Below are positions 1-39,190 of a stretch of DNA of 39,190 bases, in pieces (positions within the stretch are counted from its first letter, which is position 1; each line of letters begins with the position of its first letter). The notes under the pieces are model-generated. The model worked only from the letters and a program-made list of their open reading frames with translations, did no database searches and had not been told where the DNA came from. This stretch comes from an uncultured bacterium. GTDB taxonomy: Bacteria; Bacillota_I; Bacilli_A; RF39; UBA660. A program made the translations under genes and the position numbers. The DNA lies in assembly GCA_946611605.1 (NCBI GenBank), contig CAMODU010000008.1:1-39190 (forward strand), given 5' to 3'.

Positions 1-543
1 ATTAGATATGCTTATACTAAATATTTAGATATAGATTCTATTATTAAAGCATTAACATTATATATAAATGGTACACCTAATAGTATTACTAGAGATAATA
101 ACTATAGGGGATTATTTGAAGATAATTTATCTAGAGAAGATATTAATAGTATTATTAATGGATATCCTAATGATTATATAGAAAGCGTATTAGGTTTATC
201 ATATTCTAATACAGAAGTAATTAAAGAATCACATGATGAAGATTTAAGAATGTTTATATTAGGATGTAAAAGAACATATCAAAAACATGGATATGATCAA
301 TTAAGATTAGCTATAAATGAATTTATTAAAGGTAATATTCAACCTATGAGTAATGATCAAGATAATTGTCGTACATACTTTAAAAATAAATATAGTCCTG
401 AAGAATTAACAGTTATCATGAAAATGTGTATATCATCTATCATGGGAAGTAGAACTGAATATTTAGATATACCTATAGGTGACCAAATAGCTAATATATT
501 AATAAATGAATATGATTTAGGAAGTAATAGTAGAGCAATCTAA
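1..543 (+). CDS. 3' end of an unrecognised protein (5'-truncated by window edge)
   Basis: The reading frame is open from base 1 and ends at TAA 541-543, giving about 180 residues with no start in the window. The first internal Met is at base 250, but the frame is clearly coding upstream of it with the same AT-rich codon use, so I treat the gene as truncated by the window edge. The product is soluble and mixed charged, with no signal peptide, membrane segment or catalytic motif that I recognise. It contains a repeated-looking helical style (DNLSREDINSIING, then KYSPEELTVIMKM). No function is assigned. It is followed by the valS T-box promoter. Confidence 0.75.
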   Translation: MRYAYTKYLDIDSIIKALTLYINGTPNSITRDNNYRGLFEDNLSREDINSIINGYPNDYIESVLGLSYSNTEVIKESHDEDLRMFILGCKRTYQKHGYDQLRLAINEFIKGNIQPMSNDQDNCRTYFKNKYSPEELTVIMKMCISSIMGSRTEYLDIPIGDQIANILINEYDLGSNSRAI

Positions 544-546
544 TAC

Positions 547-574
547 TTGCAAAAATAAATAATTATGTTAAAAT
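547..574 (+). promoter_or_regulatory. Sigma-A-type promoter for the valS T-box unit
   Basis: A TTGCAA -35 (547-552) and TAAAAT -10 (569-574) lie 16 nt apart, with a TGT extended -10 immediately upstream. The predicted start is near 581, just ahead of the T-box leader. Confidence 0.6.
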
Positions 575-580
575 TATAAA

Positions 581-799
581 TGTAAATGCGAAGAACAAGA
601 GGAGTAAGTTATGATGCTTATTAGGAAGGAATACTCATCGACTGAAAGGTATTCTTAAGATAATTAACTGAAGGTAGCTTGGGAGCAGTTATATTGAACT
701 AATAGTAGATATAAACGAGTTATACACGTTAAGTATATTGAGAAGTAATTAAAGTGGTACCACGATCTAATCGTCTTTATGATGATTAGGTCTTTTTTT
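581..799 (+). promoter_or_regulatory. T-box riboswitch, Val specifier, controlling the HD gene and valS
   Basis: This leader senses uncharged tRNA-Val and controls read-through. The T-box core GTGGTACCACG is at 754-764. The antiterminator can form from AAAG (751-754) with CTTT (775-778) and ACGAT (762-766) with ATCGT (770-774), leaving the UGGUACC bulge to bind the tRNA acceptor end. The competing terminator pairs 764-775 with 781-792 through a 5-nt loop and ends in a run of seven T. The likely specifier is GUA at 674-676 in the Stem I 3' side. A stem III-like TATAC...GTATA hairpin is at 721-736. The Val assignment agrees with valS downstream. Confidence 0.9.
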
Positions 800-817
800 A
801 TTATAGGAGATGAGAAT

Positions 818-1525
818 ATGAAAGAGGCATTAGAATTATTCAACAATTATTATGATAAATTTGATAAGACACTTTGGGGTGTATATATGAAATATGATCA
901 TACTTTTCGAGTGGTCGACTATGCTAAGAAAATAGCAAGAAGTATAAATTTAAATGATGAAGATTATGATTTAGCTTGTAAATGTGCATTATTTCATGAT
1001 ATAGCTAGATTTAAACAATGGCAAGAATATAATACATTCGAAGATAAATTATCATTTGATCATGGGGATGAAGGATATAATATCTTAAAAGAATTAGGAG
1101 TAGATGATGAAATAATACTTACTAGTACTAAGTATCATAATAAATATGCTGTTGAAACAAATGATGAAAGAACATTAATGTTCTGTAATATTACAAGAGA
1201 TGCAGATAAGTTAGATATAATGATGAAACAAAACAAAGAATGTAATGATGAAGAATTTATATTACCTGAAGATATTATTGAATCATTTAGAAATAATAAA
1301 CTAACTTATAATAAAATAGAAACAGAATCATCAGATGTATGTAATATTTTAAGATGTGTTGCTTTTATATTTGATATAAATTTTAAAGAATCATTTAAGA
1401 TTATTAAAGAAACCGATATAGTTAATAAAAAGTTTGATGTTATTTTAGAAAAATTTGATAATGAAATAATTAGAGAACTAAAACAAATTTGTAATGAATA
1501 CATAGATGAAAGGGTAAGTGATTAA
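818..1525 (+). CDS. HD-domain metal-dependent phosphohydrolase
   Basis: This 235-residue soluble protein has the HD superfamily signature: His28 (YDHTFRV), His60-Asp61 (ALFHDIARF), His82, His107 (KYHNKY) and Asp128/Asp130 (TRDADKLD). Such proteins bind divalent metals and hydrolyse phosphate esters, often nucleotides; the substrate here is unknown. The start is ATG 818, preceded by GGAGA at 806-810. An in-frame ATG at 779 lies inside the T-box terminator and is rejected. The gene sits between the Val T-box and valS, one base before the valS ATG, so it should be induced by valine-tRNA shortage. That placement is unusual for an HD protein. Confidence 0.85.
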   Translation: MKEALELFNNYYDKFDKTLWGVYMKYDHTFRVVDYAKKIARSINLNDEDYDLACKCALFHDIARFKQWQEYNTFEDKLSFDHGDEGYNILKELGVDDEIILTSTKYHNKYAVETNDERTLMFCNITRDADKLDIMMKQNKECNDEEFILPEDIIESFRNNKLTYNKIETESSDVCNILRCVAFIFDINFKESFKIIKETDIVNKKFDVILEKFDNEIIRELKQICNEYIDERVSD

Positions 1526-1526
1526 T

Positions 1527-4052
1527 ATGTTAGAAACTAAATATGATCATTTAAAAGTTGAAGAAGGTAAATATAATAATTGGAAAGATAAAGGATACTT
1601 CAATGCAGGTGATAAATCTAAAGATCCTTATTGTATAGTTATTCCACCTCCAAATGTAACTGGTGTTCTACATTTAGGACATGCATGGGATACTGCCTTA
1701 CAAGATATTATTATTAGATATAAAAGAATGCAAGGATATGATGCTTTATGGTTACCAGGAATGGACCATGCTGCTATTGCAACAGAAGCTAAAGTAGTAC
1801 AAAAGTTAAAAGGTGAAGGAATAGATAAGTATGAATATGGAAGAGAAAAATTCTTAGATGCTTGTTGGGATTGGACTCATGATCATGCTGATACTATTAG
1901 AAAACAATGGGGTAAATTAGGTTTATCTGTTGATTATAATAGAGAAAGATTTACATTAGATGAAGGATTAAATAAAGCAGTTACTAAAGTATTTGTTGAT
2001 TTCTATAATAAAGGATTAATATATCGTGGTGAAAAGATTATTAACTGGGATCCAGAAGCTTTAACAGCTTTATCTAATGAAGAAGTATTATATCAAGATG
2101 ATGAAGGTGCTTTCTATCATTTAAAATATGTAATAGCAGGTACTGATGAATATCTAGATGTAGCAACTACTAGACCTGAAACATTATTTGGTGATACTGC
2201 AGTTGCTGTTAATCCTGATGATAAGAGATATAAACATTTAATAGGTAAGAATGTAATACTTCCAATAGTTAATAAAGAAATACCTATTATAGGTGATGAA
2301 CATGCCGATCCTGAATTTGGAACAGGTATAGTTAAAATAACTCCTGCACATGATCCTAATGACTTTGAAGTAGGAGAAAGACATAATTTAGAAAGAATAG
2401 TAGTAATGAATCCTGATGCTACTATGAATGAAAATGCTCTTCAGTATGAAGGACAAACTAGAGAAGAATGTAGAGAAAACTTACTTAAAGATTTAAAAGA
2501 ACAAGGCTTATTATTAGATATTGAACCAATGGTTCACTCAGTAGGACATTCCGAAAGAACTGGTGTAATGGTTGAACCATATCTATCTAAACAATGGTTT
2601 GTTAAGATGGATGAATTATCTAATAGAGTATTAGAATTCCAAAAAGACAAGAACAAGAAAGTTAACTTTGTACCTTCTAGATATGAAAAAACATTAAATC
2701 ACTGGATGGAAATACAACATGACTGGTGTATATCTAGACAATTATGGTGGGGACATAGAATTCCTGCTTGGTATAAAGGTGATGAAGTATATGTAGGTAT
2801 GGAAGCACCAGAAGGTGATGGATGGGTACAAGATAATGATGTACTTGATACATGGTTCTCATCTGCTTTATGGCCATTCTCAACATTAGGTTGGCCTGAT
2901 AAAACTGATGACTTAGAAAGATATTTCCCAACTAATTGTTTAGTAACTGGATATGATATTATCTTCTTCTGGGTTGCTAGAATGGTATTCCAATCAGAAG
3001 AAATAAATGGAGTAGCTCCATTTAAAGATTGTTTAATCCATGGTCTTATTAGAGATAAACAAGGTAGAAAGATGTCTAAGTCTTTAGGTAATGGTGTAGA
3101 TCCTATGGATATGATCAAATTATATGGTGCTGATGCTTTAAGATATTATTTAACTACTGATGTTGCTCCAGGAACAGATCTTAGATTTGATGAAGAAAAG
3201 ATTAAATCTACATGGAACTATATTAATAAGATATGGAATGCATCTAGATTTGTTCTTATGAATATTGAAAACTTAAAAGAAATTAAATTAGATAATCTTA
3301 AACCTGAAGATAAATGGATATTATCTAAATATAATAAAGTATTAAAGAATGTTACTAAACATATGGATAAATATGATTTCAATATTGTAGGATCTGAATT
3401 ATATTCATTTATATATGATGACTTCTGTTCTAACTATATTGAAATGGCTAAGTATTCTATTGAAGATGAAACAACTAAGTCAGTTTTATGTTATGTATTA
3501 ACTGGTATATTAAAGATGTTACATCCTCTTATGCCATTTGTTACAGAAGAAATATATCAAATGTTACCAATTAAAGATGCTGAATCTATCATGATTTCTT
3601 CTTATCCTAAATATGATAAGAATCAAATATTTGAAGTAGAAGAAGAAATAGTAGAAGATGAAATAACATTCATTAAAAACTTTAGAAATATTAAAGCAGA
3701 AAATAATATATCTAAAGATATGAAGATAATGTTTGATACTGATGATGATAATTCATTAATAGTTAAGTTATTAAAATTATCTGAGAATGTTATTAAAGAA
3801 CCATTAGGAATGAATGCATATAAAGTATTCTCTCAAAGAGTTAAAGCAACTATCTTCTTTGAAAAACAAATGACTGAAGTAGATAAACAAATAAAAGCAA
3901 CTCAAATTAAAGTTTTAGAAGATTCAATAGCAAGAAGAGAAAAACTATTATCTAATGAAAACTATGTTAATAAAGCTCCAGCTAATGTTGTTGCTATGGA
4001 TAGACAAAAGCTAGAAGAAGAGAAGAAAAAACTAGAAGAACTAAAAAAATAA
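1527..4052 (+). CDS. valS: Valyl-tRNA synthetase
   Basis: This is a class I aminoacyl-tRNA synthetase of about 841 residues that charges tRNA-Val. The HIGH signature appears as HLGH in PNVTGVLHLGHAW (about residues 45-57), and KMSKS in GRKMSKSLGNG at about residue 515. Between them is the CP1 editing domain (ATTRPETLFGDTAVAVNP, DHAAIATE). The WCISRQLWWGHRIPAW block is typical of ValRS. The C-terminal 70 residues are a Lys/Glu-rich coiled coil that contacts tRNA. ATG 1527 is preferred over in-frame GTG 1518 because the AAAGGG at 1509-1514 sits too close to the GTG. It is the second gene of the T-box unit. Confidence 0.97.
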   Translation: MLETKYDHLKVEEGKYNNWKDKGYFNAGDKSKDPYCIVIPPPNVTGVLHLGHAWDTALQDIIIRYKRMQGYDALWLPGMDHAAIATEAKVVQKLKGEGIDKYEYGREKFLDACWDWTHDHADTIRKQWGKLGLSVDYNRERFTLDEGLNKAVTKVFVDFYNKGLIYRGEKIINWDPEALTALSNEEVLYQDDEGAFYHLKYVIAGTDEYLDVATTRPETLFGDTAVAVNPDDKRYKHLIGKNVILPIVNKEIPIIGDEHADPEFGTGIVKITPAHDPNDFEVGERHNLERIVVMNPDATMNENALQYEGQTREECRENLLKDLKEQGLLLDIEPMVHSVGHSERTGVMVEPYLSKQWFVKMDELSNRVLEFQKDKNKKVNFVPSRYEKTLNHWMEIQHDWCISRQLWWGHRIPAWYKGDEVYVGMEAPEGDGWVQDNDVLDTWFSSALWPFSTLGWPDKTDDLERYFPTNCLVTGYDIIFFWVARMVFQSEEINGVAPFKDCLIHGLIRDKQGRKMSKSLGNGVDPMDMIKLYGADALRYYLTTDVAPGTDLRFDEEKIKSTWNYINKIWNASRFVLMNIENLKEIKLDNLKPEDKWILSKYNKVLKNVTKHMDKYDFNIVGSELYSFIYDDFCSNYIEMAKYSIEDETTKSVLCYVLTGILKMLHPLMPFVTEEIYQMLPIKDAESIMISSYPKYDKNQIFEVEEEIVEDEITFIKNFRNIKAENNISKDMKIMFDTDDDNSLIVKLLKLSENVIKEPLGMNAYKVFSQRVKATIFFEKQMTEVDKQIKATQIKVLEDSIARREKLLSNENYVNKAPANVVAMDRQKLEEEKKKLEELKK

Positions 4053-4056
4053 TTGT

Positions 4057-4085
4057 TTGACTATTCAAAATATATTATATATAAT
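4057..4085 (+). promoter_or_regulatory. Near-consensus promoter of the toxI-toxN operon
   Basis: TTGACT (4057-4062) and TATAAT (4080-4085) are separated by exactly 17 nt, one of the best promoters in the window. It starts right after the valS stop codon, and transcription would begin near 4092, ahead of the three repeats. Confidence 0.85.
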
Positions 4086-4116
4086 GAAATTGTAATAGTT
4101 ATTTATTACTAAAAAA

Positions 4117-4215
4117 AAGAGGTGAAGCCTACCGTAAGTGGCAACTAATAAAGAGGTGAAGCCTACCTTAAGTGGCAACTAATAAAGAGGTGAAGCCTAC
4201 CTTTAAGTGGCAACG
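4117..4215 (+). repeat. Three tandem 34-nt ToxI repeats
   Basis: Copies start at 4117, 4151 and 4185, an exact 34-nt period. Copies 1 and 2 differ only at one base (CCG versus CCT). Copy 3 has one extra T in the same place and diverges after CAAC. All variation falls in the predicted pseudoknot loop; both predicted helices are invariant. There are no unique spacers, so this is not a CRISPR array. Confidence 0.95.
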
Positions 4216-4223
4216 AAAAAAGT

Positions 4224-4258
4224 AGAATTAGGGTATATTACTCTAATTCTTTTATTTT
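4224..4258 (+). terminator. Intrinsic terminator between toxI and toxN
   Basis: An 11-bp stem (4224-4234 with 4240-4250, one G-U) with a 5-nt loop is followed by TTTATTTT. In known type III systems such a terminator lets the RNA antitoxin be made in excess of the toxin mRNA by partial read-through. Confidence 0.92.
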
Positions 4259-4330
4259 GCAAAAAAATGTTTGATATAATCATCTTGCTATGCTATATTT
4301 AAATTGTAATCATTCAAGGGGGAATATAAT

Positions 4331-4849
4331 ATGGATATTAAAGAATTTACAATTATTATAGTAAATCATGATTATTGTGATTATCTAAGAAGGTTTGATA
4401 ATAAAGTTTCATATAATTCTGGTTTGAAGAAATTAAGACCTTTTATAGGTGTATTATTCAAAATAGATAATATGGAGTATTATGCACCGTTATCTAGTCC
4501 CAAACCAAAACACATGAAATTACGTAATAACATGGATCTAATTAAGATTAAAAATGGTTTGTTGGGAGTAATTAATTTAAATAATATGATTCCGGTTACA
4601 AAGAATAATTATATATTGTTTGATATGGATAAAAGAAATAAGAGTTTAGATGAAATAAAACGAATAGTATTGATTAGAAAACAATTAAACTGGTTAAATA
4701 GTAAATCTGATATGATAATGGAAAAGGCGTTCACGCTTCATTTTAGATACTGCGAAAATCTTCTTCCTTCAGGAATTAAAGATAGATGTTGTAATTATCC
4801 ATTACTAGAAGAAAAATGTTTAGAATATAATAAAGAACTAAAGAAATAG
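4331..4849 (+). CDS. toxN: ToxN/AbiQ-family type III toxin endoribonuclease
   Basis: This 172-residue protein matches the ToxN family length and core motifs. FIGVLFKI (38-45) is followed by YYAPLSSPK (50-58), which corresponds to the known APLTSPK active-site loop; Ser55, Ser56 and Lys58 occupy the catalytic Thr/Ser/Lys positions. LLGVINLNNMIPV matches the family's GLINLKFMIPI block, and the C-terminal CNYPLLEEKCLEY matches CNFSLLEEKYRDF. ToxN cleaves cellular and phage mRNA and its own ToxI precursor, and is held inactive by ToxI. ATG 4331 follows AAGGGGGA at 4316-4323. An extended -10 (TGATATAAT, 4272-4280) could give extra toxin transcription. The catalytic Thr-to-Ser change is conservative. 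Confidence 0.95.
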   Translation: MDIKEFTIIIVNHDYCDYLRRFDNKVSYNSGLKKLRPFIGVLFKIDNMEYYAPLSSPKPKHMKLRNNMDLIKIKNGLLGVINLNNMIPVTKNNYILFDMDKRNKSLDEIKRIVLIRKQLNWLNSKSDMIMEKAFTLHFRYCENLLPSGIKDRCCNYPLLEEKCLEYNKELKK

Positions 4850-4860
4850 TTCTTCTTTTT
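4834..4860 (+). terminator. Intrinsic terminator after toxN
   Basis: A perfect 7-bp stem AGAACTA/TAGTTCT (4834-4840 with 4847-4853) with a 6-nt loop is followed by TCTTTTT. The toxN stop codon lies inside the stem. It closes the module. Confidence 0.85.
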
Positions 4861-4872
4861 ATTTACTATATA

Positions 4873-4881
4873 TGATATAAT
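4873..4881 (+). promoter_or_regulatory. Extended -10 promoter for the 4909-5912 gene pair
   Basis: TGATATAAT fits an extended -10, 28 bases before the start codon. There is no convincing -35. Confidence 0.45.
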
Positions 4882-4908
4882 TTTTATTAGAATAGGAAGG
4901 TAATTGAT

Positions 4909-5439
4909 ATGCTTGAATATGATGAATTAACTGTTAAATTATATCAAGAAAATATTAATTGGATATATTCAATCATAAAGAAGTTAGATATCAAAGGAAT
5001 AGAGAAAAAAGAAAAGTTTATCGCTGATCCTTATATCTTTAATGAAATGATATCCTTAGGTTATTATTTTATGAATCTTTATGTAATAAGTAATATATCA
5101 TCTTATTCAACTGATGATAAAGATTTAATCATGACTTCAATTATAAAAGGAGCATCTACTTATAATCAATATAAATTAGAGGCTGTATATAAAAGAGGTA
5201 TTAACTTATCTAAGTTAGTTGAATCTTATAATTCAATAGTAAGAAAAACTAAAGCTTATTCTCCTAATGATGGTCTTAAGGCCAGAGTAGTAGCTGTAGA
5301 TGAAGTATATAGAAGAATATATGATAAGTTTAATAAACAACATTTTAATATTTTTATTAAAATATTCTTATCATCATATTTTGAATTTGAAAAACAAATA
5401 GAAGAAACTATAAATAATTATCTTAATAAGGACGTGTAA
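4909..5439 (+). CDS. Unrecognised helical protein
   Basis: This 176-residue protein has no signal peptide and no recognisable catalytic motif. It is rich in Lys, Tyr and Ile and probably mostly helical. A hydrophobic stretch near residues 47-63 (MISLGYYFMNLYVISNI) is too polar to be a confident membrane helix. The start ATG 4909 has a strong AGGAAGG at 4894-4900. It ends two bases before the next gene's ATG, so the two are probably co-expressed and may work together. It lies just outside the ToxIN terminator and I see no reason to link it to that system. Confidence 0.7.
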   Translation: MLEYDELTVKLYQENINWIYSIIKKLDIKGIEKKEKFIADPYIFNEMISLGYYFMNLYVISNISSYSTDDKDLIMTSIIKGASTYNQYKLEAVYKRGINLSKLVESYNSIVRKTKAYSPNDGLKARVVAVDEVYRRIYDKFNKQHFNIFIKIFLSSYFEFEKQIEETINNYLNKDV

Positions 5440-5441
5440 GA

Positions 5442-5912
5442 ATGGTAGATCAAAACAAGATAAATCAAGTATATGCTGCTATCATTGAAAATGGAATGGA
5501 TGCTTTCTCTGATAATGATCTAATTAAATTATTATCTATGCTTAATAAATATGAATTAGATGAAGCAGAGAATGTTGCATATGATAAATTCTATGATAAA
5601 TCTAAAAGTGATACAGTAGCATATCAACACAGCAAAAGAATTCAATCACTTATACCATTAGTAAAACTAATAATAAATGATAAGATGTATAAGATAAGAA
5701 CATCTAATATAATTGAATATATGAACGAATCATTACTTAGACATGAATATCAAGAGTTCTTAACTAAATGTGAAACTAATGAATTGATGGATATTAAATA
5801 TTATTTATCTAATAATGTTAATATGAGTGATGAGGTAAATATTAAAGCAACTAAGAAGTTAATATCAATTATTTTAAAAGAATTGAACTCTAGAGTAGGA
5901 AAATTTAATTAA
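5442..5912 (+). CDS. Unrecognised helical protein
   Basis: This 156-residue protein is predicted soluble and helical, and acidic in its first half (DNDLIKLLSMLNKYELDEAENVAYDKF). No family motif is recognised. ATG 5442 follows AAGGACG at about 5427. It is the second gene of a two-gene unit with 4909-5439. The promoter of the downstream RNA gene starts six bases after its stop codon. Confidence 0.7.
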   Translation: MVDQNKINQVYAAIIENGMDAFSDNDLIKLLSMLNKYELDEAENVAYDKFYDKSKSDTVAYQHSKRIQSLIPLVKLIINDKMYKIRTSNIIEYMNESLLRHEYQEFLTKCETNELMDIKYYLSNNVNMSDEVNIKATKKLISIILKELNSRVGKFN

Positions 5913-5917
5913 AAGTA

Positions 5918-5947
5918 TTGATATAATTTTACAAATTATTATATAAT
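5918..5947 (+). promoter_or_regulatory. Promoter of the 5954-6160 RNA
   Basis: TTGATA (5918-5923) and TATAAT (5942-5947) are 18 nt apart. The predicted start, near 5954, coincides with the 5' strand of the RNA's closing helix. Confidence 0.7.
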
Positions 5948-5953
5948 GTCATT

Positions 5954-6160
5954 GAGGGTAATACCTGGTGGGGAAAAGGTTGATATTTTAATACAACATT
6001 GAATTGACATAATATTTTCAACGATAAAAAACACACAATGAACTTAACAACAGATATTACAACATGATCATACATTATATATTGTTACAACAAGATTATA
6101 CAACAGATGAACATCGTGTTACCCTTTACAAAGACTTAAGTATTCTTAAGTCTTTTCTTT
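5954..6160 (+). ncRNA. Candidate structured small RNA of unknown family
   Basis: About 200 nt lie between a good promoter and a perfect terminator, with no convincing ORF. The 5' and 3' ends pair: GGGTAATAC (5956-5964) with GTGTTACCC (6116-6124), nine continuous pairs including one G-U, closing about 170 nt. Inside, GTTGA near 5980 can pair with TCAAC near 6018. The 3' half is rich in A and C and contains two related segments starting ACAACAGATATTACAAC and ACAACAAGATTATACAAC. I see no SRP, RNase P or tmRNA hallmark. A 6S-like regulator is possible from size and closing stem, but the 5'/3' halves do not obviously pair as 6S does. A 34-codon ORF (6064-6168) lacks a ribosome-binding site. Confidence 0.6.
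6132..6160 (+). terminator. Intrinsic terminator of the small RNA
   Basis: A perfect 9-bp stem AGACTTAAG/CTTAAGTCT (6132-6140 with 6145-6153) with loop TATT is followed by TTTCTTT. Confidence 0.92.
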
Positions 6161-6161
6161 A

Positions 6162-6190
6162 TTGCTAAATATATTTATATGTGTTATATT
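6162..6190 (+). promoter_or_regulatory. Promoter of the metG T-box unit
   Basis: TTGCTA (6162-6167) and TATATT (6185-6190) are 17 nt apart, with an upstream TGT extended -10. Confidence 0.6.
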
Positions 6191-6196
6191 ATTGTC

Positions 6197-6397
6197 GTTA
6201 AGCAGTGAAGGAAAGAAGCTAACAGAATAAGCTTTATTAGAGAGTCTGGTTAGGTGAAAGCAGATAAGTGGTAAAAGTTAGTCGAATGGGTCTGGAGTTT
6301 AAATCGTATATACGCGTTAAGTATTAAAGGTGATTTTATGATCATGAAGTAGGATGGTACCACGGGATTATCTCGTTCCTACATCATGGTCTTTTTT
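6197..6397 (+). promoter_or_regulatory. T-box riboswitch, Met specifier, controlling metG
   Basis: The T-box core ATGGTACCACGGG is at 6354-6366. The antiterminator forms from GTAGGA (6349-6354) with TCCTAC, and ACGGGA with TCTCGT, leaving the UGGUACC bulge. The putative specifier is AUG at 6286-6288 (GTCGAATGGGTCTGG), agreeing with metG downstream. A stem III-like ATAC...GTAT hairpin shares its loop CGTTAA with the valS leader. The last hairpin pairs GATCATGA (6340-6347) with TCATGGTC before TTTTTT, so the antiterminator appears nested inside the terminator, an odd geometry. Confidence 0.9.
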
Positions 6398-6418
6398 ATT
6401 TAGAAAGAGGGAATAAAA

Positions 6419-7975
6419 ATGGAAAAGTATTATATTTCTACAGCTATTGCTTATGCATCTGGTAAACCTCATATAGGAAATACTTATGAGATTGTATTAG
6501 CTGATGCAATAGCAAGAAACAAAAGATTAGAAGGATATGATGTATACTTACAAACTGGTACAGATGAACATGGTGAAAAGATTCAAAATAAAGCTAAGGA
6601 AAAAGGTATTACTCCTCAACAATATGTTGATGAAGCATCAGCTGAAATTAAAAGAATCTGGGATTTAATGAATACTACTTATGATAAGTTTGTTAGAACT
6701 ACAGATAAGGAACATGAAGAAATAGTTCAACATATATTCAAGAAGATGTATGAACAAGATGATATATATCTAGATAAATATGAAGGATGGTACTGTGTAC
6801 CTGATGAATCATTTTGGACTGAATCTCAAGTTGTTGAAAATGAAGATGGTGTTAAAGTTTGTCCTGACTGTGGAAGACCAGTTGAAAAGAAGAGTGAAGA
6901 ATCATATTTCTTTAGATTATCTAAATATCAAAAACAATTAGAAGAATATATTGAAACACATCCTGATTTCATTCAACCTGAATCTAGAAAGAATGAGATG
7001 TTAAATAATTTCATTAAACCAGGATTACAAGATTTATGTGTATCACGTACAGCATTTGATTGGGGTATTCCAGTAGACTTTGATCCTAAACATGTTGTAT
7101 ATGTTTGGTTAGATGCATTAACTAACTATATTACATTCTTAGGATATGATGTAGATGGTGGTAATGAGAACTTCAAGAAGTTCTGGCCTGCTGACTTACA
7201 TCTAATTGGTAAAGATATTATAAGATTTCATACTATTTATTGGCCATGTTTCTTATTTAGTTTAGGTATTGAATTACCTAAGAAAGTATTTGGACATCCA
7301 TGGCTAATCATGGCTGATGGAAAGATGAGTAAATCTTTAGGTAATGTTGTATATGCTGATGATTTAGTTGAAAAATATGGTGTAGATGCTGTTAGATATT
7401 ATTTCTTACATGAAATACCATTTACTAATGATGGAGTATTTACTGAAGATTTACTTATTGAAAGAATAAATGGTGATTTAGCTAATATCTTAGGTAACTT
7501 AGTTAATAGAACTATATCAATGAGTAATAAATATTTTGATGGAGTAGTTGAAAATACTAATGTAGAAGATATTATGGATAAACCATTAAAGGATTTAGCT
7601 ACATCATTAGGTGATAAGGTAAAGAATCATATGGATGAATTAAGAATTCAAGATGCAATAGATGATGTATTTGAATTATTAAGAGCATCTAATAAATATA
7701 TAGATGAAACGCTTCCTTGGGTTTTAGCTAAAGAAGAAGATAAACAAGATAGATTAAAAACAGTTTTATATAACTTAATTGAATCTATTAGAATAGCTGC
7801 AGTTTATCTACAAGCATTCTTACCTGAAACAGCAGAGAAGATATTCAATCAAATTAATACTGATTTAACTACATATGAATCAACTAAAGAATTTGGTGGA
7901 TATTTATCAGGAACTAAAGTAAATAATCCTGAAATATTATTTGCTAGAATAGATGTTAATAAAGATGATAAGTAA
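6419..7975 (+). CDS. metG: Methionyl-tRNA synthetase, short form
   Basis: This 518-residue class I synthetase charges both initiator and elongator tRNA-Met. HIGN is in GKPHIGNTYE (residues 15-24) and KMSKS in DGKMSKSLGN near residue 300. The connective-peptide knuckle shows CPDCGRP (about 151-157), but the preceding partner motif reads WYCVPDES, so only part of a four-Cys zinc site remains. It ends after the anticodon-binding helices and lacks the C-terminal Trbp111-like dimerisation domain that longer bacterial MetRS carry. ATG 6419 follows GAAAGAGGG. Expression depends on the Met T-box just upstream. Confidence 0.97.
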   Translation: MEKYYISTAIAYASGKPHIGNTYEIVLADAIARNKRLEGYDVYLQTGTDEHGEKIQNKAKEKGITPQQYVDEASAEIKRIWDLMNTTYDKFVRTTDKEHEEIVQHIFKKMYEQDDIYLDKYEGWYCVPDESFWTESQVVENEDGVKVCPDCGRPVEKKSEESYFFRLSKYQKQLEEYIETHPDFIQPESRKNEMLNNFIKPGLQDLCVSRTAFDWGIPVDFDPKHVVYVWLDALTNYITFLGYDVDGGNENFKKFWPADLHLIGKDIIRFHTIYWPCFLFSLGIELPKKVFGHPWLIMADGKMSKSLGNVVYADDLVEKYGVDAVRYYFLHEIPFTNDGVFTEDLLIERINGDLANILGNLVNRTISMSNKYFDGVVENTNVEDIMDKPLKDLATSLGDKVKNHMDELRIQDAIDDVFELLRASNKYIDETLPWVLAKEEDKQDRLKTVLYNLIESIRIAAVYLQAFLPETAEKIFNQINTDLTTYESTKEFGGYLSGTKVNNPEILFARIDVNKDDK

Positions 7976-7992
7976 TTATCATCTTTTATATT
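7962..7992 (+). terminator. Intrinsic terminator after metG
   Basis: A 10-bp stem AAGATGATAA/TTATCATCTT (7962-7971 with 7976-7985) with loop GTAA, then TTATATT. It overlaps the metG stop codon. Confidence 0.85.
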
Positions 7993-8034
7993 GTATAGTT
8001 TACAATTTTGACCTTTAATGTCCTTGTATTTAAT

Positions 8035-8043
8035 TGATATAAT
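8035..8043 (+). promoter_or_regulatory. Extended -10 promoter of the 8068 gene
   Basis: TGATATAAT ends 24 bases before the start codon. A good -35 at the right spacing is not evident. Confidence 0.45.
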
Positions 8044-8067
8044 AAAATTGATAATAAGGATGGTAAT

Positions 8068-9912
8068 ATGAATAGAAATAGTAAGATAGGTATAGTTGCA
8101 TTAATACTATTATTATCAATAGGTTTTGCAGCTGTAGCAACAAGTTTAATTATTAATGGAGTAGCAAATGTCAGTATTAATCCTGCTGACTTTGATATAT
8201 ATTTTTCATTTGCTAAAGCTGAATATGGTGGAACAGCAACTATAAGTGATGATAAAAAAACAATAACTTATTCTACTAAAACATTAACAACTGTAGGTGA
8301 AAAAGCTATATTAGATTATACTGTTACTAATAACTCATCTAATTATGATGCTGATGTTACAGTTATTTGGAATGCAGTTGATAATATAAGTGGAAAAGAT
8401 TATTCTGAATACTATACTGTTACAAGAACAGGATTCGATACAGGAATTCCAACAACTGTAGAAGCTAAAACATCAGTAGATGGTTCAATAGTTATAACTT
8501 TGATTAAACCAATTTTAGAGGAAGTAGAAATAGAAACAACAATGACGTTAGATGCTACTCCTCAAGAAAGAACATTAAAAGGAGAAGGATCTCCATTAAA
8601 AAGAAGAACATTAGCTGAAATGATAATGAGGGATAATGCTATAAGAACTGACACTCCTGATTTTACAACTATTGAGCCTCATGTTGGATCTTATGCTCCA
8701 GAGTTTGGCGATTATTCATCAAGTAAAGACATGTCTTATTCTGGTCAAGAATCAAAGTATTTTACATATGCAGATAGTTATACTTTTGATTCTACTTCTT
8801 ATAAATTCACATTAGTTAATCCTTCTACATGTAGATGGGGAGATTGTTATAATGATTTAATAGGTAAGTATATAGTTAATACTGATGGTTCTTCATCGGA
8901 TTCTCTTGAAAATTATACTGACATAAATAATATATATTTAGTAACTGATGCAACTAATATAAATACATTATATACTAGAACTGGTTATGCTGGTGATGTA
9001 TATACTTATGAAAAATCTGGATTCTATAGTATGAATGTAACAAATGGTTTTGGTGGTCAAAGTGAAGAAGGAACTACATATTATTTCAGAGGTAAAGTTG
9101 AAAATAATTATGTAGCATTTGGAGAATGGCCTACAGGTGTTTATATAGGTCGTTTCGATGACTATCCAGATTATGTGGTTGGTAAATATTCGACATTAGA
9201 AGAATGTCAAAATGGATCAGCATATGGTAAAGGCGTAGACTATTGTGAAACTGAACGTGAACCTGGTGCACCTATGTTATGGCGTGTAGTAAGAATTAAT
9301 GAAGATGGAACTGTTAGATTAATATTTGATTATAGAATAAGTGAAAATAAAATTAATGATAGTAATAAATTTACTAATGATAGTAATGATCAAATGGGTG
9401 TTTACTACTCAAATAGTATTCTTAAAAATACTATTGAAGAATGGTATAACAATACAATAACTGGAGCTGCAGCTGATAGAGTAGCATCTGGCAATTATTT
9501 CTGTGAATCAGCTAGAGTTAAGTCTAGTGAAGAATATAATAATGTTGTTAATACATCCATGGTTCCTTACGAAGATTATACACCTGATTTAACATGTCCT
9601 ACTGATGGAAATGGTAAAGGATTAGTTAATTCTAATGTAGCTTTAGCTACTTATGATGAAGTAGTAATGGCTGGTGGATATGTTCAACAACATAATGAAG
9701 AATATTATATTAATGATTATAAATTAGAATGGTGGACAATGTCTCCTGCTGGTGAACGTGTAGTATGGCGTATAGATGATGGAACTGGACATATATCTCA
9801 AATGGGTATGTTAAATTATCATGATCTTCGTCCCGTTATAAATATAAAAGCTGATACATATGCACATGGAACTGGTACTAAAGATGATCCATATGTAATT
9901 GAATTAGATTAA
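8068..9912 (+). CDS. Large secreted surface protein, TasA/camelysin-like N-terminus with C-terminal DUF6273-like domain
   Basis: This 614-residue protein begins MNRNSKIGIVALILLLSIG, a signal peptide ending near AVATS, followed by a beta-rich segment (about 25-190) that resembles TasA/camelysin exported proteins. The C-terminal third has features I associate with DUF6273-like domains of gut Firmicutes: MLWRVVRINEDGTVRLIF near 408, then WWTMSPAGE and RPVINIKA, ending TKDDPYVI. It contains several Cys (TCRWGDCYN, ECQNGS, YFCES, LTCPTDG), suggesting extracellular disulphides. It is monocistronic with its own terminator. It is likely displayed or released at the surface; the biochemical role is unknown. 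Confidence 0.8.
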   Translation: MNRNSKIGIVALILLLSIGFAAVATSLIINGVANVSINPADFDIYFSFAKAEYGGTATISDDKKTITYSTKTLTTVGEKAILDYTVTNNSSNYDADVTVIWNAVDNISGKDYSEYYTVTRTGFDTGIPTTVEAKTSVDGSIVITLIKPILEEVEIETTMTLDATPQERTLKGEGSPLKRRTLAEMIMRDNAIRTDTPDFTTIEPHVGSYAPEFGDYSSSKDMSYSGQESKYFTYADSYTFDSTSYKFTLVNPSTCRWGDCYNDLIGKYIVNTDGSSSDSLENYTDINNIYLVTDATNINTLYTRTGYAGDVYTYEKSGFYSMNVTNGFGGQSEEGTTYYFRGKVENNYVAFGEWPTGVYIGRFDDYPDYVVGKYSTLEECQNGSAYGKGVDYCETEREPGAPMLWRVVRINEDGTVRLIFDYRISENKINDSNKFTNDSNDQMGVYYSNSILKNTIEEWYNNTITGAAADRVASGNYFCESARVKSSEEYNNVVNTSMVPYEDYTPDLTCPTDGNGKGLVNSNVALATYDEVVMAGGYVQQHNEEYYINDYKLEWWTMSPAGERVVWRIDDGTGHISQMGMLNYHDLRPVINIKADTYAHGTGTKDDPYVIELD

Positions 9913-9914
9913 TT

Positions 9915-9947
9915 AAACACATATTAAACAATATGTGTTTTTCTTTT
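9915..9947 (+). terminator. Intrinsic terminator after the 8068 gene
   Basis: A perfect 11-bp stem AAACACATATT/AATATGTGTTT (9915-9925 with 9930-9940) with loop AAAC, followed by TTCTTTT. Confidence 0.92.
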
Positions 9948-9952
9948 ATTAA

Positions 9953-9981
9953 TTGAAAAAAACATATCAATATGTTATACT
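9953..9981 (+). promoter_or_regulatory. Promoter of the RNase J-like gene
   Basis: TTGAAA (9953-9958) and TATACT (9976-9981) are 17 nt apart, with an extended TGT before the -10. Confidence 0.65.
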
Positions 9982-10029
9982 TATATCAGTTTTGAAGCCT
10001 TTATTTCTTTATGAAAGGAAATGAATTAA

Positions 10030-11664
10030 ATGAGTAAAATAAGAATATTTGGACTTGGTGGCTTAAATGAATCAGGTAAGAATACATATATTGTTGAAGT
10101 AGATGATAAGATATTCGTACTTGATTGTGGATTAAAATATGCCACTGATAATGAATATGGTATTGATTATATATTACCTGATTATTCATATTTAAAAGAT
10201 AATAAAGATAAAATAGTAGGAGTATTTTTAACTCATGCACACTTGGAAAATATGGGTGGTGTAGGAGATTTATTAACTAGTATTCCTAATTTAAAAATTT
10301 ATTGTACAAAATATACAAGAGAATATTTATTACTAGAAGGAATTAATGATAAAAATATAGTTGAAATAAAGGTTAATAAGAAGATTACTTTTGGTGATGT
10401 AGGAATATTCCCTATAAATGTATCTCATTCTGTTCCTGATGCTTGTATGTATGCTATATATACTAAAGATGGAATAATATGTTATACAGGTGATTTTATA
10501 ATTGATCCAACTATGAGTGATGCTTATGCTATGGATTTAGGTAAGATTGCATATGTAGGTAAACAAGGAGTATTATGTTTACTATCTGAATCAACATTCT
10601 CAGAAGTACCAGGACATATATCTCCTAAACATAGATTAACTAATTGGTTTAAAGATCAAATTAATCATGCTGATGGTAGAATGATTATATCTACTTTACC
10701 TGTACACTTACATACAATTCAAGAAATCTTTAATGCATCAGCTAATATGCATAGAAAAGTAGTAATCATGGGTAAAAAACTTCAAAACATAGTTAATATG
10801 GCTATGAAAGAAGGATACTTAAAAGTTAAAGAAGGATTACTAGGAGATTTAAATGATATTAATTCTGATAGAGCTATTCTATTAGTATGTGATGATCGTG
10901 AAAAACCTTATGCAACTATTAATAAGATAGTAACTGACAATGATAAGTTTATAACCATTAAAGATACTGATACTTTCTTATTTGCTGAACCATCATATGA
11001 TTCGTGTGAAAAGATACTTGTTAAGTTACAAGATTTAATAGCACAAAAAGGAGCACGTAGTATTACTATACCTAAAGATAAATCAATACTACATCATGCT
11101 GCTCAAGAAGATTTAATGATTATGTTAGATTTAATTAAACCAAAATACTATATGCCTGTTAAAGGTGAATATAGATCAATGGTTAACAATGCAGATTTAG
11201 CTTATTCATTAGGTATGCCTAAAGAAAATATATTATTAAAACAAAATGGTGATATAGTTGAATTTATCGATGGTAAATTACAAGATAAGTTTGAATCAAT
11301 TAAAATAGAAACTACTTTAATAGATGGAGATTCATCTGAAGATGTAGGTGAATTAGTAATTAAAGATAGAGAAATGTTAGCTGAAAATGGAATTATGTTA
11401 ATATCAGCGACATTAGATAAACAAACTAAGAAAGTTTTAGTTGGCCCTGAAATCATGACAAGAGGATTTATCTATGTTAAAGATTCAGTAGAAATGTTAG
11501 ATAAAATTAAGGAAATATCATTAAATATAATTGAAAAGAATACTACACCTAAATATGTAGATTATAATCAAATTAAAAATGAAATAAGAGAACAATTATC
11601 TAAATACTTCTATAATGAAACTGAAACTAAACCAATGATAATAGCAGTAATACAAGAGGTGTAA
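10030..11664 (+). CDS. RNase J family protein with degenerate metal-binding motif (RNase J2-like)
   Basis: This 544-residue protein has the RNase J layout: metallo-beta-lactamase core, beta-CASP insert and C-terminal domain. Known family members are 5' exonucleases/endonucleases in mRNA decay and rRNA maturation. The signature HxHxDH loop here reads HAHLEN (69-74), so the Asp and last His are replaced by Glu and Asn. SHSVPD and YTGDFIIDP are retained. The usual VHGEYR motif reads VKGEYR near residue 378, losing another metal or catalytic His. Two independent losses suggest weak or no nuclease activity and a structural role beside an active RNase J encoded elsewhere, as for Bacillus RNase J2. 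ATG 10030 follows GAAAGGAAATG. Confidence 0.9.
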   Translation: MSKIRIFGLGGLNESGKNTYIVEVDDKIFVLDCGLKYATDNEYGIDYILPDYSYLKDNKDKIVGVFLTHAHLENMGGVGDLLTSIPNLKIYCTKYTREYLLLEGINDKNIVEIKVNKKITFGDVGIFPINVSHSVPDACMYAIYTKDGIICYTGDFIIDPTMSDAYAMDLGKIAYVGKQGVLCLLSESTFSEVPGHISPKHRLTNWFKDQINHADGRMIISTLPVHLHTIQEIFNASANMHRKVVIMGKKLQNIVNMAMKEGYLKVKEGLLGDLNDINSDRAILLVCDDREKPYATINKIVTDNDKFITIKDTDTFLFAEPSYDSCEKILVKLQDLIAQKGARSITIPKDKSILHHAAQEDLMIMLDLIKPKYYMPVKGEYRSMVNNADLAYSLGMPKENILLKQNGDIVEFIDGKLQDKFESIKIETTLIDGDSSEDVGELVIKDREMLAENGIMLISATLDKQTKKVLVGPEIMTRGFIYVKDSVEMLDKIKEISLNIIEKNTTPKYVDYNQIKNEIREQLSKYFYNETETKPMIIAVIQEV

Positions 11665-11665
11665 T

Positions 11666-11833
11666 ATGGCAATTAAAATGAAAAAAGAAATAGTTGATTT
11701 AGAAACTGAATTAAATGCTGAATTAACTGCATTAGGATTTGAAATAGTATATAATCCTGATGGAGATAAAAAAGAGGAAAAAGAAACTAAAGAAACTATT
11801 AAGAAGGATAAAAAGACTACTAAAAAGAAGTAG
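11666..11833 (+). CDS. Small charged protein after the RNase J-like gene
   Basis: This 55-residue ORF has ATG 11666, one base after the RNase J-like stop codon, with AAGAGGTG at 11654-11661. The first 30 residues look folded (LETELNAELTALGFEIVYNP); the rest is a Lys/Glu/Thr tail ending KKTTKKK. It is probably translated because of the good ribosome site, tight spacing and the operon's terminator directly behind it. I do not recognise the family. The basic tail suggests RNA or ribosome contact, but that is inference. Confidence 0.7.
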   Translation: MAIKMKKEIVDLETELNAELTALGFEIVYNPDGDKKEEKETKETIKKDKKTTKKK

Positions 11834-11840
11834 TCTTTTT
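11811..11840 (+). terminator. Intrinsic terminator after the small ORF
   Basis: AAGACTACT (11813-11821) pairs with AGTAGTCTT (11829-11837) around a 7-nt loop, then TTT. The stem overlaps the last codons of the ORF. Confidence 0.85.
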
Positions 11841-11872
11841 GCCTATAACAAATGGAAAAAACGCATAAAATA

Positions 11873-11881
11873 TGGTATAAT
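11873..11881 (+). promoter_or_regulatory. Extended -10 promoter of the fic gene
   Basis: TGGTATAAT is an extended -10, 23 bases before the ATG. The -35 is not clear. Confidence 0.5.
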
Positions 11882-11904
11882 AAACATATACTGAGGTGAT
11901 ATAA

Positions 11905-12516
11905 ATGTTAGATAATAGATTAAATATTACTAATGAAGTTGAACTAGCCAAAGAAGAAGAACGTTTAACTAAAATAAGAGCTTTAGAATTGTATGATACA
12001 GGTGATATTAACACTTTTGAAGTTGGTACTTTTAAAGGTTTATCTAGTATTCATAAATATTTATTCCAAGATATATATGATTTTGCTGGTGAGATAAGAA
12101 AAGAAAATATATCTAAGAGTAATTTTAGATTTGCCGCTTCATTATATCTAGAAGATGTACTAAATAAAATTGATAGTATGCCACAAAGATCGTTTGAAGA
12201 TATAGTTAAAAAATATATTGAAATGAATATTGCTCATCCTTTTAGAGAAGGAAATGGAAGATCGACTCGTATATGGTTAGACATGATATTAAAAAAAGAA
12301 TTAAATAAAGTAATTGATTGGAGTAAAATAGATAAAGAAGAATATCTATTAGCTATGGAAAGAAGTCCAATTAAAGATACTGAGATAATGTTATTATTAA
12401 AAAATGCATTAACAGATGACATTAATAATAGAGAAGTATATATGAAGGGTATTGATATAAGTTATCAATATGAAGGATATAATACTTATACTATGGATGA
12501 ATTAGATAATGATTAG
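11905..12516 (+). CDS. fic: Fic-domain protein, class III (C-terminal self-inhibition motif)
   Basis: This 203-residue protein carries the complete Fic catalytic motif HPFREGNGRSTR (111-122), with His111 as base and Arg119/Arg122 for nucleotide binding. The family usually transfers AMP or another nucleotide group onto protein hydroxyls. A flap precedes it (NISKSNFRFA, 68-77). At the C-terminus Ser186-xxx-Glu190-Gly191 fits the (S/T)xxxE(G/N) inhibitory helix, the class III arrangement known from Neisseria Fic. Tyr187 and Tyr189 inside that helix are placed like the Tyr that Neisseria Fic self-modifies. No antitoxin gene is needed or seen. The gene is monocistronic. ATG 11905 follows GAGGTGAT. 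Confidence 0.93.
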   Translation: MLDNRLNITNEVELAKEEERLTKIRALELYDTGDINTFEVGTFKGLSSIHKYLFQDIYDFAGEIRKENISKSNFRFAASLYLEDVLNKIDSMPQRSFEDIVKKYIEMNIAHPFREGNGRSTRIWLDMILKKELNKVIDWSKIDKEEYLLAMERSPIKDTEIMLLLKNALTDDINNREVYMKGIDISYQYEGYNTYTMDELDND

Positions 12517-12541
12517 AACTATTAATAATAGTTCTTTTATT
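12515..12541 (+). terminator. Intrinsic terminator after fic
   Basis: AGAACTA (12515-12521) pairs with TAGTTCT (12529-12535), extendable into the loop, followed by TTTATTAT. Confidence 0.8.
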
Positions 12542-12638
12542 ATAGTTTTCAACAGTATTAACAAATTTAGTTTATAAGTGATGTTTTAATAGATATTAAG
12601 TTTGATATATTTTATAATATTATGTAGGAGAGGTTTAT

Positions 12639-13916
12639 ATGAAGAATAGTATTACACAAGCAGATATTTATACAGTTATTAATCAAACTATTTTAACAGA
12701 AGTAGATAAGAAGATACTTATTAATTTATATGAACCTATAATTGGTACTTTATCTTTAAGTTTATATTTTACTTTATGGGAAGATTTAGGTAAGAATGAA
12801 ATAATATCTAGAGATTTAAATCATCACCATTTAATGGTTATTCTTAAAACTGATTTAGAAAAAATAGTATTAGCTAGAGAATCTTTAGAAGCTGTAGGAT
12901 TATTAAAATCTTATGTTAAAGAAAATGATAATTTAAATGAATATCTATATGAATTATATTCACCTTTATCAGCATATGAATTTTTTAATCATCCTGTATT
13001 ATCTATACTATTATTAAATAATATAGGTGAAAGTGAATATAGATCATTGATAGAATACTATAAGAGAATAACTGTATCTAAAAAAGAATATAAAGAAATA
13101 ACTTCTTCTATGAATGATACATTTAAGATAGTTACACCATATGAAAAAGAAAATGAAGAAATAAGAAGAAAGAATAAATTAAATATAAATATATCTAATC
13201 TTATTGATTTTGATTTATTATCTGATTCATTACCTAAAGGATTATTAAATGATAAGACATTTAATAAACGTAATAAAGAATTAATAAATCAATTAGCATT
13301 TGTATATAATGTTGATTCAATTAAGATGTCTGAGTTTATTAGAATGGTAATAGATAATGTAGGTATTATTGATAAAGATAAACTTATAGATATAGTAAGA
13401 CGTAATTATGAATTTAATAATAATGGATCGTTACCGACAATTGTATATAGAACTCAACCAGAGCATCTTAAGACTCCTGTTGGAACATCTAATAGAGATA
13501 AAATGATACAAGTATTTGAAAATACTAAACCATATGATTTCTTAAAATTTAAGAATAATAATATGAAGCCTACATCTACAGATCTTAAAAAGTTAGAACA
13601 TTTAGCTGTAGATTTAGGATTAACTCCAGGAGTTATAAATGTATTAATAGATTATGTAATACGTGTTAATAATGGAAAATTAAATGCTAATTACTTAGAT
13701 ACTATTGCATCTTCATGGGTAAGAAAAGGTGTTAAGACTGTTCCTCAAGCCATGGATGCAGTAACTAAGAATCATAAGACGGTTACTAAGAAGATTATTC
13801 CTAATACTAAGAAGGAAATAGCTATTCCTACTTGGATGAATAAAGAAAACTCATCAGAAGAGTTAACTGATGCTGAATTAGAAGAATTAGAAAAAGAAAT
13901 GGAAATATTTAATTAA
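12639..13916 (+). CDS. dnaB: Primosomal replication initiation protein DnaB (Bacillus type)
   Basis: This 425-residue protein resembles the Firmicutes DnaB/DnaD superfamily. The N-terminal winged-helix region begins TVINQTILTEVDKKILINLY, and a DnaB_2-like segment (about 310-390) contains LGLTPGVINVLIDYVI and SSWVRKGVKTVPQAM. It acts with DnaD and DnaI to load the replicative helicase at origins and stalled forks. It should not be confused with the helicase called DnaB in Escherichia. An acidic tail follows. A TATAAT at 12613-12618 and TAGGAGAGG before the ATG support the start. It forms an operon with dnaI, as in Bacillus. Confidence 0.9.
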   Translation: MKNSITQADIYTVINQTILTEVDKKILINLYEPIIGTLSLSLYFTLWEDLGKNEIISRDLNHHHLMVILKTDLEKIVLARESLEAVGLLKSYVKENDNLNEYLYELYSPLSAYEFFNHPVLSILLLNNIGESEYRSLIEYYKRITVSKKEYKEITSSMNDTFKIVTPYEKENEEIRRKNKLNINISNLIDFDLLSDSLPKGLLNDKTFNKRNKELINQLAFVYNVDSIKMSEFIRMVIDNVGIIDKDKLIDIVRRNYEFNNNGSLPTIVYRTQPEHLKTPVGTSNRDKMIQVFENTKPYDFLKFKNNNMKPTSTDLKKLEHLAVDLGLTPGVINVLIDYVIRVNNGKLNANYLDTIASSWVRKGVKTVPQAMDAVTKNHKTVTKKIIPNTKKEIAIPTWMNKENSSEELTDAELEELEKEMEIFN

Positions 13917-13927
13917 AGGAGGATATC

Positions 13928-14824
13928 ATGAAAATAGAAAAATATAATAATAACAACATAGATAAAGATTTACTTAAAGCTTATCATGAAGCTACTAAAG
14001 ATCCTTCTTTTGTTAAATTAGTAACTAAGATTAAATTAAAAGAAGAAAGAGCAATGAAATATACATCTAAGTTAGAAAGATGTGTATGTGAATTAAATAA
14101 TTGTAAGAATTGTCCTGGATTACATGCTTGTAAGAATCCTTCAAATGGATATGTATATTATCCAAGAGTTGAAGATGATAGAGTATACTTTGATGCTATA
14201 GCATGTAAATATATGCAAGAAAAGAATAGAATAGAAGCTAATTCATCTAAGATGTATTATCAACCTTATCAAATTAAACTTGCTAATATGAAAGATATAG
14301 ATAAGAAAGATAAGAAAAGATTAGATGCTATTAAATGGATAGTTAATTTCTATAAAGAATATAAGAAAGATAAACATATTAAAGGATTATATTTACATGG
14401 TTCATTTGGATCTGGTAAAACATATTTACTTGCATCTTTATTTAATGAATTAACTAAAGAAGGAGCTAAAGCAGTAATATGCTATTATCCTGAAATGTTA
14501 AGACATCTTAAAGAATCATTTGGTTCTACATTTGATGTTGATATGGATGAATTAAAGACATGTGATTTATTATTAATTGATGATATAGGTGCTGAAAACT
14601 TAACATCTTGGGCAAGAGATGAAGTATTATCTACAATATTACAATATAGAATGGATGCATCATTACCAACATTCTTTACATCTAATTTGAATATAGAAGA
14701 ATTAGAAGCACACTTATCTGAAACAAAAGAAAGTGTAGATAAAGTTAAAGCTAGAAGAATAATTGAAAGAATTAAACAATTAACTGATGACATTGAGATA
14801 ATTAGTGTTAATAGAAGACAGTAA
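13928..14824 (+). CDS. dnaI: Primosomal helicase-loader ATPase DnaI
   Basis: This 298-residue AAA+ protein has Walker A GSFGSGKTYL (about 159-168) and Walker B LLLIDDIGAE (about 213-222), followed by a sensor-like TFFTSNLNIEEL. The N-terminal domain contains a Cys cluster (CVCELNNCKNCPG, then HACKNP and ACKYM) consistent with the zinc-binding helicase-interaction domain of DnaI. It loads the hexameric replicative helicase together with DnaB and DnaD. ATG 13928 has a strong AAAGGAGG 12 bases upstream of it, and the gene lies 11 bases after dnaB. Confidence 0.95.
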   Translation: MKIEKYNNNNIDKDLLKAYHEATKDPSFVKLVTKIKLKEERAMKYTSKLERCVCELNNCKNCPGLHACKNPSNGYVYYPRVEDDRVYFDAIACKYMQEKNRIEANSSKMYYQPYQIKLANMKDIDKKDKKRLDAIKWIVNFYKEYKKDKHIKGLYLHGSFGSGKTYLLASLFNELTKEGAKAVICYYPEMLRHLKESFGSTFDVDMDELKTCDLLLIDDIGAENLTSWARDEVLSTILQYRMDASLPTFFTSNLNIEELEAHLSETKESVDKVKARRIIERIKQLTDDIEIISVNRRQ

Positions 14825-14828
14825 TAAC

Positions 14829-14857
14829 TTGAATTATATACGTATATAAATTATAAT
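14829..14857 (+). promoter_or_regulatory. Promoter with a 16-bp palindrome in its spacer
   Basis: TTGAAT (14829-14834) and TATAAT (14852-14857) are 17 nt apart. The perfect palindrome TTATATACGTATATAA at 14834-14849 fills the spacer, a position where a bound dimeric repressor would block RNA polymerase. AT-rich sequence yields palindromes by chance, so an operator role is only inferred. Confidence 0.45.
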
Positions 14858-14880
14858 TTAATTATAAAATAGGTGATAAT

Positions 14881-16074
14881 ATGAAGAGATTAAAATATTT
14901 ATTATTAGTATTATTATGTATGCCATTTGTTGCTGGTGCTGTTACTGGTTCATCTGGTATGGATTATAATGCATGTAGGGCTTTTGCTGATATCGGACAA
15001 TTAATTAAAGGTTCATATGAGTATAAATATTGTTATAGAGCTATGTGTTCTACAACTGGTAAATGGAATTTAGGTAACATGGTTTCATCATCTGGTTATA
15101 GATGTGTTAATGGAAACCCAACTCCATATACTAAGTTTACTAGTGATGGTTGTACATCATTTAGTGGAAGTTGTAAGGCTAATAGTGGTTCTTATTGTAC
15201 TAAAGTACAATTAATTGATTGTGATAAAAATCCTGATGGATCAGCTTATAATGCTCCAACACAACCAACACCAACTCAAGGTGGACCTAAACCAACTGCT
15301 ACAGCTAAGACTAATACAACATCTACAACAACAACTTCTAGAAAACCTGGAAGTAGAAAGACTATTATTCCTTTAACTACAAAGGAAACTACAACTGAGG
15401 CTACTAGACCATCTGTTTCAACTGAACCGGTTAAATCAGGTAATTTAAATATTAATTATATAACTATCAACGGAACTGATATTAAATATCGTAATGGATA
15501 TGATTATTATAATATTCAATTACCATATGGTGTAAGAGATGTAGATATTATAGTTGATACTGAAGATGAAAAGACAATTACTTATATTGAAGGCGCTTAT
15601 GATATGCCTGATGAAGATACTACAATTAAGGTAAAAGTAATTGCTGAAGATGGTAGTGAAAAGGTAATAACTATTGATGTAACTAGATATTCTGGTGAAT
15701 CAAAAGACTGTACTATTGCTAATATAGCTTTAACAGATTATGAATTACCTAATTTTGATAAGAATAATTATAATTATATGTTGAAAGTTAATAGAAAGAC
15801 TAAGTCTTTATATATGGAAATTATTCCATCAGATCCATTACATGCAACTGTTGAAGTATTAGGTAATAATAACTTACAAAACAATTCAGTAGTTACTATT
15901 AATGTTAAATCTGAAAGTGGCGCTTTATGTACTTATAACATAAATGTTAAGAAATCATCTGGACTATGGATACCTGTATTAATTACAGTTATAGTATTAG
16001 CTGTATTAATAGTTGCTGGTGTATTTATTTATAGATACATTAAACGTAGTAAAGATATGTATAAATATGAATAA
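14881..16074 (+). CDS. Membrane-anchored surface protein with two cadherin-like beta-sandwich repeats
   Basis: This 397-residue protein has a signal peptide (MKRLKYLLLVLLCMPFVAGA), a Cys-rich N-terminal domain (about 21-118) with roughly nine Cys, and a Thr/Pro-rich linker (about 125-180). Two beta-sandwich repeats of the cadherin-like type follow: INYITINGTDIKYRNGYDYY near 190 and IANIALTDYELPNFDKNNYNY near 280. A C-terminal transmembrane helix (about 362-386) precedes a short basic tail. The same Thr-linker/sandwich/C-terminal-helix layout recurs in the pilin-like protein at 30755. It is probably an extracellular adhesin or stalk. ATG 14881 follows TAGGTGAT. Confidence 0.8.
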   Translation: MKRLKYLLLVLLCMPFVAGAVTGSSGMDYNACRAFADIGQLIKGSYEYKYCYRAMCSTTGKWNLGNMVSSSGYRCVNGNPTPYTKFTSDGCTSFSGSCKANSGSYCTKVQLIDCDKNPDGSAYNAPTQPTPTQGGPKPTATAKTNTTSTTTTSRKPGSRKTIIPLTTKETTTEATRPSVSTEPVKSGNLNINYITINGTDIKYRNGYDYYNIQLPYGVRDVDIIVDTEDEKTITYIEGAYDMPDEDTTIKVKVIAEDGSEKVITIDVTRYSGESKDCTIANIALTDYELPNFDKNNYNYMLKVNRKTKSLYMEIIPSDPLHATVEVLGNNNLQNNSVVTINVKSESGALCTYNINVKKSSGLWIPVLITVIVLAVLIVAGVFIYRYIKRSKDMYKYE

Positions 16075-16099
16075 GAGATATGTAAATATCTCTTTTTTA
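16074..16099 (+). terminator. Intrinsic terminator
   Basis: A perfect 8-bp stem AGAGATAT/ATATCTCT (16074-16081 with 16086-16093) with loop GTAA is followed by TTTTTA. Confidence 0.88.
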
Positions 16100-16112
16100 T
16101 TTACATATAGAA

Positions 16113-16141
16113 TTGTTAATAAAAGTTATAATTAGTATAAT
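16113..16141 (+). promoter_or_regulatory. Promoter of the pilus-like gene cluster
   Basis: TTGTTA (16113-16118) and TATAAT (16136-16141) are 17 nt apart. Confidence 0.65.
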
Positions 16142-16164
16142 TTAAATAGAATAGGGTGAGTGTG

Positions 16165-16659
16165 ATGAAGAACGCTATTGCAGGTTCATGGGTATATGTA
16201 ATTGTATTAATATTTATGGTTATATTAATAGCATATGTAGCTATATCTATTAATTATTCACGTGCCTTTGAAACTAGTGAATTAATGATAAAAATGCTAG
16301 AACAAAATGAAGGATTTAATCCTACAAGTAGAAAGAAAATAAGCGAAGTTATAACAGGTAATAATGCAACTGTTAAACATGGATGCGGAAATAATGAAGG
16401 AAAGAGAAGTTCTGACGGTGTATTCTATTATGGAGTTAAGGGCGAATATGTAGATCAAAATCCTAAAAAGAATGATTATGATTACTGTATTACAAGAACA
16501 CATAAAGATGTTCAAGGAGTTAGAAAATATTATTATTCTACAACTATATTTTTCTCATTTTCACTTCCTGTATTAGGAGATTTATATGCATTCTCAATTC
16601 CTGGTGAAACAGCAGCAATTATTTATATTTACGATGATAAGTTTGATGATACTTTTTAA
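16165..16659 (+). CDS. TadE/F-like pseudopilin
   Basis: This 164-residue protein has a single N-terminal membrane helix (about 7-29: AGSWVYVIVLIFMVILIAY) after a very short lead, then a globular outer domain. The junction ISINYSRAF is nearly repeated as FSINYSKSF in the 17047 product, so the two are paralogues. Such proteins are minor pilins in Tad/Flp-type pili; this call rests on topology and neighbours. ATG 16165 is preferred over in-frame GTG 16156, which overlaps the AGGGTG ribosome site. Next in the cluster is a small Flp-like pilin. Confidence 0.7.
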   Translation: MKNAIAGSWVYVIVLIFMVILIAYVAISINYSRAFETSELMIKMLEQNEGFNPTSRKKISEVITGNNATVKHGCGNNEGKRSSDGVFYYGVKGEYVDQNPKKNDYDYCITRTHKDVQGVRKYYYSTTIFFSFSLPVLGDLYAFSIPGETAAIIYIYDDKFDDTF

Positions 16660-16740
16660 TGTGTAAACATACATAAATATCATTGAATAGTATTTAATTA
16701 ATATTGTATAATTTAATTATAATAAAGGAGAGATGTTTGG

Positions 16741-17004
16741 ATGAAAGACGCGACTGGCGAATTAAGTATGACTGCAGTAGCAGTAGTTGCAATAGCAGCT
16801 ATAGGTGTAGTTTTCTCTACAATGGTATGGCCACAAATCAGAACTAATATCTTAAGAAGTTCTTATTGTGCTAATGCGTTCGATTGTGATGAAGGTGACG
16901 GATCTGTTAGAACTTGTCATTATTGCAAGAACAACGACGACAATGTAGAAACTTGTGACCAAGGAACAATCACTTGTTCATCAAATGATAGTAAAGGTAG
17001 ATAG
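16741..17004 (+). CDS. Small Flp-like pilin with a Cys-rich tail
   Basis: This 87-residue protein starts MKDATGELSMTAVAVVAIAA, a short lead with Gly6-Glu7 followed by a long hydrophobic helix, like Flp pilins cleaved after Gly. The rest is a small hydrophilic domain with six Cys (SYC, FDC, RTCHYC, ETC, ITC). Its codon use shows more C-ending codons (GAC, AAC, ATC) than its neighbours, as often seen in highly expressed genes, so it may be the major subunit. AAAGGAG precedes ATG 16741. Flanked by two TadE/F-like paralogues. Confidence 0.7.
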   Translation: MKDATGELSMTAVAVVAIAAIGVVFSTMVWPQIRTNILRSSYCANAFDCDEGDGSVRTCHYCKNNDDNVETCDQGTITCSSNDSKGR

Positions 17005-17046
17005 TTTAACTACATATAATTTATAAAATATTAAGGAGAATAGAAT

Positions 17047-17553
17047 ATGAGGGAATCGATTGGTTCTGCATGGCTAATGATAATAGTTATGACATTCATA
17101 GTATTATTCTCTAGTTATCTCGCATTCTCTATCAATTATTCTAAGTCATTTAGAGTTAAAGATGGAATTGTTGAAAGAATTCAGAAACACAACGGTATTG
17201 TATTAGGTAGTGGTAACGAAAATACATTAAAACAAATTGATGAATTTCTTGCAGAAATTGGATATAACGTAAAAGGTGACTGCTATCAATTTGGTGAAGA
17301 TGATGGTACTTCTTTAGCGGGTATAAATGGTACAATGTATAAGATTAACCCACAAAAAGGAGAAACATATAATTATTGTATTATTAAGGTCGCTTCATAT
17401 CAATCTGAAGCTACAGTTATGAATGCCTCTTATTACAAAGTAATTGTGTTTTTTTCTTTGCAAATTGGTAATATAAGATTATTATCTAGATTCCATACAC
17501 AAGGAACAACTCAAACACTGTATTATGCTACAGATGATTTATTTAAAAGGTGA
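17047..17553 (+). CDS. TadE/F-like pseudopilin, paralogue of the 16165 product
   Basis: This 168-residue protein has an N-terminal membrane helix (about 8-29: AWLMIIVMTFIVLFSSYLAF), the shared FSINYSKSF junction, and an outer domain with two Cys (GDCYQF, NYCIIK). The central YKINPQKGETYNYCI matches DQNPKKNDYDYCI of the 16165 product, supporting common descent. ATG 17047 follows AAGGAGA. It ends in TGA (17551-17553), inside the ribosome site of the next gene, so translation is probably coupled to the TadZ-like protein. Confidence 0.7.
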   Translation: MRESIGSAWLMIIVMTFIVLFSSYLAFSINYSKSFRVKDGIVERIQKHNGIVLGSGNENTLKQIDEFLAEIGYNVKGDCYQFGEDDGTSLAGINGTMYKINPQKGETYNYCIIKVASYQSEATVMNASYYKVIVFFSLQIGNIRLLSRFHTQGTTQTLYYATDDLFKR

Positions 17554-17559
17554 TAATAT

Positions 17560-18543
17560 ATGAATATAGTAACAGCTAATGAAAATAAAAGTATAATTGA
17601 TAGACTAGAAATAGACGTAATTAAGCGTGTTGATGGTGAATTTGAATTAAGAGAATTATTAAGTAAATTTGTTAATTTATATTTTAATAAGATTATATTA
17701 GATATAACATCTATTAAAGGATATGAAGATGTAAATACTATAGTAGATTTATCTAAAGCAATAGACCCATCTAGAATAATATTATTACTTAATAGTAATC
17801 CTACTGTTAATTCAAAACTATATTTATCTACATTAGTTAAAAATGGAATATATAATTTCACTCGTAATTATGAAGGTATAACATATTTATATGAACATCC
17901 ATCTAAGTTAGAAGATGTTAAATACTTAATGTTATCTGAACAAGCAGAGGACGAGGAATTACTTAGACAACAACGCGAAAGAGAACAGTATGAGATTAAA
18001 CGAGATAATAAGAGAATGATAATTGGATTATCTAATTTAACTAATCATGCAGGTGCTTCAAGTTTAACTAATATGATGGTTAGACAATTAAATAACCATG
18101 GATATAAAGCTGTTGGTTTTGAAATGTTTAGACAAGATTTAATCTTCTATCATGATGATGAACACTTTATATCAATAATGTCTAAGATAGAATTAGAAAG
18201 CAAATTAAAATTATATGAAAATGTAGATTGTATAGTAATAGATGTAAATGATTTCTTCGAGGCTAATAAAATATGTGATACAATTTTATACCTTGTTGAA
18301 CCATCATATATCATGCTTACCAAATTATTAAAGAAGAATAAAAATGCGTTTTTAGATCATAAAGATGATTATATAGTATTAAATAAGAGTTTTGTTAATG
18401 AGCAAGAAATAGCAGATTTTGAATATGAAACTAAATCAAAGGTATTTGCTAATATACCTCCATTAAATGATAGAAATAATGATTTAGAGGAAATAAATCA
18501 ATTCCTAACACAATTAGGCTATGATTGCGTAAATAATCAGTAA
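17560..18543 (+). CDS. TadZ/CpaE-like ParA-family ATPase with deviant P-loop
   Basis: This 327-residue cytosolic protein has an N-terminal receiver-like domain (about 1-115) and a C-terminal MinD/ParA-like domain starting MIIGLSNLTNHAGASSLTNM near residue 150. The normal KGGxGKT P-loop is replaced by NHAGASS, lacking both the signature and catalytic Lys, a change I recall in Gram-positive TadZ-like proteins. TadZ/CpaE homologues position Tad pili at the cell envelope. A Glu/Gln/Arg-rich linker (about 125-145) joins the domains. The preceding pilin-like genes support the role. No TadA ATPase or TadB/C platform is in this window. Confidence 0.75.
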   Translation: MNIVTANENKSIIDRLEIDVIKRVDGEFELRELLSKFVNLYFNKIILDITSIKGYEDVNTIVDLSKAIDPSRIILLLNSNPTVNSKLYLSTLVKNGIYNFTRNYEGITYLYEHPSKLEDVKYLMLSEQAEDEELLRQQREREQYEIKRDNKRMIIGLSNLTNHAGASSLTNMMVRQLNNHGYKAVGFEMFRQDLIFYHDDEHFISIMSKIELESKLKLYENVDCIVIDVNDFFEANKICDTILYLVEPSYIMLTKLLKKNKNAFLDHKDDYIVLNKSFVNEQEIADFEYETKSKVFANIPPLNDRNNDLEEINQFLTQLGYDCVNNQ

Positions 18544-18548
18544 AATCG

Positions 18549-18578
18549 TTGACAACTAACATATATATTCATTATAAT
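18549..18578 (+). promoter_or_regulatory. Strong promoter of the VirB2-like gene
   Basis: TTGACA (18549-18554) and TATAAT (18573-18578) match consensus at both hexamers, with an 18-nt spacer. Confidence 0.8.
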
Positions 18579-18607
18579 TAAGGTATAAATGAAAAGGAGA
18601 GAAACTT

Positions 18608-18967
18608 ATGGATTCAAATTTTATTGGAGGATTTTGTACTCAAACTGCTGATATTTTAAATTTTGTAGGATGGGTTATTACATTAATAAAAATAGCTATG
18701 CCAATCTTAATCATCGTATTTGGTGTATTAGATTTTGGTAAAGCAGTTGTTGGTGCTGATGAAAAGGTTATTAAGAAATCAGTAACTACATTAGGAATTA
18801 GAGTTGTAGCTGGTTTAGTTATCTTCTTTATTCCATCAATTATTGTATGGTTATTTGGATTAGTTAATGCATACAATAACATGGTAGGAGACTTTGGTAT
18901 TTGCCAAACATGTTTATTAGCTCCATGGAATTGTAAAGTAACTTCTGATGCTAACTCAGCATACTAG
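18608..18967 (+). CDS. Two-helix membrane protein, VirB2/TrbC-like pilin candidate
   Basis: This 119-residue protein has two predicted membrane helices (about 17-42 and 60-88) joined by a short basic loop (DEKVIKKSVTT), the topology of type IV secretion pilins such as VirB2/TrbC. The segment LIIVFGVLDFGKAV is characteristic of pilin-like conjugal proteins described in Mollicutes relatives. The C-terminal tail has two Cys (ICQTC and WNC). AAAAGGAGAG and a consensus promoter predict high expression. It has its own terminator, so it is a separate unit behind the Tad-like cluster. No conjugation ATPase is nearby. Confidence 0.6.
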   Translation: MDSNFIGGFCTQTADILNFVGWVITLIKIAMPILIIVFGVLDFGKAVVGADEKVIKKSVTTLGIRVVAGLVIFFIPSIIVWLFGLVNAYNNMVGDFGICQTCLLAPWNCKVTSDANSAY

Positions 18968-18980
18968 AATATAAAACGTA

Positions 18981-19004
18981 AAAAGGCTTTAATGCCTTTT
19001 TTTA
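18981..19004 (+). terminator. Intrinsic terminator
   Basis: AAAAGGC (18981-18987) pairs with GCCTTTT (18994-19000) around a 6-nt loop, then a T run. Confidence 0.85.
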
Positions 19005-19017
19005 TTGTCTTAATATA

Positions 19018-19026
19018 TGATATAAT
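19018..19026 (+). promoter_or_regulatory. Extended -10 promoter of the flippase gene
   Basis: TGATATAAT at 19018-19026, 25 bases before the start codon. Confidence 0.45.
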
Positions 19027-19051
19027 TTAATTATCAAAATGAGGGATTGTT

Positions 19052-20695
19052 ATGAAGAAAAATAGTTTTGTTGAAGGAACTATGATAGCAACTATATCTA
19101 TTGTATTAGTTAAAATATTAGGTATGTTATATGTAATACCTTTCTATGGAATTGTAGGTTCTAAAGGTGGAGCATTATATTCATATGCATATATTATATA
19201 TTTATTATTCTTAAATATATCATCTGCTGGCTTACCTAATGCAATTAGTAAAATAATATCTGAATATGATACTAAAGGTTATCATAATACCAAGAATAGA
19301 ACTTTTAAAATAGCTCAAAAGATAATTACTGCAATATCAATAGTAACATTCTTAATATTATTTGTATTTGCCGAAGAAATTGGAATGTTTATCATAGGTG
19401 ATTTGAAAGATGGTAATACATATCAAGATGTTGCATTTGTTATTAGATGTGTAGCTCCTGCAGTATTAATAGTTCCTTTCTTATCTATTACTAAAGGATA
19501 TTTACAAGGACATAATATAGTTGGTCCTTCTAGTATGGCTCAAATAATTGAACAAGTATTTAGGGTATTAATTATTATATGTGGATCATATCTAGTTATA
19601 AACGTCTTTAATGGGTCTTTAACACTTGCTGTAGGTGTTGCAACAGCATCTGCTGGTGTAAGTGCTTTGATGGCTTATTTATATATTAGGAAGAAGTTTA
19701 AACAAGCTTCACTTATGGATCCTAACATAAAGATGCAAAAAGAAGAAGAAAAGATTACTAATAAAATGATTGCTAAAAAAATAGCTAAATATGCTATTCC
19801 ATTTATTATTATTTCTATTATTACTGATATATATAATTTTACTGATCAAATATTAGTATTAAGAACAGTATCTAAAATGGGATATTCAACTGAGAATGTT
19901 GAGTTTATAGCATCAGCTATTGCTACATGGTCTCCTAAAATATGTATGACTATAAATGCTTTAGCTATGGGCATGACAGTTCCTTTAATACCTACTATAG
20001 TATCAGCATTTACAAAGAAAGATAAAACTGAAGTAAATGATAAGATTAATAGATCTATAGCATTAGTATTCTATTTATCATTACCAATTGCCTTTGGGAT
20101 AGCAACAATATCTCAAAGTGTATGGAGAGTATTCTATAATACTAATCCATATGGTGGTATGATTCTAGGACTTGCAGTTATATCTGCTTTATGTGCAAAT
20201 ATATATATGATTATAAGTATAATCTTACAATCATTAGGTAAATATAAACTAGTTTATTTAGTAGCCATATCAGGTTTCTTACTAAATGCTTTATTTGATG
20301 TACCTTGGATGCTTTTATTACATTATATAGGATTAGAAGGTTTCTTAGGATCAATCATATCATCAATATTTGGATTTAGTATATCTGTAATAATTGGATT
20401 AGTAGGATTAAAGAAATTAGATAAAGATATCCATTATGGAAAACTATTTAAATGGTTTACTAAAACATTATTATGTGGATTAATCATGATAGTACCATTA
20501 GTAATATTAAATATAGTATTACCAGTAGATGTTACATCATTTGGAAATGCTATATTAAAGATAATATTATATGTATTAATATCAGCTCCTATTTATTTAG
20601 GATTATCATTTAAACTAGGTTTATTAACTGATTTATTAGGTGAAGATGAAGTAGAAAAGATATTAATTAAATTACATCTTAGAAAGGCAAAATAA
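19052..20695 (+). CDS. Polysaccharide/lipid II flippase of the MurJ-SpoVB-YtgP group
   Basis: This 547-residue integral membrane protein has about 14 helices and the MOP-superfamily start GTMIATISIVLVKILGMLYV. SSAGLPNAISKIISEY and LSITKGYLQGHN are typical of the SpoVB/YtgP branch, which moves undecaprenyl-linked precursors across the membrane. Together with ftsW in this window it argues for a peptidoglycan wall. Its exact substrate cannot be read from sequence. ATG 19052 follows GAGGGAT. It is followed one base later by trmB, probably in one transcript. Confidence 0.88.
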   Translation: MKKNSFVEGTMIATISIVLVKILGMLYVIPFYGIVGSKGGALYSYAYIIYLLFLNISSAGLPNAISKIISEYDTKGYHNTKNRTFKIAQKIITAISIVTFLILFVFAEEIGMFIIGDLKDGNTYQDVAFVIRCVAPAVLIVPFLSITKGYLQGHNIVGPSSMAQIIEQVFRVLIIICGSYLVINVFNGSLTLAVGVATASAGVSALMAYLYIRKKFKQASLMDPNIKMQKEEEKITNKMIAKKIAKYAIPFIIISIITDIYNFTDQILVLRTVSKMGYSTENVEFIASAIATWSPKICMTINALAMGMTVPLIPTIVSAFTKKDKTEVNDKINRSIALVFYLSLPIAFGIATISQSVWRVFYNTNPYGGMILGLAVISALCANIYMIISIILQSLGKYKLVYLVAISGFLLNALFDVPWMLLLHYIGLEGFLGSIISSIFGFSISVIIGLVGLKKLDKDIHYGKLFKWFTKTLLCGLIMIVPLVILNIVLPVDVTSFGNAILKIILYVLISAPIYLGLSFKLGLLTDLLGEDEVEKILIKLHLRKAK

Positions 20696-20696
20696 T

Positions 20697-21335
20697 ATGA
20701 GACCTAGAAGAATTAAGAATCAAGATGAAATTATTAATGAATCTTCATATATAATTGAAGTATCAGATAAATATAAAGGTAAATTACATGAATTATTTGG
20801 TAATAATAACCCAATACATTTAGAAATAGGTGTAGGTAAGGGAGACTTTATAATTGGTATGGCTAAGAAATATCCTAATATCAATTTTATAGGTATTGAA
20901 GTACAAGATTCAGTAATTGTAAGAGCTGTTAAGAAACTAAATCAAGAAGAATTAACTAATGTTAAATTAATGAATGTAGATGCTAAGAAATTAAATGATA
21001 TAGTAGATCATGAAATAGAAGTATTATATTTAAACTTCTCAGATCCATGGCCTAAGAAAAGACATGCTAAAAGAAGATTAACAAGTGAGGAATTCTTAAA
21101 AATCTATGATAATATTTTTATTAAGGATGCTCATATAATTCAAAAAACAGATAACATAGGTTTATTTGCATATAGTATTGAAGAATTAGTTAAACATGGA
21201 TATATATTTAATAAAGTATCATTAGATTTAGCTAATGAAGATATAGATAACGTATTAACTGAATATGAACAAAAATTCATGAAAAAAGGTGAAAGAATTA
21301 ATTATTTAGACGCTGTAAAGTTTAAAGATAAGTAA
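20697..21335 (+). CDS. trmB: tRNA (guanine-N7)-methyltransferase
   Basis: This 212-residue SAM-dependent enzyme makes m7G46 in the tRNA variable loop. The SAM-binding motif LEIGVGKGDFI is near residues 42-52 and the signature FSDPWPKKRHAKRRL near 113-127. FIGIEVQ and the terminal Tyr/Glu-rich TEYEQKFMKKGERI are also family features. The length matches bacterial TrmB. ATG 20697 is one base after the flippase stop codon, with AGAAAGG as ribosome site. Confidence 0.96.
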   Translation: MRPRRIKNQDEIINESSYIIEVSDKYKGKLHELFGNNNPIHLEIGVGKGDFIIGMAKKYPNINFIGIEVQDSVIVRAVKKLNQEELTNVKLMNVDAKKLNDIVDHEIEVLYLNFSDPWPKKRHAKRRLTSEEFLKIYDNIFIKDAHIIQKTDNIGLFAYSIEELVKHGYIFNKVSLDLANEDIDNVLTEYEQKFMKKGERINYLDAVKFKDK

Positions 21336-21348
21336 TTAATTCTTTTTT

Positions 21349-21421
21349 TATTAATGATATAATGTAAATAATAGGAATAGTATGTTATTTTATTTAATTT
21401 GGTTCGTATTAATGATATAAT
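21349..21421 (+). promoter_or_regulatory. Duplicated 15-nt promoter element before the lipoprotein gene
   Basis: The string TATTAATGATATAAT occurs twice, at 21349-21363 and 21407-21421. Each copy contains an extended -10 (TGATATAAT). The second lies 28 bases before the lipoprotein ATG. This could be two tandem promoters or a protein-binding repeat. Confidence 0.4.
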
Positions 21422-21448
21422 ATATATGTTATAAAGGTGGAATACCAA

Positions 21449-22084
21449 ATGAAGAATAAAGTATTAAAATTATTTGTTTTATTCCTATCTCTATTTGTAT
21501 TAACTGGATGTGTTAACATGCAGAAAGATTCATTAGAGGATATTACTAAATATGTAGTAACTAGTAAAAGAGAACTATATAATAACTTTAATCGTGGATA
21601 TAAATACTATATTCCTAGAACTTTAACTACTAAACTAGTAGATGATTTAAATGTTATTATTAAAAGTGATAAATACAATTACTATTTATATGTAGATTTA
21701 GTAAGTTATTATAATAAAGTGGAATTTAAATATGATGTAGATAAATCTATTTATTATTCTAAAAATATTAAAGATAAAGATGGATTAATAAATATAACTA
21801 AATTATCTGATGGATATTTAATAAATATTCAATATAAATATGCCAAGATAGAAGTAGTTGTAGATGAAAAAGATATTAAAGAAGCTGTAACTAATTCTTT
21901 AATAATTGTTAATTCAATTAAATATAATGATGAAACTATAAGAGCTATGTTGGATGAAGGAATATTATCAGCTAATGAAAGAGTTGTTGATGTGTTCAAG
22001 AATGCAACTAATAAAGGTGATATACAAGAAATAGAAGATGAATATGTTGATGAAGATGACATCGATAATGATTACATTAATTAG
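21449..22084 (+). CDS. Lipoprotein of unknown function
   Basis: This 211-residue protein has a type II signal peptide: hydrophobic KLFVLFLSLFV then lipobox LTGC, giving a lipid-modified Cys near residue 21. The mature part is probably an alpha/beta outer domain, ending in an acidic tail (IEDEYVDEDDIDNDYIN). ATG 21449 follows AAAGGTGG with good spacing; the in-frame GTG at 21437 overlaps that ribosome site and is rejected. It heads an apparent four-gene unit with the acidic protein, the YtxG-like and the YtxH-like protein. Confidence 0.85.
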   Translation: MKNKVLKLFVLFLSLFVLTGCVNMQKDSLEDITKYVVTSKRELYNNFNRGYKYYIPRTLTTKLVDDLNVIIKSDKYNYYLYVDLVSYYNKVEFKYDVDKSIYYSKNIKDKDGLINITKLSDGYLINIQYKYAKIEVVVDEKDIKEAVTNSLIIVNSIKYNDETIRAMLDEGILSANERVVDVFKNATNKGDIQEIEDEYVDEDDIDNDYIN

Positions 22085-22095
22085 GAGGAATACTC

Positions 22096-23265
22096 ATGGG
22101 TCTATTTGATAAAGTAAAGAAGATTCTCTTTGATGAAGAAGAAATAGAAGACTTACCTGTAAGAAATGATAAAAAACAAGATGATGAAGAAAGTGCAGCT
22201 CAAGCATCAGGTGGAGTTATTATTCATAATGAAGAAGATACTATAACAGAAGTTAAAGTACCTGAAGAAAAACCATCTTCATTAATCTTCCCAGTTAAAG
22301 ATGAAGACTTTGAAGATACTGAAGAACAAGAAATAGAAGAAATAAATAGTAGATTAGAAGAAGATGATATTAATAGAACTCAAGAAATAGAAAGAGTTCA
22401 AGAACAACAATTATCTAGATCTAAAGAAGATTTTATTAATGAATATAACGAAACAAGAAGACTACAAAAAGAAACATATGAACCAAGAAGAGAAGTAGTT
22501 AATACACCTCCAAGAAAAGAAAATGGTCCTTATAGAGTGCCACCAGTAATTTCTCCAGTATTTGGTGTATTAGATAAAAATTATGATCCTGATGCATATG
22601 AAGAAACAAGACAAAAGATAACAATGGTTAATTCAGGTAATAAATCATTATTAAGTGAAAGACAATTTGGTCCTGTTTCATTCAATGATCAAGGTATACC
22701 AGTACCTAAGTATCATAAGGAAACTACTGTAATAATTACAACAAATGATTCTACTAAAGAAATGCATGAAGAACTAAAGAAAGAAGCTGAAGCTATTAAA
22801 GAAGCTAAGAAAATAGAAGATGAAATCATTAATACAATTATTAATGAAGAAACAACTTCAAAAGATATAGAAGATGCATTTGATACTAAAGAGGTTGAAC
22901 CGGTAGTTGAGGAACCAACTGTTAAAGAAGAAATAATTGATGAAGAACCAGTTATTGAAGAAAGTAAACCAGAAGTAGTTGAAGAAGTAGAAGAACCAAC
23001 TGTAGAATTTAAAGAACCAGAAGAAATTGATGAAGATGATGATAAAGTAATTGAAGGTTCTCCATATGATGAAATGTTAGATTCGATGAATGAGGAAAAA
23101 GAACCAACTGTTGATATAAATGAATTAATTAAAGATGTTGATGAAGAAGAAGCAAATGTTCCAGTTGATAAACCTAAGAATATTGAAGAAAATGAAGCAT
23201 TAGATGATACAATTGAAACTGATCTTTATAATTTAATTGATTCAATGTATAAAGATGAAGATTAG
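22096..23265 (+). CDS. Acidic, mostly disordered cytosolic protein
   Basis: This 389-residue protein begins MGLFDKVKKILFDEEE, an amphipathic start resembling membrane-touching division proteins such as SepF, but the rest is not SepF. A conserved-looking centre, RVPPVISPVFGVLDKNYD (about 150-168), is followed by Glu/Pro/Val-rich low-complexity sequence (roughly 260-350) with repeated EEPTV- and VEE-type units. No enzyme motif is visible. Strong AGGAGG before ATG 22096 and a position between a lipoprotein and YtxG/YtxH-like membrane proteins suggest a cell-envelope scaffold, which is inference only. Confidence 0.75.
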   Translation: MGLFDKVKKILFDEEEIEDLPVRNDKKQDDEESAAQASGGVIIHNEEDTITEVKVPEEKPSSLIFPVKDEDFEDTEEQEIEEINSRLEEDDINRTQEIERVQEQQLSRSKEDFINEYNETRRLQKETYEPRREVVNTPPRKENGPYRVPPVISPVFGVLDKNYDPDAYEETRQKITMVNSGNKSLLSERQFGPVSFNDQGIPVPKYHKETTVIITTNDSTKEMHEELKKEAEAIKEAKKIEDEIINTIINEETTSKDIEDAFDTKEVEPVVEEPTVKEEIIDEEPVIEESKPEVVEEVEEPTVEFKEPEEIDEDDDKVIEGSPYDEMLDSMNEEKEPTVDINELIKDVDEEEANVPVDKPKNIEENEALDDTIETDLYNLIDSMYKDED

Positions 23266-23275
23266 GAGGATTTAG

Positions 23276-23560
23276 ATGACATTTGTAGAAACATTACCAA
23301 TTATAATTAATATCCTATTATGTATCTTATTAGTTGCTTTAATAGTATTAGTTATTAAATGTATTATAGTTGTTGATAAAGCTGATAAAATATGTGATAA
23401 CGTAGAAAGAAAACTAAATATATTAAATGGTTTCTTTAATACTATTAGTGCTATAGATGGTAAGATAGCTTCATTAATGGGTATGATTATAGGTGGATTT
23501 GAGAATCTATTATCAAAAGTATTTACTAAAAAAAACAAGAAAGAAAAAGGAGATAAGTAA
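23276..23560 (+). CDS. YtxG/DUF948-like small membrane protein
   Basis: This 94-residue protein has one N-terminal membrane helix (about 9-32, LPIIINILLCILLVALIVLV), then a helical segment and a Lys-rich end. Size, topology and its place just before a YtxH-like gene match the DUF948/YtxG family of Firmicutes. Function is unknown; the family is linked to general stress and envelope. ATG 23276 follows AGGAGG. Confidence 0.65.
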   Translation: MTFVETLPIIINILLCILLVALIVLVIKCIIVVDKADKICDNVERKLNILNGFFNTISAIDGKIASLMGMIIGGFENLLSKVFTKKNKKEKGDK

Positions 23561-23561
23561 T

Positions 23562-23957
23562 ATGGCAAGACATGGATTTTTTGATTTCGTATTAGGAGTA
23601 GGTATTGGTGTAGGATTAGGTATGTTATTCTCTCCAAATACTGGTGAAGAAAATAGAAGAATTGTTAAAGAAAAAGCTAAAGATGTAGCTGATAAGATTA
23701 AAAATATTGATTTAAATGAAGTTAAAGATAACTTAGTTAATCAATATGAAAAGTTAAAAGAAGAATTAAAAGACATGGATACTGAAAAAGCTAAAGCATT
23801 AGTTAAAAGAAAAGCTACTGAATTAAGTGAAAAAGCTAATGAATTATTAGCTGCTGCAAAAGAAAAAGCTGATCCAGTTATTGAATCAGAAACTAAGAAA
23901 CTTAAGAAGAATTTATCAAACTTACTTAATACTTGGGCAGATAAATTAGAGGATTAA
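23562..23957 (+). CDS. YtxH-like protein
   Basis: This 131-residue protein has the YtxH pattern: an N-terminal Gly-rich hydrophobic helix (LGVGIGVGLGMLFSPNTG, about 11-28) ending in the family's SP.TG motif, then a long Lys/Glu/Ala amphipathic helical tail. ATG 23562 is one base after the previous stop codon, with AAAAGGAG upstream. A longer in-frame version starting at 23493 overlaps the previous gene and is rejected. It ends the four-gene envelope unit. Confidence 0.8.
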   Translation: MARHGFFDFVLGVGIGVGLGMLFSPNTGEENRRIVKEKAKDVADKIKNIDLNEVKDNLVNQYEKLKEELKDMDTEKAKALVKRKATELSEKANELLAAAKEKADPVIESETKKLKKNLSNLLNTWADKLED

Positions 23958-23970
23958 TTTCCTCTTTTTA
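23948..23970 (+). terminator. Intrinsic terminator
   Basis: AGAGGA (23948-23953) pairs with TCCTCT (23960-23965) around a 6-nt loop, then TTTTA. It overlaps the upstream stop codon. Confidence 0.8.
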
Positions 23971-24000
23971 TATGTTATAATATTTATTGAGGTGGGTTAA

Positions 24001-24837
24001 ATGAAAAGACTTATATTTAGAATCTTAGCATTTATATTCGATTTATTCTTAATAAATATAGTATTATTTGCTGTAAGTAATATTTCTTTAATAAATCATC
24101 ATAAAGATGAAATGGCAATGAACTCAAAAGCAATAAATGAAATATCACGTCAATATAATGAATTATCAGGTAAATTAGATAAGATGTTATATGATAAGTA
24201 TATTGATTTATCTGAAGCAATAGAAATAAAAGATCAATATGATTACTTTGAACAATCTATATATGATATACCTATTAATTCAGAGTTAAGTGATGAAGAT
24301 ATAAATAGATTTAAATCTAATTTATTTGAAGATTATAAAGAATATGTATATTCATATAATTATAAAGTTAATAAGACTGAAATAGTTATAAATATAATAG
24401 GTGTAGTTATATCTATCTTATACTTTGGTGTATTTGAATGGTTTAAGAAGGGTAAAACTATAGGTAAGATGATATTTAGACTTAAGACTGTTGATAACAC
24501 TGATGCAAAGAAGAGTATTCCTTTATGGAAATATCTAATTAAAGCATTATTAATAAGTGGAGTAGTATTTACTATAAGTAATATTATAATTACTTTAATA
24601 TCAACTGGAACTAATGAAGGATCATTTGGTTTAGAATGGTATAATACCTTCTATAAGAGAATATATGATGTACAATACGTATATAATACATTATTTATGT
24701 TATTTATATTTATTAGAAGAGATGAAAGAAGTATTCATGATATTTTACTTAATATAAGAGTATTATTACATGATAAAGAAGGTAAAGAAGTAACTAGTAG
24801 GATATTTAATGAAGAAGTTAATAATAAAGCTAATTAG
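24001..24837 (+). CDS. RDD-family membrane protein
   Basis: This 278-residue protein has four predicted helices (near 7-30, 122-145, 175-202, 222-240). The block [17 protein letters not shown] (about 150-166) and the C-terminal [16 protein letters not shown] are hallmarks of the RDD family; the N-terminal Arg7 and Asp14 fit its usual polar positions. A charged helical insert (about 35-115) separates the first two helices. Role unknown; transport or envelope functions are proposed for relatives. An extended -10 (TGTTATAAT) lies at 23973-23981 and GAGGTGGG precedes the ATG. Its end overlaps yidD by 29 bases. Confidence 0.82.
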
Positions 24838-25018
24838 AGCATATCAAAGAGCTCCATTACCAACTCATTCGGCATGCAAGTATTATCCTACTTGTTCTGA
24901 ATACATGATTGAAGCTATTGAGTTTCATGGATTATTTAAAGGTATATGTTTAGGAATATGGAGAATATTAAGATGTAATCCTTTTTCTAAAGGTGGATAT
25001 GACCCTGTAAAGAAATAG
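24809..25018 (+). CDS. yidD: YidD membrane-protein insertion efficiency factor
   Basis: This 69-residue protein carries the whole YidD signature: [16 protein letters not shown] (24-39) and [16 protein letters not shown] (52-67), with three conserved Cys. YidD works beside the YidC insertase at the inner face of the membrane. ATG 24809 lies inside the end of the RDD gene, with AGTAGGA upstream; the overlap suggests coupled translation. Confidence 0.96.
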
Positions 25019-25038
25019 TTATACTATTTCTTTTTTTA
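25009..25038 (+). terminator. Intrinsic terminator after yidD
   Basis: A perfect 10-bp stem AAAGAAATAG/CTATTTCTTT (25009-25018 with 25024-25033) with loop TTATA, then TTTTA. Confidence 0.92.
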
Positions 25039-25071
25039 TTATTTAATAATACAATTAATATAGGTGATAAT

Positions 25072-25578
25072 ATGCATAAATTATTGTTATTAGTGTTTAT
25101 AGTAGCATTTATAGATTCACTTATTATTATTGTATGTAAATCATATAATAACTTAGTTAAGTTAAGAAATGTATTAGAATCTAATTATGCTGATATTAAT
25201 AAAGAATTATCTTATAGAGTAGAGTTAGTAAGACAATTTATACCTATTATTACTCCATATATAGATGCAGCTAAGATAAGTGAATTAAATACTTATGTAG
25301 CTCAATTTAATATTAAAGTTGGTATAACTGAATTAGCAGAGTATTATTATAAGTTTAATTATGCTATATCATCAGTTAATTTATCTTTAAAAGATAGAGG
25401 TTTTAATGCTCCTGAATGGACTAAAGCATTTGATGATTCTTTAAGCAGATTAGAAGCATTAAAGTTAATATATGATGATAATGTACTTAAAATGAATAAT
25501 ATAGTAGATATGCCAGGTACATCAATTGTTGCTAAATTATTTGGATTTGTTAAATGGCCATATTTTAGAAATGCATAA
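25072..25578 (+). CDS. LemA-like membrane protein
   Basis: This 168-residue protein has one N-terminal membrane helix (about 4-22) followed by a helical domain with LemA features: KSYNNLVKLRNVLESNYADI, then ELSYRVELVRQFIPIITPYI, and a C-terminal YDDNVLKMNNIVDMPGTSIV with GFVKWPYF at the end, matching the family's Asn-rich and Phe-rich close. LemA function is poorly known. ATG 25072 follows AGGTGAT. Next is a DUF3592-like gene. Confidence 0.75.
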   Translation: MHKLLLLVFIVAFIDSLIIIVCKSYNNLVKLRNVLESNYADINKELSYRVELVRQFIPIITPYIDAAKISELNTYVAQFNIKVGITELAEYYYKFNYAISSVNLSLKDRGFNAPEWTKAFDDSLSRLEALKLIYDDNVLKMNNIVDMPGTSIVAKLFGFVKWPYFRNA

Positions 25579-25606
25579 TATGATATAATATTCATGAGGG
25601 ATCGAT

Positions 25607-26272
25607 ATGAAGAGATATAGAAATAGAATTCTATTAGGTATATTATTCTTAGTATTTGGAATAATTCTTATTGGATTTTCTGCAATAGATGCTATAAGAG
25701 AATATGATACTTATAATAATCGCGTAAGAGTAATTGGTACTGTTGAAGATACTAATTATAAAACAAGAACAACATTAATCAAATATACTGCAGAAGATGG
25801 AACTACTGTTAATAAAGAATTAAATATAATTGATACATCTATGAATAAAGGTGATGAAGTAGTAGTTTATTATCATAAAGATAATCCTACTCAATCATTT
25901 ATTAAGACTCAAATAATATATGTAGCAACATTCTTTGGATTAGGTATATTATTTATAATAGTATTTATAATAATATCTTGTTTTGTACTTAAACATATCT
26001 TAAATGATATTAAATTAATCAAGACAGGTAAAAAGATAAATGCTAAGATAGAAAGTATTACAATAAATAGAACTATTACTAGATGTCCTTATAAAGTAGT
26101 ATTAAGTTATACAGAAGGTAAGAAAACATATAAGTTTAAATATAATTCTGTATGGTTTAATATAAAGGATGTAGTAGATGTATATAAGGTTAAAACAATA
26201 CCTGTATATGTAGCTAATAACTATAAGAAATATTATATAGATTTCACTAAATTAGAAACATTAAATAACTAG
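25607..26272 (+). CDS. DUF3592-like membrane protein
   Basis: This 221-residue protein has two membrane helices (about 7-28 and 104-128). Between them is a small beta domain, VIGTVEDTNYKTRTT...GDEVVVYYHKDNPTQSF, typical of DUF3592 proteins (a Val-x-Gly-Thr-Val start and a YY.DNP end). A second, similar beta domain follows the second helix (about 140-215). Function unknown. ATG 25607 follows GAGGGATC, with TGATATAAT at 25580-25588. Terminated by the strong hairpin overlapping its stop. Confidence 0.65.
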   Translation: MKRYRNRILLGILFLVFGIILIGFSAIDAIREYDTYNNRVRVIGTVEDTNYKTRTTLIKYTAEDGTTVNKELNIIDTSMNKGDEVVVYYHKDNPTQSFIKTQIIYVATFFGLGILFIIVFIIISCFVLKHILNDIKLIKTGKKINAKIESITINRTITRCPYKVVLSYTEGKKTYKFKYNSVWFNIKDVVDVYKVKTIPVYVANNYKKYYIDFTKLETLNN

Positions 26273-26295
26273 TAAAGTACTAGTTATTTTATTTA
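26264..26295 (+). terminator. Intrinsic terminator
   Basis: A perfect 11-bp stem AATAACTAGTA/TACTAGTTATT (26264-26274 with 26278-26288) with loop AAG, then TTATTT. Confidence 0.88.
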
Positions 26296-26330
26296 CAAAA
26301 CTTTTTTGTCAAATAAACGTATATTTTTAG

Positions 26331-26363
26331 TGTAAATTGTTATTTTATTTACAATTATATAAT
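26331..26363 (+). promoter_or_regulatory. rpoZ promoter region with a dyad
   Basis: A TATAAT lies at 26358-26363 with TTGTTA at 26337-26342 (15-nt spacer, short). The dyad TGTAAAT (26331-26337) and ATTTACA (26347-26353) overlaps the -35 and spacer, like a repressor operator. Both assignments are tentative. Confidence 0.4.
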
Positions 26364-26397
26364 ATACTTAAAATGTAATATAAAGGAGTGATTATAT

Positions 26398-26604
26398 ATG
26401 ATATATCCATCAATAGATAAAATCTTACAAATAGTTGGATCAAAATATGTATTAATACAAGTTGCTGCTGAGAGATCTAAGCAAATGAATGAAACAGGAC
26501 ATTTACAAATGAAAGAAAATGAATATGTTTCTAAAAGAGGAATCGGTAGAACTTTAGAAGAAATAGAAAAAGGCTTAATTAAAATTAATATAGAAGAAGA
26601 ATAA
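26398..26604 (+). CDS. rpoZ: RNA polymerase omega subunit
   Basis: This 68-residue protein matches bacterial omega: YPSIDKILQIVGSKYVLIQVAAERSKQM with the universally conserved A.R..Q core, then KRGIGRTLEEIEKG. It helps fold and anchor beta-prime in RNA polymerase. ATG 26398 follows AAAGGAGTG. It is monocistronic, with an AT-rich upstream region containing dyads, and is followed four bases later by the infC promoter. Confidence 0.93.
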   Translation: MIYPSIDKILQIVGSKYVLIQVAAERSKQMNETGHLQMKENEYVSKRGIGRTLEEIEKGLIKINIEEE

Positions 26605-26607
26605 TAC

Positions 26608-26635
26608 TTGACATATTATACTAATATGATATAAT
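26608..26635 (+). promoter_or_regulatory. Strong promoter of the infC-rpmI-rplT operon
   Basis: TTGACA (26608-26613) and TATAAT (26630-26635), 16 nt apart, with an extended TGA. Both hexamers are consensus. Confidence 0.85.
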
Positions 26636-26641
26636 TTTAAT

Positions 26642-26769
26642 TGTTTTAAGAAGGAAAGCGATGTATCCACATCCACCTGAGCGAGGAAATTGCTAGGTAT
26701 AAAAGCCAAGAAATTATATCAATATAATTAGGTTTTTAAGTGGATACGTATGTATTCACTTTTTAATTT
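26642..26769 (+). promoter_or_regulatory. Attenuator leader of infC-rpmI-rplT (L20-leader-like)
   Basis: Three complementary segments give two exclusive folds. GTATCCAC (26663-26670) pairs perfectly with GTGGATAC (26740-26747), an antiterminator. The same GTGGATAC also pairs with GTATTCAC (26752-26759) to form the terminator. In Bacillus this operon is controlled by ribosomal protein L20 binding its leader and favouring termination; the same effector is inferred here from gene order. The internal region (26671-26738) with GAGCGAGGAAATTGC would carry the binding site. Confidence 0.75.
26739..26769 (+). terminator. Attenuator terminator before infC
   Basis: AGTGGATAC (26739-26747) pairs with GTATTCACT (26752-26760), one G-U, loop GTAT, then TTTTAATTT. 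Confidence 0.85.
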
Positions 26770-26787
26770 AAGAAAGGGTGTATTAAC

Positions 26788-27345
26788 ATAGGAAAGTTTG
26801 ATAGACAACCAAATAAGAAAAATGATGATTTACCTATTAATGAAAGAATTCAAGTTCCTGAATTAATGGTAATAGGTCCAAATGGAGAACAAATGGGTAC
26901 TAAGAAGATAGCTGATGCAATGACAATAGCTAACTTTGCTGGTCTAGATTTAGTATTAATGAATCCAGGAGCAGATATGCCTGTTGGTAAAATAATGGAC
27001 TACAATAAGTTTAAGTATGAGAAGAATAAGAAGCAAAAGGATGCTTTAAAGAAGCAAAGAGAATCTAATAAGGAAACTAAAGAATATCAATTAAGTGCAA
27101 CTATTGATATCCATGATTTTGAGACTAGAAGAAAGAATTCTGAGAAATACTTACTAGATGGTCATAAGATCAAAGTAACTATTAGATTTAAAGGTAGACA
27201 AATGGCTCATACTGAAGTAGGAGAAGAAGTTATGTTAAGATTTGCAGATGCTTTAAAAGATGTATCTGATATAGAATCTAAACCTAATTTAGAAGGTAGA
27301 ACAATGACTATGATGTTAGCACCTAAGAAAGAGGAAAGGAAGTAA
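26788..27345 (+). CDS. infC: Translation initiation factor IF-3, apparent AUA start
   Basis: IF-3 binds the 30S subunit and checks initiator tRNA and start codon. The family's N-terminal block is INERIQVPELMVIGPNGEQM, then LDLVLMNPGADMPVGKIMDY and, in the C-domain, IDIHDFETRRKNSEKYLLDG and VTIRFKGRQMAHTEVG. The first ATG (26866) would delete INERIQVPEL, so the real start is upstream, where no ATG/GTG/TTG fits. Following AAAGGGTG (26773-26780), the in-frame candidates are ATA 26788 (good spacing) and ATT 26782 (too close). Rare AUU starts are well known for infC and used for self-control. About 185 residues, with a normal C-terminus. Confidence 0.92.
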   Translation: MGKFDRQPNKKNDDLPINERIQVPELMVIGPNGEQMGTKKIADAMTIANFAGLDLVLMNPGADMPVGKIMDYNKFKYEKNKKQKDALKKQRESNKETKEYQLSATIDIHDFETRRKNSEKYLLDGHKIKVTIRFKGRQMAHTEVGEEVMLRFADALKDVSDIESKPNLEGRTMTMMLAPKKEERK

Positions 27346-27350
27346 TATAT

Positions 27351-27545
27351 ATGGCTAAGAATAAAATGAAAACACATAAAGCTACTAAGAAAGTATTAAA
27401 AGAACATAAAAGTGGTTTAATCACTTATAAATTAAGTGGTGGAAATCATCAAACTTCAAAAGATTCAGCTAAAGAAGTTAGACAAAGAAGAATGAAAGGT
27501 AAATTAGCTAAAGGAATAGCTAAAAGATTAAAGAAAGCAATCTAA
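27351..27545 (+). CDS. rpmI: 50S ribosomal protein L35
   Basis: This 64-residue, highly basic protein matches L35: KMKTHKATKKVLK at the start, then GNHQTSKDSAKEVRQRR and a Lys-rich end. ATG 27351 lies five bases after infC with GGAAAGGAAG upstream. Second gene of the conserved infC-rpmI-rplT operon. Confidence 0.95.
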   Translation: MAKNKMKTHKATKKVLKEHKSGLITYKLSGGNHQTSKDSAKEVRQRRMKGKLAKGIAKRLKKAI

Positions 27546-27563
27546 TAAGGAGGGAAATGTAAT

Positions 27564-28103
27564 ATGGCAAGAGTTAAAGGCGGAAACGTAGCAAAGAATA
27601 GACGTAGAAAAGTATTAAAGCAAGCTAAAGGATACTTTGGTTCTAAACATAGATTATTCAAGACAGCTCAAGAGCAAACATTCCATTCATTAGAATATGC
27701 TTATAGAGATAGAAAGAATAACAAGAGAAACTTCAGAAAGTTATGGATTACAAGAATTAATGCTGCTTGTAGATTAAATGATATATCTTATTCAAGATTC
27801 ATCAATGGTTTAGCTAAAGCTGGTGTTGAAATCAACAGAAAGATGTTATCTGAAGTAGCTATCGATAATCCAAAATTATTTGCATCATATGTAACAATCG
27901 CTAAAGATGCATTAGCTGGAAAAGTAGCTAAGAAAGAAGTAGAAAAAGTTAATAAAGAAGTAGAAAAGGCTGCTCCAGAAGCTGAAGCAACTGATATTTC
28001 TAAATTAACAGTAGCTGAATTAAAAGAAATGGCTGAAGCACAAGGTATTGAAGGTGCTAAGTCTATGAAAAAAGCTGAATTAGTTAGTGCTTTAAGCAAG
28101 TAA
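27564..28103 (+). CDS. rplT: 50S ribosomal protein L20 with an added C-terminal domain
   Basis: Residues 1 to about 118 are a normal L20: [33 protein letters not shown] and [10 protein letters not shown]. It binds 23S rRNA early in 50S assembly and, in Firmicutes, controls its own operon. Usual length is about 118, but this protein has 179. The extra 60 residues are a charged linker ([20 protein letters not shown]) and a small helical module, [18 protein letters not shown] then [10 protein letters not shown], typical of SAP/Rho-N-like nucleic-acid-binding folds. ATG 27564 follows AAGGAGGG. The extension shares codon use with the core and the same reading frame. Confidence 0.95.
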
Positions 28104-28110
28104 TATAAGT

Positions 28111-28141
28111 AAGTCAACTAAAATATGTTGACTTATTTTTA
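28111..28141 (+). terminator. Intrinsic terminator after rplT
   Basis: A perfect 8-bp stem AAGTCAAC/GTTGACTT (28111-28118 with 28127-28134) with an 8-nt loop, then ATTTTTATTT. Confidence 0.88.
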
Positions 28142-28185
28142 TTTATATATTATTATATATATTGTTATTTGAAGGAGGAAACAAA

Positions 28186-28542
28186 ATGGCAGTTAAATTA
28201 AGATTAAAAAGAATGGGTGCTAAACAAAAACCATTCTATAGAATTATAGTTGCTGATTCAAGATCTCCAAGAGATGGAAGATTTATTGAAACAGTTGGTA
28301 CTTATGATCCAATTAAGGCTACTGATAATATTACTGTTAAAGAAGATAGAGTTACATATTGGTTAGACAATGGTGCTCAACCAACTGATACAGTTAAGAA
28401 TTTATTATCTAAGTCAGGTGTATGGGCAACTTATAAAAATTCAAAAGTAAAGAAAGCTTCTAATAAAGCTACTAAAGAAGAAAAAGAGGAAAAAACTTCT
28501 ACTAAAAAAACTACAAAGAAAACTACTAAGAAAGAAGCATAA
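28186..28542 (+). CDS. rpsP: 30S ribosomal protein S16 with Lys/Thr tail
   Basis: This 118-residue protein is S16: [40 protein letters not shown] and the later [11 protein letters not shown]. It stabilises the 30S platform. The C-terminal 35 residues are a Lys/Thr/Glu low-complexity tail ([15 protein letters not shown]). ATG 28186 follows AAGGAGG at 28172-28178; an in-frame ATG at 28162 lies before that ribosome site and is rejected. khpA follows in the usual rpsP-khpA order. Confidence 0.96.
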
Positions 28543-28547
28543 TTAAG

Positions 28548-28799
28548 ATGCACGAAGATTTAGTAAGATTTACTGAAAACTTAGTTAAATCACTTGTAGA
28601 AGACCCTGAAATGGTTAAAGTCCAAGAATTCTTAGGTGATGATGAAGTTATTCAATTAGAAATAATGGTAGAAGAAAGTGATATGGGAACTGTAATTGGA
28701 AGAGGTGGAAAGATGGCATCAGCTATCAGAACACTTGTACAAGCAGTTGCTTATAATCAAGGAATTTATAGAGTAAGAATTAATATTGATTCTTTTTAA
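28548..28799 (+). CDS. khpA: KH-domain RNA-binding protein KhpA
   Basis: This 83-residue protein is a single KH domain: VIGRGGKMASAIRTLVQAVA carries the GxxG loop (GRGG) that grips single-stranded RNA, preceded by VIQLEIMVEESDMG. The family (formerly YlqC) forms KhpA/KhpB complexes linked to cell elongation and translation in Firmicutes. It starts five bases after rpsP and has no clear ribosome site of its own beyond AATTAAG, so coupling to rpsP is likely. Confidence 0.94.
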   Translation: MHEDLVRFTENLVKSLVEDPEMVKVQEFLGDDEVIQLEIMVEESDMGTVIGRGGKMASAIRTLVQAVAYNQGIYRVRINIDSF

Positions 28800-28822
28800 G
28801 ATAGGTTATCCTATCTTTTTTT
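28798..28822 (+). terminator. Intrinsic terminator after khpA
   Basis: A perfect 8-bp stem AAGATAGG/CCTATCTT (28798-28805 with 28810-28817) with loop TTAT, then TTTTTA. Confidence 0.92.
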
Positions 28823-28859
28823 ATTATTTAATGTTATATTAAGCATGGAAGTGATTATT

Positions 28860-29717
28860 ATGATCATAGTTGTATGTGGACCTACTGGTGTAGGCAAAAC
28901 AAAGATGTCTGTAGAATTAGCTAAGAAATATGATGCTGTTATATTAAACGCTGATTCTATGCAAGTATATAAAGAATTAAACATTGGAACTGCTAAAGTT
29001 ACTGAAGAAGAAAAACAAGGTGTACCTCATTATTTATTTGATATTAAAGAACCTGATGAAATGTATACTGTATATGATTATCAAAAAGATTTAAGAAATA
29101 AATTAGAAGAGTTTAAAGACAAGAATATAGTTATAGTAGGTGGAACAGGTTTATATATTAAAGCAGCTTTATATAACTATGAATTTAATATAGAAGAAGA
29201 AAATAATACATATGATGATTTAACTAATGAAGAATTATATGAACGTGTTCATGAAATAGACCCTAATTCTGAAACACATATTAATAATCGTAAAAGATTA
29301 ATAAGAGAATTAAATAGAAAAGGAACTCCTACGAATAAAGATGAATTATTATATCCTGCTATATTTATAGGATTAACAACTGATCGTGATACTTTATATG
29401 AAAGGATAAATAAAAGAGTAGATATCATGGTGAGTGATGGTTTAATAGACGAAGTTAAATCATTATATGATAGAAATATAAGATCAAAGGCTATCATGAC
29501 AGGAATTGGATATAAAGAATTATATGATTACTTTGATGGTAATATTACATTAGATGAAGCATTAGAACTAATAAAACAAAGAAGTAGAAAATATGCTAAA
29601 AGACAATACACATGGTTTAATAATCAAATGGATGTTAAATGGTTTGATGTAGACTTTAATGATTTTAATAATACTATAAATGAATGTATTAATTATATAG
29701 AAGAAAAGAAGCAATAA
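28860..29717 (+). CDS. miaA: tRNA dimethylallyltransferase
   Basis: This 285-residue enzyme adds dimethylallyl to A37 of tRNAs that read U-starting codons. The P-loop GPTGVGKT is at residues 7-14; LNADSMQVYKELNIGTAK and VPHYLFDI are family blocks, and VGGTGLYIKAAL and RQYTWFNNQ follow in order. Length is slightly short of the usual 300-315. ATG 28860 follows GGAAGTG; the alternative ATG 28845 overlaps that ribosome site. Confidence 0.96.
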   Translation: MIIVVCGPTGVGKTKMSVELAKKYDAVILNADSMQVYKELNIGTAKVTEEEKQGVPHYLFDIKEPDEMYTVYDYQKDLRNKLEEFKDKNIVIVGGTGLYIKAALYNYEFNIEEENNTYDDLTNEELYERVHEIDPNSETHINNRKRLIRELNRKGTPTNKDELLYPAIFIGLTTDRDTLYERINKRVDIMVSDGLIDEVKSLYDRNIRSKAIMTGIGYKELYDYFDGNITLDEALELIKQRSRKYAKRQYTWFNNQMDVKWFDVDFNDFNNTINECINYIEEKKQ

Positions 29718-29730
29718 CATTGCTTTTTTT
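29709..29730 (+). terminator. Intrinsic terminator after miaA
   Basis: A 7-bp stem AAGCAAT/ATTGCTT (29709-29715 with 29719-29725), loop AAC, then TTTTT. Confidence 0.85.
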
Positions 29731-29767
29731 ATTAAATAAATATATTATATTGTTGTTGGTGATTTAT

Positions 29768-30673
29768 ATGGCATCATTTACTAAAGAGATAAAAGATGAA
29801 GTAACTAAAATTGAAACAAATAAGTTAGAATCCATTGCTGAAGTAAATGGATATCTTTTATTAACTAGTAATATTATAGATAATAAACTATGTTTATATA
29901 TTGAAAATAATTCAGTAGCTAGAAGATTATTTAGTTTACTTAAAAGAATATATAACATCAATATTAATTTAACTATTAGAACATATAAAAGATTTAATAT
30001 TAAAACTATATATATACTAGAAATTAAAGAAAAAGTTGATTTCATTCTTAAAGATATAAATGATATGAAAAATCATATATTAGATTATTCTGATGAAGAA
30101 AGAGCATCTTTCTTAAAAGGATGTTTCTTAGCAAATGGTTCTATAAATGATCCTTCTAAGTCTAAATATCACTTAGAGATATTTGCTAAAGATGAAGACA
30201 TTGCTAATATAATTAATAAAGTATTACATTCATTTGATTTATCTTCTAAAATTATTAAAAGAGAAAAAGAATATATGGTATATATTAAATCAGCAGAAGA
30301 AATATCTGATTTTATTAAACTATTAGGTGCTGTTAATTCTTTATTCTATTATGAAGATATAAGAATCTATAGAGACCATAAAAATATGGTTAATAGATTA
30401 AATAACTGTGAACAAGCTAATGTTGAAAAGAGTATGAAGACATGTCGTGAACAAATAGATAATATCAATTATTTAATTGAACATGATATGATGATGCTTC
30501 TAGATGATAAAATAAAACTAGTAGCAGACTATAGACTTAAGTATCCTGAGACTACTTTACAAGAATTATCAGATATAATTTCTATGGAAACAGACTATGA
30601 AATAACTAAGTCAGGTATCAATCATCATTTTAGAAAAATAAAGGATTTAGTAACAAAGGACAAGGAAAAGTAA
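29768..30673 (+). CDS. whiA: Sporulation/division regulator WhiA
   Basis: This 301-residue protein has the WhiA layout: SFTKEIKDEVTK start, a LAGLIDADG-like domain lacking nuclease residues (AFLKGCFLANGSINDPSKSKY corresponds to the domain's second half, here SFLKGCFLANGSINDP), and a C-terminal helix-turn-helix (TTLQELSDIISMETDYEITKS then GINHHFRKI). WhiA binds DNA and promotes cell division in Firmicutes. ATG 29768 gives the standard family start; an in-frame start at 29720 overlaps the miaA terminator. The ribosome site (GGTGAT) is weak. Confidence 0.93.
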   Translation: MASFTKEIKDEVTKIETNKLESIAEVNGYLLLTSNIIDNKLCLYIENNSVARRLFSLLKRIYNININLTIRTYKRFNIKTIYILEIKEKVDFILKDINDMKNHILDYSDEERASFLKGCFLANGSINDPSKSKYHLEIFAKDEDIANIINKVLHSFDLSSKIIKREKEYMVYIKSAEEISDFIKLLGAVNSLFYYEDIRIYRDHKNMVNRLNNCEQANVEKSMKTCREQIDNINYLIEHDMMMLLDDKIKLVADYRLKYPETTLQELSDIISMETDYEITKSGINHHFRKIKDLVTKDKEK

Positions 30674-30687
30674 ACCTTGTCTTTTTT
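30659..30687 (+). terminator. Intrinsic terminator after whiA
   Basis: GACAAGG (30659-30665) pairs with CCTTGTC (30675-30681) around a 9-nt loop, then TTTTTT. The whiA stop codon is in the loop. Confidence 0.88.
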
Positions 30688-30754
30688 ATATTCATTCTTA
30701 TTGAAAAATAATATACTAAATAATATAATTATATATAGAATAGGAAGGTATAAT

Positions 30755-32545
30755 ATGAAGAAGAATAAAGGTTTTACATTGGTTGAATTACTTGCTGTTA
30801 TTGTGGTATTAGCATTAATAATGATTATAGCTATTCCAGCCATTCTAGAAGCTATGGAAAACGCAAGAAAACAATCATTCTATTTATATGCTAATAGTGT
30901 ATATCAAAAAGCAATGAACAAATACGTTAATGATGTATCTACAAAAGGTTCATTAGATTGTTCAGTATTTAAATTACCTAGTGATTTAGATATATCTAAC
31001 GGTGGAGACTATGTTGGATGGGTAATGGTTAGAAGAAAACCAGTTAACTCAGGTAATGTAGTATTTAATCAAACAATTAGTAATCCTAATGGAGTATTCT
31101 CAATTAAGTATTGTACTAAATATGGTGGTAATTGTAATCCTGATGTACAAGAAGATGATTCAACATATCAATCTGCTACATGGGATGCAGGAGAAGATGA
31201 TAAGGGTAGACCTAATACATCTACTACTATTAAATTATCTAAACCTGCAGGTTACAAATTATGTTATAAATACCAATATCCAGATGACAGTGGAAAATTA
31301 CAAAAATATCCAGCTGGTGGAGGAGTAGAATGCGTTGATGGAACTGCTCAAACATGTAATCCTAATACTGGTGCTGGATGTGATAACTATGAATTTGAAG
31401 TTATTCTTACAATGAAAGATAAGAATAGAGCAGTTGAAGGCGTAATGATGAAAGATGCTGAAACTGATGAATCATTTAAGAAAACTTTCTATGATAAGAT
31501 GGATGAATATGCAAATATTCATAAAACAGAATTGTCTAAACTTCCAATTACTGAATTAACTTGTTCAGGAGTAGGTAGTCAAATATCTGATCCTGGAGTT
31601 GATCCAAATAAGACAACTCAAATAGGAACAACTGAAACAACAACAACTCAAGTTCAAGTTACTGTAGCAACTACTACAGAAAGAGTTACAACAGAAGCTC
31701 AAACAACAAGAATTGAAGATATTGATGATAGTATATTATTACAAAGTTTAAGTGTATCTGGATATAATATCAACTATACTCCAACTCAATTATCTTATGA
31801 TTTAACAGTACCATATAATACTGAAGCATTATCAATTAGTTATCAAACTAAACATGCTGATTCACAAGTTCAATTATTAGGTGCTGATAATATTAATGTA
31901 GGTAGAAATACAATTACAGTTCATGTGTTTAATGATACAACTGGTAAATCAATTGATTATCATTTATATGTAATGAGATTAGGAGATCCTAACCAATCAG
32001 CTGGTGATCCTGGAACAACTCAACCTGTATATGATCCTTCAAGTGGTCTTCCAGATCCATCATTAGCATCATCTAATGCTAAGTTAGCTAATATTACAAT
32101 TTCTAGATATCAATTAGCTGATGTATTTAATCCTGATGTATTCAATTATGATATTGAAATAGATGAAGGTGTTACTGAATTAACAATGAGTCCAATTACT
32201 CAAAGTACTGAAGCAACATATACAATTGATGGAAATAGTAACTTAACAGATGGTTCTAAGGTTAGAATAGTAGTTAGATCTGGAAACGGATATTATACTA
32301 ATATGTATGAAATAACAGTTCATATTAAGAAGAAAACTAAAACATCAACAGTAGTTCTAAGAACTATTGCAGTTGGTCTAGCAGTAGTACTTGCAGCATT
32401 AATGTTTATCATGAGAAAACAAAAACTTGCTGAAAATCTACTTAATAAAAAGAATGAACAAAATAACCAACAAAACGTTAATCAAGGTGGATATGTTCAA
32501 CCAACTCAAATAAATAATAATAACAATAATCAAGGTAATGTATAA
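30755..32545 (+). CDS. Type IV pilin-like protein with beta-sandwich repeats and a second, C-terminal membrane helix
   Basis: This 596-residue protein begins MKKNKGFTLVELLAVIVV, a classic prepilin leader cleaved after Gly6 with Glu at mature position 5. A globular domain with several Cys (about 40-275) follows, then a Thr/Gln linker (about 290-330), two cadherin-like sandwich repeats (LQSLSVSGYNINYTPTQLSY near 330; LANITISRYQLADVFNPDVF near 445), a C-terminal membrane helix (about 532-552) and an Asn/Gln-rich tail. Ordinary pilins are 130-200 residues with no C-terminal helix, so polymerisation is doubtful. The C-terminal half matches the layout of the 14881 protein. ATG 30755 follows AGGAAGG. 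Confidence 0.85.
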   Translation: MKKNKGFTLVELLAVIVVLALIMIIAIPAILEAMENARKQSFYLYANSVYQKAMNKYVNDVSTKGSLDCSVFKLPSDLDISNGGDYVGWVMVRRKPVNSGNVVFNQTISNPNGVFSIKYCTKYGGNCNPDVQEDDSTYQSATWDAGEDDKGRPNTSTTIKLSKPAGYKLCYKYQYPDDSGKLQKYPAGGGVECVDGTAQTCNPNTGAGCDNYEFEVILTMKDKNRAVEGVMMKDAETDESFKKTFYDKMDEYANIHKTELSKLPITELTCSGVGSQISDPGVDPNKTTQIGTTETTTTQVQVTVATTTERVTTEAQTTRIEDIDDSILLQSLSVSGYNINYTPTQLSYDLTVPYNTEALSISYQTKHADSQVQLLGADNINVGRNTITVHVFNDTTGKSIDYHLYVMRLGDPNQSAGDPGTTQPVYDPSSGLPDPSLASSNAKLANITISRYQLADVFNPDVFNYDIEIDEGVTELTMSPITQSTEATYTIDGNSNLTDGSKVRIVVRSGNGYYTNMYEITVHIKKKTKTSTVVLRTIAVGLAVVLAALMFIMRKQKLAENLLNKKNEQNNQQNVNQGGYVQPTQINNNNNNQGNV

Positions 32546-32581
32546 TACATTTCCTTGGTTATTAAAATAACGTCAAATCTG

Positions 32582-32611
32582 TTGACTACAAAAAAATATA
32601 TGTAATATAAT
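32582..32611 (+). promoter_or_regulatory. Promoter of the second pilin gene
   Basis: TTGACT (32582-32587) and TATAAT (32606-32611), 18 nt apart. Confidence 0.75.
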
Positions 32612-32638
32612 TAAGGTATAATAGAAAGAGGTATAACA

Positions 32639-33169
32639 ATGAAGAAAAGAAACGGTTTTACATTAGTTGAATTATTAGCAGTTATCGTAGTATTAGCAAT
32701 TATCATGATTATTGCAATACCAGCAGTATTAGAGATCATGAATAATGCTAGAAAGAAAACATTCTCAATGGCAGTAGATAAATATGTTACAGCAGTACAA
32801 CAACAATATATATCAGATGCTAACTTTGGAGTAATTCCTGGAGCTGGTTTATATGTTTATAACATTGAAAACAACTTAGGTTTAACTTCAACAGGAGATA
32901 ATAAAGGTTATGTAGTAGTTAATGCATATAATGTTGATAATGTTAAATACTTTGTATTCTTACATGATAATAACTATATGATAACTAACTATGATGTAAC
33001 TACATATAAGATGCCTGATAAAGATAATTCAAATATTCAACCATATTCTTCTGGTGCTTGGTCTTCTGCAGCAGCTAATGAATATTATGCTTGTATATCT
33101 GTAGACCCAGCTGTACAAAGTGGAACTGCTCAATGTTTAAGTCCACAAGGATATGTAATAACTGGTTAA
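32639..33169 (+). CDS. Type IV pilin-like protein
   Basis: This 176-residue protein has the prepilin start MKKRNGFTLVELLAVIVVLA (cleavage after Gly6, Glu at mature position 5), a long N-terminal helix (to about residue 60) and a beta-rich outer domain with two Cys near the end (YYACISV, TAQCLSP) placed like the pilin D-region disulphide. The first 60 residues are nearly identical to those of the 30755 protein. It fits a normal major or minor pilin, or a competence-type pseudopilin. Assembly genes are not in the window. ATG 32639 follows AAAGAGG. Confidence 0.9.
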   Translation: MKKRNGFTLVELLAVIVVLAIIMIIAIPAVLEIMNNARKKTFSMAVDKYVTAVQQQYISDANFGVIPGAGLYVYNIENNLGLTSTGDNKGYVVVNAYNVDNVKYFVFLHDNNYMITNYDVTTYKMPDKDNSNIQPYSSGAWSSAAANEYYACISVDPAVQSGTAQCLSPQGYVITG

Positions 33170-33180
33170 TAAATATAAAT

Positions 33181-33206
33181 AAAACACGTTTAATACGTGT
33201 TTTTTT
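33181..33206 (+). terminator. Intrinsic terminator after the pilin gene
   Basis: A perfect 9-bp stem AAAACACGT/ACGTGTTTT (33181-33189 with 33195-33203), loop TTAAT, then TTT. Confidence 0.9.
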
Positions 33207-33232
33207 ATGCTATAATATTTATGGTGATATAT

Positions 33233-34117
33233 ATGCTATATATAGGTTCTCATGTATCTTATAAAAAAGATACTCAATTACTAGGATCATTAAATGAAGC
33301 ATTATCTTATGGTTCTAATGCTTTTATGTTTTACACAGGTGCTCCTCAAAATACATTAAGAGATAAGATTAATGATATGCTTACTATTGAAGCACTTAAT
33401 AAAATGAAGGAAAATGATTTATTACTTGAAAATGTAATAGTACATGCTCCATATATAGTTAATCTTGCAAATAATAAAGAACAAGATAAATATGAATTTG
33501 CTCAAAACTTTTTAAGACAAGAAATAGATAGATGTGAATTATTAGGTATTAAATATATGGTATTACATCCTGGTTCTGCAGTAGGATTAGATGATAAAGT
33601 AGCTTTAAACAATATTATTAAGGGTTTAAATAATATATTATTAAAAGAAGATACAACTATGATACTACTTGAAACAATGGCTGGAAAAGGTACTGAATTG
33701 GGTAAAACAATAGATGAATTAAAATATATTATTGATAATATAGAATATAAAGATAAGATAGGTGTATGTTTAGATACGTGTCATTTAAATGATTCGGGTA
33801 TAGATCTTAAATCATTTGATTCTTATTTAGATGAATTTGATAATAAAATAGGTATAGATAAGATTCATTGTGTACATATAAATGATTCTAAGAATGAATT
33901 AGGTTCTCATAAAGATAGACATGAGAATATTGGTTTAGGTACAATTGGATTTGATACTTTATTAGGAGTTATTTATAATCCTAGATTAGATAATATACCT
34001 AAGATATTAGAAACTCCTTATGTAGATAAGACATATGCTCCTTATAAAGAAGAAATAAAAATGATTAGAGATAAATCATTTAATGCTAATTTGTATCATG
34101 ATATAATTAATAATTAA
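33233..34117 (+). CDS. nfo: Endonuclease IV (AP endonuclease)
   Basis: This 294-residue TIM-barrel enzyme cuts DNA at abasic sites in base excision repair. Metal-binding blocks are in order: VIVHAPYIVNLA, YMVLHPGSAVG, LLETMAGKGTE, GVCLDTCHLNDSG, CVHINDSKNELGSHKDRHENIG and the final ILETPY. Length is normal for the family (about 280-300). ATG 33233 gives the usual MLYIGSHVS start and follows GGTGAT; a longer start at 33197 lies inside the upstream terminator region. TGCTATAAT at 33208-33216 is the likely -10. Confidence 0.95.
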   Translation: MLYIGSHVSYKKDTQLLGSLNEALSYGSNAFMFYTGAPQNTLRDKINDMLTIEALNKMKENDLLLENVIVHAPYIVNLANNKEQDKYEFAQNFLRQEIDRCELLGIKYMVLHPGSAVGLDDKVALNNIIKGLNNILLKEDTTMILLETMAGKGTELGKTIDELKYIIDNIEYKDKIGVCLDTCHLNDSGIDLKSFDSYLDEFDNKIGIDKIHCVHINDSKNELGSHKDRHENIGLGTIGFDTLLGVIYNPRLDNIPKILETPYVDKTYAPYKEEIKMIRDKSFNANLYHDIINN

Positions 34118-34131
34118 GAAGGTGAGTAATC

Positions 34132-35283
34132 ATGAAGAATATAAAAAACAACATTAAAGATGCTACTATTCATGATTTTCTTAATCCTGAGTTTATTTAT
34201 ATTCCTATTTTAGATGGATATAAGATAAGTGTTAAAGAAAAAGATCATGTATTAAAAGAAGATGTATTAATGTCTAAGGATGGTATTAATATATATTCTC
34301 CTATATCTGGTACTATAGTTGGTAAATCAGATAGTTTATTACTTAATAATAAGAAAAAGGATTTCTTAGTTATTGAAAATGATTATAAAGAAGAAATTAA
34401 GAAACCTCATGGAGTTATAAGATATATATCTGACTATGATAAAGATGAAATGATAAAACTAATAAATGATTATCAAGCATCCAAAGTAAAGTTAGATACT
34501 AAAGCTAAAAGATTAATAATAAATGGTATAGATAAAGATCCTTATGAGAAAACTAGATCATTTTTAATTAATTCATCATCTGATAAGATATTAGAAACAG
34601 TTGATGCTTTAATAAATGTTTTAGATATAAAAGAAACTATATTTGCTATCAATAATAACGATACTAATAATGTACTTAATTTATCTTCTCATATAGGTAC
34701 ATATCCTAATATTAGATTAAAATTAATGCCTGATATATATCCAATTGGATATAAAACTATATTACTTAGAAATCTATTAAGCAAAAGACAAATAGATGAA
34801 GGAGTAATAGTATTAAATGTTGAAGATGTATATAACATTTATACTGTACTTAAAAGAAAGAAACCTATACTAGAAAAACTAGTTACTATATCTGGTAAAT
34901 CAATAGACAATAGTATGGTTGTTAATGTTAAAATAGGTACATCTATGGCAGATTTAATAAAGAATGCATGTAAGGTTAATAATGATAAATATTATGTTAT
35001 TATTAATGGTTTAATATCAGGTATGACATTAGAAAACTTAAATACAATTATTACTACAGATGTAAGATCTATATTCTTAAATCCTATAGATGATCAAGAA
35101 GAAGTACCATGTATTAACTGTGGTTTATGTAATCTTAAATGTCCTATGCATTTAAATCCTAAATATATTAAGGAACATAAAAATGCAGATACATCTAAGT
35201 GTATAGAATGTGGACTATGTACTTATATATGTCCTTCAAAGATTAATTTCAAACCTTATGTAGGAGGTAATCATGAAGAATAA
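34132..35283 (+). CDS. rnfC: RnfC-like electron-transport subunit
   Basis: This 383-residue protein resembles RnfC/NqrA-type proteins: an N-terminal beta region with SPISGTIVGKS (about 61-71), a central Rossmann-like part, and two C-terminal 4Fe-4S clusters, CINCGLCNLKCP (about 326-337) and CIECGLCTYICP (about 353-364). RnfC normally passes electrons from NADH into the membrane complex. It is shorter than typical RnfC (about 430 or more), and the glycine-rich NADH loop is poor. ATG 34132 follows AAGGTGAG. It overlaps rnfD by 11 bases. No other Rnf genes follow, so the complex may be reduced or specialised. Confidence 0.85.
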   Translation: MKNIKNNIKDATIHDFLNPEFIYIPILDGYKISVKEKDHVLKEDVLMSKDGINIYSPISGTIVGKSDSLLLNNKKKDFLVIENDYKEEIKKPHGVIRYISDYDKDEMIKLINDYQASKVKLDTKAKRLIINGIDKDPYEKTRSFLINSSSDKILETVDALINVLDIKETIFAINNNDTNNVLNLSSHIGTYPNIRLKLMPDIYPIGYKTILLRNLLSKRQIDEGVIVLNVEDVYNIYTVLKRKKPILEKLVTISGKSIDNSMVVNVKIGTSMADLIKNACKVNNDKYYVIINGLISGMTLENLNTIITTDVRSIFLNPIDDQEEVPCINCGLCNLKCPMHLNPKYIKEHKNADTSKCIECGLCTYICPSKINFKPYVGGNHEE

Positions 35284-36193
35284 TGTATATGTAAGAAGTA
35301 AAAAGTCTATTAAGAATATTTCATTAACAAGAATAGTATTATTATTACCATTAATAGTATTTGGTGTATATAAAAATGGTGTATATCTATATATGAATGG
35401 TTATACAAATATAATAGGTTTATTTAAACCAATTATATTTATACTATCTGGTGCCTTTATAGGTGCATCAATAAATTTATTATTTGAAAAAGTAATAAAA
35501 AGAAGAAAAGATAAACTAATTAATTTATTATTTTCATCATTTCATATTGAATATGGTATATTACTTGGATGTTTAGTTAGTATTAATACTAATATATATG
35601 TATTCTTAGGTGTAGTATTTGTTATGTTATTTATATCTAAGTTATTTAAGAATAGAATTAATATTATGGCTGTATCGTATATTATTATATATTTAATACA
35701 TATGTATACATTAGGTGGTTATTCTTTCTTAAATCTATATGATACATCTAGAATATTCTCACTTGATTTCATGGATTACATGATTGGAAGAGGACATGGT
35801 GGTATTGCTACAACACATATAATATTATTAATAATAAGTTTAATAGGTATTAATATTACTAATAATAATAAAAGTAATATAAGTTATTCATCTATTATTA
35901 CTTTAATAATATTATTCTCAATATATTCAGTAATGAGTAATATTCCAATAGCTACATTATTATTGAATAATAATTATATGTTTATATTAGTATATGTTGC
36001 AACAGACTATGTTACATCATCATATACTTTATCAGGAGAGATTATATTTGGTATATTAGTAAGTGCATTAACATTTGGATTCTATTTTATTAATCCTATT
36101 CTTGCACCGTTTATAGCTATAACAATAGTAAGTTTATTAAACAATTTAATTGATAGATTATGTAATAAATTTATTACTAATCATCAAATGTAA
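35273..36193 (+). CDS. rnfD: RnfD-like membrane subunit
   Basis: This 306-residue protein has about nine or ten membrane helices, the layout of RnfD/NqrB. GRGHGGIATTHIILL (about 170-184) is placed where family members carry the Thr that holds FMN through a phosphodiester bond; GEIIFGILVSALTF and the late DYVTSSYTLSGE resemble the family's second conserved block. ATG 35273 lies in the last codons of rnfC with GGAGGTAATC upstream, so the two are translationally coupled. ftsW follows after a terminator; no rnfG, E, A or B is present. Confidence 0.8.
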   Translation: MKNNVYVRSKKSIKNISLTRIVLLLPLIVFGVYKNGVYLYMNGYTNIIGLFKPIIFILSGAFIGASINLLFEKVIKRRKDKLINLLFSSFHIEYGILLGCLVSINTNIYVFLGVVFVMLFISKLFKNRINIMAVSYIIIYLIHMYTLGGYSFLNLYDTSRIFSLDFMDYMIGRGHGGIATTHIILLIISLIGINITNNNKSNISYSSIITLIILFSIYSVMSNIPIATLLLNNNYMFILVYVATDYVTSSYTLSGEIIFGILVSALTFGFYFINPILAPFIAITIVSLLNNLIDRLCNKFITNHQM

Positions 36194-36210
36194 ATATTTA
36201 TATTTTATTT

Positions 36211-36260
36211 ACGTTTAATTAACGTTTTTAGAAGAGCATATCAAAGTGATATGCTTTTTT
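36211..36260 (+). terminator. Two consecutive intrinsic terminators after rnfD
   Basis: The first is a 5-bp stem ACGTT/AACGT (36211-36215 with 36221-36225) with TTTTTA. The second is a perfect 9-bp stem AGCATATCA-type hairpin (36235-36243 with 36247-36255, loop AAG) then TTTTT. Confidence 0.82.
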
Positions 36261-36289
36261 AATGGTATAATTATTATAGGAAGATAGTA

Positions 36290-37477
36290 ATGAAAAAGAC
36301 AAGTAAATTAAGAAGTACAATGAAAGATATTAAGTATAATATCAAGAATATGGATAAGATGTTATTACTTATGATTATTATATTTGCAGCATTTGGACTT
36401 GTTGTAGTTTTTTCATCGTCTAATATTACTGCAGTATTGTTTTATCATTATGAATCTACTTACTTTTTTAAGAAACAATTATTCTTTACAATTATAGGAA
36501 TAATTGCTATGTTTGGTATTGCTACAGTATTCCCTGAGAAGAAATACTTTGGTTTATCTATAGCAGGTATAATTGGTTTAATATTTGTATTTATAATGTT
36601 AAGAGCTATGGGTTCTGTTAATGATTCTCAATCATGGTATACTCTTGGATCTACTACCTTCCAACCATCAGAATTTGCTAAGCCTGTTATTATAGCATTT
36701 TTAGCTGGATGGTATTATAACTTTACAAGATATGATAAGTTTTGGAAATCACTTATTCCTGTTGGAATAGTTGCATTCTTATGTATATTCATTGCATTAG
36801 AACCAGATGTTGGTACTGCTGGTGTAATTGCATTAATAACTATGCTAATATATTTTACTTTACCAACTAGAAATAAAACATTATCAATACTTAGAATACT
36901 TGCTATTTTAGGTGTAATTGGATGTATTGTAGGTTTATATATATTACAACCATATTTTATTAATAGAGAAGCAACATCAAGACAAGAATCAAGATTAGCT
37001 TTTACTAATCCTTGTTCAAGAAGTTTAGCTAAAACAGGATATCAAGTATGTAATGCTTATATAGCTATTAATAATGGTGGATTATTTGGTAGAGGATTTG
37101 GACAAAGTACTCAAAAGTTCTTGTATTTGCCTGAAGCTTATACAGACTTTGTATTTCCAATTGTAGTAGAAGAAATAGGAGTAGTTGGATCTAGTGCTGT
37201 ACTGCTTGCATATTTATTGTTACTATTTAGAATACTAATAATTGCAAGGAATGCTACTAATCTACAAGATAGTATTGTAGCATTTGGTACATTCTCATAT
37301 TTCTTAGTTCATATAGTAGTAAATTTAGCTGGAGTATTAGCTTTAACTCCAATGACAGGTATACCTTTACCATTCTTATCTTATGGTGGTTCATTCTTAC
37401 TTAATGCATTTATATTATTAGGAATGACATTAAAGGTATCAGTTAATAATAAAAAATATAAGAAAGAAGTAGTGTAA
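36290..37477 (+). CDS. ftsW: Peptidoglycan glycosyltransferase FtsW
   Basis: This 395-residue SEDS protein has about ten helices. It polymerises lipid II at the division septum. The catalytic Asp lies in ALEPDVGTAG (near residue 170), with FQPSEFAKP near 125, and RGFGQSTQKFLYLPEAYTDFVFP and PLPFLSYGGSF near the end. The PEA form of the PE.xTDF block favours FtsW over RodA, though a RodA role is not excluded. TGGTATAAT at 36263-36271 and AGGAAG precede ATG 36290. An insert with two Cys (NPCSRSL and YQVCNAY) near 242-258 is unusual for the outer loop. Confidence 0.92.
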   Translation: MKKTSKLRSTMKDIKYNIKNMDKMLLLMIIIFAAFGLVVVFSSSNITAVLFYHYESTYFFKKQLFFTIIGIIAMFGIATVFPEKKYFGLSIAGIIGLIFVFIMLRAMGSVNDSQSWYTLGSTTFQPSEFAKPVIIAFLAGWYYNFTRYDKFWKSLIPVGIVAFLCIFIALEPDVGTAGVIALITMLIYFTLPTRNKTLSILRILAILGVIGCIVGLYILQPYFINREATSRQESRLAFTNPCSRSLAKTGYQVCNAYIAINNGGLFGRGFGQSTQKFLYLPEAYTDFVFPIVVEEIGVVGSSAVLLAYLLLLFRILIIARNATNLQDSIVAFGTFSYFLVHIVVNLAGVLALTPMTGIPLPFLSYGGSFLLNAFILLGMTLKVSVNNKKYKKEVV

Positions 37478-37478
37478 T

Positions 37479-38480
37479 ATGTCTTCAAACTTTAGAGACT
37501 TTACAATTGAAAGTGTAGGTGGAAAGATACAAAATGTATCTTCTTTATGCAGTTTCATAAAAAGTACTTTAATAGAAGAAGATGATATACCATACTTAGA
37601 AACATTAAGAAATAAATTAGCTAATGATGATAATTATAATAATTCATATACAAATGAATATCCTATTGTTGAAGTATTAAATGAAGAATTATTAAAATAC
37701 TATATTAAGCATGATAACTGTGATATGGATTATATATTAGAAATATTAGAAGTATATAATAAATCTTTTATATATTTAGATAAGATTAAATATGATGGAT
37801 TAGTATATTTAATATATGATCAAGAAGATGATATAGATGTTATATCTGTAGACAATGAAAAAAAGTTTATTGACTTAGTATTAACTAATACTAATACGTT
37901 TGTAAGTAAGAGTTTAAAAGAAGTATTTAATTTAATGAAGAGTTCATTATATAAAATAGATTTTAAAGAAACAACTGATGATATAGTTCAAGAATATGTA
38001 GATAAGTTTAATATTGAATATCCTATGTATTCTGGTAAAGATCAAAAAAATAATAAATTATATAAAGTTAAAAATGGATTATTTGTAAGACATAAAGAAG
38101 AATTAACTACCTTAATAACTCCAACATTAGTAGAAAAAGATAAACATGAAGAGTTAAGAGTTATTAAGAAAAATAAAAAATATGCATCATTTGATTTAAA
38201 TGAATTTATTGATTTAAGAGATAGAGTATTAGATTCAGAAGTAACTGATGAATCTGAATTAGAAAAATTCTATTTCCAAGTAAGATATTTAATTAATACA
38301 ATGAGTAGAAGACAAGATGGAGAAGATATAGAATATACTGATGCTTTAGATGTATATATGAATAGATTATTACAAATATATAAGAATAATCCTTCTTTAT
38401 TAAGTAAAGAGAATATTATTAATGTAGAAACTTATTTAGTTAATAGAGATAAAATATCTAGCAAAGTAAAACATATTTGA
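37479..38480 (+). CDS. Unrecognised soluble protein
   Basis: This 333-residue protein is acidic and Tyr-rich, with no signal peptide, membrane segment or catalytic motif that I can name. The middle (about 88-130) alternates strand-like and acidic stretches (YDGLVYLIYDQEDDIDVISV), and the C-terminal third is helical. ATG 37479 is one base after the ftsW stop codon, so translation is coupled to ftsW. The gene ends in TGA, which also forms part of the extended -10 (TGATATAAT, 38478-38486) of frr. Confidence 0.75.
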   Translation: MSSNFRDFTIESVGGKIQNVSSLCSFIKSTLIEEDDIPYLETLRNKLANDDNYNNSYTNEYPIVEVLNEELLKYYIKHDNCDMDYILEILEVYNKSFIYLDKIKYDGLVYLIYDQEDDIDVISVDNEKKFIDLVLTNTNTFVSKSLKEVFNLMKSSLYKIDFKETTDDIVQEYVDKFNIEYPMYSGKDQKNNKLYKVKNGLFVRHKEELTTLITPTLVEKDKHEELRVIKKNKKYASFDLNEFIDLRDRVLDSEVTDESELEKFYFQVRYLINTMSRRQDGEDIEYTDALDVYMNRLLQIYKNNPSLLSKENIINVETYLVNRDKISSKVKHI

Positions 38481-38509
38481 TATAATAAGGATATAAGGAG
38501 AAAGAAAAA

Positions 38510-39052
38510 ATGGATTATATAGAAGAAGCAGAATTAGAATTTATTGAAGCATTAGAAACATTAGATAAGAGATTAATTACTATAAGAGCAGGACGTGCTA
38601 ATCCTGCTATGGTTGCAAATATAAAAGTAGATTACTATGGTAATTTAACTCCTATTAAAGAATTAGCTAATATAACTGTTCCAGAAGCAAGAGAACTATT
38701 TATTAAACCATTTGATAAGACTTGCTTAAAAGATATGGAAAGAGCTATAAATGAAGCTAATTTAGGTATTAATCCAACTAATAATGGAGAAGTTATCATC
38801 ATGACTGTTCCTCAATTAACAGAAGATACAAGAAGAAAATATGTTAAGGATGCAAATGTCATGGGAGAAGATGCTAAAGTAGCATTAAGAAAAGTTAGAC
38901 AATCAGCTAATGAAAAGATTAAAAAAGATGAATCTATAACTGAAGATGAAGAAAAAAGATTATTAGATGAAGTTCAAAAGTTAATAGATAAATATAATAA
39001 AGAAGTAGATGAAAAAATTGATGAAAAAGAAAAAGAATTAATGCAAGTTTAA
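38510..39052 (+). CDS. frr: Ribosome recycling factor
   Basis: This 180-residue protein splits post-termination ribosomes together with EF-G. LITIRAGRANPAMVANIKVDYYG (in part: IRAGRANPAM) is the N-terminal hallmark; ANITVPEARELFIKPFDK, TEDTRRKYVKDA and ALRKVRQSANEKIKK follow as in all RRFs. Usual length is 185. ATG 38510 follows AAGGAGAAAG. The neighbour pyrH (often upstream of frr) is absent here. Confidence 0.97.
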   Translation: MDYIEEAELEFIEALETLDKRLITIRAGRANPAMVANIKVDYYGNLTPIKELANITVPEARELFIKPFDKTCLKDMERAINEANLGINPTNNGEVIIMTVPQLTEDTRRKYVKDANVMGEDAKVALRKVRQSANEKIKKDESITEDEEKRLLDEVQKLIDKYNKEVDEKIDEKEKELMQV

Positions 39053-39064
39053 TTCTTTTTTTAT
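39032..39064. terminator. Terminator between convergent genes
   Basis: A 10-bp stem AAAGAATTAA/TTAATTCTTT (39032-39041 with 39049-39058) with loop TGCAAGT, T-rich on the right and A-rich on the left. It can serve both frr and the convergent minus-strand gene. Confidence 0.85.
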
Positions 39065-39190
39065 TCTTCTATAATTGGTTTATTATTATTTTCAAATGTT
39101 AATACATTATCATTAGTTAATTGTTTATATATAGATGCTGCTATATCTTCATAATCTTTAATCTTACTATTTATATCTCTATATTTAGTT
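39061..39190 (-). CDS. C-terminal end of an unrecognised minus-strand gene (5'-truncated)
   Basis: Reading the minus strand, the frame is open from the window edge to TAA at 39063-39061, giving about 42 residues ending NNNKPIIEE. Codon use matches the neighbours, and the bidirectional terminator next to it fits a convergent gene. Too short to identify. It is the only supported minus-strand coding region in the window. Confidence 0.6.
   Translation of the reverse strand, partial: TKYRDINSKIKDYEDIAASIYKQLTNDNVLTFENNNKPIIEE

Follow-up and report, generated by a model that had tools for sequence, protein, structure and literature searches.

In CsrB, many equivalent protein-binding sites are gathered in one small RNA in the form of GGA motifs for CsrA (PMC9037510), and the CrcZ RNA sequesters Hfq via ARN/AAnAAnAA motifs (PMC9037510, PMC5429807). 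For Gram-positive bacteria that are devoid of Hfq, proteins of the KhpA/KhpB type have been proposed as RNA chaperones (PMC9037510). The locus described here lies on the forward strand of a 39,190-nucleotide stretch of DNA (the window) from an uncultured bacterium of the RF39; UBA660 lineage of the Bacilli (genome G000, contig CAMODU010000008.1). With CrcZ/CrcY of Pseudomonas it shares the presence of several A-rich motif copies in one small RNA, with CsrB/RsmZ the proposed logic of many equivalent protein sites, with 6S RNA (RF00013) a similar length, a closing helix and predicted independent transcription, and with ToxI, the antitoxin of type III systems, tandem repeats within a small RNA. 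It departs from CrcZ/CrcY in its motif, CAACAGAWU at a spacing of about 12 nt, in giving no Rfam match, and in its host: the CrcZ type presupposes a genome that encodes Hfq, whereas Hfq was detected in none of the 11 genomes of the genus, in searches in which the controls were detected. From CsrB/RsmZ it differs in that its repeats are A/C-rich rather than GGA, again with no Rfam match.

The candidate small RNA gene occupies positions 5953–6160 of the window and is about 200 nt long, including its terminator. An earlier note on this DNA had placed here a stand-alone RNA gene of unrecognised family, framed by a TTGATA-18-TATAAT promoter and a perfect terminator, and direct reading of the letters over 5918–6160 agrees with that description. 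The sigma-70-type promoter (5918–5947, with TTGATA at 5918 and TATAAT at 5942–5947) has 11 of 12 matches and is the top site of the region, in which promoter-like sites as a class are not enriched over shuffled sequences (7 found against 5.1 expected). Its -10 region is nearly invariant across four species, being covered by TTATTATATAATGT, which is invariant in three of the homologues, and by TATAATATAATG in the fourth. At the other end, the intrinsic terminator (6130–6160) consists of a hairpin at 6130–6155 with a perfect 11-bp stem, and is the sole one found in the region, against 0.1 expected by chance. Across the four species, 97.8% of the cells of this hairpin are paired and 4 pairs have changes in both partners, a level of covariation that is reached by 7 of 500 column shuffles and is lost when the partner is slid.

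Immediately downstream lies the separate promoter of the metG T-box leader (6162–6190), whose TGTGNTATATTA-type element is also found in two members of the genus that lack the RNA (G010 and G006). The leader itself (6196–6383), a neighbour that is not part of the RNA, matches RF00230 with 73 bits (E 6e-16) against a gathering score of 93. Independent transcription of the RNA is indicated by its promoter and terminator, taken together with the separate T-box promoter that also occurs in RNA-less species. With promoter, terminator, the lack of a conserved open reading frame (ORF) and retention in relatives all found, the locus reads as an independent small RNA gene, and its status as a conserved transcription unit is well supported. 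In all four species the RNA is the immediate upstream neighbour of the metG T-box, which is also what would be seen if the RNA were a cis-acting leader or attenuator controlling metG along with the T-box, for example through read-through of the terminator. We consider such a role very improbable in view of the strong terminator followed by a promoter that RNA-less species have as well, and of the individual folds, in which no hairpin that could replace the terminator is conserved.

Searching 60 relatives at the DNA level recovered homologues in G004 (78%) and G005 (69%), and inspection of the sequence ahead of metG in the genus members added a diverged fourth copy in G007. All four sit directly before the metG T-box promoter, and upstream of the RNA, G000, G005 and G007 share a 156-aa gene whose family is unassigned; the contig of G004 starts at the RNA. 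The comparison of metG upstream regions that the earlier note had suggested has thereby brought out the same place and architecture in four species. No copy was found before metG in the other 7 of the 11 genus members (G010, G006, G008, G001, G002, G003 and G009).

With a covariance model trained on the four copies, these score 132–176 bits, and no other sequence in 40 relatives exceeds 26 bits; over 88 genomes of the family the best other score, 30 bits, falls on low-complexity ACAACA repeats at contig ends. The weak matches in G031, which consist of tandem ACAACA repeats at contig ends, were rejected, as were those in G087 and at C77 of G004, all of them being devoid of the closing helix P1 described below. 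Two of the G031 contigs (L089 and L091) end in near-identical tandem repeats of the ACAACA type, from about position 1500 onward, as if a single repeat array, variable or duplicated, had been assembled more than once. When 84,980 named species genomes were scanned with a two-block pattern, 11 records came back, three of which are G004, G005 and G007; the others were set aside as chance, the model giving them at most 17.6 bits or no match. Two viral contigs fit the two-block pattern but fail the covariance model, and a phage or plasmid origin was rejected, with only chance short matches recovered. In a tree of MetG the four RNA-bearing species form one clade with 100/100 support, which makes a single gain the simplest history; the RNA would thus be young, having been gained once in a subclade of the genus.

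The earlier note saw no convincing ORF in this stretch, and indeed none is conserved among the four species on either strand. That the stretch encodes a short protein, or is intergenic sequence in decay, might be read into the 34-aa ORF at 6064–6168, the tiny ORFs near the 5' end and the fast overall divergence. However, ORFs of at least 20 aa vary in both place and length among the species, the sense strand of G007 contains none at all, and the promoter, the terminator, both P1 arms and the motif blocks have been retained while the rest diverges, so that we regard this explanation as improbable. The identity of the RNA, at 44–72% with gaps counted, is not above that of fourfold-degenerate sites of metG (61–77%), which implies that constraint is confined to blocks. 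Outside these the RNA evolves fast, as many regulatory RNAs do.

Comparisons with known families covered the 4227 families of Rfam, at the gathering level for the whole window and at a relaxed threshold for the local stretch. At the relaxed threshold the RNA locus gave no useful match, the local stretch yielding the metG T-box and chance matches, and in the three homologue loci, too, nothing beyond their T-boxes and chance matches came up. The 6S family (RF00013) has no match at 5850–6430 up to an E of 10, nor in the three homologue loci up to an E of 5; ARAGORN called no tRNA or tmRNA, and no described relative of this RNA was found in the literature. SRP RNA, RNase P RNA and tmRNA, the signatures of which the earlier note had reported as lacking, were rejected on the strength of the Rfam and ARAGORN results. 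The proposal of an unrecognised family has thus withstood the Rfam check, 6S included, in the window and in the three homologues, and the gene has kept its place in four species.

Descent from a housekeeping RNA, 6S above all but also SRP RNA, RNase P RNA or tmRNA, would agree with the length of about 200 nt and the closing helix, and a diverged 6S copy also with the lack of any other 6S match in G000 and G004. In a 6S search of 31 relatives with a cut-off of 46.4 bits, however, a separate 6S-like match was seen elsewhere in G005 (37.7 bits) and G007 (36 bits), below the cut-off and with E values of about 2e-6 to 5e-6, and none was seen in RNA-bearing G000 and G004 or in RNA-less G006 and G010. 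As a 6S-like match accompanies the RNA in G005 and G007 and neither was seen in G006 and G010, the RNA is no substitute for 6S. Its interior is open, unlike the long imperfect duplex of 6S, and as it was not found in 7 of the 11 genus members it does not qualify as an essential housekeeping RNA. Together with the Rfam results, this makes a housekeeping origin extremely improbable. From the sequence comparisons, we take the locus to be a real, unannotated and clade-specific small RNA gene, which appears known in kind, as an intergenic small RNA, and new as a family.

In the minimum-energy fold the RNA is closed by P1, a helix of 11 bp between 5954–5964 (GAGGGUAAUAC) and 6116–6126 (GUGUUACCCUU), followed by the terminator; a closing helix had been predicted with nine pairs, of which the helix is upheld and the length revised. 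The duplex of the first and last 24 nt of the G000 RNA (-18.7 kcal/mol) is matched by none of 2000 dinucleotide shuffles, and P1 beats such shuffles in each of the four species, with 0, 0, 7 and 2 of 2000 reaching the observed value. The arms GAGGGUAAUAC/GUGUUACCCUU are common to G000 and G004. In a hand alignment the P1 of G007 reads AGGG[G]AU[A]ACAC/GUGUAU[G]CCCU and differs from that of G000 by a swap of the two central pairs, A-U and U-A, on both arms and by a change of U-G to C-G, which is covariation under that alignment. The automatic alignment contains 1 pair changed on both sides, a level reached by 124 of 500 shuffles; with covariation weak there, the main support for P1 is that it occurs in each of the four species. 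In the search for covarying helices that the earlier note had proposed, the terminator hairpin thus covaries, and P1 does so weakly in the automatic alignment.

The fold of the whole RNA is moderately better than that of shuffled sequences (z = -2.1), and the mean unpaired probability of its repeat array is 0.59–0.75. The earlier description of the RNA as structured accordingly holds for its ends, namely P1 and the terminator, and not for the interior, which is weakly folded and contains a mostly single-stranded array. The letters of a possible P2 hairpin, GUUGA (5979–5983) with UCAAC (6018–6022), are found in all four species; its predicted pair probability is 0.60 in G000, 0.80 in G004, about 0 in G005 and 0.01 in G007, and in G005 a different UCAAC pairs in place of the P2 partner. 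P2 is accordingly not established.

Two sequence features mark the interior. The first is a purine-rich stretch (5969–5989) with the block GGUUGAUA (5978–5985), which is invariant in all four species though identity over the entire RNA is no more than 44–72%. The second is an A/C-rich array (6047–6115) of repeats of about 12 nt, CAACAGAWUNNA, with 5–6 copies per RNA; those of G000 start at 6048, 6060, about 6073 (a degenerate copy), 6088, 6101 and 6112. The intervals between C(A/G)NC starts are 12/28/13/11 in G000, 12/27/13/12 in G004, 12/12/13/12/11 in G005 and 12/10/3/12/12/11 in G007, where 10+3 spans one unit. Averaged over the four species, 12 is the best period among those from 5 to 26 and is reached by 9 of 3000 shuffles, a figure that is too optimistic because the sequences are related and is to be read as indicative rather than as a true probability; in no single sequence taken alone is the 12-nt repeat significant. 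The imperfect 28-nt internal duplication of the earlier note does exist, TTACAACATGATCATACA at 6057 and TTACAACAAGATTATACA at 6085 being identical at 16 of 18 positions with a spacing of 28, and is better read as part of this array, the spacing corresponding to one 13-nt and one 15-nt step. Multiple copies of one short motif, the mark of sponge-type RNAs, are hence found with a 12-nt period over the four species.

An open array enclosed by a helix of the two ends would suit the display of several equal binding sites on one RNA. We favour, while giving it only an even chance of being right, a trans-acting small RNA of about 200 nt that is independently transcribed and whose array offers multiple protein or antisense sites. 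P1 and the terminator hairpin would protect its ends, and the interior, which carries GGUUGAUA, would expose the mostly single-stranded array of 5–6 CAACAGAWUNNA copies at a spacing of about 12 nt. Most probably acting in trans as a regulatory RNA, it might use the repeats as equivalent sites for an RNA-binding protein, as a sponge or scaffold in the logic of CsrB or CrcZ, or as repeated antisense seeds; it is this sponge or antisense step that we infer by analogy.

The main rival is a base-pairing antisense small RNA, in which the repeats or GGUUGAUA would be seeds for trans-encoded mRNAs and no protein would be titrated. It draws on the fact that GGUUGAUA is the single invariant block and that the interior is largely open, and in low-GC Gram-positives small RNAs often pair without Hfq. 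Nevertheless, a BLAST-level search of the RNA's own genome for long complementarity gave only terminator-like matches, and a single seed would need no repeat array that keeps register; we judge this alternative to be somewhat unlikely.

To return to the favoured trans-acting RNA with an array of equivalent sites, KH domains of the KhpA/KhpB type are found in all 11 genomes of the genus. With Hfq not detected there, KH proteins of this type are the only partner class that was checked and found, and are no more than a first candidate. A more specific version, which we hold to be unlikely, would place the RNA in a new class in Bacilli where Hfq is not detected: a terminally clamped RNA whose 12-nt CAACAGAWU array loads, and so titrates, several copies of an RNA-binding protein, be it of the KH type (KhpA/KhpB) or another, and which is a Gram-positive counterpart of CsrB/CrcZ that arose recently in one clade. 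On the comparative evidence the locus is a small RNA gene that is well delimited and lineage-born; its gain can be placed clearly on the tree, its repeated motif is simple, and its hosts are uncultured gut or rumen Bacilli with reduced genomes and no detected Hfq. Should the repeats bind a protein, it could provide an entry point to Hfq-free post-transcriptional regulation and a case of how small RNA genes arise.

Tandem repeats of a different kind occur 1.1 kb upstream of the RNA, in a type III toxin-antitoxin locus (4113–4849) where three ToxI-type repeats of 34 nt and a terminator-like stretch stand ahead of the ToxN gene (PF13958, E 3e-43); this locus is missing at the same place in G005. 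ToxI RNAs are defined by repeats of at least about 34 nt directly upstream of a ToxN-type gene, whereas the repeats of the candidate RNA measure about 12 nt, its next gene is metG with a T-box, and in G005 it has no adjacent toxin gene. At 4909–5912 the window contains adjacent 176-aa and 156-aa genes with no Pfam match, and the same pair is found upstream of the RNA in G005. A KhpA-type KH protein (PF13083) is encoded at 28569–28787. Finally, the sole gathering-level Rfam match in the window is a second T-box leader, at 582–781, which precedes an HD-domain gene and a gene for an 844-aa protein resembling class I aminoacyl-tRNA synthetases, putatively valS by reading.
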